64,000 nucleotides of DNA from contig NZ_CP157967.1 in NCBI RefSeq assembly GCF_040215725.1, forward strand, positions 2,232,001 to 2,296,000, given 5' to 3'. The notes beneath the pieces are model-generated. The model was given only the letters and a program-made list of their open reading frames with translations, was not told the DNA's origin and searched no databases. Within the stretch, counting starts at the first letter, position 1, and the number at the start of each line of letters is the position of its first letter. The translations under genes and the position numbers were made by a program. Below, in pieces: positions 1 through 64,000 of the stretch. This DNA comes from Rhizobium sp. ZPR4 (GTDB taxonomy: Bacteria > Pseudomonadota > Alphaproteobacteria > Rhizobiales > Rhizobiaceae).

Positions 1-19
1 TAAAAACCGTTGTATTCAA

Positions 20-1456
20 ATGGGTAAAAACACGGGGACCGCACCTTTGGCATTTGATGAAATGATTACTGCGGATGAAAGTCCGCGCGCGCCTTACGAG
101 AAATACTTCGAGTGGTACTCAGGCCAGGACAGGGGCCATCTCATTGCCAAATCCCGCGACGCGGAAACGATCTTCCGAAAAACGGGCATTACCTTCGCGG
201 TCTACGGACATGCAGACTCCTCCGAAAAGCTCATCCCCTTCGACATCATCCCCCGCATCATATCAGGCCGCGAATGGCGCAAGCTCGCCCAGGGCATCGA
301 ACAGCGGGTCGTCGCCCTCAACGCCTTCCTCCACGACATCTACCACAAGCAGGAAATCATCCGCGCCGGCCGCATCCCGCGCGAGCTGATCGAGAAGAAC
401 GACGCCTTCCTGCCCGAGATGATCGGCTTCCGCCCGCCGGGTGGCGTCTACACCCACATCGTCGGCACCGATATCGTGCGCACCGGCGAAGACCAGTTCT
501 ATGTGCTTGAGGACAATGCCCGCACGCCTTCCGGTGTCAGCTACATGCTGGAAAACCGCGAGACGATGATGCAGATGTTCCCCGAACTGTTTCACCAGAA
601 CAAGGTGCAGCGCGTCGAAGACTACCCGCTCCTGCTGCGCCAGAGCCTGGCATCCCTCGCCCCTCCCGGCTGCAAGGGCAAGCCGCGTGTCGCCGTCCTC
701 ACTCCGGGTATCTACAATTCCGCCTACTACGAGCATTCCTTCCTCGCCGACATGATGGGCGTGGAACTGGTCGAAGGCTCGGATCTGCGCGTCATCGACG
801 GCAAGGTGAAGATGCGCACGACGCGCGGTTATGAGGCGATCGACGTGCTCTATCGCCGCGTCGATGACGATTTCCTCGATCCCCTCACCTTCCGCCCGGA
901 TTCCGCGCTCGGTATTCCCGGCATCATGGACGTCTATCGCGCCGGCAATATCACCATCGCCAATGCGCCCGGCACCGGCATTTCCGACGACAAGGCGATC
1001 TATTCCTACATGCCCGAGATCGTCGAATTCTATACTGGCCGCAAGCCGATCCTTGAGAACGTGCCGACCTGGCGCTGTTCGGAGCCGGAGAGCCTGCAAT
1101 ATGTGCTCGATAACCTCGCCGATCTCGTCGTCAAGGAAGTGCATGGCTCCGGCGGCTACGGCATGCTCGTGGGACCGACGGCTACGAAGAAGGAGCGCAC
1201 GGCCTTTGCCGAGAAGCTCAAGAGCAAGCCGAACAATTACATCGCGCAGCCAACCCTTTCGCTGTCGACCGTGCCGATCCTCGTCAACAAGGGTATTGCG
1301 CCACGGCATGTCGATTTGCGGCCCTATGTCCTCGTCTCCGACAAGGTGCGGATCATCCCAGGCGGGCTCACCCGCGTGGCGCTGAAGGAAGGCTCGCTGG
1401 TGGTCAACTCCAGCCAAGGCGGCGGCACCAAAGACACCTGGGTTCTGGAGGACTGA
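20..1456 (+). CDS. circularly permuted ATP-grasp protein
   Basis: A 478-residue cytoplasmic protein of the circularly permuted ATP-grasp type (DUF404/DUF407 family). The N-terminal half has the family's FRPPGGVYTHIVGTDIVR and YVLEDNARTPSGVSYMLENR blocks, and the C-terminal half has the VVKEVHGSGGYGM glycine-rich ATP-binding stretch. Family knowledge predicts ATP-dependent ligation of a carboxylate to an amine; the substrate is unknown. It is followed 6 bp later by the alpha-E gene and then a transglutaminase gene, the usual three-gene arrangement, so it is probably the first gene of an operon. The ATG lies only 19 bases from the window edge, so its promoter is not visible. Confidence 0.93.
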   Translation: MGKNTGTAPLAFDEMITADESPRAPYEKYFEWYSGQDRGHLIAKSRDAETIFRKTGITFAVYGHADSSEKLIPFDIIPRIISGREWRKLAQGIEQRVVALNAFLHDIYHKQEIIRAGRIPRELIEKNDAFLPEMIGFRPPGGVYTHIVGTDIVRTGEDQFYVLEDNARTPSGVSYMLENRETMMQMFPELFHQNKVQRVEDYPLLLRQSLASLAPPGCKGKPRVAVLTPGIYNSAYYEHSFLADMMGVELVEGSDLRVIDGKVKMRTTRGYEAIDVLYRRVDDDFLDPLTFRPDSALGIPGIMDVYRAGNITIANAPGTGISDDKAIYSYMPEIVEFYTGRKPILENVPTWRCSEPESLQYVLDNLADLVVKEVHGSGGYGMLVGPTATKKERTAFAEKLKSKPNNYIAQPTLSLSTVPILVNKGIAPRHVDLRPYVLVSDKVRIIPGGLTRVALKEGSLVVNSSQGGGTKDTWVLED

Positions 1457-1462
1457 ACGGAC

Positions 1463-2404
1463 ATGCTGGGAAGAACCGCGAATGGCCTCTACTGGATGTT
1501 CCGTTACATCGAGCGCGCCGAAAACATAGCCCGCCTGGTCGATGCCGGCCAGCGCATGTCGCTGACCCGCAGTGATGCCGCCGATGACGATTGGGACGGC
1601 GTCCTGCAAAGCGCCGGTGTGCGCGAAGACTACAACGAAGTGCATGGCAAGCTGACCGGCACCGACGCGATCGATTATCTGATGCGCGACCGCTCCAATC
1701 CGTCGAGCGTCATGTCCTGTATCGAATACGGCCGCAACAATGCCCGCATGGTGCGCACGGCGCTGACCCGCGACACCTGGGAAGCGACCAACGAATGCTG
1801 GATCGAGCTGAAGACACTGCTCGGCAAGAAGCTGAAGACGGCGGAATTGCCCGAGACGATCGACGTCATCAAACAGCGCGCCGGCCTGATCCGCGGTGCC
1901 TTCCACGGCTCGATGCTTCGCAACGAGCTTTATAACTTCGCCCGCATAGGCACATTCATCGAGCGCGCCGACAATACGGCCCGCATCCTCGACGTGAAAT
2001 ATTACGTGCTGCTGCCCTCCGTTTCGCATGTCGGCTCCTCGCTCGACAATGCGCAATGGGAATCGATCCTGCGATCGGTCTCGGCGCACCGGGCTTATAA
2101 ATGGGCCTACGACCCAGAATATAAGCCGGCGAATATTGCCGACTTCCTGATCCTGAATGGCCAAATGCCGCGCTCCCTTGCCTATTGCTACGACAAGATC
2201 GTCAGCAACATAGGCTACCTCAGCGCCGAATATGAAAAACGGCTGCCGGCCCACGATACGGCAGAAGCCATCCGCCAGTCGCTGCAGCGGCTGACGATCA
2301 AGCGCATCATGGACCAGGGCCTGCATGAGTTCCTCGAGGATTTCGTTGCCCGCAACAACAAGCTGGGCGCCGAGATCTCCGACGGCTACCGGTTCTACGA
2401 ATAG
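1463..2404 (+). CDS. alpha-E domain-containing protein (DUF403)
   Basis: A 313-residue, mostly alpha-helical protein that starts MLGRTANGLYWMFRYIERAE, the signature opening of the alpha-E family, and repeats a related ARIGTFIERADNTARILD block near residue 160. No catalytic motif is known for the family. It always travels with circularly permuted ATP-grasp and transglutaminase genes and is proposed to act with them in peptide or amide-bond modification. Its ribosome site GGAGG lies in the last codons of the upstream gene, which suggests translational coupling. The transglutaminase gene starts 12 bp after its stop. Confidence 0.92.
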   Translation: MLGRTANGLYWMFRYIERAENIARLVDAGQRMSLTRSDAADDDWDGVLQSAGVREDYNEVHGKLTGTDAIDYLMRDRSNPSSVMSCIEYGRNNARMVRTALTRDTWEATNECWIELKTLLGKKLKTAELPETIDVIKQRAGLIRGAFHGSMLRNELYNFARIGTFIERADNTARILDVKYYVLLPSVSHVGSSLDNAQWESILRSVSAHRAYKWAYDPEYKPANIADFLILNGQMPRSLAYCYDKIVSNIGYLSAEYEKRLPAHDTAEAIRQSLQRLTIKRIMDQGLHEFLEDFVARNNKLGAEISDGYRFYE

Positions 2405-2416
2405 GCGGGCGATATC

Positions 2417-3235
2417 ATGAGACTGACGATCAGCCATATCACGGAATATCGCTACGACGAGCCGGCGCAATTCTCCCTGCAGCGGCTCCACCTGACGCCG
2501 TTGACCGGCACCGGACAAACGGTGATCGACTGGAAGCTGACGGTCGAGGGCGCCAAGCCCGAGGTGGAGTATGACGACCAGTTCGGCAATCGCACCACGC
2601 TCGTTTCCCTCGACGGCCAGCAGGACACGACGAAGATCATCGCGTCAGGCGAAGTTGAAACCCAGGATCTCAACGGCGTCATCGGGCTGCATCAGGGCTT
2701 CAGCCCGCTTTGGCTTTTCCTGCGGGACTCGCCGCGCACGAAGGCGGGAAAGCTGACGAAGGAGCTGTTGCGCGGCGTTTCCGGCGACAACGAGCTCGGC
2801 AGGATGCATGCGCTGATGACGGCAATCCACGAGACGGTGGAATATAAGCCGGGCACCAGCAACACGGAAACGACGGCGGAACAGGCCCTGGAGGCAAAGA
2901 GCGGCGTCTGCCAGGATCACGCCCATATCTTCCTTGCCGGCGCCCGTGCATTGCAGATCCCGGCGCGCTACGTCTCCGGCTATCTGATGATGGAAGGCAA
3001 GAACGAGCAGGCCGCCACGCATGCCTGGGCCGAGGCGCATATTCCCGGCCTCGGCTGGGTTGGCTTCGACCCCGCCAACGATGTCTGCCCCGACGCTCGC
3101 TACGTCCGCATCGCAACAGGCCTGTGCTATCGCGACGCAGCCCCTGTTTCAGGCATGCGGATCGGCACGCCGGGTGAAACCCTGACGGTCAAGGTATCGG
3201 TGGCGAGCCAGGGGCAAAGCCAGAGCCAGAGCTGA
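2417..3235 (+). CDS. transglutaminase-like protein
   Basis: A 272-residue protein with the bacterial transglutaminase N-terminal beta domain (about residues 1-80, opening MRLTISHITEYRYDEP) and a transglutaminase/protease core. The putative catalytic triad is visible: Cys165 in KSGVCQDHAH, His202 in ATHAWAEAHIPG and Asp218 in GWVGFDPAND. No signal peptide is seen. It is the third gene of the ATP-grasp/alpha-E operon and may cleave or rearrange the amide product of the ATP-grasp enzyme, which is inference from context. The C terminus ends in a short Gln-Ser repeat (GQSQSQS). Confidence 0.92.
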   Translation: MRLTISHITEYRYDEPAQFSLQRLHLTPLTGTGQTVIDWKLTVEGAKPEVEYDDQFGNRTTLVSLDGQQDTTKIIASGEVETQDLNGVIGLHQGFSPLWLFLRDSPRTKAGKLTKELLRGVSGDNELGRMHALMTAIHETVEYKPGTSNTETTAEQALEAKSGVCQDHAHIFLAGARALQIPARYVSGYLMMEGKNEQAATHAWAEAHIPGLGWVGFDPANDVCPDARYVRIATGLCYRDAAPVSGMRIGTPGETLTVKVSVASQGQSQSQS

Positions 3236-3245
3236 CAGGCACAAT

Positions 3246-3671
3246 TCATCCCGCCGGCAAAACCTCGACATGGCCTTTCTCGCCATAGTGGATGATTGCC
3301 TGATCGGCCGTCAGCAACGGGATACGATGGAAGCGTGCTGTCGCGACAATAATCCGGTCGGTCGGATCGGCATGGAACTCGCCCGGCAGGCGAACACTAT
3401 CCACCGCGATTTGCGGCTCTATGGGAGCAAGCTGCAAACCGGGTAAAGCGAGTGCCATGGCGAGCCAACGGCCGACATCGTCGCCAAGTGCAATACGCCC
3501 CTTCTCGGCCAGCATGGCGACTTCCCAGGGCGTGATCGCCGAGACCAGAATGCGACTGCGCGACGTCGTTTCATCGATAAGCTCACGAGCCCGAGTGCTC
3601 AGCCGCGGATCGTCATGCATAGCCCAGATCAGAACATGCGTATCGATGACGATCAATGCGTCGCATCCCAT
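3246..3671 (-). CDS. vapC: VapC-type PIN-domain toxin
   Basis: A 141-residue PIN-domain protein, probably an RNase toxin. PIN acidic residues are visible in IVIDTHVLIW near the start, in SAITPWEVAMLAEKGRI, and in FHADPTDRIIVATARFH. It overlaps the end of the antitoxin gene on the same strand. The annotated ATG gives a 19-base overlap; a TTG at 3656, immediately before IVIDTH, would give a TTGA stop-start overlap and is an alternative start. The pair is expected to be co-transcribed and neutralised by the antitoxin encoded just upstream. Confidence 0.88.
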   Translation of the reverse strand: MGCDALIVIDTHVLIWAMHDDPRLSTRARELIDETTSRSRILVSAITPWEVAMLAEKGRIALGDDVGRWLAMALALPGLQLAPIEPQIAVDSVRLPGEFHADPTDRIIVATARFHRIPLLTADQAIIHYGEKGHVEVLPAG

Positions 3672-3898
3672 TCTTCAGCATCGACAGCAGGCAGAAACGG
3701 ATCGTCATATTGGAGAACACTGCCCTTCATCGCGCCGATGATGCTGGGGCGATCCGACTTCTCCGGCGCAGGTGTCAACAGAGCGACGGGCTTTCCGCGC
3801 TTCGTAATGATAATGGGCTCTCCGTCATCGCCCATTTGATCGATCAGATGAAGGCATTTTGCCTTGAATTCGGCTGCACCGACAGATTTGACAGACAT
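3653..3898 (-). CDS. vapB: Phd/YefM-type antitoxin
   Basis: An 81-residue antitoxin beginning MSVKSVGAAEFKAKCL. It has the Phd/YefM fold signature ending in GEPIIITKRGKPVALLTP, followed by an acidic tail that would wrap the PIN toxin. An upstream in-frame ATG exists at 3925, but a short perfect inverted repeat (3912-3923) lies between the two starts. That suggests an autoregulatory operator, so the 3898 start is preferred. It is the first gene of a two-gene toxin-antitoxin operon with the PIN toxin. Confidence 0.88.
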   Translation of the reverse strand: MSVKSVGAAEFKAKCLHLIDQMGDDGEPIIITKRGKPVALLTPAPEKSDRPSIIGAMKGSVLQYDDPFLPAVDAEEWDATH

Positions 3899-3911
3899 GG
3901 ACACTATTCCC

Positions 3912-3923
3912 GTACAGATGTAC
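3912..3923. promoter_or_regulatory. probable antitoxin operator
   Basis: A 12-bp perfect inverted repeat, GTACA-GA-TGTAC, lies 13 bp upstream of the preferred antitoxin start. Phd/YefM antitoxins usually bind small palindromes in their own promoter, so autoregulation is inferred from position and symmetry. Confidence 0.45.
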
Positions 3924-3977
3924 ATGAAATATGGTCATCTAATACAAAATAGTCAATGCCGCTCCGAAATCCCTGCA

Positions 3978-4017
3978 ATGGAAAAGGGACGGAACTCTCG
4001 TCCCGCCCCTTTTCCAT
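3978..4017 (-). terminator. terminator after the arabinonate dehydratase gene
   Basis: A nested hairpin on the minus strand just past the dehydratase stop codon. The outer arms are ATGGAAAAGGG and CCTTTTCCAT, and the inner arms are GGGACG and CGTCCC. There is no long T run after it, so termination efficiency is uncertain. It marks the end of the chvE-ggu catabolic operon. Confidence 0.5.
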
Positions 4018-4033
4018 TTCCAGAAGATAAGTT

Positions 4034-5779
4034 TTAGTGGCTGTCGCGGTTGTTCGGGATCTCCGAACCGCGCGGGCCGACGAGGAAGTCGAGGTCTGCG
4101 CCGGTATCGGCCTGCATGACCGACTTCACATAGAGACCGCCGTAACCGCCGTTAAGCGGCTTGACCGGGGAAACCCAGGCGGCGCGACGCTTTGCCAGTT
4201 CCTCATCCGACACTTCAAGCTGGATCGTGCGGGCGGGAACGTCGACGGCGATGATGTCGCCGTTCTGGACCAGCGCCAGCGGGCCGCCATCGGCAGCTTC
4301 CGGAGCCGTGTGCAGGATGACGGTGCCGTAGGCCGTGCCGGACATGCGTGCATCGGAGATGCGGATCATGTCGGTGATACCCTTCTTCAGCACCTTCGGC
4401 GGCAGGCCCATGTTGCCGACTTCGGCCATGCCCGGATAACCCTTCGGGCCGCAATATTTCAGCACCATGACGCAGTTCTCGTCGATGTCGAGATCCTCGC
4501 GGTTGATGCGGGCGTGGTAATCCTCGATGCTTTCGAAGACGACGGCACGGCCCTTGTGCTGCATCAGATGCGGCGAAGCAGCCGACGGCTTCAGGACAGC
4601 GCCCTTCGGCGCGAGATTACCGCGCAGAACGGCGATACCGCCCGACTGCGTCAGCGCCTTCTCGCGGGGCACGATAACGTCGTCATTGTAGTTGACGACA
4701 TCCTTGACACCGGCCCAGATTGTATCGCCGGTTACGGTGATGGCGTCCTTGTGCAGCAGGCCCATGTCGCCGACCGCCTTGATGACGACGGGCAAACCGC
4801 CGGCATAGTAGAACTCTTCCATCAGGTGTTTGCCCGACGGCTGCAGGTTGACGATCGTCGGCACTTCGCGGCCGAGGCGATCCCAATCGTCCAGCGACAG
4901 GTCGACGCCGATGCGGCCGGCAAGCGCCAAGAGGTGCAACACAGCGTTGGTGGAGCCGCCGACGGCGCCGTTGACGCGGATCGCGTTTTCGAAGGCTTCC
5001 TTGGTCAGAATGTCTGATGGTTTCAGGTCTTCCTTGACCATGTCGACGATGCGACGGCCAGAGAGCTGCGAGATGACACGGCGACGCGCATCGACGGCCG
5101 GGATGGCGGCATTGCCGGGCAAGGTCATGCCGAGCGCTTCTGCCATCGACGCCATGGTCGAGGCCGTACCCATGGTCATACAGCTGCCGGCCGAGCGGGC
5201 CATGCCCTGCTCCGCATCCATGAATTCATCCAGCGACATCTCACCAGACTTCACCATTTCCGAGAACTGCCAGATCGCCGTGCCGGAACCGACATCCTTG
5301 CCGCGCCACTTGCCATTCAGCATCGGGCCGCCGGAAACGAGAATGACCGGGATATCGACGGAAGCCGCGCCCATCAGCAGGCTCGGCGTGGTCTTGTCGC
5401 AGCCGCCGAGCAGCACGACGCCATCGACCGGATTGCCGCGGATCGCTTCTTCGACGTCCATGGCCGCCAGGTTGCGGAACATCATCGCCGTCGGGCGCAA
5501 TGTGCTTTCGCCGACGGAGAAGACCGGGAATTCGACGGGGAAACCGCCGGCTTCGTAAACGCCGCGCTTCACGCGCTCTGCCAGATCGCGCAGATGCGCG
5601 TTGCAGGGCGTCAGCTCCGACCAGGTGTTACAGATACCGATGATCGGACGGCCGTCGAACGTATCAGCCGGCAGGCCCTGGTTCTTCATCCAGGAGCGAT
5701 GCATGATCGCATTCTTGCCGGTGCCGCCGAACCAGTCGTAGGAACGCAGTCTGCGCGGCCATTCAGCTTTCTTTTTCAT
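4034..5779 (-). CDS. L-arabinonate dehydratase (IlvD/Edd family)
   Basis: A 581-residue [2Fe-2S] dehydratase converting L-arabinonate to L-2-keto-3-deoxyarabonate in the non-phosphorylative pentose pathway. The iron-sulfur ligands are visible as Cys59 (SELTPCN), Cys127 (GGCDKTTPS) and Cys200 (SAGSCMTMGTAS), with metal-binding Lys129 and the serine of ISDARMSGTAYG. These positions match the characterised Rhizobium leguminosarum enzyme as I recall it. It is the last gene of the chvE-gguABC run, downstream of a semialdehyde dehydrogenase. Other aldonates such as D-fuconate or D-galactonate could also be substrates. Confidence 0.9.
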   Translation of the reverse strand: MKKKAEWPRRLRSYDWFGGTGKNAIMHRSWMKNQGLPADTFDGRPIIGICNTWSELTPCNAHLRDLAERVKRGVYEAGGFPVEFPVFSVGESTLRPTAMMFRNLAAMDVEEAIRGNPVDGVVLLGGCDKTTPSLLMGAASVDIPVILVSGGPMLNGKWRGKDVGSGTAIWQFSEMVKSGEMSLDEFMDAEQGMARSAGSCMTMGTASTMASMAEALGMTLPGNAAIPAVDARRRVISQLSGRRIVDMVKEDLKPSDILTKEAFENAIRVNGAVGGSTNAVLHLLALAGRIGVDLSLDDWDRLGREVPTIVNLQPSGKHLMEEFYYAGGLPVVIKAVGDMGLLHKDAITVTGDTIWAGVKDVVNYNDDVIVPREKALTQSGGIAVLRGNLAPKGAVLKPSAASPHLMQHKGRAVVFESIEDYHARINREDLDIDENCVMVLKYCGPKGYPGMAEVGNMGLPPKVLKKGITDMIRISDARMSGTAYGTVILHTAPEAADGGPLALVQNGDIIAVDVPARTIQLEVSDEELAKRRAAWVSPVKPLNGGYGGLYVKSVMQADTGADLDFLVGPRGSEIPNNRDSH

Positions 5780-5842
5780 TGTCTCAATACCTTTTGCGCC
5801 ACCCGGGCCGCCTCGTTCGCGCCCGGGCCTTGAAATCGATGG

Positions 5843-7276
5843 TCAGGCCAGCGTGTAAGCGGTCTTGACGGTGGTGAAGAATTCGGCGGCATACTTGCCC
5901 TGTTCGCGCGGACCGAAGGACGAGCCCTTGCGGCCGCCGAAGGGCACATGGAAATCGACGCCCGCCGTTGGCAGGTTGACCATCACCATACCCGCTTCCG
6001 CATTGCGCTTGAAATGCGTCGCATGCTTGAGGCTCGTCGTGGCAATGCCGGAAGACAAGCCGAACGGCGTATCGTTGGCGACGGCCAGGGCTTCGTCGTA
6101 ATCCCTAACGCGAATGACGGATGCGACCGGCCCGAAGATCTCTTCGCGGCTGATGCGCATCTGGTTCGTCGCCTCGGTGAACAGCGTCGGCTGCAGGTAG
6201 AAGCCGGGGGTGTCGCGGCTGACGAGCTCGCCGCCGAAGGCGAGCTTGGCGCCCTCCTGCTTGCCGATCTCGATATAGTCCGTATCCGTCTTCAGCTGCT
6301 TGGCATCGACGACCGGGCCGATATGCGTGCCAGCCTTCATGGCGTTATCGACGTTGAGCGTCTTCAGCTTCTCCGTCAGTGCCGCCACGAACCGGTCGTG
6401 AATGCCTTCGGTGACGATGAGGCGCGACGAGGCCGTGCAGCGCTGGCCGGTCGAGAAGAAGGCTGAATTGGCAGCAGCCTCGACGGCAACCGTCAGGTCG
6501 GCATCGTCAAGCACCACCATGGGGTTCTTGCCGCCCATTTCCAGCTGGTACTTGCGGCCATACTCGACGGAGGAGAGCGCGACGCGCTTGCCGGTACCGA
6601 CGGAGCCGGTGAAGGTGATACCCGAGAGAACCGGGCTGTCGAGCATCGCCTGACCGACGACCGAACCCTTGCCCATGACGAGGTTCAAGACACCCTTGGG
6701 CAGGCCGGCGCGGTTGAGGATGTCGACGATCGCCCAGGAGCAGCCGGGCACGAGATCCGCCGGCTTGAAGACGACGGTGTTGCCGTAGCAAAGCGCAGGC
6801 GCGATCTTCCAGGCGGGAATGGCGATCGGGAAGTTCCAGGGGGTGATGACCCCGATGACGCCGAGCGGCTCACGGGTGATCTCGACACCGATGTTCGGGC
6901 GCACGGAGGGCAATACCTCACCCGCCAGGCGCAGCGCCTCACCAGAAAAGAACTCGAAGATCTGCGCGGCACGGATCGTCTCGCCGATCGCCTCGGGAAG
7001 CGTCTTTCCTTCTTCGCGGGCGAGCAGCGCGCCGAGTTCGTCCTTGCGGGCGAGGATCTCTTCGCCGGCCTTCTTCAGGATCGTGTGGCGCTCGAGAATG
7101 CCGGAGCGCGACCAGGCCGGAAAGGCAGCCTTGGCAGCAGCGATCGCGTCCGTGACATCCTGCGCACTTGCGCTCGCATAGAGGCCGACGACCTCGTTCG
7201 TATCTGACGGGTTGATGTTCTCGCTACCGTTCGTCCCCGTCCACTCGCCGGCGATCAAGTTCTGATGAATGCTCAT
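5843..7276 (-). CDS. 2-ketoglutaric semialdehyde dehydrogenase
   Basis: A 477-residue NAD(P)-dependent aldehyde dehydrogenase. The catalytic residues are Cys280 in FFSTGQRCTASSRL and Glu246 in LEMGGKNPMV; the cofactor-binding region includes ITPWNFPIAIPAWK and FTGSVGTGK. Its place between gguC and the arabinonate dehydratase gene points to oxidation of 2-ketoglutaric semialdehyde to 2-ketoglutarate, the last step of the Weimberg-type route; the substrate is inferred from context. A good Shine-Dalgarno sequence, AGGAAGG, lies 9 bases before the ATG. Confidence 0.88.
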   Translation of the reverse strand: MSIHQNLIAGEWTGTNGSENINPSDTNEVVGLYASASAQDVTDAIAAAKAAFPAWSRSGILERHTILKKAGEEILARKDELGALLAREEGKTLPEAIGETIRAAQIFEFFSGEALRLAGEVLPSVRPNIGVEITREPLGVIGVITPWNFPIAIPAWKIAPALCYGNTVVFKPADLVPGCSWAIVDILNRAGLPKGVLNLVMGKGSVVGQAMLDSPVLSGITFTGSVGTGKRVALSSVEYGRKYQLEMGGKNPMVVLDDADLTVAVEAAANSAFFSTGQRCTASSRLIVTEGIHDRFVAALTEKLKTLNVDNAMKAGTHIGPVVDAKQLKTDTDYIEIGKQEGAKLAFGGELVSRDTPGFYLQPTLFTEATNQMRISREEIFGPVASVIRVRDYDEALAVANDTPFGLSSGIATTSLKHATHFKRNAEAGMVMVNLPTAGVDFHVPFGGRKGSSFGPREQGKYAAEFFTTVKTAYTLA

Positions 7277-7342
7277 GGCGTCATGCCTTCCTGGATCGTA
7301 TTGAAAGTACCCGGCCGATCCCTTGCGGCCGGGCTCGACAAA

Positions 7343-8341
7343 TTAGAGCTGACGAACAGCCACTTCTTCCTCGGCATCGACTGCCAGCGGATTGCGCAGC
7401 GGCAGGCCGAATTCGCCAACCTCAATTTCAAAGACGTCGCCGACTTCCGGCTTGATGCCTTCGGCAAAGGAGAGCGTCGCCGTGCCGAACATGTGCACAT
7501 GCACATCGCCGGGAACGCGGAAGATGCCGTACTTGAAGTGGTGATATTCGAGGTTCGCGAAAGTATGCGACATGTTCGCTTCGCCCGACAGGAACGGCTT
7601 TTCGAAGATCACCTTGTCGCCGCGCTTGATGCGGGACGTGCCGCGAATATCCTCAGGCGCTGTGCCGATGCGGATTTCCGGACCGAAGCTCGCCGGACGC
7701 AGCTTGGAATGGGCGAGATAAAGATAGTTGATCCGCTCGGTGACGTGATCGGAAAATTCGTTCGACAGCGCAAAGCCGATACGGAACGGCGTGCCATCCT
7801 TGGCGATGACGTAGATGCCGGCCATTTCAGGCTCTTCGCCGCCATCGAGCGCGAAGGATGGAGATACGAGTGCTGCCCCCGGAGCCGCAGCGCCATAGCC
7901 GTTGCCCTTGTAGAACCACTCGGGCTGCACGCCCTTTTCGCCGGCCTTCGGCTTGCCGCCCTCGATGCCCATCTTGAACATCTTCATGGAGTCGGTCAGC
8001 GTCTCTTCGGCCGCTTCCGTCGTCTTCTTGTGCATGGAGTCGCGCGTTGCGGCCGAGCCAAGATGCGTCAGGCCGGTGCCGGTCAGATGCAGGTGCGCGG
8101 CGTCCGGATGCGTGATCGGTGGCAGGAAACGGCCTTCGGAATAGGCCTTCTCAAGATCGATCGCCTCGCCGAGACCATGTGCCTCGATGACCGATGCCAG
8201 CGACTTGCCGCTGTCGGCAGCTTCCATCGCAAGCTTGTAGACGCTGCCGCCATTGACGACGGCCTTGGCAGCTTCACCGGGACCGTTGCGCACGGCAACG
8301 ACGATCTCGCCGTTCGAACCCTTGATCTGCGAGATGAGCAT
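7343..8341 (-). CDS. gguC: AraD1/GguC-family 2-keto-3-deoxypentonate dehydratase
   Basis: A 332-residue protein of the fumarylacetoacetate-hydrolase-like AraD1 family, named GguC in Agrobacterium. Family knowledge suggests dehydration of L-2-keto-3-deoxyarabonate to 2-ketoglutaric semialdehyde, which fits between the dehydratase and dehydrogenase downstream. Recognisable blocks are PPITHPDAAHLHLTGTGLTH and EPEMAGIYVIAKDGTPFRIG. An ATG nine bases upstream (8350) abuts the AGGAAAGG ribosome site with no spacing, so the inner ATG with a 9-base spacer is preferred. Confidence 0.88.
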   Translation of the reverse strand: MLISQIKGSNGEIVVAVRNGPGEAAKAVVNGGSVYKLAMEAADSGKSLASVIEAHGLGEAIDLEKAYSEGRFLPPITHPDAAHLHLTGTGLTHLGSAATRDSMHKKTTEAAEETLTDSMKMFKMGIEGGKPKAGEKGVQPEWFYKGNGYGAAAPGAALVSPSFALDGGEEPEMAGIYVIAKDGTPFRIGFALSNEFSDHVTERINYLYLAHSKLRPASFGPEIRIGTAPEDIRGTSRIKRGDKVIFEKPFLSGEANMSHTFANLEYHHFKYGIFRVPGDVHVHMFGTATLSFAEGIKPEVGDVFEIEVGEFGLPLRNPLAVDAEEEVAVRQL

Positions 8342-8389
8342 GTCTTTCATCCTTTCCTATCAGACAGAGAACGGATGCAGTTTACCGTT

Positions 8390-8410
8390 CCGGCTCTCAG
8401 CGAGAGCCGG
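8390..8410 (-). other. intercistronic hairpin, gguB-gguC
   Basis: A perfect 9-bp stem, CCGGCTCTC and GAGAGCCGG with loop AGC, lies between gguB and gguC. It has no T run, so RNA stabilisation or partial attenuation is more likely than full termination. Confidence 0.45.
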
Positions 8411-8441
8411 ACTCTGTCATGGATTTGGTTTTAAAAGCCTC

Positions 8442-8465
8442 GGTTGATCGCTCGAGCGATCAACC
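8442..8465 (-). terminator. 24-bp palindrome over the gguB stop codon
   Basis: A perfect 24-bp palindrome with arms GGTTGATCGCTC and GAGCGATCAACC covers the gguB stop codon. On the transcribed strand it is followed by GAGGCTTTTAAAA, which resembles a weak intrinsic terminator. It could lower expression of the downstream catabolic genes relative to the transporter genes. Confidence 0.5.
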
Positions 8466-9668
8466 CTTGTTCTTGTTGTAGACGTCGATGAACACGGCAG
8501 CGAGCAGGACCGCACCCTTGATCATCTTCTGGGAGTCCGTCTGGTAGCCGAGGATCGACATACCCTGGTTCAAGACACCCATGATCAAGGCACCGATGAC
8601 AGCGCCCGTCACCTTGCCGACGCCGCCCGAAGCCGAAGCGCCACCGATGAAGCAGGCCGCGATGACGTCGAGCTCGAGACCGTCGCCGCCCTTGGCGGTT
8701 GCCGAGTTCAGGCGCGTGGCGATGATGATGCCGGCGATGCTGGCAAGGATGCCCATGTTGATGAAGGTGTAGAAGGTAAGCCGGCGGGTATCGATACCCG
8801 AGAGCTTCGTCGCCTTTTCATTGCCGCCCATGGCATAGATGCGGCGGCCGATCGTCGTGCGCTGCGTGGCAAAACCGTAAAGGGCGATCAGCAGCAGCAT
8901 GAGAACCAGAACGTTCGGCAGTCCTCGATAGGAGGAAATCTGGTAGCCGATGAAGATGGTTGCGGCGGCGATGACCAGATTCTGACCGATAAAGAAGCCG
9001 AAGGGCTCGACATCGATGCCATGCTTCTCATTCACGCTGCGACCGCGCCACGCGAGAAGGAACATCACGATCGGGATGGCAATGGTCAGGAAGATCGACG
9101 TCGAATGGATGCCGCCCATGTCCATGAAATCGGGAATGAAGCCGGTTGCGACGATCTGGAAGGCGGGCGGGAACGGACCGATGCTGCTGCCGTTGCCGGT
9201 CGTATTGATGATGGCATAGGTCAAACCACGGAAAACCAGCATGCCCGACAACGTCACGATGAACGACGGGATGCGGTGATAGGCGATGAAATATCCATGC
9301 CAGGCGCCGACCGCGGCCCCCATCAGAAGACAAATGACCGTCGCGAGCGCAAGATTCATATGCATCTGTACGACCAGCACGCCCGCGACCGCGCCGACGA
9401 AACCGACGACGGAGCCGACGGACAGATCGATATGGCCGGCCACAATGACCAGCAACATGCCGAGCGCCATGATGACGATGAACGAGTTCTGCAGCACGAT
9501 GTTGGTCAGGTTCTGCGGCCTGAACAGAACGCCGTTAGTGAGATACTGGAACAGCAGCATGATGACGACGAGCGCGATCAACATGCCGTATTCGCGAATA
9601 TTGTTGCGGATATGGTCGCCGATGGAAACGACGTGGCTGCTTTCCGTGGCTGGGTTGGCCGAGCTCAT
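8460..9668 (-). CDS. gguB: sugar ABC transporter permease GguB
   Basis: A 402-residue inner-membrane permease of the ribose/xylose type. About ten hydrophobic helices are visible, with the family block [16 protein letters not shown] and the typical ISGIDTRR-type loop before helix 8. The start [11 protein letters not shown] is chosen because its ATG overlaps the gguA stop codon as ATGA, the usual arrangement for coupled transporter genes; a longer in-frame extension upstream is arginine-rich shadow sequence. It works with GguA and probably receives sugars from ChvE. Confidence 0.93.
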
Positions 9669-11203
9669 TGATGCTTCTCCCCTGAGCGCATGATAGCGCG
9701 CATGATACTCTCCTGGCTCGCCTCTGCCTTTGGCAATTCGGCGACGATGCGACCTTCGTTCATCACATAGATGCGATCGCAAGTGCCGAGAAGCTCGGGC
9801 ATTTCCGATGAGATCATCAGAACACCCTTTCCGTCGGCGGCAAGCTGGTTGATGATGGAATAGATTTCGTATTTGGCACCGACGTCGATACCGCGCGTCG
9901 GCTCGTCGAGGATCAGGACCTCCGGGTCGGAGAACAACCACTTCGACAGAACCACCTTCTGCTGGTTGCCGCCGGACAGGTTGCCCGCCTCCTGGAAGAC
10001 GCCTGCCGAGCGGATACGCAGCTTGGCGCGATAGTTGGTCGCCACCTGCAGCTCGCGCACGTCATCGATGACCGTCGCCCTGGAAACACCGAGCAGGTTG
10101 GCGAGCGTCGTATTGTGCAGGATGCTGTTCGAAAGAACGAGACCGAGCTGCTTGCGGTCTTCGGTAACATAGGCAAGACCCGCGTCGATCGCCCGGCGCA
10201 CCGTGGTGGTGTCGACAAGCTTGCCATCGACGAAGACTTCACCGCTGATCTTGTGGCCGTAGGACTTGCCGAAAACGCTCATGGCGAATTCGGTGCGGCC
10301 GGCGCCCATCAGGCCGGCGATGCCGACGACTTCGCCCTTGCGGACATTGACGTTGATATCGTGCAGAACCTGACGGTCGCGATGCTGCTGGTGGAACGCG
10401 TTCCAGTTCTTCACTTCGAAGATCGTCTCGCCGATCGGAACCGAGCGCGGCGGATAACGGTCGGCGAGTTCACGGCCGACCATGTTGCGGATGATGATGT
10501 CTTCGCTGATCTCTTCTTCGTGACAGTTCAGCGTCTTCACGGTCATTCCGTCGCGCAGCACGGTGATCTGGTCGGCCACCTTGCGCACTTCGTTGAGCTT
10601 GTGCGTGATGATGATCGACGTGATGCCCTGATTGCGGAATTCCATGAGGAGGTTGAGAAGCGCATCGGAATCGCTTTCGTTGAGCGATGCCGTCGGCTCG
10701 TCGAGAATGAGCAGCTTGACGCTCTTCGACAGGGCCTTGGCAATCTCGACGAGCTGCTGCTTGCCGACGCCGATGTCTGTCACGAGCGTATTCGGAGATT
10801 CCTTGAGGCCTACTTTTGCAAGCAGCCGCTTGGTGCGGGTAAATGTTTCCTGCCAGTTGATCATGCCACTGGCAACGACCTCGTTGCCCAGGAAAATATT
10901 CTCGGCGATCGACAGAAGCGGAACGAGCGCCAGCTCCTGATGGATAATAATGATGCCGATATCTTCGGAATCCCTGATCGTCTTGAACTGGCGAACCGCG
11001 CCATCGTAATGGATGTCGCCTTCGTAGGTGCCGGCGGGATAGACGCCAGAGAGCACCTTCATCAGAGTCGATTTGCCGGCTCCATTTTCGCCGACCAAGG
11101 CATGTATCTCGCCCTGACGAACCTTCAGATTGACATTTTCCAGGGCGTTCACACCGGGGAACGACTTGGTGATGTTCTGCATTTCAAGAATGGTATCGTC
11201 CAT
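9665..11203 (-). CDS. gguA: sugar ABC transporter ATP-binding protein GguA
   Basis: A 512-residue protein with two ABC domains in tandem, typical of monosaccharide importers. The first has Walker [13 protein letters not shown] and Walker [11 protein letters not shown]. The second has a degenerate P-loop ([14 protein letters not shown]), signature LSGGNQQKV and Walker [10 protein letters not shown]. It energises uptake through GguB. It follows chvE by 105 bp, a gap that contains a strong hairpin, and overlaps gguB by 4 bp. Confidence 0.94.
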
Positions 11204-11264
11204 AGTCCAAATCCAACGCCGCGACTGAACATAGCAGACCGCGCGATCGTCTTAAATATCAAAG

Positions 11265-11290
11265 CCAGGGCTCGCGCTAAAGCGAGCCCT
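11265..11290 (-). other. hairpin between chvE and gguA
   Basis: A perfect 10-bp stem, CAGGGCTCGC and GCGAGCCCTG, with a 6-base loop lies 19 bases past the chvE stop codon. It is followed by GCTTTGATATTT, so it is a leaky terminator or an mRNA 3'-end stabiliser. Such elements often allow the binding protein to exceed the membrane components. Confidence 0.6.
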
Positions 11291-11308
11291 GACCGGTATA
11301 TCGGAAGA

Positions 11309-12373
11309 TTACTTCAGCTGGTCAGCCTTGTAGTAACCACCATCGACGAGGATCTTCTCGTAGTTGGTCTTGTCAACTGCGACCGGGGTCAGCAGGTAGG
11401 ACGGAACAACTTTGACACCGTTGTCGTAGGTCTTGGTGTCGTTGACTTCAGGCGTCTTGCCTTCCATCAGAGCGTTGACCATGCTGACGGTGACCTTGGC
11501 GAGGTCACGGGTATCCTTGAAGATCGTCGAATGCTGTTCGCCAGCGATGATCGACTTGACCGACGGGATTTCCGAGTCCTGACCGGTAACGATCGGGAGC
11601 TTCACGCCGCCGGTGCCGTAACCGACGCCCTTGAGCGAGGAGAGGATACCGATCGACAGACCGTCGTACGGAGACAGAACGGCGTCGACGTGAGCGTCGG
11701 TGTAGTAGGCCGACAGCAGGTTATCCATACGAGCCTGGGCCGTTGCCGGGTCCCAACGCAGCGTGCCGACCTTGTCCATGCCCATCTGGCCGGACTTTAC
11801 GACCAGCTTGCCGCTGTCGATGTAAGGCTTCAGGACCGACATTGCGCCGTCATAGAAGAAGAAGGCGTTGTTGTCGTCCGGAGAACCGCCGAACAGCTCG
11901 ATGTTGAACGGACCCTTGCCATCCTTGAGGCCGAGAGCGTCGACGATCGAGCCAGCCTGCAGAACGCCGACCTTGAAGTTGTCGAACGTTGCATAGTAGT
12001 CGACGTTGCCGCTGTTGCGGATCAGACGGTCATAGGCGATGACCTTGATGCCGGCATCGTGAGCCTTCTGCAGGACGTCGGACAGCGTGGTGCCGTCGAT
12101 CGAAGCGATGACGAGGACCTTGTCGCCCTTGGTGACCATGTTCTCGATCTGCGAGAGCTGGTTCGGGATGTCGTCGTCGCCATACTGCAGGTCGGTGCCG
12201 TAACCGGCAGCCTGGAGCTGCTTGACGATGTTGTTGCCGTCATCGATCCAGCGAGCCGAAGCCTTGGTCGGCATAGCGATGCCTACCGTGCCCTTGTCCG
12301 CCGCGAAGGCAGGTACCACCAGCGTAGCGACGCCGAACGCAGCGCCGGCCATCAATGAGATAATGGATTTCAT
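11309..12373 (-). CDS. chvE: ChvE multiple-sugar-binding periplasmic protein
   Basis: A 354-residue periplasmic sugar-binding protein with signal peptide [20 protein letters not shown] ending AFA-AD. The mature protein opens [20 protein letters not shown], the ChvE hallmark. In Agrobacterium it binds arabinose, galactose, glucose and related sugars, feeds GguAB and, where VirA is present, enhances virulence signalling. The start is fixed by the GGGAGAGAG ribosome site; the in-frame ATG at 12406 lacks one. It is divergent from the LysR-type gene gbpR, which is known to activate chvE in response to sugar. Confidence 0.95.
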
Positions 12374-12537
12374 TACTCTCTCCCTTGTTGATAATGTGGC
12401 GGACAAAAAATGCCCGCCCGAAACTGCGGCAGGTTCCGTAGAAGGAATGATTTACTTCTAATTGTGAGAAACGAAGTAGGTCTCCTCCACGCTCTCACGG
12501 TTTATGAGCTGTACCCAGCGCACAATCGGCAAACTCG

Positions 12538-12596
12538 TACGATTTCGTATAACTGTCAAATAGAATAACTGGCTAAACATATACCAAGTTTGGTAT
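12538..12596. promoter_or_regulatory. chvE-gbpR divergent control region with two dyads
   Basis: Two dyads lie in the 255-bp divergent spacer: TACGA-TT-TCGTA at 12538-12549 and ATACCAA-GT-TTGGTAT at 12581-12596. A TTGACA box for chvE sits between them on the minus strand (12554-12559). The symmetry and spacing fit LysR-type binding by GbpR, but no published GbpR site was available for comparison. The remaining sequence is AT-rich. Confidence 0.55.
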
Positions 12597-12628
12597 AATG
12601 TTAAAAAATAGTACTTTTTTGCCGATGA

Positions 12629-13654
12629 ATGGGAAATTTGGCCGCTATGGAGAAAATATATAACGATTATGTGAGCGATGGCATTGAGATTCATTCCGAC
12701 AATTTTCGCGACGACGCACTGCTGAAAGCCGGTTTGAAGCTCAACCACCTGCGCATGATCGTCACGATCGAGGATCACGGGCAAATATCCGCGGCCGCTG
12801 AGTCCATGAACATGTCACAACCTGCGGCTTCACGCATGCTCTCAGAAATGGAGTCGATTGTCAAAAGCCCGCTTTACGAGCGCGTTGCCAGAGGCGTCAT
12901 GCTGACCCCTTTCGGCCTTGCCCTGGCCAAGCGGGCGCGCAAGATCCTGCTGGAGCTACGCGAGGCTGGCCGGGAGCTTGGTGCCTTGCGGACCGGCAGG
13001 GGCGGCTCGGTCTTTCTGGGGGCGGTGACAGCACCGGCGATCAGCCTTGTCGTCCCGGCCATCCAGCGTGTGACACGCACCTATCCCGGCATAGAGATCA
13101 ATATCGAGGTCGAGAACAGCAATGTGCTCGCGCGCGAGCTGCTGGCCGCCCGCCACGACTTCATTATCAGCCGCATCCCGGATGATCTCGATCCGCGCCT
13201 GTTCACCGCCCATGAGATCGGCGTCGAAAAAGCCTGCCTGGTGGTTCGCAACGGACATCCGCTGCTTGAAAAGGGCGTTGCCGGCCTGCATGATCTGGCG
13301 GGTTACGACTGGGTATTCCAGCCACCAGGAACATTGCTTCGCCGCAAGGTGGAGGATATTTTCCTCGCCGCCGGCGTGCCCTTGCCGGAAAACGTCGTCA
13401 ATACCTCGTCTCTGCTTCTGACGCTCGCGGTGGTCTGCAAGACGGATGCGATCGCGCCGATTGCGCTCGACATGGCGCAATTCATCTGCGGGCAGACGTC
13501 ACAGGCCGGCGAATCCTCTATCCTGCCAATCGATTTCGATATCGACGTCAGGCCCTACAGCCTCATCACCGCCCGCGAACGCGCCATGCCGCCAAGTGCG
13601 CGCCTGCTGCACGACATGATCCTGGAAGAGAGCCGGCATCTCTCGCCGACATAA
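12629..13654 (+). CDS. gbpR: LysR-family regulator GbpR
   Basis: A 341-residue LysR-type regulator. The N-terminal winged helix-turn-helix is at about residues 38-95 (LKLNHLRMIVTIEDHGQIS, then AAAESMNMSQPAASRMLSEM), followed by a periplasmic-binding-like effector domain. It is divergent from chvE, the arrangement of galactose-binding-protein regulator GbpR, which activates chvE in response to arabinose, galactose or fucose. The N terminus is longer than typical LysR proteins; the ATG at 12647 is an alternative start and neither has a clear ribosome site. Confidence 0.9.
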   Translation: MGNLAAMEKIYNDYVSDGIEIHSDNFRDDALLKAGLKLNHLRMIVTIEDHGQISAAAESMNMSQPAASRMLSEMESIVKSPLYERVARGVMLTPFGLALAKRARKILLELREAGRELGALRTGRGGSVFLGAVTAPAISLVVPAIQRVTRTYPGIEINIEVENSNVLARELLAARHDFIISRIPDDLDPRLFTAHEIGVEKACLVVRNGHPLLEKGVAGLHDLAGYDWVFQPPGTLLRRKVEDIFLAAGVPLPENVVNTSSLLLTLAVVCKTDAIAPIALDMAQFICGQTSQAGESSILPIDFDIDVRPYSLITARERAMPPSARLLHDMILEESRHLSPT

Positions 13655-13715
13655 ATGCAAGCCATAAGCTCCGCGCCAACTTCCACTCCTATCAAGTTTG
13701 ACGTGGAGATCACGC

Positions 13716-14177
13716 ATGCTGTTCAAGCAATCATTGTTTCAATCCGTGCTCGACCGCCTCGACAGCGAAGAGGAGGTTACGGAAAAGGAAGAGGCCGCGC
13801 ATCGCATCCGCGGCCTGAATGTGAGCTTTGCAGCAACGGTGCTCGGCGGCGAGACGCCCGGCGCACAACGTCCCGACGAAGCCTATCGCGACAATCTCGG
13901 TGACCCGATCATCCTGCCGGACCCGGAACCTGCGCCGCAAGAGCCGGAACCGCCTGTTATGCCCGAGTATCTCAGCCGAACATCACGGGAAGAAGTCGCT
14001 GCCGAGCTCGCCATCACCCCGGACCTCACGCGCGAAGCCCTGCAGGAAAAGCGCCGCAGCTTCGCCAAGGCCAACCATCCAGATAGCGTCGCCGCCCTCT
14101 TCCGCGAACAGGCAACGACGCGCATGATGCTCGCCAATCAGCTGGTCGACGAAGCTATACGCCGCCTCAGGCGGTGA
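13716..14177 (+). CDS. small protein with C-terminal divergent J domain
   Basis: A 153-residue soluble protein. The C-terminal 55 residues (EVAAELAITPDLTREALQEK through the end) resemble a J domain, with the HPD tripeptide in FAKANHPDSV that stimulates DnaK-type chaperones. The middle is Pro/Glu-rich (PDPEPAPQEPEPPVMP), probably a flexible linker. A TGGAG ribosome site precedes the ATG at 13716. The partner and function are unknown. It converges stop-to-stop, with no gap, on the small membrane protein gene. Confidence 0.75.
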   Translation: MLFKQSLFQSVLDRLDSEEEVTEKEEAAHRIRGLNVSFAATVLGGETPGAQRPDEAYRDNLGDPIILPDPEPAPQEPEPPVMPEYLSRTSREEVAAELAITPDLTREALQEKRRSFAKANHPDSVAALFREQATTRMMLANQLVDEAIRRLRR

Positions 14178-14441
14178 TTATTTCTTATCCTCCGACGGCG
14201 GCTCATCATCTTCTGCAGCATCGTCCTGCGGCCGGGCTTCGCTTGCGGCTTCGGGCGGTTGCGGCTTGAAATTGAGGAGCAGCATCCAGGCGGAATAGGC
14301 GCCGAGCGCGCCCGACAGCATCGCCCAAAATGGCTGTGAGCCGAGCGTTTCGACGGCTGCCCAGCCAAAGCAGACGGCCACGATGAGGATGCGCACCCAA
14401 AGCGGCTTGTAGATGGGATGGCTGGGATCGATCAGTTGCAT
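14178..14441 (-). CDS. small two-helix membrane protein
   Basis: An 87-residue protein starting MQLIDPSHPIYKPLWVRIL with two predicted membrane helices (about residues 12-30 and 35-57) and an acidic hydrophilic tail (QDDAAEDDEPPSEDKK). It resembles short two-TM proteins of the DUF3329 kind, but I cannot confirm this. It abuts the J-domain gene tail to tail. An in-frame ATG 21 bases upstream exists; the inner start follows an AGAGA ribosome site. Confidence 0.65.
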   Translation of the reverse strand: MQLIDPSHPIYKPLWVRILIVAVCFGWAAVETLGSQPFWAMLSGALGAYSAWMLLLNFKPQPPEAASEARPQDDAAEDDEPPSEDKK

Positions 14442-14608
14442 GGGTCTCTTTTGCCTGTTCAAGAAGACATGTCTTTAGCGCATCATCAGGAAAATTGTGA
14501 AGCCGTCCGTATAAAATAAGGTTTTGCGGGCGGGTTTCAGCTAAGCCGGGATCCAACCGGAATTTTCAAAATTGTGAAGTCCATGCGGCTTGACGCCATC
14601 GCAGGAAA

Positions 14609-14626
14609 ATGGAATGAAAATTCCAT
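14609..14626. promoter_or_regulatory. IolR-type operator upstream of iolG
   Basis: An 18-bp inverted repeat, ATGGAAT-GAAA-ATTCCAT, lies 46 bp upstream of the iolG start. It contains GGAA-N6-TTCC, the motif reported for the RpiR-type inositol repressor IolR in Sinorhizobium meliloti. Regulation of iolG by IolR encoded elsewhere is therefore likely. Confidence 0.7.
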
Positions 14627-14672
14627 AGAAGTTTATATTCGGTCCATTTATTCCGAATCCAGGGAGGTAGAA

Positions 14673-15665
14673 ATGACTGTCAGATTTGGTCTGCTCGGTG
14701 CCGGACGCATCGGCAAGGTGCACGCGAAGGCCGTCAGCGGCGATGCCAACGCCAAGCTCGTCGCTGTCGCGGATGCGTTCCCCGCGGCTGCGGAAGCGAT
14801 TTCCGCCGCCTATGGCTGCGAAGTACGCACCATCGAAGCGATCGAAGCCGCCAAGGATATCGATGCCGTCGTCATTTGCACGCCGACCGATACCCATGCC
14901 GATCTCATCGAGCGCTTCACCCGCGCCGGCAAGGCCGTCTTCTGCGAAAAGCCTGTCGACCTCGACGTCGCCCGCGTCCAGGCCTGCATCAAGGTCGTCA
15001 ATGAAACCAAGGGCAAGCTGATGGTCGGCTTCAACCGCCGCTTCGACCCACATTTCATGGCCGTCAAGAAGGCGATCGACGAAGGCCGCATCGGCACCGT
15101 CGAAATGGTGACGATCACCTCGCGCGACCCCGGCGCCCCGCCGGTCGATTACATCAAGCGCTCTGGCGGCATCTTCCGCGATATGACGATCCATGATTTC
15201 GACATGGCGCGCTTCCTGCTCGGCGAAGAACCGGTCGCCGTCACAGCGACCGCCGCAGTCCTCGTCGACAAGGCGATCGGCGAAGCCGGTGATTACGACA
15301 GCGTCTCCGTCATCCTTCAGACGGCCTCGGGCAAGCAGGCGATCATCTCCAACTCGCGCCGCGCCACCTATGGCTACGATCAGCGCATCGAAATCCACGG
15401 CTCGAAGGGCATGGTCGCAGCCGAAAACCAGCGCCCCTTCTCCATCGAAGTCGCCAATGGCGATGGCTACACCCGCCCGCCGCTGCATGATTTCTTCATG
15501 ACGCGCTACACGGAAGCCTATGCCAACGAGATCGCGAGCTTCATCGCCGCGGTCGAAAAGGGCACGACCATCACGCCGTCAGGCGCCGATGGCCTGGCCG
15601 CGCTGAAGCTGGCCGATGCCGCGCTGCAATCGGTCAAGGAAGGCCGCCTGGTAAAGATCGACTAA
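14673..15665 (+). CDS. iolG: myo-inositol 2-dehydrogenase
   Basis: A 330-residue NAD-dependent Gfo/Idh/MocA oxidoreductase. The Rossmann motif is RFGLLGAGRIGKVHAK, and the active site has the EKPVDLD lysine and the Asp/His of DMTIHDFDMARFLLGE. Length and sequence fit IdhA/IolG, which oxidises myo-inositol to scyllo-inosose, the first step of inositol catabolism. A textbook AGGGAGG ribosome site fixes this start. An IolR-type palindrome upstream and a strong terminator downstream indicate a monocistronic inositol-regulated unit. Confidence 0.9.
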   Translation: MTVRFGLLGAGRIGKVHAKAVSGDANAKLVAVADAFPAAAEAISAAYGCEVRTIEAIEAAKDIDAVVICTPTDTHADLIERFTRAGKAVFCEKPVDLDVARVQACIKVVNETKGKLMVGFNRRFDPHFMAVKKAIDEGRIGTVEMVTITSRDPGAPPVDYIKRSGGIFRDMTIHDFDMARFLLGEEPVAVTATAAVLVDKAIGEAGDYDSVSVILQTASGKQAIISNSRRATYGYDQRIEIHGSKGMVAAENQRPFSIEVANGDGYTRPPLHDFFMTRYTEAYANEIASFIAAVEKGTTITPSGADGLAALKLADAALQSVKEGRLVKID

Positions 15666-15701
15666 GCAATCCCCGGTTCCCGTAGGGAATACCGTCCTCC
15701 C

Positions 15702-15738
15702 AAAAGTCCGCCGCGAAGCGATTCGCGGCGGACTTTTT
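15702..15738 (+). terminator. intrinsic terminator of iolG
   Basis: A perfect 12-bp stem with arms GTCCGCCGCGAA and TTCGCGGCGGAC and loop GCGA is preceded by AAAA and followed by TTTTTC. This is a strong Rho-independent terminator. Confidence 0.92.
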
Positions 15739-15798
15739 CGTGATGCCCACTCCGCTCGGCGTCCAATATTACCTATGCAAAAACCGCTTGCGAATCAC

Positions 15799-15814
15799 AT
15801 AAGTACGTGCTTAT
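15799..15814. promoter_or_regulatory. ArsR-type operator candidate
   Basis: A 16-bp imperfect palindrome, ATAAGtACGTgCTTAT, with two internal mismatches lies just upstream of the ArsR-family start. Small ArsR regulators bind such dyads, so autorepression is inferred. Its place inside the longer in-frame reading supports the start at 15823. Confidence 0.5.
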
Positions 15815-15822
15815 CTGTTCGC

Positions 15823-16137
15823 ATGATAGAGAATGAGATATTCCGGGCTTTGGCCGATCCGACCCGCCGGGCCATCTTCGAGAAGCTGGCCGCAGGCAGC
15901 ATGAATGCCAGTACCCTGCGCGAAGGCATGGATATCAGCCAGCCTGCCATGTCCCAGCACCTTGCAGTTCTGCGGAGTGCCGGACTGGTCAGGGAAGAGC
16001 GACAGGGGCGCTTCGTGAATTACGAAGTCGACCCAGAAGGGCTTACCCTCATCGCCCAGTGGCTGGCGAAATATCGCGCCTATTGGCCCGCCCGCATCGA
16101 AGCTCTCAAGGTTTTGTTGAAGGATATGGATCAATGA
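15823..16137 (+). CDS. ArsR-family transcriptional regulator
   Basis: A 104-residue winged helix-turn-helix regulator starting MIENEIFRALADPTRRAIFE. The recognition helix is in DISQPAMSQHLAVLRSAGLV. No metal-binding cysteine box is present, so it belongs to the ArsR subgroup that accompanies SRPBCC proteins rather than metal sensors. Its stop overlaps the next start as ATGA. A 5' in-frame extension to 15775 would include the palindromic operator and is not preferred. Confidence 0.87.
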   Translation: MIENEIFRALADPTRRAIFEKLAAGSMNASTLREGMDISQPAMSQHLAVLRSAGLVREERQGRFVNYEVDPEGLTLIAQWLAKYRAYWPARIEALKVLLKDMDQ

Positions 16138-16493
16138 ACGATCTGAAGATCCCCTTGCGGGAAAGAGTCATCGAACTTGAATACGAGTTCAACGAGCCGC
16201 CGCAAAAAGTCTGGCGGGCAATCAGCACCCCTGAGCTTCGGGAAAGCTGGCTGCCGAAGGAAGCTTTGCCCGATCCCAAGGCAATATTGGTCACGCCGGG
16301 CGAAGAGGTCCGCTACAGACTGCGGGACGAGGCACCGCCCTTCCTCGAAAGCACGGTGACTTTCAGAATATCGTTGAACGCAAGCGGCGGCACGAGCCTG
16401 CGGATCATCCACGAGCTCGACGATACGCGGCTTCGTGAGACTGAAAAGACTGCGGCGAACAACAACAGCCTGACCGTCATGCGCGCCGCCTGA
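16134..16493 (+). CDS. SRPBCC (AHSA1-like) domain protein
   Basis: A 119-residue protein of the AHSA1/START-like SRPBCC fold (ELEYEFNEPPQKVWRAISTPELRESWL), which forms a hydrophobic ligand-binding cup. It is translationally coupled to the ArsR gene by a 4-bp overlap, a common regulator-effector pairing in rhizobia. The ligand is unknown. The domain is somewhat shorter than typical 140-160 residue members and ends without the usual final long helix. Confidence 0.82.
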   Translation: MNDLKIPLRERVIELEYEFNEPPQKVWRAISTPELRESWLPKEALPDPKAILVTPGEEVRYRLRDEAPPFLESTVTFRISLNASGGTSLRIIHELDDTRLRETEKTAANNNSLTVMRAA

Positions 16494-16537
16494 GGCGCTA
16501 GATCTATCAACAATTTCAAGAACATTGGAGTTCGCCG

Positions 16538-17161
16538 ATGCGCGAAGCGATGCAACTCGTCCCTATGGTCGTGGAACAATCCAGCAGAGGAGAGCGGTCT
16601 TTCGACATCTATTCCCGCCTGCTGCGCGAGAGAATCATCTTTCTGAATGGCGAGGTCAACGACACCGTCTCGGCCCTTGTCTGCGCGCAACTGCTGTTTC
16701 TCGAGGCGGAAAGCCCGAAGAAGCCGATCAGCCTTTACATCAATTCGCCGGGCGGTGTCGTGACCAGCGGCCTCGCCATGTACGATACCATGCGTTACAT
16801 CCGCGCGCCGGTGCATACGCTCTGCATGGGGACGGCCCGCTCGATGGGATCGTTCCTGCTCATGGCGGGCGAACCCGGCCAGCGCTCTGCCCTTCCCAAC
16901 GCCAGCATCCATATCCATCAGCCCTTGGGCGGCTTCCAGGGCCAAGCTTCCGACATGCTCATCCACGCCGAGGAAATCAAGCGAACGAAACACCGCATGA
17001 CACGGCTCTATGCCGAGCATTGCGGTCGCTCCTACGAGGAATTCGAACGTGCCATGGACCGCGACTACTTCATGACCGCCGAAGAAGCTCTGGAATGGGG
17101 CCTCATCGACCGCATCCTGCAGATTCGCGAGGAAGACCAGCCTTCAGGCTTGGCGGATTGA
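16538..17161 (+). CDS. clpP: ClpP-type ATP-dependent protease subunit
   Basis: A 207-residue serine peptidase forming the proteolytic chamber for Clp ATPases. The catalytic triad is Ser102 ([11 protein letters not shown]), His127 ([10 protein letters not shown]) and Asp176 ([11 protein letters not shown]), with the same 25- and 49-residue spacings as E. coli ClpP. Arg replaces the usual Ala before the catalytic Ser. Rhizobia carry several ClpP paralogues, and this one has no clpX or lon beside it, so it is probably an accessory copy. A GGAG site precedes the ATG. Confidence 0.9.
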
Positions 17162-17215
17162 TTCCAGCAACGCCGCAGCCGGCAGTATGGCAGTGTCCTG
17201 CACTGGCGTCGCTTC

Positions 17216-18457
17216 TCAACCAGCCTGGTCGCGCAGCTCCACGACCGAGGCTCCCCTCTTCACGATATCATTGTCGATGATCGAAAATGCACGGTTCAGA
17301 TGCCCTTCGAAGACGAGCGTCGGCTCGTCGACGATAACGCGCAGCTCCGGCATGCCCTCCATACGCACGACATGCGATTCCGCCAAGCCTTCGGTTATGC
17401 CCTCTATTAACAGATCATAGTATCGTACGCCGGGACCGGTGATGACGATCGGCATCCGCTCGTGCAGGCTCAAGACACGCGAAAGGCCGTTGCCAAGCGC
17501 CAGGCCGGCCTGACGGAAGGCCAGCACGTTGCGGCGCCCGCCCTGCCGTGCGCTCGCGGCGATCTTGTCGAGCTCGGCGATCGGAACGAACTTCGCCGGG
17601 ATCGTGTCGAGCGGCACGTCGAAGGCCATGCGCAACATGGCATAGAAACCGGCATAGGCCTCGATGCATCCGCGCGCGCCGCAGCGACAAAGACCGCCGC
17701 CCGGCACATGCATCATGTGCCCGAAATTCGGCGCCGATATCTGATGATTGCCTTCATAGTCCCGGCGCACGATGCCAAGCCCGATGCTGTGACCGAGTGA
17801 CAGCGCCGCCATTGCGCGGAAATCACCACGCGTATCGATTTCTTCCTGCCGCCCGAGGGCCGCCGCCACCAGGAGGGTCTCGTTGCCGAGAATGACCTGC
17901 GCCGACCATTCGTCGCGAAGCACGGCGGCGAAATCGATTTCCTCACGCCCGAAGATCGGCGACCATCGCAGCACCTGCTCCGAAGCATCGACAAGCCCCT
18001 TGCTGCTGATCGATATCATCAGCACCTTGTCGCGCGGCAATTGCGAGCGGGTGACGATGCGGTTCAAGGCTTCGCGCAATCCGGCTACGAAGCGCTCGAC
18101 GCCCGCGACATTCTGCTGCCTGTCCTCGGTAAAGCGGTCTATGAGCCGGCCGGTATAATCGACGAGGGAATATTGCACGGCATCCGACGAGATGACGACG
18201 ACGATCAGATAGCCGCAATCGCGCCGCTGCGAAAACAAGACGCGCGGCCGCCCGCGGCCGCTGGCAGCCTGCTGTTCCGCCTTTTCGATGATCTGCGCCC
18301 GCTCCAGATCCGCCGTGATGACCGATACGGTCGCGGAGGAGAGCTTGGTAAAATCAGAAAGCTCGGTATGGGCAAGCGGGCCATGCCGGCGCAACGCCGA
18401 CAAGACCAAAGCGCTGTTTTTTTGACGGACCAATTCGGTGCTCGATTTGGCCAGCAT
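17216..18457 (-). CDS. ROK-family repressor, probable xylose regulator
   Basis: A 413-residue ROK/XylR-type repressor. An N-terminal MarR-like winged helix (LSALRRHGPLAHTELSDFTK) is followed by a sugar-kinase-like domain with the zinc-binding CRCGARGCIEAYAG box. It is divergent from xylF, with a 19-bp dyad in the spacer, so it probably represses xylFHG until xylose binds. The ATG at 18457 follows GGGAG with good spacing; a TTG two codons upstream is less likely. Confidence 0.87.
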   Translation of the reverse strand: MLAKSSTELVRQKNSALVLSALRRHGPLAHTELSDFTKLSSATVSVITADLERAQIIEKAEQQAASGRGRPRVLFSQRRDCGYLIVVVISSDAVQYSLVDYTGRLIDRFTEDRQQNVAGVERFVAGLREALNRIVTRSQLPRDKVLMISISSKGLVDASEQVLRWSPIFGREEIDFAAVLRDEWSAQVILGNETLLVAAALGRQEEIDTRGDFRAMAALSLGHSIGLGIVRRDYEGNHQISAPNFGHMMHVPGGGLCRCGARGCIEAYAGFYAMLRMAFDVPLDTIPAKFVPIAELDKIAASARQGGRRNVLAFRQAGLALGNGLSRVLSLHERMPIVITGPGVRYYDLLIEGITEGLAESHVVRMEGMPELRVIVDEPTLVFEGHLNRAFSIIDNDIVKRGASVVELRDQAG

Positions 18458-18544
18458 CGGCAAACTCCCTGCTCATTCAACCCTCCTCCGCGGCAGCCCT
18501 TGATAGCTTTTTCGGATGCCCGATGAAACCTGACAATGCGGGTG

Positions 18545-18593
18545 TTGACAGCTGAAAAAATCTCTGACACTAAATTTCTCGACTGTCGAGAAA
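18545..18593 (+). promoter_or_regulatory. xylF promoter and repressor operator
   Basis: A TTGACA -35 box at 18545 is followed, after 17 bases, by a weak -10 (CACTAA). The 19-bp inverted repeat TTTCTCGA-CTG-TCGAGAAA at 18575-18593 covers the expected transcription start. This placement fits steric repression by the divergent ROK protein. Confidence 0.65.
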
Positions 18594-18681
18594 AAAAGTC
18601 CAAAGCTTTTCTTGTCAGCAATTTCGCCGCGACCGACGGGAGTTCAGGATACATGCGGTCGCATTCAATCGGGAGGATCAC

Positions 18682-19722
18682 ATGAAAGCTTTCATCAAGC
18701 TGGCTGCGGGCGCGGCCATCGTTTTGACCATGCAGACGGCTGCCTTCGCCAAGGATCTCGTCGTCGGCGTTTCCTGGTCGAACTTCCAGGAAGAGCGCTG
18801 GAAGACGGATGAAGCAGCCATCAAGAAGGCTCTGGCAGCAGCCGGCGCCAAGTACATTTCCGCCGACGCCCAGTCGTCTGCTTCCAAGCAGTTGACGGAC
18901 GTCGAATCGCTGATTTCGCAGGGCGCCAACGCCCTCATCATTCTCGCTCAGGATTCCGACGCCATCGGCCCGGCCGTTGAAAAGGCCGCCGACGAAGGCA
19001 TTCCGGTTGTCGGCTACGACCGCCTGATCGAAAATCCGGCCGCCTTCTACATCACCTTCGACAACAAGGAAGTGGGCCGCATGCAGGCTCGCGAAGTTCT
19101 GAAGGCAAAGCCGGCAGGCAATTACGTCTTCATCAAGGGCTCGTCGTCTGATCCGAACGCCGACTTCCTCTTCTCTGGCCAGATGGAAGTGCTGAAGCCT
19201 GCCATCGACGCCGGCAAGATCAAGAATGTCGGCGAAGCCTACACGGACGGCTGGCTGCCGCAGAATGCACAGCGCAACATGGAGCAGTTCCTGACCGCCA
19301 ACAACAACAAGGTTGACGCGGTCGTCGCCTCCAACGACGGCACCGCTGGCGGCGCTGTTGCTGCTCTCGACGCCCAGGGTCTTGCAGGCTCCGTGCCGGT
19401 TTCCGGCCAGGATGCCGACAAGGCAGCCCTGAACCGTATCGCGCTTGGCACGCAGACCGTTTCCATCTGGAAAGACTCGCGTGAACTTGGCAAGCGCGCC
19501 GCGGAAATCGCGCTCGATCTCGCCAAAGGCAAGACCATGGATCAGGTCTCCGGCGTCCAGACCTTCAACGGCGGCCCGAAGCATGTTGCCATGAAGTCCG
19601 TCTTCCTGACCCCGATCGCCATCACCAAGGACAACCTGAACGTCGTCATCGACGCCGGCTGGATCTCCAAGGCTGAAGCTTGCCAGGGCGTCAAGGCCGG
19701 CGCCGTCGCGGCCTGCAAATAA
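18682..19722 (+). CDS. xylF: D-xylose-binding periplasmic protein
   Basis: A 346-residue periplasmic sugar-binding protein. The signal peptide [20 protein letters not shown] is cleaved after AFA; the mature domain opens [20 protein letters not shown], the XylF signature, with a [17 protein letters not shown] sugar-site block. Two cysteines near the C terminus ([15 protein letters not shown]) may form a disulfide. It supplies XylH/XylG. GGGAGG lies before the ATG. A strong hairpin follows the gene, likely giving more binding protein than permease. Confidence 0.92.
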
Positions 19723-19754
19723 GCCGTCCTTGAACGACTGACCAATCGAGATAC

Positions 19755-19786
19755 CGACGCCGCAGCGGCACCCCGTTGCGGCGTCG
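19755..19786 (+). other. hairpin between xylF and xylH
   Basis: A perfect 10-bp stem, CGACGCCGCA and TGCGGCGTCG, with a 12-base loop lies 33 bases past the xylF stop. It lacks a T run, so it more likely stabilises or partly attenuates the xylF message. The rest of this 286-bp spacer shows no gene. Confidence 0.6.
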
Positions 19787-20008
19787 AATGCGGATTAGAA
19801 GCCAACAACTCTTCCTTGCAGTTGGAGATGAAGCTTCCCCCAGCGTGTTGCGCTATCGCAGACCCCTTGGCCCGCCGGATGGCGGTTTTGGGGACCGGAC
19901 AAAGACCGGCGGACAGGCGATGACGCATTTTTTGAGATTGGCGCGATTGCCAGCGATAGCCCAGCATGCATCGCAGGCCGCGCCCGACAGAGGGAGAACG
20001 GCAAAGCG

Positions 20009-21337
20009 ATGGCCGACATGACACAGTCCACCACATCGAGCGGTCCCCGCAATGCAGAAGCCGGCGCGTTCACCCGCTTTCTGCGTGCCACCGAAATCGA
20101 TACCCGCCTGCTCGGCATGATCGGAGCGCTGCTGATCATCTGGATCGGCTTCGATCTTTATCTGCGGATCTTCGACGGCCGCGAGTTCCTGACCGCGAGA
20201 AACCTCTGGAACCTCTCGGTGCAGACCTGCGAAATCGCGGTTTTGGCCACCGGCATGGTGCTTGTTATCGTCACGCGCAACATCGACCTGTCGGTCGGCT
20301 CTCTCCTCGGCTTCGTCGCCATGATCATGGGCGTCATCCAGGCCAAGTGGCTGCCGCAATATCTCGGCTTCGACAGTTCCTGGACCTGGATCATCACCCT
20401 CTTTTGCGGCCTGATGATCGGCACGGCGATCGGCGCCTTCCAGGGCGCGATTACGGCCTTCATGAATGTCCCCTCCTTCATCGTCACGCTCGGCGGTCTT
20501 TTGGTCTGGCGCGGTCTTGCCTGGTACGTCACCAGCGGTCAGACCGTCGCGCCGATGGACTCCACCTTCGTCATCATGGGCGGCAGCGGCGCCACGGGCT
20601 CGATCGGTGCCACCTGGAGCTGGATCGTCGGCGTGCTCGCCTGCCTGATGATCATCGCCGGCATCGTCGGCTCGCGCCGCCAGAGAAAGCGCTTCGGCTT
20701 TCCGCGCCGTCCCCTTTGGGCCGAATATTTCCTCGGTGGCCTCGGCTCCATCGTGGTGCTGGGCACGGTCTACCTCTTCAACAGCTATAATTGGCCGGTT
20801 GGCATCGCCAAGCGCTACGCCACGGAACACAATATCGCCTGGCCGGAAGGCGGTCTGGATATTGCCTATGGCATTTCCGTTCCGGTTCTCATCGCGGTTC
20901 TGATCGGCATCGTGATGACCTTCATCGCCACGCGCCTGCGCTTCGGTCGCTATGTCTTCGCGATCGGCGGCAACCCGGAAGCAGCCGAACTCGCCGGCAT
21001 CAAGACGCGTTGGGTTATCGTCAAGATCTTCGCGCTGATGGGCTTCCTTGCCGCCGTCGCCGCGGCGATCTCGACGGCCCGCCTGAATTCGGCGGTCAAC
21101 TCGCAGGGCACCACCTACGAACTCTTCACCATCGCTGCGGCCGTCATCGGCGGCACGTCGCTTGCCGGCGGCAGCGGCACGGTCGCAGGCGCCATGCTCG
21201 GCGCGCTGGTCATGCAATCGCTGCAATCGGGCATGGGCCTCGCCAATGTCGACACACCGATCCAGAACGTCGTCGTCGGCATCGTCCTCGTAGTCGCCGT
21301 CTGGCTCGACATCGTCTACCGCTCGCGCGCCAAGTAA
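20009..21337 (+). CDS. xylH: D-xylose ABC transporter permease
   Basis: A 442-residue inner-membrane permease of the XylH type, with ten or more hydrophobic helices and the family blocks IDLSVGSLLGFVAMIMGV and IGGNPEAAELAGIKTRWV. It is longer than RbsC-type permeases because of a central hydrophilic loop (SRRQRKRFGFPRRPLWA). A GAGGGAG site lies about 10 bases upstream. It is followed 15 bp later by xylG. Confidence 0.92.
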   Translation: MADMTQSTTSSGPRNAEAGAFTRFLRATEIDTRLLGMIGALLIIWIGFDLYLRIFDGREFLTARNLWNLSVQTCEIAVLATGMVLVIVTRNIDLSVGSLLGFVAMIMGVIQAKWLPQYLGFDSSWTWIITLFCGLMIGTAIGAFQGAITAFMNVPSFIVTLGGLLVWRGLAWYVTSGQTVAPMDSTFVIMGGSGATGSIGATWSWIVGVLACLMIIAGIVGSRRQRKRFGFPRRPLWAEYFLGGLGSIVVLGTVYLFNSYNWPVGIAKRYATEHNIAWPEGGLDIAYGISVPVLIAVLIGIVMTFIATRLRFGRYVFAIGGNPEAAELAGIKTRWVIVKIFALMGFLAAVAAAISTARLNSAVNSQGTTYELFTIAAAVIGGTSLAGGSGTVAGAMLGALVMQSLQSGMGLANVDTPIQNVVVGIVLVVAVWLDIVYRSRAK

Positions 21338-21352
21338 AAGGAATTCTGAACC

Positions 21353-22135
21353 ATGACGGATCAAACCACTCCGCTTGTGGAAATGAAGAACATTTCCATC
21401 TCCTTCGGCGGCATCCACGCAGTCGACAACGCCTCGGTGGATCTCTACCCCGGCGAAGTCGTGGCGCTTCTCGGCCATAACGGCGCCGGCAAGTCGACGC
21501 TGATCAAGATCCTCTCCGGCGCCTACAAGCGCGACAGCGGCGATATCCTGATCAACGGCGAACCCGTCGATATCCGCAGCCCGCGCGACGCCAAGAAATA
21601 CGGCATCGAGACGATCTACCAGACGCTCGCCGTCGCCGACAATGTCGACGCCGCCGCCAACCTCTATCTCGGCCGCGAGCTGCAGACCCGCTGGGGCACG
21701 CTCGACGACGTCGCGATGGAGGCCAAGGCCCGCGAAGTGATGGGGCGCCTCAACCCCAACTTCAAGCGCTTCAAGGAGCCGGTGAAGGCGCTCTCCGGCG
21801 GCCAGCGCCAGTCGGTCGCGATCGCCCGCGCCATCCTCTTCGACGCGCGCATCCTGATCATGGATGAGCCGACGGCGGCCCTTGGTCCGCAGGAAACGGC
21901 GCAGGTCGGCGAGCTCATCAAGCAGCTTAAGAAGGAAGGCATCGGCATCTTCCTCATAAGCCACGACATCCACGATGTCTTCGACCTCGCCGACCGCGTC
22001 TCGGTGATGAAGAACGGCCAGGTCGTCGGCCACGCCCGCACCGAAGACGTCACCAAGGACGAAGTCCTCGGCATGATCATCCTCGGCAAGGTGCCGCCAA
22101 AGGCTACCCCCGGCCCCGGCGCCATGCGGGAATGA
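21353..22135 (+). CDS. xylG: D-xylose ABC transporter ATP-binding protein
   Basis: A 260-residue ATPase with a single ABC domain: Walker [13 protein letters not shown], signature [15 protein letters not shown] and Walker [15 protein letters not shown]. Enterobacterial XylG has two ABC domains, whereas single-domain versions are normal in rhizobia, so this is not a truncation. It is the last gene of the xylFHG operon. Confidence 0.92.
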
Positions 22136-22157
22136 GCCGAAACGGCCCGTGACAACA

Positions 22158-22184
22158 AGGCCGCGCGCCAAAAGCCCGCGGCCT
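22158..22184 (+). terminator. GC-rich hairpin after xylG
   Basis: A perfect 8-bp stem, AGGCCGCG and CGCGGCCT, with an 11-base loop lies 22 bases after the xylG stop. There is no T run, so it may be a Rho-assisted or partial terminator before the tRNA gene. Confidence 0.45.
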
Positions 22185-22296
22185 CACCTCACCAAAACGT
22201 CCGATCTCACGCTTTCCTGAATTTTCCGCATTGAAGCCAAGCGCTTCCTAGGCTAAGAACCAGCCATCGGACAGGCGATTCAAACCGCCACGGCAT

Positions 22297-22370
22297 GCAC
22301 CCGTAGCTCAGCTGGATAGAGTGTTGGATTCCGATTCCAAAGGTCACAGGTTCGAATCCTGTCGGGTGCG
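22297..22370 (+). tRNA. tRNA-Arg (anticodon CCG)
   Basis: A full cloverleaf: acceptor GCACCCG/CGGGTGC, D arm GCTC...GAGT, anticodon stem TTGGA/TCCAA around loop TTCCGAT (anticodon CCG), and T arm ACAGG-TTCGAAT-CCTGT. The CCA end is not encoded. The following DNA is AT-rich and carries a gene of atypical composition; tRNA-Arg 3' ends are common integration sites. Confidence 0.95.
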
Positions 22371-22635
22371 TATCCCTTCTTCAACAAAAATGTGAACTTA
22401 CCAATTTCTTTGGGCCTATAGAGAGTGGCGTTACGCTTAGCGCTGTCCTAAACGCTAGGCTAAAATTATCCGGATCGGAGTTTGATGACTCGCCTTTCGG
22501 CAGACTATTTATGTCTGCATCAAGCTTAAAGTCAGCCTGATCAACAGATGAGCGTGTTTGCTGCGCGCGTTTAGATTGCGCGAATCAATATGATTGTGCT
22601 GCATGTAAGTAAGTTAGAAGCGATTAGGTGGTCAG

Positions 22636-23748
22636 ATGCCCAACGAGGACGGCGCAGACAAGTCACTGCTATCTATTAACGTCAACGACATTTTTGGCTT
22701 CGGAAAAGCGGCGGAGAAACTCTCCCCAACCGGCGCCAAAATTGTTGAAGGCCTAGCGAAAATTCTGGACCCCGCACTGAGTTCCGCCAAGATCTACTTG
22801 GAAGAACGCGCTCGAGGAGCAGCAATACGCCATGAAACGAAGAGCAATATTCGGCAGATCGCGTCGGTTGACAGCCTATTAGTAAGTGACCCCGAACTTG
22901 CAGAGCAGATGCGAAACCGGCTTGTGGCAACCGAAATGCGACGACGAGCCAACATCCATCAAACCGTCGAGAAAGCACTGACAATAGCCGCTGGATCAAA
23001 TCATGACGAAATAGCGCAGAATCTTGACGAAGACTTCCTACAAGAGTGGGTTGAGGGCATCAAAGACGTTTCTAGCGAAGTTGTACAATCAGTGTGGGCG
23101 GCACTGCTGGCAAATGCGCCCAAACAATTTACGGGGCGCGTTTCCAAGCCAGCCCTGGAATTGTTAAAGCAATTTGACCAGCCAACAGCGGAGATGTTTC
23201 TAGAATTTGCTAAAGTATGGGCTGCGGTCGGGTATCCCAGCACTAATGCCCCCGCAAACTGGGCACCATTTGAAAAACCGATACATTTTCCAATTTTGGA
23301 AGAAATTGGGATCATAAAGAGCGTGGTATACCAAGCCTACACGTTACCGGGACTCGGATATATTGCACAGATAAAGGAAGCGCCGCAGAAATTTGGAGGG
23401 ATCAATACCCTCCAGGTTTACAGTTGGGGCCACAGAGCCTTCGAACTAGGCCAATCTATTCTTCAATCTCCTTTTGAAATAGACGACGAACTGGTTCTTT
23501 CGGCCCGAAAGCAAAATATCGAGTGGCTAACCAATGATACATATTGGTCCCATGCCATCGCATATGATGAAAACGCCTACGCCAAGGGCGCCTACTCCTT
23601 TATTATTTCTCCCGTCAATCAGACTTACAACTCCGTTGAGGAAAACGTTCGCGCGTTAAGAGAAGATAACTCATTGGACGACGGTTGGCGCGAGGCCCTG
23701 TTATCGTTCGCTGAATCCGGTCGCTTGAAGGTCTACACGGCAAGTTAA
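22636..23748 (+). CDS. DUF2806-like protein of unusual base composition
   Basis: A 370-residue cytoplasmic protein without membrane segments. The block DEDFLQEWVEGIKDVSSEVV followed by QSVWAALLANAP resembles the DUF2806 family, whose function is unknown. The N-terminal part is charged and helical. Codon use is clearly more AT-rich than all neighbours (many AAA, ATT, TTA), and the gene lies directly after tRNA-Arg, which suggests horizontal acquisition. A role in defence is possible but not shown. An AGGTGG site precedes the ATG. Confidence 0.75.
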   Translation: MPNEDGADKSLLSINVNDIFGFGKAAEKLSPTGAKIVEGLAKILDPALSSAKIYLEERARGAAIRHETKSNIRQIASVDSLLVSDPELAEQMRNRLVATEMRRRANIHQTVEKALTIAAGSNHDEIAQNLDEDFLQEWVEGIKDVSSEVVQSVWAALLANAPKQFTGRVSKPALELLKQFDQPTAEMFLEFAKVWAAVGYPSTNAPANWAPFEKPIHFPILEEIGIIKSVVYQAYTLPGLGYIAQIKEAPQKFGGINTLQVYSWGHRAFELGQSILQSPFEIDDELVLSARKQNIEWLTNDTYWSHAIAYDENAYAKGAYSFIISPVNQTYNSVEENVRALREDNSLDDGWREALLSFAESGRLKVYTAS

Positions 23749-23851
23749 GAGAAATAGAGCTTCAACACGACCAAATCCGATCGAGGCGATAGAAATCAGG
23801 CCGACAATGGGTATCTGCTCCCGGCGGCAGTAATCAATTCAACCCGCCTGC

Positions 23852-23870
23852 CGGCGGGAAGCTCCCGCCG
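23852..23870. terminator. convergent GC-rich hairpin
   Basis: An 8-bp stem, CGGCGGGA and TCCCGCCG with loop AGC, lies between the convergent DUF2806-like and small-secreted-protein genes. T runs are poor on both sides, so a bidirectional terminator is possible but unproven. Confidence 0.35.
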
Positions 23871-23910
23871 TGCCGGCATTCGTTCTATAAGAGAACGGCT
23901 TTTCCACGAC

Positions 23911-24222
23911 CTAATGGTTCTTGTTCGGCCCCTTGCCGGTGGTGAAACTGCAGGTCTTGATCTTGCAGCTGGGATCGTCACTCGTGGGAACGCTGGCGCT
24001 GGTCATTGCACCCTGGCCGAGGCACGACATCGAGTTCGTGACGGTTCGATTGAACAGCATCAGGCCCGGCTGGTGCGACGGATATCTCAGCACGATCGAG
24101 CCTTCCTGGGCTATCTTTTCATGCACGGAGGCACAGGTCATCGACTTCGAATTGTAGGCCGACATGGCCATGGCGTTGGTAGACATCATTGCAATTGCTG
24201 CAAGAGTGATGATCGTCTTCAT
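23911..24222 (-). CDS. small secreted cysteine-containing protein
   Basis: A 103-residue protein with a signal peptide (MKTIITLAAIAMMSTNAMAM). The mature part has four cysteines (MTCASV, MSCLGQ, SCKIKTC) that could form two disulfides, and ends in a charged GKGPNKNH tail. It resembles short secreted hypothetical proteins of rhizobia; no function is known. A good AAGGAAG ribosome site precedes the ATG. Confidence 0.75.
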   Translation of the reverse strand: MKTIITLAAIAMMSTNAMAMSAYNSKSMTCASVHEKIAQEGSIVLRYPSHQPGLMLFNRTVTNSMSCLGQGAMTSASVPTSDDPSCKIKTCSFTTGKGPNKNH

Positions 24223-24465
24223 GGGGCTTCCTTTGATGGCACCAAGTAGCGCTAGAAAGGATGAGATATCCCTTCATTAGCTTCACATTTATGACAATAA
24301 GCCGACTTCCCTTTGTCAGCTGTATGGGTTGCGATCGTGAACGATCGCTCGGCAAGCTCGTGGTTCAGATACGCTCGAGCTGACAGCCGTCTCGCCTTGC
24401 ATCATGCCGATTGGCAGCATGCTGGCTCAACTAAATTTCCCAATCGCCTCGGAATGAGACAAGCA

Positions 24466-24489
24466 GGGCCTGATGCGAATACCAGGCCC
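24466..24489 (-). terminator. weak hairpin downstream of the porin gene
   Basis: A 7-bp stem, GGGCCTG and CAGGCCC with a 10-base loop, lies about 36 bases past the porin stop codon on its strand. It is followed by TGCTTGTCT rather than a clean T run. The remaining 24223-24465 spacer shows no supported gene. Confidence 0.45.
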
Positions 24490-24524
24490 CATTTCGGATG
24501 AAGGTCAAGCCAAGCCGACCAACC

Positions 24525-25625
24525 TCAGAAGGTCCGCTCGAAGCGCAGGATACCCGAGAAAGTATCATCGCTCGGCAGATCGTAGTGAACGTAGGTGAAC
24601 TCCGGCTCGACCAGCAAGTTCTTGACTGGATTGAACTTTACGTTCGTGGTCGCTTCGAAGATCTTGGAGTCGGTATAGGCAAGCTGAACGTTCCACTTCA
24701 GCTTGTCATTGATCGGAACGCCGACGCCGCCCCACACGGCCCAGTCACCCCAGCCGCAATCTGCGCCGTGAACAACGCCGTCGGAAGTGGTGCAAGCCGA
24801 GACGTTCTGGTTCGAGCCGGCATACTGGTTGAGCTTGTCGCCGTCAGTGTTCCAGCCGCCCATCAGGAAGGCCGAGAAGACGCCGAAGTCGGCATCGATA
24901 CGCGCCTTGATGGCACCCTCTTCGACGATGGAGTCATAACCGCCGACCACGCGGAACTGCCATGCGCCAGCCTTGTAGCCGAGACCGGCAACAACGTTCG
25001 GAGCGTAGTGATCGGTCTTGGAGAGCTGCCAGCTTCCACCATAGGCGCTGGTGGTCGTACCGGAGTTGCTGTCTTCGAGCGAGATGACGCCCGTGAAGCC
25101 CGTGCCGCTGTCGTAGTTGTAGGTGAGCTGGTTCAATTCATATGGACCGTCATAGATGACGTCGTCCTGGATAACGTCGCCGGCGTAGCCGATGAACTGG
25201 TTGTACTGCGAGTCCGTCTTACCGACCGTGAAGCCCGCGAGGTTGATGTAAGCCCACAGCAGGTTCGTCGTCGTGGCGCCGCCGTCGTTCCAGTCCCAAC
25301 GGACGATGGTTTCGGTCTTCAGCGGACCATATTCGGTGTCGGTTGCGGTATTGAGGTTGAGTTCGGCGCGGGTATGCCACTTGGTGCCGAAGTTGCTGTC
25401 GCGATTGTAAGGATCTTTCCACTGGCCTTCGGTGCGGACCTTGCCGCCGACCCGCAAGCAGGTCTCCGTGCCGGGTATGAAGAAATAGCCAGCGCCGAAC
25501 GCGTCGCAGATGCGCACATATTCCAGCGGCTCCGGCTCAGCCGCGACAATGGCATCAGCCGCGTGAGCACCGGATACGACACAGAGGGCCGCAGCGGAGC
25601 CAATAAGCAAGCTCTTGATGTTCAT
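24525..25625 (-). CDS. Omp2/RopA-type outer-membrane porin
   Basis: A 366-residue outer-membrane porin of the alphaproteobacterial porin-2 family. The signal peptide MNIKSLLIGSAAALCVVSGA is cleaved at AHA-AD. The mature N terminus has the family block VRICDAFGAGYFFIPGTETC, whose two cysteines form a disulfide in Omp2 proteins, then LRVGGKVRTEGQW. The protein alternates short beta strands and ends in Phe (RFERTF), the outer-membrane assembly signal. GGAG precedes the inner ATG; an ATG six codons upstream is less likely. Confidence 0.92.
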   Translation of the reverse strand: MNIKSLLIGSAAALCVVSGAHAADAIVAAEPEPLEYVRICDAFGAGYFFIPGTETCLRVGGKVRTEGQWKDPYNRDSNFGTKWHTRAELNLNTATDTEYGPLKTETIVRWDWNDGGATTTNLLWAYINLAGFTVGKTDSQYNQFIGYAGDVIQDDVIYDGPYELNQLTYNYDSGTGFTGVISLEDSNSGTTTSAYGGSWQLSKTDHYAPNVVAGLGYKAGAWQFRVVGGYDSIVEEGAIKARIDADFGVFSAFLMGGWNTDGDKLNQYAGSNQNVSACTTSDGVVHGADCGWGDWAVWGGVGVPINDKLKWNVQLAYTDSKIFEATTNVKFNPVKNLLVEPEFTYVHYDLPSDDTFSGILRFERTF

Positions 25626-25980
25626 GGTAACTCCATTCTTCAAATGAACTTGCGCGACAGACGAACCTGGGGGCCGTTCGAGGTCAAGTTTCAGTGGCTA
25701 GTCCGAAGCACAGCGCTTCGCTTCCGAGCAGGAAGTTGCGATCACGATCTCGCTTTTACAAGGATCGAAATGAGGCACCCAACATATGTGACAGCATGTA
25801 CATATACTGTGTTGCCTAAACGACGCACATGTGTACGAACGATGACAGTGATGTGACAAAAGCGACGATTTCCCAAGTACTTCGCCGGAATACGGTGCTG
25901 GACTGGTGGGGATGAATATTGGTACAATCCAAACAACGCAGACAGCAAATCCATCCATGGCAAATCGAGGCAGGATCATC
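25626..25980. other. 355-bp spacer between porin and cupin genes
   Basis: This divergent spacer should hold the porin promoter. The only symmetry seen is an imperfect dyad at 25791-25810 (ACAG.AT outer arms mirrored by AT.CTGT). No RNA gene or convincing small gene was recognised. The cupin reading frame extends upstream into it, but without a ribosome site. Confidence 0.4.
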
Positions 25981-26442
25981 ATGCCGAAGATCGATATTGC
26001 AGCCGTGCCCGAAATCAAAGGCACGCGTTATCCCGCTCCTTTCAACGATCACTCCACCGAGCGCGTCCGACAGCGATTGGGCAATGCCGGCGGCCTCAAG
26101 GATTTCGGCGTCAACCTGATGCGGCTGCCGCCGGGCAACTGGTCGAGCCAGCGGCACTGGCATTCGGAGGAGGATGAATTCGTCTACGTGCTGGAAGGTG
26201 AGCTGACGCTGATCGAGGATGATGGTGAAACCGTATTGCGCGCCGGCGATTGCGCCGCCTTCCCGAAGGGTTCCGGCAACGGCCATCACATGATCAACAA
26301 GTCGAGCACCATGGCAATCTATCTCGAGGCCGGCTCGCGTTCGCCGACGGATCTGATCACCTGTTCGGATGTCGACATGATGAGCTCCAGCACGGATGGC
26401 CGTTTCGTGCACAAGGACGGCATGCCCTACCCTGACGGCTAA
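25981..26442 (+). CDS. cupin-domain protein
   Basis: A 153-residue single-domain cupin. Metal-ligand motif 1 is SSQRHWHSEEDEFVYVLEGE and motif 2 is AGDCAAFPKGSGNGHHM. A bound metal and small-molecule ligand are expected; the reaction is unknown. An AGGCAGGA site supports this start over the ATG at 25906. It converges with the acetyltransferase gene, overlapping it by 4 bp. Confidence 0.83.
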   Translation: MPKIDIAAVPEIKGTRYPAPFNDHSTERVRQRLGNAGGLKDFGVNLMRLPPGNWSSQRHWHSEEDEFVYVLEGELTLIEDDGETVLRAGDCAAFPKGSGNGHHMINKSSTMAIYLEAGSRSPTDLITCSDVDMMSSSTDGRFVHKDGMPYPDG

Positions 26443-26957
26443 ATCGGTTCGTCTGCATCAGCCGCAGTGATCCGGTACGAAAGAAGATGCGTCGGCGCGC
26501 CGTGCAGCATGACTTCGCGCTCGAAACCGAAGCCGCACTTTTCCAGCACGCGCCGGGAGGCGACATTGACAGGACGCACGAGCCCGACGACGCGCTTTGC
26601 TTGCAGATCGTGACAGGCGAAGGTCAAAGCCTCCCGCACCAGTTCCGTCGCATAGCCGCTTCCCCAATAATCGGGATGCAGGTGGTAGGAGAGATTGAGC
26701 CCTTCGAATTCCGTCGACACGGTAACGCCGCCAAATCCGATCAATCGCTCATCCGTTTCGACCGCCCAGCGACCGAACCCGTTCAAACGCCAGTGCGCGC
26801 GATCACGGGCCAGCCTTCGCGCGCTTTCCGCCGGAGAATCCGGCATCGGCTCGGGGCGGTGGGCCACAAGCTCCGGCCGGGCAAAGAGCGCGGTGACGAA
26901 ATCCAGATCACGCTCTTCCGGCATACGCAGGACCAAACGTTGAGTATGCCGGATCAT
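26439..26957 (-). CDS. GNAT-family N-acetyltransferase (RimJ/RimL type)
   Basis: A 172-residue acetyl-CoA-dependent acetyltransferase. It opens MIRHTQRLVLRMPEERDLDF and carries the GNAT core NLSYHLHPDYWGSGYATELV plus the RPVNVASRRVLEKCGFGFE C-terminal block typical of ribosomal-protein-acetylase-like members. The substrate is unknown. A GTG five codons upstream (26972) is an alternative start; neither has a clear ribosome site. The gene follows the LysR gene on the same strand. Confidence 0.83.
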   Translation of the reverse strand: MIRHTQRLVLRMPEERDLDFVTALFARPELVAHRPEPMPDSPAESARRLARDRAHWRLNGFGRWAVETDERLIGFGGVTVSTEFEGLNLSYHLHPDYWGSGYATELVREALTFACHDLQAKRVVGLVRPVNVASRRVLEKCGFGFEREVMLHGAPTHLLSYRITAADADEPI

Positions 26958-26978
26958 CGCGATCGCTTTCACTGAGGG

Positions 26979-27974
26979 TCAGACAGCCTCGTCCAGAGGC
27001 AGTGGATCGTAGCAGCAGGCATCCGTGGAAACGCCCATGCGGCACCCGCTGGCCTCCAGCGCTTCCGTCACCACTTCCACGAACAGGCGGCGGAACCACA
27101 CAGAACGGCTGTCGGCCTGATCGACGCGCCGATAGAGCATCGTCACCGGATCGGCAGGCAGCTCGAACGGCGGCTCCGAAATCGTCAGATCGTGCAGCTG
27201 CGCCATGCAGCGGGCGATCGCCTCGGGAACCGTCGCGATGGCGGGAATGGCCCGCAGCGTCGTCGGCAGCGCGGAAAAGCGGGGAACCGTCGCCACCACC
27301 TGACGACGATGGCCGAGGCGTGCGAGAGCGATGTCGACACCGGTGGATATGGCGCCCTCCAGCGAAACGGTCACATGCGGCGCGCTGGCGAAATGCTTCA
27401 GGCTCAGCGGCGCGGCACATTTGAGATGCCGGCCATCGTAGATGCAGAGCGAAGCCTGTGCGAACAGGGGAGCCCGAACATGCCAGGAAGCTGGTTCGTC
27501 ATGCACCGAGATGCTGAAGTCAAAGGCGCCCTCGTCCAGCAGGCGCACTGCGTCGCGCCGGTCGAACGCCACGCTGGTCAGCCGGGCATTCGGTGCAAGC
27601 TGGCGCAGCCGCGCCACCAACGGCCCGAAGAAGGACGATTCGAGATTGTCGCAGAGCCCGACCCGAAACTCGCCGTGCCAGTTCGCCGGATCGAAAGCTG
27701 CCGGCGGCCGAATGGCGCGCTCGATGCCGGACAGCGCATCCTCGATCGCCGGCGCGATCGAAAGCGCCCGCGGCGTCGGCTGCAAACCGCGCCCCACGCG
27801 CACGAACAATTCGTCATCCAGCGTCTCGCGCAGCCGGCGCAGCGCGGCCGAAAGTCCGGGCTGACCAAGCAGCAGCCGTTCGGCCGCTCGGCTCACATTC
27901 CGCTCCTGCATCAGCACGGAGAAGGCGAGCAGCAGATTGAGATCGATTTTCCGAAGAGTCGCATCATTCATCAT
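26979..27974 (-). CDS. LysR-family transcriptional regulator
   Basis: A 331-residue LysR-type regulator: helix-turn-helix at about residues 10-68 (IDLNLLLAFSVLMQERNVSR, then LLGQPGLSAALRRLRETL), then an effector-binding domain. It is divergent from an MFS exporter gene with only 120 bp between them, so it probably controls that exporter. The spacer holds AGTAA-tacctgacatgg-TTACT, a LysR-like dyad near 27975-28000. The final tail (DACCYDPLPLDEAV) is not typical of the family. Confidence 0.87.
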   Translation of the reverse strand: MMNDATLRKIDLNLLLAFSVLMQERNVSRAAERLLLGQPGLSAALRRLRETLDDELFVRVGRGLQPTPRALSIAPAIEDALSGIERAIRPPAAFDPANWHGEFRVGLCDNLESSFFGPLVARLRQLAPNARLTSVAFDRRDAVRLLDEGAFDFSISVHDEPASWHVRAPLFAQASLCIYDGRHLKCAAPLSLKHFASAPHVTVSLEGAISTGVDIALARLGHRRQVVATVPRFSALPTTLRAIPAIATVPEAIARCMAQLHDLTISEPPFELPADPVTMLYRRVDQADSRSVWFRRLFVEVVTEALEASGCRMGVSTDACCYDPLPLDEAV

Positions 27975-28094
27975 CGTGAGTAATACCTGACATGGTTACT
28001 ATCAATTTGCAATAGGGTTTGAAGATGTACATTTTCTCGTTCCCTGCCGCTTTCAACCTCCCAAGAGGTGGCAGCCTAGAAAGGAACGATCCCG

Positions 28095-29495
28095 ATGACT
28101 TCTTCCCAAACTCGAAGCGGGGCGGGATTGGCGTTGCTGCTGCTATGCGCCGCCAATTTCCTCGACGCCATGGACGTCTCAACCATTGGGGTGGCCCTGC
28201 CCGCAATCCAGAAAGAGCTCGGCATGCAGGCGACCTCGCTGCAATGGGCCGTCAGCGCCTACGTGCTCGGCTATGGCGGCTTCCTGCTGCTCGGCGGCCG
28301 CGTTGCCGATCTCTTCGGCCACCGCCGCGTCTTCCTCTGGTCGCTCGGCGTCTTCGCCGCCGCCAGCATTGCCGGCGGCTTCGTCGATAGCGCCCCGACC
28401 CTGATCGCCGCCCGCCTGATCAAGGGCATCGCCGCCGCCTTTACCGCACCGGCAGCACTCGCCCTGCTCCTCTCGGTCTTCGGAGAAGGCAATGCCCGCG
28501 CCAAGGCGCTTGGCGTCTTCTCCTCCACCGGTGCTGCCGGCTTCGTACTCGGCATGGTGCTGGGTGGAGCCGCGACCCTCATCAGTTGGCGCGCGACGCT
28601 CGTGATGGGTGCTCCCGTCGCCATTCTGGCGCTGATCGTCGCCCCGCTCGTCCTGCCCGCCGACCATAAGCGAAACGGCCAGCGCGCCCGCTTCGACTGG
28701 GCTGGCGCCTTGACGATCACGCCCGGCCTGCTGCTCTTCGTCTTCGGTGTTACCAATGCCGCAGCCGACGGCTGGCAGGCCTTCGCGACCTGGGGCTCGC
28801 TCCTCGCCGCACTGATCCTGATCGTGCTGTTCCTGATCGTGGAATCGCGCCATCACGATCCGATGGTGCCGCTCGCCATGTTCCGCCGCGCCAAGCTGAG
28901 CCATGCCAATGCCATCGCCGCGCTGTACCAGGGAGCCTATGTCGGCTTCCAGTTCATCGCGACGCTCTATTACCAGACCGTCGTTGGCTGGTCGGCCTTT
29001 GCGACCGGCTTCGCCTTCGCCATCGGCGGCACCTGCGTCATGTTTCTGGCACCACGCTTTGCAACGATCGGCCAGAATCGCGGCACGACCCTGCTCATGA
29101 CCTTCGGCGTGGGACTGCAGGCCATCAGCTATCTCTTCTGGGTGCTGTCGGTTGGACACATCGATACGATGGTGCTCGTCGCCATCTCGCAGATCCTGCT
29201 CGGCGTCGGCTATGCCATGACCTATCCGTCGATCCAGGTCGCGGCCCTCTCTGACGTTGGCGACGATGAATCCGGGCTGGCTTCGGGCATGCTGTTTGCT
29301 TCCTTCCAGATCGGCGGCGGCATCATCCTGGCGGCGGCATCGGCAGTCTTCAGTGCGGCGCCAAGCTTCGGCTGGAATCCTTACATCGCCGGCATCGGCT
29401 TCGTGACGATCCTTTCCGCCGCAATCACGCTGCTTGCCGCTGTCGGCCCGCGCTCATCCGCGACAAGGGCCGCGAATTATCAGGCTGCCGAATAA
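28095..29495 (+). CDS. MFS drug-type exporter (DHA2 family)
   Basis: A 466-residue inner-membrane major-facilitator protein with about 14 hydrophobic helices, typical of the EmrB/QacA group. Motif A is GGRVADLFGHRR after helix 2, and motif C-like glycines appear in AAGFVLGMVLGG. It probably exports small toxic compounds by proton antiport. An AAGGAA site lies before the ATG. Control by the divergent LysR protein is inferred. Confidence 0.88.
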   Translation: MTSSQTRSGAGLALLLLCAANFLDAMDVSTIGVALPAIQKELGMQATSLQWAVSAYVLGYGGFLLLGGRVADLFGHRRVFLWSLGVFAAASIAGGFVDSAPTLIAARLIKGIAAAFTAPAALALLLSVFGEGNARAKALGVFSSTGAAGFVLGMVLGGAATLISWRATLVMGAPVAILALIVAPLVLPADHKRNGQRARFDWAGALTITPGLLLFVFGVTNAAADGWQAFATWGSLLAALILIVLFLIVESRHHDPMVPLAMFRRAKLSHANAIAALYQGAYVGFQFIATLYYQTVVGWSAFATGFAFAIGGTCVMFLAPRFATIGQNRGTTLLMTFGVGLQAISYLFWVLSVGHIDTMVLVAISQILLGVGYAMTYPSIQVAALSDVGDDESGLASGMLFASFQIGGGIILAAASAVFSAAPSFGWNPYIAGIGFVTILSAAITLLAAVGPRSSATRAANYQAAE

Positions 29496-29527
29496 CTCAA
29501 AGCAAGATGACCCGCCTCTCCGGCGGG

Positions 29528-30799
29528 TCAATCCTTCCTGGTGCCGGCAGCTTCGGCAGCACGGCGCATCAGGAAATCACGCTCCCTCTGATTTTCAGCA
29601 AGCGCGGCTCCCACCTCAAAGGCTCGCTGCGCTTCGTCGTATCGGCCGAGCTTGTAGAGAAGATCGCCGCGAACGCTCGGTAGGAGATGATAATCCTTCA
29701 GCGCAGGCTCGTTGCGGAGGCTCTCAATGATCTCCAATGCCGCCTCAGGACCTTCGGCCATGCCGACGGCGACAGCCCGATTGAGTTCAACGATCGGGGA
29801 AGGAACAAGCCCGGCAAGTTCCGCATAGAGATCGGCAATCCGCCTCCAGTCGGTTTCATCGGCCGTTCTTGCTCTTGCGTGACATGCGATGATCGCGGCT
29901 TGTAAAGCATAGGCCCCGCCAGCACCTCCAAGCTCCTGTACCCGCATCAGCGCCTTCAGGCCGCGCTGAATCTGCAGCCGATCCCAGCGGTCGCGATTTT
30001 GATCGAGCAGCAGAATCGGATTGCCGGCGGCATCCGTCCGGGCGGCGGTGCGGGAGGCATTGAGCTCCATCAAAGCCAGCAGCGCATAAGCCTCTGGCTC
30101 CTGCGGCGCCACGGACGTCAATATTCGCCCGAGCCGTAGCGCCTCATTGCACAATTGCAGCCGAAACCAGTTTTCGCCCCGCGCTGCCGTATAACCCTCA
30201 TTGAAAATCAGATAGACGACCTCCAGCACCGAGGCGAGACGTCGCGACAGCTCCTCGCCGTGTGGCGTCTCATAGGAAAGTCCTGATTCCGATAATGTTT
30301 TCTTGGCGCGGACGATGCGCTGGGCGATCGTCGCTTCCGACACCAGAAACGCTCTGGCGATTTCCTCGGTCGTCAGGCCGCAGACCATCCGCAAAGCGAG
30401 CGCCACCCGTGCCTCGCGCGAGATCAGCGGATGGCATGCCGTGAAGATCAAGCGCAGCATTTCATCGCCGATATCGTCATCGAGAGGGGTGTCAAGATCG
30501 GGCATGATCTGCTCTTCCTCCTCCATCTCGCGAACGATCATCTCATGCTTCTGGTCGAGCATTCGCCGACGACGCAAATGGTCCAGCGCCCGACGTCTGG
30601 CAGTGGTCATCAGCCAAGCGCCGGGCCGCTCGGGGATGCCCGTTTCCGGCCATCGCTCCAAGGCGGTAATCAGCGCTTCCTGTGTCAGATCTTCGGCCAG
30701 CGGTACGTCGCGCAGCAATCGCGCCAAGCTGGTGATGAGCCGCGGTTGTTCGATCCGCCAGACGGCCAGGATCGCTCGGTGGGTGCCGGCGGCTGTCAA
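29528..30799 (-). CDS. ECF42-type RNA polymerase sigma factor
   Basis: A 423-residue extracytoplasmic-function sigma factor. Sigma region 2 is at about residues 15-85 (LLRDVPLAEDLTQEALITAL, WLMTTARRRALDHLRRRR) and region 4 at about 120-170 (LRMVCGLTTEEIARAFLVSE). A C-terminal TPR-like extension of about 220 residues (LLYKLGRYDEAQRAFEVGAA) is characteristic of ECF42, where it is needed for activity in place of an anti-sigma factor. It starts at a TTG 31 bp after the YCII/DGPF gene, the conserved genomic partner. Confidence 0.9.
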   Translation of the reverse strand: MTAAGTHRAILAVWRIEQPRLITSLARLLRDVPLAEDLTQEALITALERWPETGIPERPGAWLMTTARRRALDHLRRRRMLDQKHEMIVREMEEEEQIMPDLDTPLDDDIGDEMLRLIFTACHPLISREARVALALRMVCGLTTEEIARAFLVSEATIAQRIVRAKKTLSESGLSYETPHGEELSRRLASVLEVVYLIFNEGYTAARGENWFRLQLCNEALRLGRILTSVAPQEPEAYALLALMELNASRTAARTDAAGNPILLLDQNRDRWDRLQIQRGLKALMRVQELGGAGGAYALQAAIIACHARARTADETDWRRIADLYAELAGLVPSPIVELNRAVAVGMAEGPEAALEIIESLRNEPALKDYHLLPSVRGDLLYKLGRYDEAQRAFEVGAALAENQRERDFLMRRAAEAAGTRKD

Positions 30800-30830
30800 G
30801 GCCGCCCGCCCCGGCTACGAACCGAAAGCA

Positions 30831-31223
30831 TCATGCCCTTGCTTCGGCAAGGGGGTCGCATACACCCTCGGCATTTGGCTCGAAATAGGCGCGCACTTCA
30901 CACGTGCCTTCCCAGCCGGGCATGAAATCCTTGTGCAGCTGCATGAACTCGACCGCCAGTGCCACGGCCTCCTCCTTGCTTTGCAGCTCGAAGATCGCAT
31001 AACCACCGACGACCTCCTTGGCCTCCACGAAGGGGCCGTCGACAACGCTCAGCTTGCGATCCTTGATCGTGACGCGCGCGCCGGTCGCAAGCGGCATCAG
31101 CCCGGCCGTATCGATCATACGGCCAGCCTTGATTTCCCGATCGGCAAGCTTGTGAATGGCTTCGGCAAGCTCCGGCGTCGGATGCATGAAATCGGTGGAT
31201 GTGACGATAGACATGAAACGCAT
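30831..31223 (-). CDS. YCII-related (DGPF) protein
   Basis: A 130-residue protein with a YCII/DGPF domain, including the motif VVDGPFVEAKEVVGGYAIFE that gives the family its name. It forms the conserved gene pair with ECF42 sigma factors and is usually their main target gene. Biochemical function is unknown. The start follows GGAGG at good spacing; an upstream in-frame ATG at 31259 lacks a site. Confidence 0.88.
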   Translation of the reverse strand: MRFMSIVTSTDFMHPTPELAEAIHKLADREIKAGRMIDTAGLMPLATGARVTIKDRKLSVVDGPFVEAKEVVGGYAIFELQSKEEAVALAVEFMQLHKDFMPGWEGTCEVRAYFEPNAEGVCDPLAEARA

Positions 31224-31288
31224 GGAAAATGTCCTCCGGAAGCGAGGCGCCGGCACCATTGCCGCTCAATAAACCCGCTCATATTGAC

Positions 31289-31315
31289 GACGAAGCAGCT
31301 CTCTGGAAATCGACA
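31289..31315 (-). promoter_or_regulatory. ECF42-type promoter of the YCII-sigma operon
   Basis: On the minus strand TGTCGA (31310-31315) is followed, 17 bases later, by CGTC (31289-31292). This matches the reported ECF42 promoter signature (TGTCGA at -35, a CG/TC-containing -10) and sits about 65 bases before the YCII start. Autoregulation is inferred. A second TGTCGA lies about 35 bases further upstream. The rest of the 31224-31585 spacer shows no gene. Confidence 0.6.
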
Positions 31316-31585
31316 GTCGTTTCAAAAAATTCGGACCATGGCCGAATATCGACAAATTCCACTCCCCATCCGCTTATCTCACCGAGAACGGCACCTTCCG
31401 ACCGTTTATAGACGAAACACCTGGATCAAGCGACCCGACACGCCATCGCTTCGCTTTGTTGACTTCCCATAACCGTTGCAAGATGGTGAGACGAACTCGA
31501 CCTGTGGAACTTTCGAAAGCTGGCGCTTCCTCCGGAGCGTACCTTCCGCAAAGCTTCGCAGACAACACGGCAGGAGCTTGTTTTT

Positions 31586-31963
31586 ATGTTCGACCATATT
31601 TCGATCGGCGTCAAAGACCTGGCGCGCGCGCAAAAATTTTATGACGCAGCCCTCTCCCCCCTTGGCTACGAGCGCGTCACCAATTTCGACGGCACGGTCG
31701 GATACGGCGCGGAGCGTGCCCAATTCTGGGTCAGCCAGGTGGAACGTCCCGTACCTGCCGATCGCGGCTCCGGCCTGCATTTCTGTTTCGTGGCACCAAG
31801 CCAGGCAGCCGTCGACGCCTTCTATGCCGCCGGCATCGCCAATGGCGGCGAAGACAACGGCAAGCCGGGCATCCGGCCCGACTACAGCCAATTCTACTAC
31901 GCCGCCTTCGTTATCGACCCCGATGGCTATCGGCTGGAAGCCTATTTCAAGACCGACGAATAG
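31586..31963 (+). CDS. VOC-family (glyoxalase-like) protein
   Basis: A 125-residue vicinal-oxygen-chelate protein with two beta-alpha-beta-beta-beta modules. It opens MFDHISIGVKDLARAQKFYD, has a metal-ligand-like HFCF, and ends AAFVIDPDGYRLEAYFK with a likely Glu ligand. The substrate is unknown; small VOC proteins include glyoxalases, dioxygenases and antibiotic-binding proteins. An AGGAG site precedes the ATG. Confidence 0.85.
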   Translation: MFDHISIGVKDLARAQKFYDAALSPLGYERVTNFDGTVGYGAERAQFWVSQVERPVPADRGSGLHFCFVAPSQAAVDAFYAAGIANGGEDNGKPGIRPDYSQFYYAAFVIDPDGYRLEAYFKTDE

Positions 31964-32173
31964 GTCGCAGCACATGACAAAGAAAGCAAGGTCAACCCAC
32001 CGTAATCGTTCGAGCGGGGCTGCCGAGCCTCAAGGAATTTTCTTAACTATTTGATCTTTCAGGCTGCTGTCAGGCTCCTATCATAAAAAACGCCCAATAG
32101 TGGCCGTCAAGCGTTTACACAATGCGGACGAGCATTTGTTTTGAACCTGTTCAGACAGTGGCCAGCGTCTCCG

Positions 32174-32944
32174 ATGTACGACAACTCCATTGCTTACACA
32201 AAACGGACTGCGCCTGTAGGCAAATCCTTTTTCGTGTTTCTCGCGCTCTTCGCGCTCTGGTGGGTGCTGCTGTTTGTCTTCTATCGGTTTCCCGATATCG
32301 ATCTCGTCGTTGCCGAGAGTGTCTTCACCGCCAAGCCTTGCGCATCCACTGTCATTTCAGATGAAGTCTGCGGCGTCTTTGCGCTGGCCAAGAACCCTAT
32401 CTTCGAGATCGTGCGAGATTTCACGCTTGCCCTGCCCTACATCGCCATCGTCGTCCTGATTGCCATCTTGGTTTCGTCCTGGCGCAAATATGGCGCAGGC
32501 TGGCGGACTCTGAAAACCGATCGGTATATCGCTGCACTGATATCGCTTGCCATCGGCTGCGGTCTTATCGTCAACACGTTGCTGAAGAGCTATAGCGGCA
32601 GGCCGAGACCGCGTGCCACCGACCTTTTCGGCGGCTCGCTGGATTTCGTCCAGGCGGGCTCGTTTGCCGGCCGGTGTCTTGGAAACTGCTCCTTCGTCTC
32701 CGGCGAGGCATCGTCCGGCGGCTGGCTCCTTTGCCTCGTCGTGCTGTTGTCGCCGCGCCTGCGTTTTCCGCTCGGCATTCCCCTTGCTGTCATCTCGATC
32801 ATGATGCCGATCATGCGCGTAATGACCGGAGCCCACTATCTGTCCGACGCAGTCCTCGGCTGGCTCCTGTCTTTGGTGGTCTTTGCCGCGGCGATTGCGG
32901 TCATCGATCTCTTGCGGTCGTCGGGAACGCCGGCCCAATCCTGA
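32174..32944 (+). CDS. PAP2-family membrane phosphatase with altered motif 2
   Basis: A 256-residue inner-membrane phosphatase with about six helices. PAP2 motif 1 is present as KSYSGRPRPR (KX6RP), and motif 3 as RVMTGAHYLSD (RX5HX3D). Motif 2 reads CSFVSGEAS, so Glu stands where PSGH normally has His. The family removes phosphates from lipid A, undecaprenyl-PP or phosphatidylglycerol phosphate; LpxE/LpxF-like roles are plausible next to an EptA-like gene. A TTG start at 32141 is an alternative. It converges with the receiver gene. Confidence 0.82.
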   Translation: MYDNSIAYTKRTAPVGKSFFVFLALFALWWVLLFVFYRFPDIDLVVAESVFTAKPCASTVISDEVCGVFALAKNPIFEIVRDFTLALPYIAIVVLIAILVSSWRKYGAGWRTLKTDRYIAALISLAIGCGLIVNTLLKSYSGRPRPRATDLFGGSLDFVQAGSFAGRCLGNCSFVSGEASSGGWLLCLVVLLSPRLRFPLGIPLAVISIMMPIMRVMTGAHYLSDAVLGWLLSLVVFAAAIAVIDLLRSSGTPAQS

Positions 32945-32956
32945 AAGCAGCGTGGC

Positions 32957-33343
32957 TCAGCCGGCATTGCGCACGCGGATCAGACGACGTCGCCTCGCCG
33001 CCTTGCGCACACGCACCGCCATCTCGCTCAACGCAAAGGGCTTCACGAGATAGTCGACGGCGCCGATATTCATGGCCGTCATCTGGTCCGACAGCTGGTC
33101 ATAGGCCGACATGACGATAACCGGGGTCGTATCCCCGCGCGCTTCCATGAGCTTGAGCAGATCGAGGCCGCTGCCATCGGGTAATCGAAGATCGAGAAGC
33201 ATCACGTCGTGGGCTTCGGTCGCGACGACGACCCTGGCGGATTCCAAATCCATGGACCAGTCGACGGACCACCCGTCCGCACGCAGATGATCCTGCACGG
33301 CATTTCCTATGAGTATATTGTCTTCGACCAATAGAAGCCGCAC
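32957..33343 (-). CDS. stand-alone response-regulator receiver protein
   Basis: A 128-residue receiver domain. The acidic pocket and phospho-acceptor Asp are visible in LLLVEDNILIG and VMLLDLRLPDG, with the switch Lys in DYLVKPFALSE. The sequence is closest in feel to PmrA/QseB-like OmpR-family receivers, yet it ends after ARRRRLIRVRNAG with no DNA-binding domain. The GTG start at 33343 has GGGGA upstream. No histidine kinase is adjacent. It lies between a PAP2 phosphatase gene and an EptA-like gene. Confidence 0.85.
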   Translation of the reverse strand: MRLLLVEDNILIGNAVQDHLRADGWSVDWSMDLESARVVVATEAHDVMLLDLRLPDGSGLDLLKLMEARGDTTPVIVMSAYDQLSDQMTAMNIGAVDYLVKPFALSEMAVRVRKAARRRRLIRVRNAG

Positions 33344-33574
33344 GATTGCATCCCCAGTTGCAATCAAGCAGCTATGATGCCTATTTCTGACGGCGACCTG
33401 AACCTCGGATGCGAAGCCGGCAAAAAGAGACGACAATCAAAATCAGGCCCGAAATAGCCCTGCACAAAAACTTGTCATTCAGGTAAATGTCAGGATTGGT
33501 AACCATGGTGGCCGGCTTTAACAGCCAAAGCACACCCGGCAGTGATGGGTTTAACGGCGCCCAGCTGATAACCC

Positions 33575-35254
33575 ATGCCTCGGAGACAACCATTGACCAA
33601 CGAAAAAGCATCATCTGGCCAAGAGAAATTCAGGCCAGCAATCGGCAGTATCACATTATGTCTTATAGCCACGCTTTATGTACTTCTTGTGACAAATCGG
33701 ATGTTCTGGACGAAGTCCTACGGCTATTTTATCGCTGAGCCAGCCGCTTTTGCCGCGTTCGTCATCGGTATTTCCGCGGTCATCATGGCGCTCTTCACAC
33801 TCTTCTCCGCCAAATATGTTACGAAGCCCGTCCTGATCTTCTTCATTCTGGTGGCATCGGTATCTTCCTGGTTCAACGACCAGTTCGGCGTCATCATCGA
33901 CAAGGAAATGATCCGCAACGCGGCCGTTTCGACAGGCGCGGAAAGCGGCCATCTGATCACGGCGCGCTTCATCACCTATGTTTTGCTGACGGGGGTCTTG
34001 CCGTCGCTTGTCATCGCGTGGGTCCGGATCGTTCATCGCCCGATCCTCAAGAAGCTTGCCTACAATACCGCAGTCATCCTCGCCTGCTCGGCGATCTTCG
34101 TCATCGCCGGGACGACCTTCTACAAGACTTACGCGGGCGTCGGCCGCGCTCATCGCGACCTGATGGATACCCTCAATCCGGTGATCCCGATCACAAGCGC
34201 GGTGCGGTATGTCATCGACACACAAAGAAACGCAAACGTTGTTGCTCAGCCTTTGGGCACGGATGCCCGCAAGGTCGGCGTCGTCGACAAGGGCAAGCCG
34301 CGTGTGACGATCATCGTCGCCGGAGAGACGGCCCGTGCGCAGAATTTTTCGCTCGGCGGCTATGCCAAGATGACCAATCCGGAACTGGCAAAGCGCAATG
34401 TCGTCTACTTCCCCAACACCAGCAGTTGCGGGACGGCGACGGCAACCTCCATTCCCTGCCTGTTCTCGGTCTATACGCGGGCGCAGTACTCGCATCGCAA
34501 GGGGCTTGAGACGGAGAACCTGCTCGACGTGCTAACCCATGCAAAGGTCGATGTGACCTGGCTCGATAACGACACCGGCAGCTACGACGTCGCCAACCGC
34601 GTCCCCTACACCTATCTGCCGCCTTCCGCCGATCCGCGCTTCTGCAAGGACGGCGAGTGCAAGGACGAAATTCTCGTCGACAAGATCGATGGCTGGCTCG
34701 ACAAGGTGAAGGGCGACAGCGTGCTGGTGCTGCACCAGCTCGGCAGCCACGGCCCGGCCTACTATCAGCGCTATCCGGAGGAATTCCGCTGGTTCCAGCC
34801 GGATTGCCGCTCCAACGACTTCAGTTCCTGTTCGCAGGAAGAAATCACCAACGCCTATGACAACACGATCCTCTATACGGATCACATCGTCTCGATGGTC
34901 ATCGACAAATTGAAGCAGCGGTCAAACACAGTATCCGGCTCGGTGCTCTATTTCTCCGACCATGGTGAGTCGCTCGGCGAAAACGGCATCTATCTGCACG
35001 GCACGCCCTATATCATCGCTCCCTCACAGCAGACGCATGTGCCGATGCTGGTATGGATGGCCGACGATCTCGCGAAGGCTGCCGGTTACGATATGGCCTG
35101 TCTCTCCAAGCGCGCTGCGGAGGGCACCTACTCTCACGACAACATCTTCCACAGCGTTCTCGGCATGATGGATGTGTCGACGAAGGTCTACGATCCGAAC
35201 CTGGACGTGTTTGCCGCATGCCGCACGCCGTCAAACAAGCTGGCGCTGAACTGA
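33575..35254 (+). CDS. eptA: EptA-like phosphoethanolamine transferase
   Basis: A 559-residue inner-membrane enzyme with five N-terminal helices (to about residue 180) and a periplasmic alkaline-phosphatase-fold domain. The nucleophile is Thr287 in NTSSCGTATATSIPC; zinc-site residues are seen in VAGETARAQNFSL and YFSDHGESLGENG. It would transfer phosphoethanolamine to lipid A or other glycolipids, reducing negative surface charge and cationic-peptide binding. A TTG at 33593 with a CGGAG site is a credible alternative start. Confidence 0.9.
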   Translation: MPRRQPLTNEKASSGQEKFRPAIGSITLCLIATLYVLLVTNRMFWTKSYGYFIAEPAAFAAFVIGISAVIMALFTLFSAKYVTKPVLIFFILVASVSSWFNDQFGVIIDKEMIRNAAVSTGAESGHLITARFITYVLLTGVLPSLVIAWVRIVHRPILKKLAYNTAVILACSAIFVIAGTTFYKTYAGVGRAHRDLMDTLNPVIPITSAVRYVIDTQRNANVVAQPLGTDARKVGVVDKGKPRVTIIVAGETARAQNFSLGGYAKMTNPELAKRNVVYFPNTSSCGTATATSIPCLFSVYTRAQYSHRKGLETENLLDVLTHAKVDVTWLDNDTGSYDVANRVPYTYLPPSADPRFCKDGECKDEILVDKIDGWLDKVKGDSVLVLHQLGSHGPAYYQRYPEEFRWFQPDCRSNDFSSCSQEEITNAYDNTILYTDHIVSMVIDKLKQRSNTVSGSVLYFSDHGESLGENGIYLHGTPYIIAPSQQTHVPMLVWMADDLAKAAGYDMACLSKRAAEGTYSHDNIFHSVLGMMDVSTKVYDPNLDVFAACRTPSNKLALN

Positions 35255-35314
35255 TAGACTACGCGATGTCCGGCGGCCTCTTTTCTGGCGAGGCCTCCGG
35301 ACCATCGGGGTCGC

Positions 35315-35692
35315 TCAAAGACGCTTGGGCTCGCGGATCGTCCGCTCGTTTTCGACATTGCCGGTATTGAGTGTCGTATTGCGCTCGAAAAGCAATACCT
35401 CGCAGGTCGGTTCGGCGACCGGGCAGTGCTCAACCCCATGCGGAACGATAATGTATTCGCCGGGTCCAAGCACGACGTCGCCACCGTTTTCCTCGCGCAG
35501 CTTCATGCGCAGCGTTCCCTTGACGACCAGAAAGAGCTCATCCTCTTCTTCATGATGGTGCCAATGGAAGGCGCCGTCCAGCTTCGTAAGCTTCACCTGA
35601 AAATCGTTGATGTCACCACCAATATGCGGACTCCATGTCTCATCGAATGCTGCAAAAGCCTTGGTAAGATTGATCTTTTTCAGCACGACCAT
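35315..35692 (-). CDS. cupin-domain protein
   Basis: A 125-residue single cupin. Metal motif 1 is GAFHWHHHEEEDELFLVVKG and motif 2 GPGEYIIVPHGVEHCPVAE. A GGAGG site precedes the ATG, which favours this start over longer readings. It is divergent from the flavin-dependent monooxygenase gene. Substrate unknown. Confidence 0.85.
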   Translation of the reverse strand: MVVLKKINLTKAFAAFDETWSPHIGGDINDFQVKLTKLDGAFHWHHHEEEDELFLVVKGTLRMKLREENGGDVVLGPGEYIIVPHGVEHCPVAEPTCEVLLFERNTTLNTGNVENERTIREPKRL

Positions 35693-35895
35693 TTGCTTCC
35701 TCCATTTAGGCGCCAGCGACCTGGCATCGCCAAGGTTAATATTGGTGGCAGCCGGCCCAAAGGCAACGCCAGCCGCCCCCTCTGCATATCGAATTCCTCG
35801 AAGATTTCGGCCGAAACTTTCCGGGTAGTTGATGGGCAGCAACGACACTACATGCTGTCTCAACATTATCATTTCGACACATGACAGGAAAAATC

Positions 35896-36933
35896 ATGAC
35901 GACAAACAATGTCGAATTCGGCCTGGATACTTTCGGCGACGTGACCTTTGACGACAAGGGCACGCCGTTGCCGCATGCGCAGGTGCTGCGCAATGTCGTC
36001 GAGGAAGGCGTGCTTGCCGATCAGCTCGGCATAGACTTCTTCGGCATCGGCGAACATCACCGCGAGGATTTCGCAGTCTCCTCGCCCGAGACGATCCTCG
36101 CAGCCATCGCCAGCCGCACATCGAAAATCCATCTGGGATCGGCCGTGACCGTGCTGAGCTCGGACGATCCGATCCGCGTGTTCCAGCGCTTCTCAAGCCT
36201 CAACGCGGTTTCGAACGGCCGTGCCGAAGTCATTCTCGGCCGCGGCTCGTTTACGGAATCCTTTCCGCTGTTCGGCTTCGAGCTGTCGCAGTACGAACAG
36301 CTCTTCGAAGAAAAACTCGATCTGTTCGCGGCCCTGCTTAAAAACGAGCCGGTGAACTGGGAGGGCAGCATCCGCCCGCCGCTGCGCAATCAAAAGGTCT
36401 TCCCGACCATCGAGAGCGGTCAGCTGAAGACCTGGATCGGCGTCGGCGGCAGCCCGGAATCGGTGGTGCGTGCGGCTCATTACGATCTGCCGCTAATGCT
36501 GGCGATCATTGGCGGCAGCCCCTATCGCTTCCAGCCCTATGTCGACCTCTATCACCGCGCCTTCGAACAGCTCGGTAAGCCCGTGCAGCCGATAGGCATC
36601 CATTCGCCGGGCTATATCGCCGAAACGGACGAGCAGGCCCGCGAGGAACTGTGGCCCTGCTTTAAGGCGATGCGTGATCGCATCGGCCGCGAGCGCGGCT
36701 GGCCGCCGATGACGCGCGCTGAGTTCGACAACGAGATCGAAAAGGGTTCGCTCTATGTCGGCTCGCCGGAAACGGTCGCCGCCAAGCTCGCCCCGGTCGT
36801 CAAGACGCTCGGCATCAGCCGCTTCCAGCTGAAATACAGCGCCGGCGCGCTTGGCCATGAGAAGATGCTGCGCTGCATCGAGCTCTATGGACAGAAGGTG
36901 ATCCCGGCGGTGCGCGCTGCACTCGCGGCATAA
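35896..36933 (+). CDS. LLM-class flavin-dependent oxidoreductase
   Basis: A 345-residue luciferase-like monooxygenase with a TIM-barrel fold. Family blocks include DFFGIGEHHREDFAVSSPE, LGSAVTVLSSDDPIRVFQRF and RAEVILGRGSFTESFPLFG. It is expected to use reduced FMN or F420-like flavin on an unknown organic substrate. An AGGAAAA site lies before the ATG at 35896, favoured over the ATG five codons upstream. Confidence 0.88.
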   Translation: MTTNNVEFGLDTFGDVTFDDKGTPLPHAQVLRNVVEEGVLADQLGIDFFGIGEHHREDFAVSSPETILAAIASRTSKIHLGSAVTVLSSDDPIRVFQRFSSLNAVSNGRAEVILGRGSFTESFPLFGFELSQYEQLFEEKLDLFAALLKNEPVNWEGSIRPPLRNQKVFPTIESGQLKTWIGVGGSPESVVRAAHYDLPLMLAIIGGSPYRFQPYVDLYHRAFEQLGKPVQPIGIHSPGYIAETDEQAREELWPCFKAMRDRIGRERGWPPMTRAEFDNEIEKGSLYVGSPETVAAKLAPVVKTLGISRFQLKYSAGALGHEKMLRCIELYGQKVIPAVRAALAA

Positions 36934-37032
36934 TCCCGGCCGGATATTCTTCCCGCCTTTCGATCAAGTCAGCGGGCGCTTCGCAGCACGGCGAAGCGCC
37001 CTTTCTTTTGCGCTGTCATCTTTTCGCAGCAA

Positions 37033-37060
37033 ATGCTACAGATAATGTAATTCGTAGCAT
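37033..37060. promoter_or_regulatory. inverted repeat upstream of the RpiR-type gene
   Basis: ATGCTAC (37033-37039) is mirrored by GTAGCAT (37054-37060), a 7-bp dyad 18 bp before the RpiR-family start; a further CACTACA follows. This is a plausible autoregulatory operator, inferred from position. Confidence 0.45.
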
Positions 37061-37078
37061 TCACTACAAAGATAGCCG

Positions 37079-37978
37079 ATGGCAGACAAGACGCAGAAAC
37101 CTCGCACTTTCGAAGACCGCGTTCTCGGTGTGATCGAGACACTCGCACCCGCAGAGCAGCGCATCGCCCGCTTTTTCGTCGATCAGAAGCAAGCTGCCCT
37201 GCTGAATTCGGCCGCCCAGATCGCGCAGCTCGCCGGCACCAGCGATGCGACGGTTGTCCGCACCGCGCGCGCTCTCGGCTTCGAAAGCCTGTCGACGCTG
37301 CGGGCCGCCCTGCTTGAGGAATTGACCGGAGCACCGTCCCCCGGAACGCGGATGCAGCGCACGCTGGCTGAAACCGGCAGCCAGGCCAGCGATGCACTTC
37401 ACCACGTCATCGGCATGCACGAACAGGCTTTGGACGTTCTGCGACGCGAGGAGTTTGCCGCAAGCTTCGAACGTTGCGTCGATAGTCTGACGAACGCAGC
37501 GCGACGTCATGTCTTCGGCATCGGCCCTTCGGGTGCCGTGGCGGACTATGCCAGCCTGCAGTTCAACCGCATCGGTCTGCCGACCAACGCACTCTCGGCC
37601 TCCGGCATTGCGCTTGCGGATCGCCTGCTCTGGATCGGCAAGGGCGACGTGGTTCTGATGATCGCCTATGCGCCGCTCTATCGCGAAGTCGAAGTGCTGC
37701 TTGAGCAGGCCGGCAGGCATGATGTGCCGGTCATCCTGATCAGCGATGATCTCGGCCTGCTGATTGCCGACAAGGTGGCTGAAATCCTGCCTGTCCCGCG
37801 CGGCAATGCCGGCCACCTCGCCATGCATGGCGGCACAATGGTGCTGATCGAAGCCCTGATCGTCGCGCTCGCCGCCAGGAGCAAGGACATCGCCCTCGAC
37901 AGCCTTGACCGGCTCAGCCAGCTGCGCAGCGCCATCGACAAGACATGGAGCAAGCGCGGCACGAGGAAACGCAAATGA
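37079..37978 (+). CDS. MurR/RpiR-family transcriptional regulator
   Basis: A 299-residue regulator with an N-terminal helix-turn-helix (about residues 10-85, including AQIAQLAGTSDATVVRTARA) and a C-terminal SIS sugar-phosphate-binding domain (RHVFGIGPSGAVADYASLQF). The effector is probably a phosphorylated sugar or amino sugar, but no sugar gene is adjacent. It could be IolR-like, yet nothing here proves that. Confidence 0.87.
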   Translation: MADKTQKPRTFEDRVLGVIETLAPAEQRIARFFVDQKQAALLNSAAQIAQLAGTSDATVVRTARALGFESLSTLRAALLEELTGAPSPGTRMQRTLAETGSQASDALHHVIGMHEQALDVLRREEFAASFERCVDSLTNAARRHVFGIGPSGAVADYASLQFNRIGLPTNALSASGIALADRLLWIGKGDVVLMIAYAPLYREVEVLLEQAGRHDVPVILISDDLGLLIADKVAEILPVPRGNAGHLAMHGGTMVLIEALIVALAARSKDIALDSLDRLSQLRSAIDKTWSKRGTRKRK

Positions 37979-38111
37979 ACGACGCCGAAGCCGTAGCACG
38001 CACATCGAACCACTGTTTGGCCAAGCCGCGGCTCATCCAAGACATGAAGATCAATCGTCCGGAAAATACCATTCACATTCAAAGCCCTAACCGTCATTCG
38101 GGAATCAATTC

Positions 38112-38858
38112 ATGAACAGCCTCACACCCATTCTCTCCACCGTGACGGCATCTTTCCTCGGCTCCTTCGTCGAAGTCGTGGAGGCCTTCACCATCGTCCT
38201 GGCCGTCGGCGTGACACGAAGCTGGCGTCCGGCGCTCACTGGCGCTGCGCTTGCCCTCGCCGTATTGGCGGCCCTCGTCCTCATCTTCGGGCCGCTGCTT
38301 GCGCTGATACCGATCGAGACGCTGCAATTCGTCGTCGGTGTTCTCCTCATCCTGTTCGGCATGCGCTGGCTGCGCAAAGCTATCCTCCGCTCGCTCGGCG
38401 TCATCGCCCTGCATGACGAGGAAGCGGCCTTCTCGAAAGAGACGGCAGCATTGCAGGCGCAGTCCACCGATCGCCGCGCCGATTATCTCGCCGGTCTCGC
38501 CGCCTTCAAGGCGGTGCTGCTCGAAGGTGTCGAAGTCGTCTTCATCGTCATTGCCGTCGGCGGCGCGCATGGCCTCACGCTCTACGCCGGCCTCGGCGCG
38601 CTTGCCGCCTTCGTGCTTGTCATGCTGATCGGGCTGCTGGTCCATCGCCCGCTCGCGACCGTGCCGGAAAACACCCTCAAATTCGTCGTCGGCCTGATGC
38701 TCACCAGCTTCGGCATCTTTTGGACCGGCGAAGGCATCGGTGCGCAATGGCCGGGAGCGGATCTCGCGCTGATCGCCATCTTCGCGATCGTCTCGCTCGC
38801 CTCCTACGCCATCATCCGCGGCATGCGCGGCAACCCAACAGCAAAGGCAGCCCAATGA
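38112..38858 (+). CDS. multi-pass membrane protein (COG4280-like)
   Basis: A 248-residue inner-membrane protein with about seven helices. Two repeated halves each carry an acidic membrane motif: GSFVEVVEAFTIVLAVG near residue 17 and LLEGVEVVFIVIAVGG near residue 139. These resemble the REGLE-type motifs of FTR1 iron permeases and the paired acidic motifs of GDT1 cation transporters, so metal transport is plausible but unproven. Its stop overlaps the start of a small membrane protein gene (ATGA). Confidence 0.75.
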   Translation: MNSLTPILSTVTASFLGSFVEVVEAFTIVLAVGVTRSWRPALTGAALALAVLAALVLIFGPLLALIPIETLQFVVGVLLILFGMRWLRKAILRSLGVIALHDEEAAFSKETAALQAQSTDRRADYLAGLAAFKAVLLEGVEVVFIVIAVGGAHGLTLYAGLGALAAFVLVMLIGLLVHRPLATVPENTLKFVVGLMLTSFGIFWTGEGIGAQWPGADLALIAIFAIVSLASYAIIRGMRGNPTAKAAQ

Positions 38859-39061
38859 CCGTTTTGCGCATCGCCCTGTCCGAGCTTATCGGCATGTTCA
38901 TCGACGACGGCAGCCTCGCAACGCTCTGCCTCGTCCTCATCCTGGTGGTTGCCGGAGCAGTGGAGTTTCTCGCCATGCCGCCGCTCGCGGGCGGCCTTCT
39001 CCTGCTGGTCGGCTGCCTCGCCATCCTGCTCTACAGCGTCCGCCACGCCGTGAAACGATGA
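38855..39061 (+). CDS. small membrane protein coupled to the upstream transporter-like gene
   Basis: A 68-residue protein (MTVLRIALSELIGMFIDDGS...) with two hydrophobic helices. It is translationally coupled to the upstream membrane protein by a 4-bp ATGA overlap, which suggests it is an accessory subunit. No homologous function is recognised. Confidence 0.7.
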   Translation: MTVLRIALSELIGMFIDDGSLATLCLVLILVVAGAVEFLAMPPLAGGLLLLVGCLAILLYSVRHAVKR

Positions 39062-39170
39062 GATTCACAACCCTCTGCAAGAGCTTGGATTTGCAGAGGG
39101 TTGTCACGACACTTATCGAACAGCCTTAACTCTCGACAGAACCCTTCGCAGATGCGAAGACTTCCGCACG

Positions 39171-39272
39171 CTAGAGCGCCGTGCGTCCGTACGGACGCAC
39201 AAAGGACGCTCTCAATGTTTGAATCTACGCATCAGGCTTTCCGAAAATCGATCCCGATTTTCGGGCCGATGC
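39171..39272. repeat. rhizobial palindromic dispersed repeat
   Basis: A composite palindromic element. It contains a perfect 20-bp palindrome (GTGCGTCCGT then ACGGACGCAC, 39181-39200) and a 10-bp stem, CCGAAAATCG/CGATTTTCGG (39241-39264). The sequence AGAGCGCCGTGCGTC... AAAGGACGCT is familiar as a high-copy intergenic repeat in Rhizobium genomes. Copy number could not be tested here. Confidence 0.75.
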
Positions 39273-39294
39273 TGTAGCGAAAAGGAGAAACGGC

Positions 39295-39876
39295 ATGAGC
39301 AGCGCCTATCCCGAAGTCTATCTCGTACGGCACGGACAGACGGAGTGGAGCCTTTCCGGCAGGCACACCGGCCGGACCGATATTCCCCTGACCGCTGCAG
39401 GCGAGGAAGCTGCCCGCAAACTCGCAGGTCGCCTGCCATCAATCGATTTCGCCGCCGTCTGGTCAAGCCCCTCGCAGCGCGCGCAAAACACCTGCGCGCT
39501 GGCTGGCTTCGGCGATCGCCGCGTCGTCAAGGATGATCTGGCGGAATGGGATTACGGCGCCTACGAGGGCATCACCACCAAGGCGATCCTTGCAGAACGC
39601 CCAGGCTGGCAGGTCTTTCGCGACGGCTGCCCGAACGGCGAAATGGCCGCCGACGTCGGCGCACGCGCCGACCGGATCATCGGCGAACTTCGTGCAATTA
39701 ACGGCCCCATCCTGATCTTTTCCAGCGCCCATTTCCTGCGCGTCTTCGCCGCTCGCTGGGTCGGCCTGCCGCCGGAAGGCGGTGAGCATTTCATCCTCGA
39801 CACCACGAGCATCAGCGTGCTTGGCTACGAGCATGACCTGACCGAACCGGTCATCCGCCGCTGGAACGAGATCTGA
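39295..39876 (+). CDS. histidine phosphatase family protein
   Basis: A 193-residue phosphoglycerate-mutase-like phosphatase. The catalytic histidine is in VYLVRHGQTEWS, with a second conserved His in ILIFSSAHFLRVFAARW and Glu in WDYGAYEG. The substrate is unknown. A strong AAAGGAG site precedes the ATG. Confidence 0.9.
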   Translation: MSSAYPEVYLVRHGQTEWSLSGRHTGRTDIPLTAAGEEAARKLAGRLPSIDFAAVWSSPSQRAQNTCALAGFGDRRVVKDDLAEWDYGAYEGITTKAILAERPGWQVFRDGCPNGEMAADVGARADRIIGELRAINGPILIFSSAHFLRVFAARWVGLPPEGGEHFILDTTSISVLGYEHDLTEPVIRRWNEI

Positions 39877-39964
39877 CGGCCACGCATCGATTCTTGCATC
39901 GCCATCGCGAATTCGAGCGGCCGAAAGCCGCTCAATGTCTTTGAAGAACTCAGCCTACAACCAC

Positions 39965-40900
39965 TTACCAGGCCTTGAGGCCTAGCAGCTTTTCACCGAG
40001 CGGCGTCAGTTCAGCCGTGGTCGCATTGTGCTTTTCCCATTCGCGAGGGTCGCCGGGAAAGGCGTCGCGCTTCGGGGAGTCCAGCTCCCGCCACAGACGG
40101 ATGCGTTCCTCGCGCTCGGCGACATTGTCGTACTCGGCCGGATGCATGGAGATATATTGCGCCATGCGAACGCGGTTGTCCGAATGGTTGGGACGGACGC
40201 CGTGCGCAAGCAGCGAGTTGAAGATCATCAGATCGCCTGGCTCCATGTCGATATTGACGACAGAAAGGCCCGTCATGTCGGGATGCATCGGATCGCGATC
40301 TTCCGGCTGGGTCTTTTCCCACTCATAGAAATGCTCGAAGAGCTCCGGCACGCACTGGAAGCCGCCGACATCGCCATCCTGCTTCTTCAGACTCAGAACA
40401 CCCTGGACGCCGATCGGCAGCGGGCGGATCGAGGTATCGACATCCCAGTGAATGAAGCCGTTCGGATTGCCCTTCACCTTCTTCGGCGGGTTGAGATTGG
40501 CGCGATCGATGGTGACCCAGAGATCTTCCCGATCCCAGATGTCGACGAAGACATCGTAGATCCGCTTTTCCATGCGGTTGTCCCAGAGATACTGGTGATT
40601 ATAGATCTCCAGCATGCCTGTGTTGTTGAGCTCCTTCATCTTGTGCTCGCGCCGCTGCGGCGCATACCAGGTGGAGGAGTCCTTCGGGTCCTTCTCGTCA
40701 AAACGCCACAAAACGTCGGCAAGCCGCTCGACATTGACAGCCGGCACCGCCTGACGCACGATCACATAGCCCTTCGTGATCCAATGCTGCCAATCGTCCT
40801 TCGACAGCACCCTGAGCGGCAAGGTCTTCTGGATATCCTTCAGTTGCGTCGTGACTGAAGAAGCGGTGGGGTGAGCGTCTCGTTTCAAGGCAGGCTGCAT
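39965..40900 (-). CDS. phytanoyl-CoA dioxygenase family protein
   Basis: A 311-residue non-haem Fe(II)/2-oxoglutarate oxygenase. The HxD iron-ligand motif is GFIHWDVDTS and the distal His is in LLAHGVRPNHSDNRVRMAQ, whose Arg would bind 2-oxoglutarate. The substrate is unknown. A GGAGG site supports the start at 40900; the longer frame to 40993 lacks one. It is divergent from an AraC regulator gene, which probably controls it. Confidence 0.87.
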   Translation of the reverse strand: MQPALKRDAHPTASSVTTQLKDIQKTLPLRVLSKDDWQHWITKGYVIVRQAVPAVNVERLADVLWRFDEKDPKDSSTWYAPQRREHKMKELNNTGMLEIYNHQYLWDNRMEKRIYDVFVDIWDREDLWVTIDRANLNPPKKVKGNPNGFIHWDVDTSIRPLPIGVQGVLSLKKQDGDVGGFQCVPELFEHFYEWEKTQPEDRDPMHPDMTGLSVVNIDMEPGDLMIFNSLLAHGVRPNHSDNRVRMAQYISMHPAEYDNVAEREERIRLWRELDSPKRDAFPGDPREWEKHNATTAELTPLGEKLLGLKAW

Positions 40901-41034
40901 CGGTTTCCTCCATCTCGCTGGCCCCTTTGTTTTCGGGTGACGGAAGACGTTGTAACTCGAACCGGAGTTTCGATGTTGCCCGGCTCTGGCCAATTCTGAT
41001 ACTATTCTGGCCTCAATGATATTATGGACGCCCT

Positions 41035-41898
41035 ATGAGGCCCTATCTCGAAGTCCTGCCCCGCTCGCCGGAAGCATCCTGGAGTATGCTGAACCGTAGG
41101 CTCGAAGACTGCATTCCCTTCCAGTGGCATCACCATCCGGAATTCGAGCTGACGCTCACCCTGAATTCCATCGGCCAGCGTTTCATCGGCGATCACAGTG
41201 GCGATTATGACGACGGCGATCTCGTGCTTGTCGGCCCCAACCTGCCGCACAGCTGGGTTTCGCGCGCCAAGATCGAGGAAGCAAAGCCGCATATCGCGCT
41301 GGTGCTCTGGTTCAATCGCGAATGGCTGTTGCAGATGACAGGCGGCGCCGTCGAATTCCGGTCGATCGAAACGATGCTCCAGCGGGGAGACAATGGCCTG
41401 CGCTTTTCCGAGACGACCTCTGCTGCCGTCCGCCCCGCCTTCGAAACCATTTTCGAAAAGCCGCCCGTGGAGCGCCTTCTGGCATTGCTCGGCATTCTGG
41501 TGAGGGTCGCAGAAGACCGGCAGGCGACGCCGCTCGCAAGCGCGCCGGCACAGGCATCGGATCTTAAGGAAAGCCGCGAGCGCATCGACCGCGTTCTGAT
41601 ACATATGCACCTTCACTATGCCCGCGCGATCAGCCTCGATGAACTGGCCGATATCGCGGCGCTCAGCGTCTCCGGCCTGCACCGGATGTTTCGCCGCCAC
41701 ACCCGCGGGACGGTATCTGACTATCTCATGCGCATGCGCATCGGCGACGCCTGCGCCCGCCTCTCCTCCACCGATCAGGCCATCCATCACATCAGCGATG
41801 CCGTCGGCTACAGTTCGCTTGCCAATTTCAACAGGCAGTTCAAGGCGCTGAAGGACATGACCCCACGCGAATACAGGGCGATGTTTCTCAGGCCCTGA
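41035..41898 (+). CDS. AraC-family transcriptional regulator
   Basis: A 287-residue regulator with an N-terminal cupin sensing domain (FQWHHHPEFELTLTLNS, LVLVGPNLPHSW) and a C-terminal double helix-turn-helix (DELADIAALSVSGLHRMFRR; AVGYSSLANFNRQFKALKDM). It is divergent from the phytanoyl-CoA-dioxygenase-like gene, its probable target. It overlaps the tail of the MocR gene by 11 bp in convergent orientation. Confidence 0.88.
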   Translation: MRPYLEVLPRSPEASWSMLNRRLEDCIPFQWHHHPEFELTLTLNSIGQRFIGDHSGDYDDGDLVLVGPNLPHSWVSRAKIEEAKPHIALVLWFNREWLLQMTGGAVEFRSIETMLQRGDNGLRFSETTSAAVRPAFETIFEKPPVERLLALLGILVRVAEDRQATPLASAPAQASDLKESRERIDRVLIHMHLHYARAISLDELADIAALSVSGLHRMFRRHTRGTVSDYLMRMRIGDACARLSSTDQAIHHISDAVGYSSLANFNRQFKALKDMTPREYRAMFLRP

Positions 41899-43315
41899 CA
41901 GACATACTCGCAAGCAGCCTGGCAATTTTGACCGCCGCCGCATCCGCCGCCTGGGCCTCCATGCGAGCGATGCCGAGCAGCAGTCCGGGTCGCGCCGGGC
42001 TGAGATAAAGCGCCGATATCGGTCGCACCGCGAAACCGTTGGAATTGATGGTCCGTACGACACCGACATCATCGGTCTTGGTGTCACGGAACCAACTCGC
42101 GAGCTGCAGACCGCCGCCGCCCACTCCAATCTCCAGCCAGGCGCTGCAATGACGATTGAGTGCCTCGACCGTCGCCGCCATGCGCTCGGCATAAATGGCG
42201 TTCATATGTCTGAGATGCGCGCGAAATCGTCCCTCGCGCATGAAATCGGCCAGAGCGGCCTGGATATGAACAGGCACGACGGCGCCTCTGAGCCGCTGCG
42301 CCGCCTCGATCGCTGCCACGAGCCTGGAAGGAATGACCGCATAGGCGACACGCAATCCGGGCGCGAGCGTTTTCGAGAAGGTGCCGATATAGGCGACCAC
42401 CTCGCCGCGATCGATACCCTGCAGCGCCGCGATCGGGCGCGATGCGTACTGGAATTCGCTGTCGTAATCGTCTTCCAGCACGATCGCGCCATTGGCGCGG
42501 GCGAATTCGAGCAGGGCGAGACGGCGCGGCAGGCTCATGGTGACGCCGGTCGGATATTGGTGCGAAGGGGTAACGTAGATCAGACGCGGCGATGGCCCGG
42601 CACCTTGCGCGATGTCGAGACCCTCCACATCGCAAGGCACCGGCACGAGATTGGCTCCCGCCATCCGCAGGATCGCCTGCGCGCTGGCATAACCCGGCTC
42701 CTCCATCCAGACCACGTCACCGGCCGGATCTCCGGGAGAGATCAGCACGCTTGCGAGAAGCCCGATTGCGGCACCTGTCGATGGCACGATGACAAGCTGT
42801 TCGGGCCGCGCGACCACACCGCGCGTCGCCGCGATATGATCGAGGATGGCTTCGCGCAGCTCGCGGATACCGCCATGATCGCTGTAGCCGAGATCATGCA
42901 CCCGCAAGGAACGGCCGCGCGCGCCGAGACAGCGCGCCCAGGCAGCATGGGGAAAGGCCGAAACATCAGGCACTCCGGGTTCGTACAGCCCCCCGGTCTT
43001 GAATTCCGTAACGCGGGGCAAAGTTGGCGGCGGTGGTGCGGCCTGTCCGGATAGGGGTGTCGCCGGAAAGGCTGCAACGCGCGTTGCAGCACCGGTCGCC
43101 GATTGCAGATAGCCCTCTGCCTTCAGGCGATCATAGGCATTGACGACGGTCGAACGCGCAACGCCGAGCGAGAGAGCCAGCACCCGCGTCGACGGCACGG
43201 GCTGCCCCGCCGGCATCTGCCCCTGCAAGATGCGATCGCGCATCAGGCGATAGACTTGCCCCTCCAGATCACCCGAACTCCGGTCGAGTGCCGGCCATTG
43301 CGCCACCGCTACCAT
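41888..43315 (-). CDS. MocR/PdxR-type GntR-aminotransferase regulator
   Basis: A 475-residue regulator: GntR winged helix at about residues 15-80 (VPSTRVLALSLGVARSTVVN) fused to an aminotransferase class I domain. The PLP lysine is in YIGTFSKTLAPGLRVAY. MocR proteins sense PLP, or PLP plus an amine. It is divergent from a pyridoxamine-phosphate-oxidase-like gene with paired ACTGG repeats between, which points to vitamin B6-linked control. Confidence 0.9.
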   Translation of the reverse strand: MVAVAQWPALDRSSGDLEGQVYRLMRDRILQGQMPAGQPVPSTRVLALSLGVARSTVVNAYDRLKAEGYLQSATGAATRVAAFPATPLSGQAAPPPPTLPRVTEFKTGGLYEPGVPDVSAFPHAAWARCLGARGRSLRVHDLGYSDHGGIRELREAILDHIAATRGVVARPEQLVIVPSTGAAIGLLASVLISPGDPAGDVVWMEEPGYASAQAILRMAGANLVPVPCDVEGLDIAQGAGPSPRLIYVTPSHQYPTGVTMSLPRRLALLEFARANGAIVLEDDYDSEFQYASRPIAALQGIDRGEVVAYIGTFSKTLAPGLRVAYAVIPSRLVAAIEAAQRLRGAVVPVHIQAALADFMREGRFRAHLRHMNAIYAERMAATVEALNRHCSAWLEIGVGGGGLQLASWFRDTKTDDVGVVRTINSNGFAVRPISALYLSPARPGLLLGIARMEAQAADAAAVKIARLLASMSVRA

Positions 43316-43324
43316 GAAACCTCG

Positions 43325-43354
43325 ACTGGTCTGCTAAAAATCAAAAAACTGGCC
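43325..43354. promoter_or_regulatory. direct-repeat operator for the MocR regulator
   Basis: Two direct repeats, ACTGGTC (43325-43331) and ACTGGCC (43348-43354), are 23 bp apart start to start in the divergent spacer. MocR regulators such as TauR bind CTGGAC-type direct repeats at about two helical turns, so this is a plausible site. Confidence 0.5.
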
Positions 43355-43409
43355 GTTTATAGCCTACCTCTTTGCTGGCAGAGATCAACGCTCAATCGAC
43401 GAGGATGAC

Positions 43410-44093
43410 ATGGCCGATCACTATCCGCCCGACAGCAATATCTATCCGACCACCGAACGCACCCGTGTGCGGCGCAGCCCGAAGCGCGGCAGCCACGCCC
43501 ATGCCGATGTTCACGCCATTCTGGATGCGGCCCCCCTCTGTCACATCGGCTATGTCATCAATGGCGCGCCCTATGTCACGCCAACCCTGCATTGGCGCGA
43601 GGGCGATTATGTCTATTGGCACGGCTCTGCCGCCAGCCGCTTCCTGCATGCCGCCGAAGCTATGCCGGTCTGCCTGACCTGCAGCATCATGGACGGCTAT
43701 GTGATGGCCCGTTCCGCCTTCAATCACTCCGTCAACTATCGCTCTGCCATGGTCTTCGGCACGGCTCGCTTGATCGATGATGTCGAGGAGAAGACGGATG
43801 CGTTGCGCCGTTTCGTCGAAGACCTGTTTCCCGGTCGTTGGGACAGCTTGCGGCCGATGACCAAACAGGAGGTCAAGGCAACCTCCGTGATGTGGATGAA
43901 AATCGAGGAGGCTTCGGCCAAGGTCCGCAACGGCCCGCCTGGCGATATCGACGAGGCAAATCATCCGGTCTGGGCCGGCGTCCTGCCGATCGAAAGCCGT
44001 CTGGTACCGCCGCAACCGGCGCCCGGCTTGCCCGACGAGATGGAACTGCCGCAATCCCTGGCGGAGCTGATACAATCCGGACGGCTCCGTTAG
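43410..44093 (+). CDS. pyridoxamine 5'-phosphate oxidase family protein
   Basis: A 227-residue FMN-binding split-barrel protein of the NimA/PNPOx-like group. Conserved blocks are AILDAAPLCHIGYVINGAPY, VYWHGSAASRFLHA and RSAFNHSVNYRSAMVFGTAR. True PNPOx activity is uncertain; many relatives bind FMN or haem and reduce other substrates. It is divergent from a MocR regulator gene. The stop codon lies within a dispersed repeat. Confidence 0.87.
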   Translation: MADHYPPDSNIYPTTERTRVRRSPKRGSHAHADVHAILDAAPLCHIGYVINGAPYVTPTLHWREGDYVYWHGSAASRFLHAAEAMPVCLTCSIMDGYVMARSAFNHSVNYRSAMVFGTARLIDDVEEKTDALRRFVEDLFPGRWDSLRPMTKQEVKATSVMWMKIEEASAKVRNGPPGDIDEANHPVWAGVLPIESRLVPPQPAPGLPDEMELPQSLAELIQSGRLR

Positions 44094-44155
44094 AGCATTG
44101 TTTTTACGCAATTCCAGGCACAAACCGCTTCGCACTTTTGCTGGACTTGCTCTAG
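44092..44155. repeat. short dispersed repeat, AGAGCA...TGCTCTAG type
   Basis: A 64-bp element bounded by AGAGCA and TTGCTCTAG with the core AAACCGCTTCGCACTTTTGC. It matches a very common intergenic repeat of Rhizobiales as I know it. It starts at the stop codon of the upstream gene and could form a hairpin at the mRNA end. Confidence 0.7.
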
Positions 44156-44184
44156 GCTGCATTTGATGACCAAAGGACTTTGAC

Positions 44185-44847
44185 ATGGATCTCACGAACT
44201 GGAAGGGCGTGTCCCGCCCCGAGCGCATTACCCTTGAAGGTCGCTATACAAAGATCGAGCCGCTTGACGTGGTACGCCATGGCCGGGACCTGCTGGCCTC
44301 GGCGCAAGCGCCTGGAGCGGACGATCGCTTCCGCTATCTCTTTGAAGACGCCCCCGCCGACCAGGCTGCTTTCTCGCCCTGGCTTGAGAAAGCCGCATCC
44401 AGCGCCGATCCGCTCTTCTTCGCGACCATCGACAAGCGGACGGGACGCGCCGAAGGCCGGCAGGCATTGATGCGCATCGACAACACGCATGGCGTCATCG
44501 AGATCGGCAGCATCCTCTGGGGACCTGCCATCGCCCGCAGCCGCGTGACGACGGAGACGCTCTATCTGTTCGCATCCTACGTCTTCGACACGCTCGGCTA
44601 TCGCCGCTTCGAATGGAAATGCAACAACCTCAACGAACCGTCGAAGCGGGCGGCCGAACGCTTCGGCTTCGTTTTCGAAGGGATCTTCCGCCAGCATATG
44701 GTTGCGAAGGGCCAGAACCGCGACACCGCCTGGTTTGCCATGATCGATGCCGACTGGCCGCGACTGAAGGCTGGCTACGAACGCTGGCTGGCACCGGAGA
44801 ACTTCGACGAGGCCGGACATCAGAAGACGAAGCTGACCTTCGGGTAA
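44185..44847 (+). CDS. GNAT-family N-acetyltransferase (RimL-like)
   Basis: A 220-residue acetyltransferase. It has the large RimL-like subgroup blocks GVIEIGSILWGPAIARSRVT and RFEWKCNNLNEPSKRAAERF followed by GFVFEGIFRQHMVAKGQNRD. The substrate is probably an N-terminal or lysine amine of a protein, or a small molecule; it cannot be told here. AAGGA precedes the ATG. Confidence 0.87.
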   Translation: MDLTNWKGVSRPERITLEGRYTKIEPLDVVRHGRDLLASAQAPGADDRFRYLFEDAPADQAAFSPWLEKAASSADPLFFATIDKRTGRAEGRQALMRIDNTHGVIEIGSILWGPAIARSRVTTETLYLFASYVFDTLGYRRFEWKCNNLNEPSKRAAERFGFVFEGIFRQHMVAKGQNRDTAWFAMIDADWPRLKAGYERWLAPENFDEAGHQKTKLTFG

Positions 44848-44871
44848 CTCTGCACTTCGCGCGGCTCCGGT

Positions 44872-45312
44872 CTATAGGAGCTTGCGAAAATAGACGACGC
44901 GCTTGGTTTCAACGAAGCCAAGCGCCGCATGAAAGGCGTGGCTCGCAAGATTGTCGATCAGTGCATCCGAGGCAAATTCCGTGCAGCCAGCAGCCAGCCC
45001 CCAGTCGGCAACCGCCTGACAGAGCGCCCCCGCCGCTCCTTCGCGCCGATGTTCGGAAAGCACATAGATGCCTTCGAGGAACAGGACCGGCGAGGTCTCG
45101 CAGCCATTGACGTAATCGTGCCGCAATGTCGCTTCAGCAAAACCGACGACATGACCGGCAGAATCGATCGCAAGAAACGCAACAGCATTTGCATTGGCGC
45201 GAAATTGCGCCAGTTCCGCACGATGATGTTCGAACGAACTATCGGGCCAAAGCTCGGTGCGCAATCGCATCCACGCCTCCAGATGTTCGTCAGTAGCCTG
45301 CTCTATCCGCAT
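44872..45312 (-). CDS. AAC(6')-like aminoglycoside N-acetyltransferase
   Basis: A 146-residue GNAT protein with the block FAEATLRHDYVNGCETSPVL followed by FLEGIYVLSEHRREGAAGAL, characteristic of chromosomal AAC(6')-I enzymes, and ending LGFVETKRVVYFRKLL. It would acetylate the 6'-amino group of aminoglycosides; relatives of environmental origin may act on other amines. A GGAG site supports this start. It is divergent from the fatty-acid hydroxylase gene. No integron or transposon surrounds it, so it looks resident. Confidence 0.85.
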   Translation of the reverse strand: MRIEQATDEHLEAWMRLRTELWPDSSFEHHRAELAQFRANANAVAFLAIDSAGHVVGFAEATLRHDYVNGCETSPVLFLEGIYVLSEHRREGAAGALCQAVADWGLAAGCTEFASDALIDNLASHAFHAALGFVETKRVVYFRKLL

Positions 45313-45445
45313 GTTTCGATCTCCTGCCCAAATGCCCATCGCCGGCGAACGGAAAAATTTCGCTTTCGACTCCACAATCATCACGCTACATATCGCACAT
45401 ATTCACGCGTAAATTTTTCGCTGATCAGAATCTGAGGACGATGGA

Positions 45446-46441
45446 ATGACATTTCAAAGCAGTTCGCGTCTTTACGCTGCTGTTTCCTCCCTGCTGTGGC
45501 CCGCCATCTTCTGCGCCGGATTGACCGGTGCATATTTCGCCTTCGCGTCGAATATGCATCTACTCTGGTTCAACGTCGTCTATCTGTCGACAGTGGCGGT
45601 GATTGCCCTTTTCGAACGGTTGATGCCCTACGAGAAGACCTGGCAGAAGCGCGATGGCGAGACCTTCAACGATATTGCCCATACGCTGCTGAACAAGGGC
45701 GGCGTGCAGATCGCCGCTGCGATCGGCACCTCTTTCCCGATGGCCGTCGCGACGGTCGCGCAGCCGGCGCTAAGCTATCATTCGCATTTCTGGCCGGATC
45801 AATGGCCGATGGCGTTCCAGGTGGTACTCGGCCTCGTCGTTGCCGAATTCGGCCTCTACATGGCGCATCGCCTGGCGCACGAACATCTGTCGCTGTGGCG
45901 ATTCCACGCGCTGCATCACAGCGTCGAGCGTCTTTGGGTCATCAACACAGGCCGTTTCCACGTCATCGACACGCTGTTCAAGATCGCGCTCGGCCAGATC
46001 CCGCTCTACCTGCTTGGGGCGCCATTGCCGGTCTTCCTCTGGATCGGTGCGGTGACCGCCTTTATCGGTCTGCTCACACATTGTAACGTCGACATGCGCA
46101 CCGGCCCGCTCGACCTCATATTCTCAACACCTCGCCTCCATCGCTGGCATCATTCCAAGATTCTGGCCGAGGGAAATACGAATTATGGGGAAAACCTCGT
46201 GATCTGGGATCAGCTTCTCGGTACCTTCTACAACCCGCCGCGGCCGTCCTCGACCAATATCGGCATCACGGGCAAGGTGGCCAAGGGTTTCCTTGCCCAG
46301 CTCATGCAGCCCTTCTCCAGGACGGGCCGCAAGGAGATTATCGGCAAGAAGCCCAAGGAACTGATTCTCAAGGAAGAACAGGCGGCAAAAGCCGCCGCCG
46401 AAAGGCAACGCGCCGCCGCCTCGATGCGCAAATCGGGCTGA
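45446..46441 (+). CDS. sterol desaturase/fatty acid hydroxylase family protein
   Basis: A 331-residue inner-membrane di-iron oxygenase. The histidine clusters are HRLAHE, HALHHS, then HCNVD and HRWHHSK, with four to five membrane helices around them. Bacterial members hydroxylate ornithine lipids, sphingolipids, carotenoids or sterols. The C terminus is a charged helix (KEEQAAKAAAERQRAA). It is followed after 222 bp, same strand, by the large E1-KAS III fusion, so a shared lipid pathway is possible. Confidence 0.88.
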   Translation: MTFQSSSRLYAAVSSLLWPAIFCAGLTGAYFAFASNMHLLWFNVVYLSTVAVIALFERLMPYEKTWQKRDGETFNDIAHTLLNKGGVQIAAAIGTSFPMAVATVAQPALSYHSHFWPDQWPMAFQVVLGLVVAEFGLYMAHRLAHEHLSLWRFHALHHSVERLWVINTGRFHVIDTLFKIALGQIPLYLLGAPLPVFLWIGAVTAFIGLLTHCNVDMRTGPLDLIFSTPRLHRWHHSKILAEGNTNYGENLVIWDQLLGTFYNPPRPSSTNIGITGKVAKGFLAQLMQPFSRTGRKEIIGKKPKELILKEEQAAKAAAERQRAAASMRKSG

Positions 46442-46663
46442 CATGACCCGTGAAAGACGCACCCGTTTCGCGTTTAGGCGGGTGCGTTGTCGCGCATGCC
46501 TTGTGGACAGAAACATCGTGAAAAAATGTGGCCCTGCAATATGCGTATTTCCGTTTCAAACCGAGAAGATCTTGTCATTTAACGTGTATTGAAAAAGGCT
46601 GGCTGGGGGTTTACCTAACTCCCCAGCATTTAATTCAGACGAAAGATCAGGAAAATCATTGAG

Positions 46664-49600
46664 ATGGAAGGGAGGTTTGCCACAGAATACCTTAAGCAAC
46701 TTCACAGAATATTTTTCATTTCCAGAGAAATAGATCGGCTTGAGCGAGAATTCATCAAGCAAGGAATAGCACATTTTCACGTTTCCGGCGCCGGTCACGA
46801 ATCCACGGCGCTTCTCAACGAATTCCTTCAGGACGACGACTGGCTGCATCTGCATTATCGCGACAAGGCCCTGATGCTGGCACGCGGAATGCCCATTCGT
46901 GAGTTCTTTTCCAGCCTGCTCGCGACAGCCAATTCGCATTCCGCCGGCCGGCAGATGAGCGCGCATCTATCCTCCCGCGCTCTCAACATCACCTCGATCG
47001 TCGGCCCCGTCGGCAACAATGCCTTGCACGCCGTCGGCGTAGCGGCATCCTTGAAGCACAAGCCCGGCATGCCGATCGCCATCTGTTGCGCCGGCGATGG
47101 CACCACTCAACAGGGCGAGTTCCTCGAAGCTGTGGCCGAGGCCGTGCGCAGCCAGTACCCCATCGTCTTCGTTATCGAGGACAATAGCTTCTCCATTTCA
47201 ACGCGTACGAGCAAGCAGACCTTCTTCGATCTGCCAGCCGGCCCGGCCTCTTCTTTCTATGGCATCGATATCATCCGCACGGATGGCGATGATCTCACCG
47301 CATCGCGCGACGCCTTCCGCAAGGCCGTCCGCCACAGCCGCAACAACCGCACGCCGAGCATCGTGCTTTTGAACGTCGAGCGCCTTTCCGACCACACCAA
47401 TGCCGACGATCAGAAGACCTATCGCACCCTGCTCGAAATCGAGGCCGGCTCCTCACGCGACCCGCTGCCGAACCTGCGGGCATTGCTGCAAAAGGCAGGT
47501 GTTGACGCCGATGCGCTTCAGAAGATCGAACAGGACCTGATTGCGGAAGTGCAGGCGGAAGCCGCTCTTGCCCGTAAGGAAGACGCCCCGAAGGTTGAGC
47601 CCGATGCAAAGGCTCCCTATCCCGCCTCGTTCGATGGCAAGGCGGAATATCGTGGCAACGAAAATGCATCGACGCTGACGATGCGCGAGGCGCTCAATGT
47701 CGTTCTCGACAAGCAGCTGGCCGCCAATCCCGAAGTCGTCCTGTTCGGTCAGGATATCGAGGATCCGAAGGGTGATGTCTTCGGCGTCACCCGCGGCCTC
47801 AGCACGAAATATCCCGACCGTGTGCACAACGCCGCTCTCACCGAATCGACAATCGTCGGCACCGCTGTCGGCCGCGCGCTGGCCGGCCAGCGTCCCGTCG
47901 CCTTCCTGCAATTCGCAGATTTCCTGCCACTCGCCTATAACCAGATCGTCTCGGAAATGGGCAGCATGTTCTGGCGCAGCAATGGCGCCTGGGAAGCACC
48001 CGTCATCCTGATGGTCAGCTGCGGCGGCTACAAGCCTGGCCTCGGCCCGTTCCATGCCCAGAGCTTCGAAGGGATGCTCGCGCATACGCCCGGCATCGAC
48101 GTCGTCATGCCCTCCAGCGCCGGCGATGCGGCAGGCTTGCTCAATGCCGCCTTCGAATCGCGGCGCCCGACGGTCTTCCTCTATCCGAAGGCTGTCCTCA
48201 ACAATTCCGATGGCCGCACCTCCGAGGATCTGGACAAGCATTTCGTCCATCCCGGCCTGTCGCGTCATGTCGCGCGCGGCCGCGACATCACGCTGGTCAG
48301 CTACGGCAACACCGTTTCGCTCTGCGCCAATGCCGCAAGCGCCTTCGAGGCCCAGGGCTTCTCCGTCGAGGTGATCGATCTGCGCTCGATCTCGCCCTGG
48401 GACGAGAAGGAAGTTCTGGCGAGCGCACGCCGCACCCGTCGTCTGATCGTCGTCCATGAAGACAACCGCACCGTCGGCATGGGCGCGGAAATTATCGCGA
48501 CCGTCACCGAAAAGACCGACGTGCCCGTCGTCGTGCGCAGGCTCGCCCGCTCGGACGCCCACATCCCCTTCAATTTCCGCAATCAGCTCGACACCCTGCC
48601 CTCCTACCGCAAGCTGGTCGACCTGATGGCCGAAGTGCTCGAATGCGAGGTGACCTGGCACGAAGAGGACGACAGCGGCCCGACGGCAGCCATCAAGGCG
48701 ATCGGCTCCGGTCCTGCCGACGAAAACGTGCTGGTGACGGATCTGCTCGTCAAGCCCGGCGACAAGATCGAGGTCGGCCAGCTCGTTGCTGTCGTAGAGG
48801 CGACGAAAGCCTCGGTCGAGATCTGCGCCAATATCGGCGGTGTCGTGCAGGAAGTCTTCGCCAAGATCGGCGACCAGATCGCCACCGACAGTCCGCTTCT
48901 GACCGTCGATGCCAATCGCGATCTGAGCGAGCAGAACTTCGCGCTCGCCTCCGAGATCCAGAACAAATTCGTGCTGCGGCGCCTGAAGTCGCATATCATC
49001 CCGACCCTGCGCCGCCATACCGGCAGCTTCTCCGAGATTGCCATCAACGGCATAGGCTTCGCCACCGGCGGCCGCCGCGTCACCAACGAAGAAATCATCC
49101 ACAACTGGCCGAACCGCCGCGCCGACGAGATTTTCGCACTGACCGGCATCAAGAGCCGCTTCTGGGTCGGCCCCGATGAAGGCACGCTGAGCCTTGCGAC
49201 GAAGGCAGCGCGCGATCTCCTCAAACAGAACCAGATGTCGATCCACGATGTCGATCTGGTGATCGCCGCCACCGGCACGCCCGATATTGCCACGCCGTCG
49301 CTCGCAAGCCGCGTCGCGGTTGCCGTCGCCGAAGATGGCGTGCGGCCGTCGCTGGCCGCCTATGACATGGGTGCCGCCTGCTCCGGTTATCTCTACGCCC
49401 TGCAGCAGGCTTATGATTTCATTGCCCAGCAGAACGACGCCAAGGTGCTCATCATCACCTCGGAAGTCCTGTCGCCACTGCTCGACATGAATGATTTCTC
49501 GACGGCGATCCTCTTCGGCGATGCTGCGACAGCCAGCCTCGTCACCAGTCGCGACATGGCCCGCAATCCGCTCTTCACCGCGAGCCGCCCGATCGTCAGC

Positions 49601-49987
49601 GGCCGGCCGGAACCGGGCGACCTGCTCTACGTTCCGCTGCCGGATGATGGCGTGATCGCCATGAACGGCCGCTCGGTCTTCACCGAAGCCGTACATTCGA
49701 TGACCCGCTCGATCGAAAACGCCTGCGTGGACGCGGGCATCGAGCTTGCCAATCTCGATCTCCTGGTGCCGCACCAGGCCAACCAGCGCATCATCGATAC
49801 GATTGCCAAACGCAGCGGCCGTCCGGCGCTGAGCGTCATCGAGACCTATGGCAACACCAGTTCTTCGAGCATTCCGCTTGCCATGCTGCACGTCGCCAAT
49901 GAACGCTCCGAACCGCTCAACCTCGGCCTCGTGGCCTTCGGCGGCGGCATGACGGCAGGTGCTGCAATCGTGCGAACCGTGAAGTAG
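46664..49987 (+). CDS. E1alpha-E1beta-lipoyl-KAS III fusion enzyme
   Basis: A 1107-residue multidomain enzyme with four parts. Residues 1-270 are a 2-oxoacid dehydrogenase E1-alpha domain with the TPP motif GDGTTQQGEF (144) to EDN (172-174). Residues about 335-655 are E1-beta with the TPP-activating Glu394 in ALTESTIVGTAVG. Residues about 685-750 are a lipoyl domain with acceptor Lys715 in VVEATKASVEI. Residues about 785-1107 are a ketoacyl-ACP synthase III with the complete triad Cys906 (GAACSGYLY), His1037 (VPHQANQRI) and Asn1064 (YGNTSSSS). Separate E2 and E3 genes are not nearby. The likely overall reaction is decarboxylation of a 2-keto acid, acyl transfer to the internal lipoyl arm, and condensation with malonyl-ACP; that linkage is inference. 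Confidence 0.9.
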   Translation: MEGRFATEYLKQLHRIFFISREIDRLEREFIKQGIAHFHVSGAGHESTALLNEFLQDDDWLHLHYRDKALMLARGMPIREFFSSLLATANSHSAGRQMSAHLSSRALNITSIVGPVGNNALHAVGVAASLKHKPGMPIAICCAGDGTTQQGEFLEAVAEAVRSQYPIVFVIEDNSFSISTRTSKQTFFDLPAGPASSFYGIDIIRTDGDDLTASRDAFRKAVRHSRNNRTPSIVLLNVERLSDHTNADDQKTYRTLLEIEAGSSRDPLPNLRALLQKAGVDADALQKIEQDLIAEVQAEAALARKEDAPKVEPDAKAPYPASFDGKAEYRGNENASTLTMREALNVVLDKQLAANPEVVLFGQDIEDPKGDVFGVTRGLSTKYPDRVHNAALTESTIVGTAVGRALAGQRPVAFLQFADFLPLAYNQIVSEMGSMFWRSNGAWEAPVILMVSCGGYKPGLGPFHAQSFEGMLAHTPGIDVVMPSSAGDAAGLLNAAFESRRPTVFLYPKAVLNNSDGRTSEDLDKHFVHPGLSRHVARGRDITLVSYGNTVSLCANAASAFEAQGFSVEVIDLRSISPWDEKEVLASARRTRRLIVVHEDNRTVGMGAEIIATVTEKTDVPVVVRRLARSDAHIPFNFRNQLDTLPSYRKLVDLMAEVLECEVTWHEEDDSGPTAAIKAIGSGPADENVLVTDLLVKPGDKIEVGQLVAVVEATKASVEICANIGGVVQEVFAKIGDQIATDSPLLTVDANRDLSEQNFALASEIQNKFVLRRLKSHIIPTLRRHTGSFSEIAINGIGFATGGRRVTNEEIIHNWPNRRADEIFALTGIKSRFWVGPDEGTLSLATKAARDLLKQNQMSIHDVDLVIAATGTPDIATPSLASRVAVAVAEDGVRPSLAAYDMGAACSGYLYALQQAYDFIAQQNDAKVLIITSEVLSPLLDMNDFSTAILFGDAATASLVTSRDMARNPLFTASRPIVSGRPEPGDLLYVPLPDDGVIAMNGRSVFTEAVHSMTRSIENACVDAGIELANLDLLVPHQANQRIIDTIAKRSGRPALSVIETYGNTSSSSIPLAMLHVANERSEPLNLGLVAFGGGMTAGAAIVRTVK

Positions 49988-50031
49988 CCGCTCGCGCAGC
50001 TACAAGCAGCTTCAATCTATAATAGTTGATC

Positions 50032-50055
50032 CAGAGCGGCCAATTGGCCGCTCTG
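50032..50055 (+). terminator. terminator after the fusion gene
   Basis: A perfect 24-bp palindrome with arms CAGAGCGGCCAA and TTGGCCGCTCTG, followed by TTCGTTTCG, lies 45 bases past the fusion gene's stop. This is a likely Rho-independent terminator with an imperfect T run. The rest of 50056-50245 shows no recognised feature. Confidence 0.7.
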
Positions 50056-50245
50056 TTCGTTTCGCTATGGTTTTTCTCCCCACGATCACTACATATGCGC
50101 GAAGCCTTCGCAGCGTTTGATCGCCTATAGGCAGCGTGAGACATCAAGTTTTTGCAACCTGCACGGCCCATAATTCATTACAATTCATTCATGTTTAACG
50201 CCTTGATCTCTTGAAAAGCACCGCAGCGGTACTTTACTTGAATGC

Positions 50246-50734
50246 ATGGCTAAGGCACACGTACCAACGCACCGCTCTCGTCTGCGATACGATCTCGCTC
50301 CCGATGACGCAGCGCGGCAGGCTCTGGACGAGACCTTTGCCGCATACGGGCAGATGATGAAACTCCTGGCGGAAATCGTTCCGGATAAAGCCGGTGCGAA
50401 TCTCGTCACGCTTCATGATCTTGCCTATGAGACCATCCGCGAACGCACCGCTCTGCCCGCGCGCCTCGTAACGCTCGGCCTGCGTGATTTTGCGGCCACT
50501 CGAGGCGGGCTTGCCGATTGGAACCGGCTGCCGCTCGATGAAAAGCTCTTTGCCATCAAGGGTCCGTCAGACCTGACAATCTCGACGGTGCACGGCCGCA
50601 TTGCCGTGCCCTTCGATGTGGCCGGCTATTTCAAAGGCTGGGACAGCAATATCCCCGCCTATCTGATCGCCGATGGCGGCCACTACGCGATTCACATCGG
50701 GGTAACACCAAACTCTCCCCGAACGGAGGATAAC
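50246..50734 (+). other. TnpB-like N-terminal segment, in frame with PspA
   Basis: A 163-residue coding-like segment with no stop codon before the PspA start. It opens MAKAHVPTHRSRLRYDLAPD and contains YETIRERTALPARLVTLGLR and TISTVHGRIAVPFDVAGYFK, then AYLIADGGHYAIHIGV. These resemble the N-terminal helix bundle and beta-barrel (WED-like) parts of IS605-type TnpB/OrfB proteins. The RuvC nuclease and zinc-ribbon parts are absent. GC3-rich codons indicate selection as protein. Either it forms a 381-residue fusion with PspA, or it is a domesticated transposase remnant. Confidence 0.55.
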
Positions 50735-51391
50735 ATGACGATGCACGAAGGCATTCTTTCCCGCATGGGACGACTGATCGCAGGCCTCGCCAATGCCGCA
50801 GTCGACACCGTAGAAGGCGCCAACAAGGTCGCCGTCATCGAGCAGGCGCTGCGCGAGATCGATGCAGCCGCCGACGAGGCGCGTGCCGATCTCGGCAAGG
50901 CGCGCGCCGAAGAATACCGCATCCAGGCGCGACGCAACGAGATCGTCGAGGATCTCGACGCGCTTGAAGCAAAGATCCGGCTTGCGATCACGGCCGATCG
51001 CGAAGACCTCGCCAAGGCCGGCGTCGCGCGCCAGATCGACCTCGAAGCCCAGACCGCCGCGCTCGACAAGGCGCTGGCCGATGCAAACGCCCAGATCGAC
51101 GAAGGTCAGAAGGCGCTCCAGGCTGTCCTTGCGACCCGCCGCGAGGCGGAAGCACGCCTGATCGATTTCAAGCGCAGCGTTGCGCGCCATACGCCAGAGG
51201 AAGCGACCGGCGGACAGCCGCGACCGACGCCGGCAGCTGGCGCAGCCCGTGCGGCGGCTGCCGTCTCGCGGCTGACCGGCGTCCCTTCAGGCGAACCCTC
51301 AACCAGCGCCGAGCTCGATGAGCTCGACCGCCTGCACCGGGAGCAGGCCATCGAAGCACGCCTTGCCCGCTTCAAGGCCAATGGCCAGTAA
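50735..51391 (+). CDS. PspA/IM30-family membrane-stress protein
   Basis: A 218-residue coiled-coil protein of the PspA/Vipp1 (YjfJ-like) group. It opens MTMHEGILSRMGRLIAGLAN and continues in long heptad-rich helices (about residues 25-165). The C terminus is Ala/Pro-rich followed by a short charged helix. It probably binds stressed inner membrane. The start is set by CGGAGGA four bases upstream, with a second ATG two codons on; the reading frame is open further upstream into a TnpB-like segment. A yqiJ-like gene starts 3 bp after its stop. Confidence 0.85.
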   Translation: MTMHEGILSRMGRLIAGLANAAVDTVEGANKVAVIEQALREIDAAADEARADLGKARAEEYRIQARRNEIVEDLDALEAKIRLAITADREDLAKAGVARQIDLEAQTAALDKALADANAQIDEGQKALQAVLATRREAEARLIDFKRSVARHTPEEATGGQPRPTPAAGAARAAAAVSRLTGVPSGEPSTSAELDELDRLHREQAIEARLARFKANGQ

Positions 51392-51394
51392 CCG

Positions 51395-52048
51395 ATGCAC
51401 CTGTTTCTCGCACCCGAATGTGCGCCCTTTGCCATTGCGGCAATGATCCTGATTGGACTGACGGCAGTCGAAATCCTGTCGATGCTGCTCGGCTTCTCGC
51501 TGAGCGAACTCATCGGCAAACCGCATTTCGAAGGTCATGATGGTGTGCTCGCCGGCCTGCTCTCCTGGATCAACCTCGGCGGGGTGCCGCTGCTGATCCT
51601 GATCATGCTGGTGCTCGGCATCTTCGCCGTGGCGGGTTTTGCCATCCAGACGGTGGCCGACATCGTCTGGACGCCGCTGCCGGCGGTCGTCGCCACGGCT
51701 CCCGCGCTCCTCGTCACGATCCCCCTTGTCCGGGGCTCGACACGCACGATCGCAAGGATCGTGCCGCGCGATGAGACCTATGCCGTCGACACCGGCGACC
51801 TCGTTGGCCGCACCGGCACGGTTTCCATCGGCCCTCTGGATCAGGGCCTGCCCGGCCGCGTCAGCGTCAAGGACGCACATGGCAACTGGCATCAGCTGCG
51901 CGCCTGCGCCGCCAAGGGCGAAAGCCCCTTGCCGATCGGCGCCCAAGTTCTGCTTGTCGACCGCAAGGCCGACATCTTCATCGCAGTTTCCGCCCCCTCG
52001 GACCTTGTGAGGTCCGACGACAAATCCTCTACGGAGCAACATTCATGA
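51395..52048 (+). CDS. yqiJ: YqiJ-like membrane protein with OB-fold domain
   Basis: A 217-residue inner-membrane protein with about three N-terminal helices (to about residue 110) and a cytoplasmic NfeD-like OB-fold domain (DLVGRTGTVSIGPLDQGLPG, GAQVLLVDRKADIFIAV). YqiJ-type proteins pair with flotillins and organise membrane microdomains. It is tightly packed, 3 bp after pspA and overlapping yqiK by 4 bp (ATGA). Confidence 0.87.
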   Translation: MHLFLAPECAPFAIAAMILIGLTAVEILSMLLGFSLSELIGKPHFEGHDGVLAGLLSWINLGGVPLLILIMLVLGIFAVAGFAIQTVADIVWTPLPAVVATAPALLVTIPLVRGSTRTIARIVPRDETYAVDTGDLVGRTGTVSIGPLDQGLPGRVSVKDAHGNWHQLRACAAKGESPLPIGAQVLLVDRKADIFIAVSAPSDLVRSDDKSSTEQHS

Positions 52049-53763
52049 ACGGCCTTTACGACCTTATTCTTCCAGCAGGCATAGGTCTCGTCCTGATCCT
52101 CGGGATCGGCTTCGTCCTTGCCTCGCTCTACGTTCGCTCGAGCCGCGATGAAGCCTATGTGCGCACCGGTCTCGGCGGCCAGAAAGTCGTGCTCGACGGC
52201 GGTTCCGTCGTCCTGCCGATCTTCCACTCGATCGCCCGCGTCAATCTCAAGACCCTGCGCCTGGAAGTCCAGCGCGGCGAGAATGATGCGCTGATCACCA
52301 AGGACCGCATGCGCGTCGATATCGGCGCCGAGTTCTATGTCCGCGTCAAGCCGGACAGCTCATCGATCGCGCTTGCTGCCCAGACGCTCGGCAACCGCAC
52401 CAACGACAGCGAGCAGCTGCGCCAGCTGATCGAGGCGAAGTTCGTCGACAGCTTGCGCTCGGTCGCAGCCACGATGAGCCTCGATGCCTTGCAGGAGCAG
52501 CGCATGGATTTCGTCAAGGCCGTGCAGGATGCAGTCGGTTCCGACCTGCAGTCCAACGGTCTCGAATTGGAATCCGTGTCGCTGACGCGCCTCGACCAGA
52601 CCGATATCAAGCATTTCAACGCCAACAACTTCTTCGACGCCCATGGTCTTGCCGCGCTGACCCGCGTCACCGAGGCCCGCAAGAAGGAGCGTAACGAGGT
52701 CGTCCGCGACACCGAAGTCGCGATCGCTCAGAAGGACCTTGAAGCCCGCCAGCAGTCCCTCACGATCGAGCGGACGAAACGCGAGGCCGAGCTGAACCAG
52801 CAGCGCGACATCGCCAACAAGTCGGCCGCAACTCGCGCCGAAACCGCGCAGCAGGAACAGGCGGCCAAGCGTGCCGAAGAGGAAGCCCGCATCGCCGCCG
52901 AGCAAGCGATCGCCGAACGCGAGGCTGCCGCAAAGCAGGCCCGCGAATCCGCCAACATCGACTCGACCCGTGCCGTGCAGCAGCGCGATACCGAAGCCCG
53001 CCGCGACATTCAGATCGTCGCCCAGGAAAGCGCCATCGCGGTCTCCAACAAGAGCCGTGAGGAGTCGGAAGCCAAGGCGAAGGCAGAGGCGGCCCGCGCA
53101 CTCGCCATCGCCGCCGAAGAAAAGGTCGGCACTGCGCGAGCAGTCGAAATTGCCGACCGTGAAAAGCAGATCGCCGTGATCGACGCGCAGAAGCGCGCCC
53201 AGACCCAGGCAACCGCTGTCACCATCGCCGCAGAAGCTGAAAAGCAGGCAGCGACCGACCAAGCGGATGCGATCAAGACGCTGGCAACGGCAGAAGCCGA
53301 CGCCGCAATCATCAAGGCCAAGGGTATTCTGGAAACCGGTAAGGCGACGGCCGAAAGCGAAGCGCTGCTCAACGAAGCACGCAACAAGCTGAGCCCCGCG
53401 ATCATCGAATTCGAGATCACTCGCGAGCGCATCCGCATCGTGCCCGCCGCCCTCGCCGAAGCGGTCAAGCCAATCGAGAAGATCTCGGACATCCGCATCT
53501 TCGACACCGGCGGCATGCTCGGCCGCAATGGCAACGGTACGGGCGGCGGAAGTGGCGTCGGCCTTGGCGAAGGTCTTGCCGGCCAGCTACTCTCCTACCA
53601 GGCCAACAAACCGATCCTCGACCGCCTGCTGAAGGAAGCCGGCTTCGATGGCGACAATGCCATCTCGGCGCTGCTTGGCAATCTTGATGGCAAGACCAAC
53701 GCTGCCCAGCCCGAGGAAGAGGAATATTACGACGACACCGAAGAGACGGATAAGCCTGCCTAA
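52045..53763 (+). CDS. yqiK: flotillin-family protein YqiK
   Basis: A 572-residue flotillin. It has an N-terminal membrane helix (about residues 6-30), an SPFH/PHB domain (ALITKDRMRVDIGAEFYVRV, LQEQRMDFVKAVQDAVGSDL) and a long Ala/Glu/Lys-rich coiled coil at about residues 200-450. A Gly-rich stretch and an acidic tail (EEEEYYDDTEETDKPA) end the protein. It probably scaffolds membrane microdomains with YqiJ. It is the last gene of the operon, followed by a strong terminator. Confidence 0.92.
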   Translation: MNGLYDLILPAGIGLVLILGIGFVLASLYVRSSRDEAYVRTGLGGQKVVLDGGSVVLPIFHSIARVNLKTLRLEVQRGENDALITKDRMRVDIGAEFYVRVKPDSSSIALAAQTLGNRTNDSEQLRQLIEAKFVDSLRSVAATMSLDALQEQRMDFVKAVQDAVGSDLQSNGLELESVSLTRLDQTDIKHFNANNFFDAHGLAALTRVTEARKKERNEVVRDTEVAIAQKDLEARQQSLTIERTKREAELNQQRDIANKSAATRAETAQQEQAAKRAEEEARIAAEQAIAEREAAAKQARESANIDSTRAVQQRDTEARRDIQIVAQESAIAVSNKSREESEAKAKAEAARALAIAAEEKVGTARAVEIADREKQIAVIDAQKRAQTQATAVTIAAEAEKQAATDQADAIKTLATAEADAAIIKAKGILETGKATAESEALLNEARNKLSPAIIEFEITRERIRIVPAALAEAVKPIEKISDIRIFDTGGMLGRNGNGTGGGSGVGLGEGLAGQLLSYQANKPILDRLLKEAGFDGDNAISALLGNLDGKTNAAQPEEEEYYDDTEETDKPA

Positions 53764-53787
53764 CGGCTATTGATCGTCAGCAAACAC

Positions 53788-53825
53788 AAAACCCCGGAAT
53801 TCCTTAGGGATTCCGGGGTTTTGTT
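53788..53825. terminator. bidirectional terminator, yqiK and hydroxylase genes
   Basis: A 13-bp stem, AAAACCCCGGAAT and ATTCCGGGGTTTT, with a 9-base loop lies between the convergent yqiK and hydroxylase genes. It ends in TTTTGTT on the plus strand and TTTTGTG on the minus strand, so it can serve both. Confidence 0.92.
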
Positions 53826-53845
53826 AAATCAATCAGCCGATCAGA

Positions 53846-54691
53846 TCAGGGCTTCGGGCGATTTCTGAAGGCCTCGGCCTCGGCGTAGAACTTCTTTTCC
53901 CATTCCTTGTGATTGTCGAGGCCTTCCTTGATGAAGGGCGTGAAGATCGCCAGATTCATCAAGGCCCAGTTGACGAAGCGGGCCGGGAATTTCAGCGGCT
54001 TGACGAAATCGACGAAGAGCACGACGCGGGTCTTGTCGGAATGGTTCCAGGCTTCATGCTCATAGGCATCGTCGAAGATCAGCGCCTTGCCTTCCTGCCA
54101 GTGGCAAACCTGCTTGTCGACGCGGATCGCGAGCTTCTCGTTCGGCTCAGGCACGATGAGGCCGAGATGCAGGCGCAGCACGCCGTTATAAGGACCACGG
54201 TGGGCCGGAAGATGCTTGCCCGGCTCGAAGATCGAGAACATCGCCGTCGTCAGACCGGGGATCTTCTGCACGGCTTTCCAGGTATTCGGGCATGCATTGA
54301 TGTTCTGCTCGGACTTCACGCCGAAGCCAAGAAGGAAAAAGGTCTTCCAGCGGGTATCAGTCGAAATGGTCTTCACGTCGGTGGAGATATCCTGGAAGGT
54401 CGGCAGCTCGCTCTGGCGCAGCAACACCTTCTCTAACTCGGCGCGGATGGCGGGAAAATCCTTCTCGATCTCGGCCGCCCAGGGGAAGGTCGCGGTGTCA
54501 TAGACCGGCGGATTACCAAGCTTGGCATATTTCAGATTGAGACTTTCCGCCCAAGAAACGATGCCCATGAAGAAGCGCGTCATGGCGCTCGGGCGATCCA
54601 TCGGCGCGATGCCAGCCGTGCCGAAAGTCTGTTCCGGAGCAGGAGATTGGTTGGAAGTGGGAGCAGGTGCGCTCAAGGGACTCTCCGTCAT
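53846..54691 (-). CDS. aspartyl/asparaginyl beta-hydroxylase-like lipid hydroxylase (LpxO/OlsC type)
   Basis: A 281-residue Fe(II)/2-oxoglutarate oxygenase. Iron-site residues are in LPAHRGPYNGVLRLHLGLIV and FDDAYEHEAWNHSDKTRVVL. Close families are LpxO, which 2-hydroxylates lipid A acyl chains, and rhizobial OlsC, which hydroxylates ornithine lipids; the two cannot be separated here. A hydrophobic segment near the C terminus (FVNWALMNLAIFTPFI) suggests membrane association. Confidence 0.87.
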   Translation of the reverse strand: MTESPLSAPAPTSNQSPAPEQTFGTAGIAPMDRPSAMTRFFMGIVSWAESLNLKYAKLGNPPVYDTATFPWAAEIEKDFPAIRAELEKVLLRQSELPTFQDISTDVKTISTDTRWKTFFLLGFGVKSEQNINACPNTWKAVQKIPGLTTAMFSIFEPGKHLPAHRGPYNGVLRLHLGLIVPEPNEKLAIRVDKQVCHWQEGKALIFDDAYEHEAWNHSDKTRVVLFVDFVKPLKFPARFVNWALMNLAIFTPFIKEGLDNHKEWEKKFYAEAEAFRNRPKP

Positions 54692-54989
54692 GTCTATCTT
54701 TAAGGGCCGTTCAGAGGGAAGTCTTCTGCTTGGGAAGCTGCATGCAAATCCCGAAGTGGCAACAGGCTGAAAACTTGGGATATCCGCCCGGCACTTCCTG
54801 ATTTACGCCCGACTCCTCTGTTATACGGTGATCGTAATAGGCGATTATATGAGTTGATTAGTCGAATTTCGCAAGAGAGTCCGTTCGCAACGAGCGGTGG
54901 TTTGTCGTGGACAGAAACTCCGGCGATTCTCGAGAGGCATTCACCTCAGAATCGGCAAAAATGCGGCGAAATTTGCCGATCCTTCATCA

Positions 54990-55379
54990 CTATGCCGTTT
55001 GAGCCTGAATTATTAGCCGGACAATTGCAAGCCCTGCTATCAAAGCCCCTATCGACAGGAAAACAGACAGGGCGACATAGGCTATCGCGGGCATCCATTG
55101 GCCACGTTCCCAGAGCACGACGCTTTCCAGCGCAAAGGTCGAAAACGTCGTGAACCCGCCGAGAACGCCGGTCGTCAGAAACAATCGCACCTCCTGCGAC
55201 ATACCGCCGCGAAAGGCGAAATATTCCGTCAGCAACCCCATGATGAACGCGCCGAACACATTGATGATGAGGGTGCCGAACGGAAATTCTATCCCGAGCA
55301 GCCGCGCGGCAAGCTCGTTGATACCGAGACGGAATGCGCCGCCCAACCCAGCTCCGAGAAACACGACAAGATAGAGCAC
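54990..55379 (-). CDS. crcB: CrcB/Fluc fluoride channel
   Basis: A 129-residue four-helix fluoride channel of the Fluc/CrcB family. Conserved blocks are GAGLGGAFRLGINELAARLL, FPFGTLIINVFGAFIMGLL and TTGVLGGFTTFSTFALE, the last containing the pore Phe/Ser/Thr signature. The GTG at 55379 follows GGAGG closely; a TTG at 55406 that overlaps the CLC stop as TTGA is an alternative. It is co-transcribed with the CLC-F-type gene behind a candidate fluoride riboswitch. Confidence 0.92.
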   Translation of the reverse strand: MLYLVVFLGAGLGGAFRLGINELAARLLGIEFPFGTLIINVFGAFIMGLLTEYFAFRGGMSQEVRLFLTTGVLGGFTTFSTFALESVVLWERGQWMPAIAYVALSVFLSIGALIAGLAIVRLIIQAQTA

Positions 55380-55402
55380 GACAACCTCCAGCCGTCCTTG
55401 CG

Positions 55403-56773
55403 TCAAACCTTTTCGATCTTATGGATATTTTCCCGCCGCGTCTCCACGCCGCGTTCGCGAATATGGCGAAGTGGCATATCGGCCGGGATATCTCCCGAGG
55501 CCGCGCTCTTGGCGATGCCGAGCCGCTGCGACAGATAGATGCTGGTATGGCCGCTGCAGATATAGGCAAGGAAGCAGGCGACGGCAAGGTAGACGGTATG
55601 CGTCGCGCCGAAAAGCTCGATGCCCATGATCATGCAGGCAAGCGGCGTATTGGTGGCACCGGCAAAGACGGCGACGAAACCCAACCCCGCGAAGAGATCG
55701 GCCGGCGCGCCGAGAATGGCCGCAAGTGCATTGCCGAGCGCAGCACCGATGAAGAACAAGGGCGTCACTTCTCCGCCCTTGAAGCCGGCACTTAATGTCA
55801 CGATCGTGAAGGCAGCTTTCCAGAACCAGCTCCAATAATCGACATGAGCGGGATCGAAGAAGCCAAGGATCGTCGCATCCCCAGGATTGGGTGACCACAC
55901 GCCGAGCCCGAGATACTCGCGCGTGCCGAGAAGATAGACGAGACCGATCAAGATCGTGCTGGCGATGACCGGCCTGAGCGGCGCATAGGCGCAGAACCAC
56001 TTGAATGCGGCCGATGCGGCATGCGAGACCTCGCTGAACGAGCGCGCCATCAGGCCGAAGATCACACCGGCAATGCCGACCTTGATGAGCAGCAGCGCAT
56101 CGAGATGGAAGGTGCTGGCTGGCGTCCCTGCGAGATAACCGATCTTATACTGGATATGCTCGATGCCCCAGGCATGGCAGGTCCAGTCAGCGGCGATCGC
56201 TGCCGCAAGGCTCGGGATCAGAGCCTCATATTGCATCCGTCCGATCGTCAGGACTTCGAGGGCGAAAACGGCGCCGGCGATCGGCGTGCCGAAGACTGCG
56301 CCGAAGCCCGCGGCGATACCCGCCATGAGGAGAATGCGGACTTCGGCATGACTGAGACGGAACACCTTTGCAAAAGCGCTGGCAATGCTGCCGCCAAGCT
56401 GCACCGCCGTCCCTTCACGCCCGGCAGAACCGCCAACCAGATGCGTCAGGACCGTCGAGACCAGGATGAAAGGTGCCATGCGCAGCGGCACACCGCCGCC
56501 GGGCTCATGGATCTGGTCGACGATCAGATTGTTACCACCCTCAGATCCGCGGCCGAAGTGCTGGTAAACCAGCACCATCAGGAAACCGGCAACCGGCATC
56601 AGGAAGATCAGCCAGGGATGGTCGAAGCGCGTCTCAGTCGCCCGGTCGAGACCCCACAGGAACAGGGCGCAGAGCGAGCCGACCACGGCCGCCATCGGGA
56701 CGACGAGAGCTATCCACTTGAACAGACTGCGAAATTGTTGAAAGCGATGATGAAAATATGCAGATGCGGACAT
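55403..56773 (-). CDS. CLC-F type fluoride/proton antiporter
   Basis: A 456-residue CLC-superfamily membrane protein. It has [12 protein letters not shown] (Glu about residue 120) where chloride CLCs have GREGP, and [16 protein letters not shown] at the N-terminal selectivity region, both features of the fluoride-exporting CLC-F subclass. It pairs with crcB, reinforcing the fluoride role. The ATG at 56773 follows GGGAGGGG; the in-frame ATG at 56803 does not have a site. Confidence 0.9.
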
Positions 56774-56863
56774 TAGTTTGCCCCTCCCGCGAAGCCGGTA
56801 CACGGTCTTGCGGGGACAGTGGATAGGAAAGATGAGTGGGATGACGGTAAGAAAACACGCACG

Positions 56864-56902
56864 ACTCTACTCCTTCGCCCTTCAGGCGCGTTGAGTAGGA
56901 GT
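56864..56902 (-). terminator. expression-platform hairpin of the fluoride riboswitch
   Basis: On the minus strand ACTCCTACTC pairs with GAGTAGAGT across a 20-base loop, with one bulged C. The 5' arm reuses the conserved 3' end of the aptamer, so ligand binding and hairpin formation would exclude each other. It is followed by CGTGCGTGTTTTCTT. This arrangement suggests transcriptional control of the CLC-F/crcB operon. Confidence 0.55.
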
Positions 56903-56970
56903 CATCAGCTTCCCTGGAAAAAATCAGAGCAGCGGTTCGGCCAGTATGGCCCGGCAGAAATCCATTACCG
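56895..56970 (-). promoter_or_regulatory. fluoride riboswitch aptamer (crcB motif)
   Basis: On the minus strand the aptamer starts with stem CGGTA/TGCCG around loop ATGGATTTC. A small hairpin (GGCC-ATACT-GGCC) follows, then GAACCGC, a P3-like stem, and the highly conserved 3' segment CTGATGACTCCTAC at 56895-56908. Loop GGATT can pair with ACTCC, with one mismatch. The downstream genes are two fluoride exporters, which strongly supports the call. Confidence 0.8.
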
Positions 56971-57021
56971 TTGGATTTTCAATATAGAAACAGCCACCCC
57001 GCTGTCAATGTGCAGCAGCTG

Positions 57022-57849
57022 TCACATTGCCCGCGCAATCATCTCGATCGGCGCAAGCAGGCCGGCTTCGACCGACGTGTTGACGTTGGCGCTTCGCTCC
57101 CCTGCCCGCGGCCCCATCAGCGTGCGAAATCCCTGGTCCCGCGCTCCGCCCGCCGCAGCCTTGGCGCGCGCCTCATGTGCCAGCCGGATCGCCAGGGCAC
57201 TGCGATCCTGTTCCAGTTCCACCGCCATGCCAGCTTCGTCAAGCAGACGGCGATAGACATCGGGACTGCAGACGAAACTCGTCTCCAGCTCCATCGCCCA
57301 AGGCATCGGAAAGGGCAAGGCGCCATCGCGCATCTGCATGATCTCATAAAGACCGAAACGGCCGCCTGGCTTGAGAATGCGCCTGACCTCTCCGAACAGC
57401 CTCGCCTTGTCCTCGATGTTCATGCCGACGTGAATGAGCGTCGCGCGATCGAAGCTGCCGCTCTCGAAGGGTAATACCAATGCGCTCCCCTGCCGGAAGG
57501 AGACCTGATCGGCCAGACCACAACGGGCGGTCAACGAATTGGCGACCTGAACGAATTCCTCGGTGAGATCGATGCCCGACACGATGCATCCGTAGGAGTC
57601 GGCAAAATGGCGGGCAGGTCCGCCGAGCCCGGAGCCGACATCGGCAAGCCGCAGGCCGGCAGAAAGATCGAGATCCCTTGCAAAATCCACTGTGGCCGCA
57701 TGTCGCCCCAGATGGAATTCATCAACACCCGCAAGGTCGCGGATGCGCAAGTTGTCGATATCTTTGCCCTCAGCCGAAAGGCTTTGCAGGATCGCCGTTT
57801 CCAGCGATCCGTGCGTGTAGTGGCTGGCAACTTTTTCCTCGGTAGACAT
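57022..57849 (-). CDS. SAM-dependent methyltransferase
   Basis: A 275-residue class I methyltransferase. SAM motif I is RLADVGSGLGGPARHFADSY, motif II region is ATLIHVGMNIEDKARLFGEV and motif III is ILKPGGRFGLYEIM. The pattern resembles small-molecule (UbiE/sterol- or sarcosine-type) methyltransferases. The substrate is unknown. GGGAG lies before the ATG. It ends about 50 bases from the fluoride riboswitch region. Confidence 0.87.
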   Translation of the reverse strand: MSTEEKVASHYTHGSLETAILQSLSAEGKDIDNLRIRDLAGVDEFHLGRHAATVDFARDLDLSAGLRLADVGSGLGGPARHFADSYGCIVSGIDLTEEFVQVANSLTARCGLADQVSFRQGSALVLPFESGSFDRATLIHVGMNIEDKARLFGEVRRILKPGGRFGLYEIMQMRDGALPFPMPWAMELETSFVCSPDVYRRLLDEAGMAVELEQDRSALAIRLAHEARAKAAAGGARDQGFRTLMGPRAGERSANVNTSVEAGLLAPIEMIARAM

Positions 57850-57914
57850 GCGTGCACTCCCAAGGCTTTGCCTGAAGGTTGCCTACTGCGTAATTCCTTA
57901 GATCGGAATCGATA

Positions 57915-57988
57915 GGGATAAAATTATGCAGCAGCTTTAGAGTACTACAGCGACCTTTGCGCGTCACATGTGACGCGTGGCGCTGTAG
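57915..57988. repeat. rhizobial palindromic dispersed repeat
   Basis: An intergenic palindromic element. The outer stem is CTACAGCG (57945-57952) with CGCTGTAG (57981-57988), enclosing a perfect 18-bp palindrome centred on CACATGTG (57960-57977). In reverse orientation it resembles the element at 39171-39272 (…GCGCAAAGG.CGCT), so both probably belong to one repeat superfamily. It lies just past the thuB stop codon and could act as a terminator. Confidence 0.75.
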
Positions 57989-57991
57989 CCA

Positions 57992-59035
57992 TCAGACCTT
58001 CAGTTCGCGCCGTTCAACTTCAGTCACCATGGCAAGATCCAGCACGCGCTGCAAGTTCGCAGCATGTCTGAAGCTCGGATCCTGGCTGCTGCCGGTCATG
58101 ACGGCCTCAGCAAACCGCTGATAGTTGGTCAGGACCGGTGGCACTTCGAGAACGCGCCACGTCGCCGTTTCCGTATCATCGCCGAGGCAGCCCCGCAATT
58201 CCGAGCCGTTCGGGCTGTGCGAGACTTCCAGGCCGCCGCGCTCGCCGTAGATGCGAAGCTTCAACTCGTTCAGATGCCCCGTTGCCCAACGGCTCGCATG
58301 CACGACACCGAGGGCCCCGTTGGCGAAATCGACCGACATCGAGAAGCTGTCATTCGCGTCGAGCGTATATTCACCGATACGCTCGCCGGGAGCCTTGGCA
58401 AAGGTCTTCAGCCGGGCGAAGACGTGATCGATATCGGTCGCTGCGCCATAGGCGGCGAAGTCGAGGATATGGATGCCGATATCGCCGAGAACGCCGTTCG
58501 AGCCATGGCCCGTCGACAGACGCCAAAGCCACTTGGACTCGCTGCGCCAGTCGCCCCAGGCCTTGGAGACGAGCCAGCTTTGCAGGTAGGACGCCTCCAC
58601 ATGCTTGACCGTGCCGATCTCGCCCGAGATCACCATCTCGCGTGCCTTCTGAAGCTGCGCGACATTGCGATAGGTCAGGTTGACCATGTTGACGACCCCT
58701 GCCCTTTCGGCAGCTTCCGTCATCTCGAGCGCCTTTTCATAATTCTCCGCGAGCGGCTTCTCGCAGAGAACATGCTTGCCTGCTGCAAGCAGCGGCAGGG
58801 TCGTCGGATGGTGAGCCTTGTCCGGCGTGACGTTGGTCGCCGCATCGAACTCGCCCCAGGCCAGCGCCTCGTCGAGCGACGAGAAACGCTTCTTGATATC
58901 GAACGTATCGCAGAAGGCGGTGAGCCTCGTCGCATCCGTATCGACGGCGCCGACGATTTCGACGCCAGGAATGCGGGCGAAATGCTCCACATGGTTCTTC
59001 GCCATGCCGCCCGTGCCAACTACTATGAGACGCAT
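57992..59035 (-). CDS. thuB: ThuB-like Gfo/Idh/MocA oxidoreductase
   Basis: A 347-residue NAD(P)-dependent oxidoreductase. The Rossmann motif is MRLIVVGTGGMAKNHVEHFA; the active-site lysine is in CEKPLAENYEKALE and a conserved histidine in LGDIGIHILDFAAYG. With the adjacent ThuA-like gene it matches the ThuAB pair of Sinorhizobium, which oxidises trehalose and related disaccharides to 3-keto derivatives. It starts 8 bp after the thuA stop with a GAGG site. Confidence 0.85.
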   Translation of the reverse strand: MRLIVVGTGGMAKNHVEHFARIPGVEIVGAVDTDATRLTAFCDTFDIKKRFSSLDEALAWGEFDAATNVTPDKAHHPTTLPLLAAGKHVLCEKPLAENYEKALEMTEAAERAGVVNMVNLTYRNVAQLQKAREMVISGEIGTVKHVEASYLQSWLVSKAWGDWRSESKWLWRLSTGHGSNGVLGDIGIHILDFAAYGAATDIDHVFARLKTFAKAPGERIGEYTLDANDSFSMSVDFANGALGVVHASRWATGHLNELKLRIYGERGGLEVSHSPNGSELRGCLGDDTETATWRVLEVPPVLTNYQRFAEAVMTGSSQDPSFRHAANLQRVLDLAMVTEVERRELKV

Positions 59036-59043
59036 CTGATACC

Positions 59044-59829
59044 TCAGCGATAACCGGCTTCGCCGGCTTGGTGCAGTTTCGGACCGCGTTCGACGATCGG
59101 CTCCAGTGCCTTTTCGACGGGCACGTTCGGCGCATCATGGATGTTGGCCTGGGTGCCGAGCGGGTTGTAAGCCCACTTCGCGGAATTGATCAGAACCTTC
59201 TGGACCGTGCCATTATGATAGGTCGGGTAGGTCTCGTGGCCCGGACGGAAATAGAAGATATTGCCGGCACCGCGGCGCCAGGTCATGCCGGAACGGAAGA
59301 CTTCGCCGCCCTGAAACCAGGAGATGAACACGGTTTCCAGCGGCTCCGGAACGGAGAACTGCTCGCCGTACATCTCCTCGTTCTCAAGCTCGAAATGCTC
59401 GCCGAGGCCGGCTGCGATCGGATGGCGGGGGTTGATGACCCACAAGCGTTCGCGCTCGCCGGCCTCGCGCCACTTCAGCGCGCAGGGCGTGCCCATCAGG
59501 CGCTTGAAGACCTTCGAGAAATGGCCCGAATGCAGGACGATGAGGCCCATGCCTTCCCACACGCGCTTTGCGACACGCTCGACGATCTCATCCTTGACAG
59601 CGCCATGGTCCTTGTGGCCCCACCACAGAAGGACGTCGGTCTCCTTCAGGCGGGCCTCGCTGAGGCCATGTTCCGGCTCCTGCAACGTTGCAGTGGTTGC
59701 CTCGATACCCGCATCGGCATTCAGCGCCTTGGCAATGGTGTTGTGCATGCCTTCCGGATAGATCTCGGCGACGACCTTGTTTGTCTGCTCATGAATGTTC
59801 TCGCCCCAAACGACGGCACGAATAGTCAT
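59044..59829 (-). CDS. thuA: ThuA domain protein, disaccharide utilisation
   Basis: A 261-residue ThuA protein with a glutamine-amidotransferase-like fold. It opens [20 protein letters not shown] and carries [20 protein letters not shown] and [20 protein letters not shown]. In Sinorhizobium meliloti ThuA works with ThuB in trehalose catabolism; its exact reaction is unclear. A GGAG site precedes the ATG. The 164-bp spacer upstream could hold its own promoter, because the next genes encode an SMR exporter and its regulator. Confidence 0.87.
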
Positions 59830-59993
59830 TACGGCACTCCTCTAATACCATTAGGATTGAATAGGTTATGCGATCCAAAGCGCTTTGGGAAAGCGCCATA
59901 TTTCAAGCCTCCATCAGCCCATCCAGCGCAAGACATAATGCGCCCAAAGCGATTTGACAAAGACAAAAGCGACTATGAATAACACCTCTGTTT

Positions 59994-60335
59994 TCAGTGC
60001 GACACGGATTTTGAAAACAGGTTGACGACGAGCACGCCGGCGATGATCAATGCGAGGCCGACGATCGCGGCGAGATCGAGTTTCTGCCGGAAAAGCACCA
60101 CGCCCACCATCGAAATCAGCACGATGCCGAGTGCGCTCCAGATGGCGTAGGCGATGCCCACCGGGATGACCCGCAACGTTACCGAAAGACAATAGAAGGC
60201 AGCCGTATAACAAATCACGAGAACGACCGTCGGGCCGAGGCGGGTGAATTGCTGCGACATTTGCAATGCCGTCGTGCCGATCACTTCAAGCACGATCGCG
60301 ACCAGCAGCATTGCATAGACCGATGCGTTCGCCAT
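59994..60335 (-). CDS. small multidrug resistance (SMR) transporter
   Basis: A 113-residue four-helix SMR protein. The essential membrane Glu is in LLVAIVLEVIGTTALQMS, and helix 3 has the conserved IPVGIAYAIWSALGIVLI block. It probably exports quaternary ammonium or similar cations by proton antiport. GGAG precedes the ATG. It lies 18 bp after a TetR-type gene on the same strand, its probable regulator. Confidence 0.9.
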   Translation of the reverse strand: MANASVYAMLLVAIVLEVIGTTALQMSQQFTRLGPTVVLVICYTAAFYCLSVTLRVIPVGIAYAIWSALGIVLISMVGVVLFRQKLDLAAIVGLALIIAGVLVVNLFSKSVSH

Positions 60336-60353
60336 TCCATATCTCCGATAAGT

Positions 60354-60917
60354 TTAGAGCTGTGTGAGTTCGATCAGCCGGTCGATCAGCCTCTGACGGG
60401 CGCTCTCGTCCATGTCATGGCTACCGAGCAGGTCAGCAAGCCAAATTCCATCGGCCGCCAACCTGACGATTGCCGCGTCCACCGAGGAGTCCGTGCCGAC
60501 ATATTCCTCGCTGCGCTCACGCACCCATGCGTGCCACCGCTGCCGCAATTGCGGCTCGGTGAGCAGCACCATCGTTACCTGGGCCCAGTCCTTGGTACCC
60601 TGGGGCTGATCGCGCAGCGCCAGGCAGGCATGCAGGTAGGCGCGGGTAAAGCGGCCATGCGGCAGCGGATCGGCGCGCATCGCTTCCTCGATCGCAGCAT
60701 CCAGCCGCTCCAGCAGGCTGTCGAACAGTGCTTCCAGAAGCATGTTCTTGCTAGGAAAGTGATGCAGCAATCCACCCTTGCTGACACCGGAGGCACCGGA
60801 AACGGCATCCAGTGTCACCGCCGTCATCCCCTTTTCGGAAGCAAGCCGCGCCGCCACCTCCAGCAACTGCTGGCGGACGAACAAAGGCTGCTTCTTCCTA
60901 TGGTGCGCAGTGGACAT
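60354..60917 (-). CDS. TetR-family transcriptional regulator
   Basis: A 187-residue TetR-type repressor. The helix-turn-helix is at about residues 15-62 (LLEVAARLASEKGMTAVTLD, GASGVSKGGLLHHFPSKN). The C-terminal helices form the ligand pocket. It is co-oriented with and just upstream of the SMR gene, so it probably controls that exporter and itself. The region just before its start contains CCA-GT-TGG within ATACCAGTTGGACGGTTT, a possible operator. Confidence 0.88.
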   Translation of the reverse strand: MSTAHHRKKQPLFVRQQLLEVAARLASEKGMTAVTLDAVSGASGVSKGGLLHHFPSKNMLLEALFDSLLERLDAAIEEAMRADPLPHGRFTRAYLHACLALRDQPQGTKDWAQVTMVLLTEPQLRQRWHAWVRERSEEYVGTDSSVDAAIVRLAADGIWLADLLGSHDMDESARQRLIDRLIELTQL

Positions 60918-61011
60918 GGCGACATAACATACCAGTTGGACGGTTTCGTCAACGCTCTAATCGGTGGTGTTAGACCTAATTGTTTATGGATGATCTCGTG
61001 GTGTTTCCTCC

Positions 61012-62100
61012 TCAGTTTACGGAATGATGAGCCGCATCCTTCTCGTCGAAGATGCTGACCTTGGTTGCCTCGACGGCGAAGGCGATCGGCGAGCCGGTCA
61101 TAATCGTCGTCATGCCGGGATCGGTGCCGATGATCTTCGAGCCGTCCTTGAGCCGAACGTGAACGAGCGAGCGGTCGCCGAGGCGTTCCACGGTCTCGAC
61201 CTGGCCGCCAATATCGCCTTTCTCAGCCGTCGTGACGACCAGGTGTTCCGGACGGATGCCCAGCGTCAGCCCGGAATTCGCAAGGCCATTGAGCGCGACC
61301 GCCGTCCTGATGACCGAACCATCCGGCAACGTCGCCGTCGCCAGCCCGCCCGCTTCATCCAGACCGGCTATGTTGATGAAGTTCATGCCCGGCGATCCGA
61401 CGAACTGCGCGACATAGCGCGTTGCGGGGCGCGTATAGATCTCGACGGGGGACGCCACCTGCTCGATCTTCTTGTTGTTGAGCAACACGATACGGTCAGC
61501 AAGCGTCATCGCCTCCACCTGGTCGTGGGTCACGAACACCATCGTTGCGCCCAGCCGCTCATGCAGTTGGGCGAGTTCGACGCGGGTGCGCGTGCGCAGG
61601 CCGGCGTCGAGGTTGGAAAGCGGCTCGTCGAAGAGGAAGACATCGGGCTCACGCACGATGGCGCGGCCGATGGCGACGCGCTGGCGCTGGCCGCCGGAGA
61701 GCGCCGAGGGCTTACGATCCAGCAGATGCGGCATTTCGAGGATCTTCGCAGCCTCTTCGATGCGCCTGGCGATCTCGGCCTTCGGCGTCTTGATGTTGCG
61801 CAGGCCGAAAGACATGTTGTCGCGAACGGTCATATGCGGATAGAGCGCGTAGGATTGAAAGACCATCGATACACCACGCTCGCCGGGCGGCAGCTGGTCG
61901 ACCCGCTTTCCGCCAATCCAGATTTCGCCGCTGGTGATCGACTCCAGACCAGCGATCATGCGCAGCAGCGTCGACTTGCCGCAGCCAGAGCCGCCGAGGA
62001 AGACGACGAATTCGCCGCGCTCGATCGTCAGATCGATGTCGTTCAGAACCTGCACGGCACCGAAATGCTTGGTGAGAGATTTGATATTGATACCTGCCAC
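61012..62100 (-). CDS. sugar ABC transporter ATP-binding protein (UgpC/MalK type)
   Basis: A 362-residue CUT1-type ATPase: Walker A GGSGCGKSTLLR, signature [16 protein letters not shown], Walker B DVFLFDEPLSNLDAGLR, and a C-terminal OB-fold regulatory region (about residues 240-350). It starts at GTG after GGGAGG. It energises the two permeases encoded upstream. Whether it is ThuK for trehalose cannot be decided, since the binding protein lies outside the window. Confidence 0.9.
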   Translation of the reverse strand: MAGINIKSLTKHFGAVQVLNDIDLTIERGEFVVFLGGSGCGKSTLLRMIAGLESITSGEIWIGGKRVDQLPPGERGVSMVFQSYALYPHMTVRDNMSFGLRNIKTPKAEIARRIEEAAKILEMPHLLDRKPSALSGGQRQRVAIGRAIVREPDVFLFDEPLSNLDAGLRTRTRVELAQLHERLGATMVFVTHDQVEAMTLADRIVLLNNKKIEQVASPVEIYTRPATRYVAQFVGSPGMNFINIAGLDEAGGLATATLPDGSVIRTAVALNGLANSGLTLGIRPEHLVVTTAEKGDIGGQVETVERLGDRSLVHVRLKDGSKIIGTDPGMTTIMTGSPIAFAVEATKVSIFDEKDAAHHSVN

Positions 62101-62193
62101 TTTACGCCTCCCGCGGAAAAATCGAATTTATCGAACTTGCCATTCATCGCGCCCCGCCCGGCAGCTATCGCCGGAGCGGGACTTCCGCATTGG

Positions 62194-63069
62194 TTATTTG
62201 ACCGCACCTACCGCGACGCCACGCGTCAGGGTCCGCTGGAAAATCAGGAAGAAGATGATCGTAGGCGTTATGCCGAGCAGCGAGGCCGCGGCAATTGCCG
62301 TCGGATCCTGGGTATTGGCGCCCGACAGCACGCCCATGGCGACGGAGACCGTCTGGTTGTTGTTGGAGACCAGGAACACCAGGGGAATCAGAAATTCGTT
62401 CCAGGTCCAGATGAAGAAGAAGGTCGCCAGCACGGCCAATGTAGGCCGCAGCACAGGTACAATCACCATCCAGAGGATCTGCCAGCGGCTTGCATTGTCG
62501 ATCTGCGCCGCCTCGATGATTTCGCGCGGAAACGTCGTCAGCACCGAGGACAGAAGATAGGTCCCGAAGGCGGTATGCAGCACGCCGATGATCAGGATCA
62601 CCGAAAACATGGAATCGAACAGGCCGACCTGCTTGGCCATGTAGTACAGCGGATAGACCAGCGATTCCTGCGGCGCCATGATGGCGATCAGCAGAACGAC
62701 GAGCATCGCCTGACCGCCTCGCACCCGGCCGATGCCGATCGCATAGGCATTGAGCAGGCTGAGGACGACGGCAAGTATGGCCGTACATGCGCTGATGAAA
62801 ATACTGTTGAAGAGCTTGCGGGGGAAATCGACGGTCGCCCAGAAGTTCTTGAGCGCCGTGAGGTCGAAGCTGCGCGGGAAGGCCAGCGGGCCGTTGGCGG
62901 CGTAGTCCGCAGGCGTCTTGATGGCGTTGAAGGCGGCCAGGAAGAACGGAAACAGCGTTCCGGCAAGGAAGACAAGCAGGATCGCCAGGATGATCCAGCG
63001 ACCGAAGCCTCTTGCCTGGCGATGACCCGTCGACGCAATCGAAGCGGATAAGGAAGATGTGGCGGTCAT
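62194..63069 (-). CDS. carbohydrate ABC transporter permease (MalG type)
   Basis: A 291-residue inner-membrane permease with six helices and the EAA loop EIIEAAQIDNASRWQILWMV followed by IVPVLRPTLAVLA. It pairs with the MalF-type permease whose gene ends 1 bp upstream of its start; a GGGAGGG site lies before the ATG inside the upstream gene. The substrate is probably a disaccharide or oligosaccharide. Confidence 0.9.
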   Translation of the reverse strand: MTATSSLSASIASTGHRQARGFGRWIILAILLVFLAGTLFPFFLAAFNAIKTPADYAANGPLAFPRSFDLTALKNFWATVDFPRKLFNSIFISACTAILAVVLSLLNAYAIGIGRVRGGQAMLVVLLIAIMAPQESLVYPLYYMAKQVGLFDSMFSVILIIGVLHTAFGTYLLSSVLTTFPREIIEAAQIDNASRWQILWMVIVPVLRPTLAVLATFFFIWTWNEFLIPLVFLVSNNNQTVSVAMGVLSGANTQDPTAIAAASLLGITPTIIFFLIFQRTLTRGVAVGAVK

Positions 63070-63070
63070 A

Positions 63071-63976
63071 TCAGTGCCCTCCCTCGGATTGTTTCGATTG
63101 CATACGCAGGAACACGATACCGAGTATAATGGTCATCACGGTCTGCAGCGTCGCGATGGCCGCAGCATAGCCGACACGGTTCGTCGTGAAGAAGTGGTAA
63201 TAGGAAAGATACGACGGCACCGTCGTCGCATTGTCAGGGCCGCCTGAGGTCAGAACATAGATCGGCGCGAAGACCTTGAGCGCTGCAATCAGCGTCGTCA
63301 GCGCTACCACGAAGATTTCGGGCATGAGCATCGGGATCGTGATGGAACGGAAGCGCCCGAACCAGCTTGCATTGTCGAGTTCGGCTGCTTCGTAGAGCGA
63401 GGGGTCGACGCGAGCCAAACCGGACATGAAGACGACGAGGCAATAACCGACCTGCACCCAGACGATCACGGCGGACACCGCCCAGAGCGCATAATTGGCA
63501 TCCCCCAGCCAATTCTTCGCCATGAAATCGAGACCGATCGCCTTCAGCACCGCATTGATGATGCCGATGGGATTGAGAATCCAGCCCCAGAGAACACCGG
63601 CTGCGGTCAAGGGCAGGATCTGCGGCAGGTAGAAGCCCGCGCGAAAGAAACTTGACCATGTCTCGCTGAACTGAGCGCTGATATAGTCGAACAGCACCGC
63701 CGCCAGCAGCAATCCCAAAAGGATGGGCACGATCGTCATCGAGATGATGAACAGCACCGTATGCTGGATGGAGCCCCAGAAAACGGCATCCTGAAGCAGC
63801 CGCTGATAGTTTTCCAGACCGACATAACGGGGCGGGATGACGCCGCCCTTCCATGTCGTGAAGCTGATCGCGAAATTGGCGATCAGCGGAACGAGCACGA
63901 CAAGAACAAACCCCAGCACGCCGGGGATCATATAGAGATAGTACCCCGCCCTGCCGGCGCTCTTCGACTTATCCAT
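63071..63976 (-). CDS. carbohydrate ABC transporter permease (MalF type)
   Basis: A 301-residue inner-membrane permease with six helices and the EAA loop SLYEAAELDNASWFGRFRSI followed by TIPMLMPEIFVVAL. It is the first transporter gene visible of a CUT1 operon; the binding-protein gene is expected beyond the right edge. GGAGG precedes the ATG. Confidence 0.9.
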   Translation of the reverse strand: MDKSKSAGRAGYYLYMIPGVLGFVLVVLVPLIANFAISFTTWKGGVIPPRYVGLENYQRLLQDAVFWGSIQHTVLFIISMTIVPILLGLLLAAVLFDYISAQFSETWSSFFRAGFYLPQILPLTAAGVLWGWILNPIGIINAVLKAIGLDFMAKNWLGDANYALWAVSAVIVWVQVGYCLVVFMSGLARVDPSLYEAAELDNASWFGRFRSITIPMLMPEIFVVALTTLIAALKVFAPIYVLTSGGPDNATTVPSYLSYYHFFTTNRVGYAAAIATLQTVMTIILGIVFLRMQSKQSEGGH

Positions 63977-64000
63977 CGAAATCCTCCAGTCCGATACGGC

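Follow-up and report, generated by a model that had tools for sequence, protein, structure and literature searches.

The gene at 46664..49987 of the window, a stretch of 64,000 nucleotides from Rhizobium sp. ZPR4, encodes one chain of 1107 amino acids that joins, in this order, E1-alpha, E1-beta, a lipoyl domain and a KAS III (this and all other features given here lie on the + strand). Our preferred reading, which we hold to be moderately probable, is that this protein is a lipoyl-primed ketosynthase, in which the KAS III would be loaded from the lipoyl arm and would carry out a decarboxylative condensation with a malonyl unit. Loading from the lipoyl arm is supported by the seat that E2 and KAS III share on one E1-lipoyl chassis, by the loss of the CoA adenine clamp, by the co-occurrence of KAS III and E1 part in the same Verrucomicrobiota genomes, and by a freed KAS III branch with an AceE-type N-terminus. 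A first-pass annotation had proposed both this loading from the internal arm and a CoA-free starter; the loading is now backed by sequence evidence, while the CoA-free starter stays a proposal. The sequence suggests that the enzyme is assembled from known parts and that what is new is the combination of E1-lipoyl with KAS III. Among the openly licensed papers listed in literature searches, none describes an E1-lipoyl-KAS III fusion in its title or abstract opening.

Domain organization and distribution

The E1-alpha domain (E1_dh, residues 18-311; 46715..47596) contains the ThDP motif GDG(144-146)..N174 and the loop residue His244, which were placed by alignment to the E1-alpha of 1um9 and 1dtw. 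It is followed by the E1-beta pyrimidine-binding domain (Transket_pyr, residues 337-512; 47672..48199), with Glu394 and His464, and by the E1-beta C-terminal domain (Transketolase_C, residues 535-637; 48266..48574). All three are above the Pfam cut-offs, and the closest structures of the E1 parts are 2-oxo acid and branched-chain E1 (1um9, 1ik6, 1qs0, 1dtw). Next comes the lipoyl domain (residues 687-747; 48722..48904), whose motif EATKA is of the lipoyl type and not the MKM of biotin, with Lys715 (48806..48808) as the predicted lipoylation site; this domain is matched best by its counterpart in Planctomycete E1-lipoyl-E2 chains. The chain ends in a KAS III fold (residues 788-1105; 49025..49978), with the nucleophile Cys906 (49379..49381) and the catalytic His1037 (49772..49774) and Asn1064 (49853..49855). 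The domain scan reported no second acyltransferase, PF00198 E2 catalytic domain or peripheral-subunit-binding domain within the chain. The uninterrupted four-part frame claimed in the first-pass annotation is thus confirmed by domain and structure comparison, the latter bearing on the KAS III part only, as the matches listed are KAS III; in profile searches, each segment matched its expected domain. An AlphaFold model of the protein comprises one chain.

The catalytic residues are near-invariant across relatives. In E1-beta, Glu394 is kept in 126/126 fusion sequences and His464 in 125/126; Asn174 and His244 of E1-alpha are invariant in 38 sequences, and the position of Lys715 holds Lys in 126/126. 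The sets of 126 sequences and, for KAS III, of 147 (149 minus 2 dropped by length) were not thinned and consist mostly of the 120 best matches of a protein search. The earlier view that all key residues are present therefore holds, and a decayed fusion is ruled out by their conservation. A chance ORF, a frameshift artefact and an assembly join are likewise ruled out by full-length relatives in many genomes. The E1 of BCKDH and PDH (alpha2beta2) is alike in its alpha and beta folds, ThDP motif, E1-beta Glu and His, and E1-alpha loop His. By contrast, the fusion unites alpha and beta in a single chain that also bears the lipoyl domain in cis, and its alpha pocket reads HYRDK where those enzymes have QYREA or YYRDH. 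A comparison of E1 pocket residues singles out no substrate.

The survey of other genomes proposed at first pass shows that the architecture is not unique to the window genome. This family, which has no name, has members in Rhizobium, Devosia, Rhodobacter relatives, Planctomycetota and Verrucomicrobiota. In Verrucomicrobiota, at least 25/240 genomes have fusion-type KAS III, and it is these very genomes that have the E1 part; two to three candidates per genome were scored with a long query in these surveys, so that the counts are lower bounds. The protein searches scored 8000 candidates and listed 120 matches at most, one of them 86. Among the 120 matches listed, 73 cover the KAS part only, and many of these may be fragments, judging from the lengths and names of the source sequences. 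Other KAS-only matches, which lie on long contigs (P0166, P0168, P0190, P0206 and P0214, for example), may be either true stand-alone proteins or internal gene calls.

A KAS III without the CoA clamp

The residues expected for catalysis are kept in the fusion KAS III (Cys in 147/147, His in 146/147, Asn in 147/147), as are the ACP-side arginine, Arg249 in E. coli numbering (Arg1042 in the window protein; 146/147), and the glycines at E. coli positions 305-307 (146-147/147). What has been lost is the clamp for the CoA adenine. In E. coli FabH, according to the available text of one study, Trp32 and Arg151 form a clamp on the CoA adenine, with Trp32 stacking on it (PMC4606726). The window protein has Glu822 (49127..49129) at the former position and Phe945 (49496..49498) at the latter, on the other face of the adenine. 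Trp at position 32 occurs in 0/147 fusion sequences against 13/20 stand-alone KAS III, Arg at position 151 in 0/147 against 14/20, and Arg36 in 37/147 against 13/20; the 20 stand-alone proteins do not include L104, a match below the cut-off. Nevertheless, Arg36 persists in those 37 fusion sequences, and the same genomes hold further KAS III paralogues (L003, L103, L106, L107) that lack Trp32 and Arg151 as well; the loss of these two residues is thus evidence against canonical CoA use and not specifically for lipoyl.

Another difference concerns Phe87, which is described in part of a further source as restricting E. coli FabH to acetyl (PMC3734052). This position is Thr in 143/147 and Ser in 4/147 fusion sequences. 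Among the NCBIfam models, beta-ketoacyl-ACP synthase 3 (PRK09352) scores best, at 236 bits just below its cut-off of 249, and TIGR00747 is also below its cut-off (193.2 against 292.1 bits). Judged by sequence, the window domain is KAS III-like and not a canonical FabH, from which it differs in the missing adenine clamp, the smaller residue at position 87 of the acyl pocket and the junction to E1-lipoyl.

Origin of the fusion

Sister chains of the order E1-alpha, E1-beta, lipoyl and E2 catalytic domain occur in Planctomycetota (L116-L119, L121) and Verrucomicrobiota (L163-L167). They share the order of the first three parts with the fusion and end in a PF00198 acyltransferase, where the fusion ends in KAS III instead. 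All domains are present in 10/11 of those scanned; in the eleventh, the Planctomycete chain L120, the frame breaks after E1 and an E2 part is putative. L120 is nonetheless counted among the 11 E2-fused tree rows, but was left out of the lipoyl comparison.

In the E1 tree, the KAS III-fused sequences form a single clade (100/100), which groups with the E2-fused chains and one unfused E1 at 100/100, and with the Planctomycete E2-fused chains at 98/96. An 85-row quick tree gives the same result. The lipoyl domains agree: 45/45 usable KAS chains score best with Planctomycete E2-fused lipoyl domains, 2/47 being without a usable motif window. Of the ten own-genome lipoyl/biotinyl controls in this comparison, five count; the remaining ones (L053, L055, L056, L057 and L065) had been taken from the wrong strand. 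Thus, KAS III likely replaced the E2 acyltransferase on an E1-lipoyl chassis. A tree in which L122 and every E2-fused chain together form the sister group of the KAS-fused clade is not firmly rejected by the AU test (p 0.066), which makes a literal E2 replacement likely and not forced.

A KAS III branch freed from the E1-lipoyl part

Within the clade of fused KAS III lies one branch (98/87, in a tree computed without P0244, STD_L105 and STD_L108) that has no E1-lipoyl part. Instead, 6/6 of its sequences carry a segment with homology to residues 6-41 of AceE, and the CoA clamp is absent in the same 6/6. P0200 matches the AceE N-terminal peptide 9h1n_C of the PDB at E 6e-6, and a profile of the six segments matches AceE at E 5e-6, against E 63 for the best of 2000 shuffled AceE sequences. 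The AceE N-terminus docks E1 on E2. There may be a class of lipoyl-primed ketosynthases, to which we give about an even chance, with a main form derived by exchange of E2 for KAS III and a second, freed form that would dock on the PDH E2 core through its AceE-type N-terminus and tap the acetyl arm in competition with CoA. The freed branch was found in none of 294 Planctomycetota or 240 Verrucomicrobiota genomes. Two stand-alone relatives, P0196 and P0231, have neither a lipoyl nor an AceE-like segment.

Proposed mechanism and alternatives

The chemical steps, substrate, acceptor and reoxidation are proposed from the sequence as follows. With ThDP as cofactor, E1-alpha and E1-beta would decarboxylate a 2-oxo acid and transfer the acyl group, by reductive acylation, to the lipoyl group that Lys715 carries in the same chain. 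The arm, now in its acyl-dihydrolipoyl form, would then swing into the KAS III domain, at the seat that E2 has in the sister chains, where Cys906 would accept the acyl group. Decarboxylative condensation of this group with a malonyl unit, which most likely comes from malonyl-ACP, would be catalysed by His1037 and Asn1064 and give beta-ketoacyl-ACP without an acyl-CoA intermediate, and a separate cellular E3 would reoxidise the arm. A starter larger than acetyl, derived from a branched or longer 2-oxo acid, is probable. If this is true, 2-oxo acids can enter fatty-acid or polyketide synthesis without becoming acyl-CoA, and the priming step is channelled within one protein. In effect, a lipoyl arm, which usually serves an acyltransferase, could serve an enzyme that forms carbon-carbon bonds. 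Unusual lipids would be predicted in Rhizobium, Devosia, Verrucomicrobiota and Planctomycetota, and the chain would offer a ready-made starter module for branched or odd chains.

Alternatively, the fusion may be one of convenience, in which E1-lipoyl and separate E2 and E3 make acyl-CoA and the KAS III uses it like FabH. Branched-chain FabH routes via acyl-CoA are the known norm, the E1 and lipoyl domains look functional, and the window genome has 4 E2 matches elsewhere and 5 Pyr_redox_dim matches. We nevertheless regard this as unlikely: the Trp32/Arg151 clamp is absent in 147/147, the chain, for which no peripheral-subunit-binding domain was reported, offers a foreign E2 no obvious site to dock, the place of KAS III is taken in the sister chains by an E2 of their own, and the E1-type N-terminus of the freed branch would be pointless if soluble CoA were used. 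Equally improbable is a lipoyl-loaded KAS III that hands its acyl group to ACP, an alcohol or an amine, or that uses another beta-keto acid as its condensation partner. Some relatives of KAS III, such as CerJ, do have a different chemistry, and the fusion gene has no conserved partner. PqsD, for instance, condenses with a beta-keto acid, as stated in the available text of PMC3734052. However, His1037, Asn1064, Arg1042 and the glycines at 305-307 are kept as for decarboxylative condensation, and the best NCBIfam model remains a beta-ketoacyl-ACP synthase. An E1 part that takes a ketose phosphate or other donor, so that a secondary metabolite would receive a starter of hydroxyacetyl type, recalls the QncN/QncL-type domains, which resemble those of the sister chains in kind. 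It is very improbable, given the best matches to 2-oxo acid and branched-chain E1 and the lack of an evident biosynthetic cluster in the window neighbours that were scanned or, as a selection, elsewhere.

Related carrier-protein priming

The preferred reading, a KAS III loaded from the lipoyl arm, has partial parallels. Craig and Brady reportedly described in 2011 a metagenome enzyme that converts branched-chain 2-oxo acids to branched-chain acyl-ACP. Its E2-like acyltransferase is said to transfer to ACP, with neither a ketosynthase nor carbon-carbon bond formation on the chain. As in our proposal, a 2-oxo acid is led to an acyl carrier protein and acyl-CoA is by-passed. A review passage that cites this work names acyl-lipoate among the donors (PMC8762209).

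The QncN/QncL-type enzymes, as far as the available text describes them, have ThDP, pyrimidine, transketolase-C, lipoyl and acyltransferase domains and deliver a glycolyl unit (PMC6335953). QncN/QncL/QncM, SclQ1-4 (glycolicacyl unit) and the E1-like protein with an E2-NRPS fusion of the pepteridine pathway likewise prime a carrier protein directly with dehydrogenase-like parts (PMC6335953, PMC5384830). In the descriptions compared, the acceptor side of these systems has an acyltransferase or an NRPS condensation domain, their parts are separate chains from natural-product clusters, and no KAS III is named. The QncL and Craig-Brady type combines lipoyl with acyltransferase, whereas the fusion chain has no acyltransferase in the domain scan; the likeness thus lies in the proposed working only.

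Genomic context

Three Pyr_redox_dim genes lie within about 4 kb of E2 genes in the window genome, and E3 is commonly shared, so that the missing fused E3 is less of an obstacle. A host E3 is likewise invoked for the pepteridine pathway in the available part of PMC5384830. The genome's own four E2 enzymes could unload the lipoyl arm in trans.

A role as housekeeping chain starter is ruled out, because a stand-alone FabH-type match (117-129 bits) is also present in 10/10 fusion-bearing genomes. The enzyme would instead be an accessory to the normal FabH that feeds a specialised lipid. Among 73 loci examined for fabI, fabD, fabG and plsX near the fusion, no consistently linked pathway gene was found. 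Only the two Rhodobacter-type loci (2/73) have the enoyl-ACP reductase gene fabI next to the fusion, in divergent orientation, a weak support, and the four FabG matches (28-32% identity) may be any SDR.

In the window, the neighbours of the fusion gene include olsE and olsC, through which a link to ornithine lipids may be considered, and the olsE-type ORF family recurs at 29/49 loci of one survey. Contexts differ in other fusion-bearing groups, where PtsP-like, ammonium transporter, radical SAM, PBP and RNase E/G genes recur; an apolipoprotein N-acyltransferase-like gene is near the fusion in two loci. Finally, the fusion gene may terminate its own transcript at a terminator-like hairpin with a 10 bp stem, 3′ of the stop codon (50032..50055), a consensus match only, where the region has 6 such sites against 3.1 expected by chance.

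Distribution of the fusion

The fusion protein encoded at 46664..49987 (+) is a member of a family. The first-pass annotation had proposed a survey of the same architecture in other genomes, and protein searches do find full-length relatives in Rhizobium (tropici/rhizogenes group), Devosia, Tabrizicola/Rhodobacter, Planctomycetota and Verrucomicrobiota. Their alignment has near-invariant catalytic residues across all three fusion parts, and their database names are thiamine pyrophosphate-dependent enzyme, 2-oxoisovalerate dehydrogenase or beta-ketoacyl-ACP synthase 3.

In genome surveys, where the counts are lower bounds and include two seed genomes picked as fusion carriers (G001 and G002), the fusion occurs at family level in at least 1 of 199 sampled genomes and at class level in at least 1 of 289, in both cases that of Rhizobium sp. 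ZPR4 itself; unfused E1 is the sole part matched in three further class genomes. At least 3 of the 294 sampled Planctomycetota carry it (G001, G409 and G540, the last with query coverage from 12 to 1106), as do at least 25 of the 240 Verrucomicrobiota (almost complete in 23 of these, partial in G706 and G644). These same 25 genomes hold both the fusion-type KAS III and the E1 part, 24 of them in frames of at least 715 codons, while in G706 the two parts lie on separate contigs.

A chassis shared with E1-lipoyl-E2 chains

The E1 search also matched long chains whose alignment ends before the KAS III part. In 10 of 11 such chains, a domain scan finds E1-alpha, E1-beta and lipoyl domains together with a PF00198 E2 catalytic domain; the frame of the eleventh (L120) is broken after E1. 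The ten, from Planctomycetota (L116-L119, L121) and Verrucomicrobiota (L163-L167), are single-chain E1-lipoyl-E2 proteins, a compact dehydrogenase format in which the scan reports no peripheral-subunit-binding domain.

A 35-row tree built on the E1 part groups the KAS III-fused chains in a single clade (100/100), nearest to which are the Planctomycete E2-fused chains (98/96); the verrucomicrobial E2-fused chains and an unfused E1 (L122) branch outside, and the whole group is held at 100/100. An 85-row quick tree agrees. Nesting of the KAS III-fused clade among E2-fused chains is favoured, and a sister relationship to these chains plus L122 is possible, because forcing the 11 E2-fused rows into one clade is rejected (p 4e-6) whereas a constraint that adds L122 to them is not (p 0.066). 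Consistent with the favoured nesting, the lipoyl domains of the fusion score best with Planctomycete E2-fused ones in 45 of 45 usable cases. Taken together, the E1 tree, lipoyl scores and domain scans indicate that both kinds of chain share one chassis through the lipoyl domain, and that the predicted unloading unit sets them apart: KAS III in one, an E2 acyltransferase in the other.

The Rhizobium sp. ZPR4 genome also holds a second fused E1-alpha/E1-beta (locus L075, C2:464472), in a 708-codon frame without KAS III. Some 1.6 kb past the E1-alpha match there is an E2 gene, and the 85-row tree places the E1 of L075 well outside the KAS/E2-fused group.

Residues of the KAS III part

PMC4606726 describes the CoA adenine in E. 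coli FabH as sandwiched by Trp32 and Arg151, Arg36 and Thr28 being close by. Against 147 fusion KAS III sequences we set E. coli FabH and 20 stand-alone KAS III enzymes, the latter drawn from the ZPR4 genome and ten fusion-bearing genomes. In the fusions, position 32 is Asp/Glu in 132/147 and never Trp (0/147), position 151 is Phe in 118/147 and never Arg (0/147), and position 36 is Leu in 99/147 and Arg in 37/147. Among the stand-alone enzymes, Trp32 is present in 13/20, Arg151 in 14/20 and Arg36 in 13/20. The fusions keep the equivalents of Cys112 (147/147), His244 (146/147), Asn274 (147/147) and Arg249 (146/147), and most residues at positions 256/257 are basic. Phe87, an acyl-pocket residue of E. 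coli FabH, is replaced by Thr in M. tuberculosis FabH, where PMC3734052 associates this Thr with longer acyl groups; the fusion equivalent is Thr or Ser in 147/147. We read these residues as those of a KAS III that would have retained its ACP side and condensing chemistry, lost its CoA side and enlarged its pocket. Nevertheless, other KAS III paralogues in the same genomes also lack the Trp32/Arg151 pair.

Proposed mechanism and precedents

Judging from its sequence, the fusion probably begins with formation of a ThDP adduct from a 2-oxo acid by the E1 part. Lipoyl-Lys715 would then be reductively acylated, the acyl group passed from the lipoyl arm to Cys906 and condensed with malonyl-ACP, and a shared E3 would reoxidise the arm. 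E3 activity is presumably available in the ZPR4 genome, since this encodes 5 Pyr_redox_dim proteins, three of them within ~4 kb of E2 genes (4 in all). A stand-alone FabH-type gene is present in 10/10 fusion-bearing genomes.

The Craig-Brady enzyme reportedly primes a carrier from a dehydrogenase-like chain without CoA. Such CoA-free priming has already been proposed for pepteridine (PMC5384830) and QncN/QncL (PMC6335953). In all three systems transfer is by an acyltransferase-type unit, whereas in the fusion KAS III occupies that seat; the new element would thus be a ketosynthase in its place.

A freed KAS III branch

In a KAS III-only protein search, the KAS part alone was matched in 73 of the best 120 of 5489 matches, many of which look like internal gene calls or fragments at contig ends. 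Six proteins carry an extra N-terminal stretch (P0200, P0210 and P0188 among these 73, with P0241, P0242 and P0244 from a further search), ~36 residues of which align with E. coli AceE 6-41. This AceE segment binds E1p to the E2 core. P0200 matches 9h1n_C at E 6e-6 and full AceE chains at E 4e-4; a profile from the six sequences matches AceE at E 5e-6, against E 63 for the best of 2000 shuffled AceE sequences (database size 177635). The KAS III tree unites the fused, freed and alone forms apart from stand-alone FabH (97/95) and puts the freed branch beside a Planctomycete fusion (98/87). Because of the AceE-like segment and this place in the tree, an armless, fusion-derived KAS III has apparently acquired a handle of E1 type for the lipoyl arm of another protein. 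The CoA clamp (Trp32/Arg151) is absent in 6/6 freed sequences. Nevertheless, this handle and a lipoyl arm are both missing from P0196 and P0231, two proteins of Isosphaeraceae type. The freed branch was not found in the 294 Planctomycetota and 240 Verrucomicrobiota genomes searched.

Two matches have additional domains, which may have been joined to them by gene calling or assembly: P0242 bears a transposase-type domain (PF01609) on its AceE-like KAS III, and P0131 a peptidase M15 domain on its lipoyl-KAS III.

Gene neighbourhood

An ornithine lipid hydroxylase OlsE match (45446-46441, +; NCBIfam, 563 bits) ends ~220 bp upstream of the fusion start, and a sequence scan finds a terminator-like hairpin 3' of the fusion's stop. 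Downstream of the fusion follow, in order, a tight row of PspA-like, YqiJ-like and flotillin genes (50246-53763, +), an OlsC match (ornithine lipid hydroxylase; 53846-54691, -; NCBIfam) and a voltage-gated chloride channel (CLC) family gene (55406-56803, -). In R. tropici, the olsC-CLC pair is associated with acid tolerance. The olsE-type family occurs in 29/49 related loci, and neighbours differ in other fusion-bearing groups among the loci selected. Across 73 loci, the one fatty-acid gene recognised close to the fusion is fabI (enoyl-ACP reductase), which adjoins it divergently in both Rhodobacter-type loci (2/73; L041 8704-9807, - and L044 8704-9537, -).

Finally, an 812-codon antisense open frame covers most of the fusion gene (47453-49891, -); it probably just mirrors, mechanically, the coding bias of the sense strand's frame.
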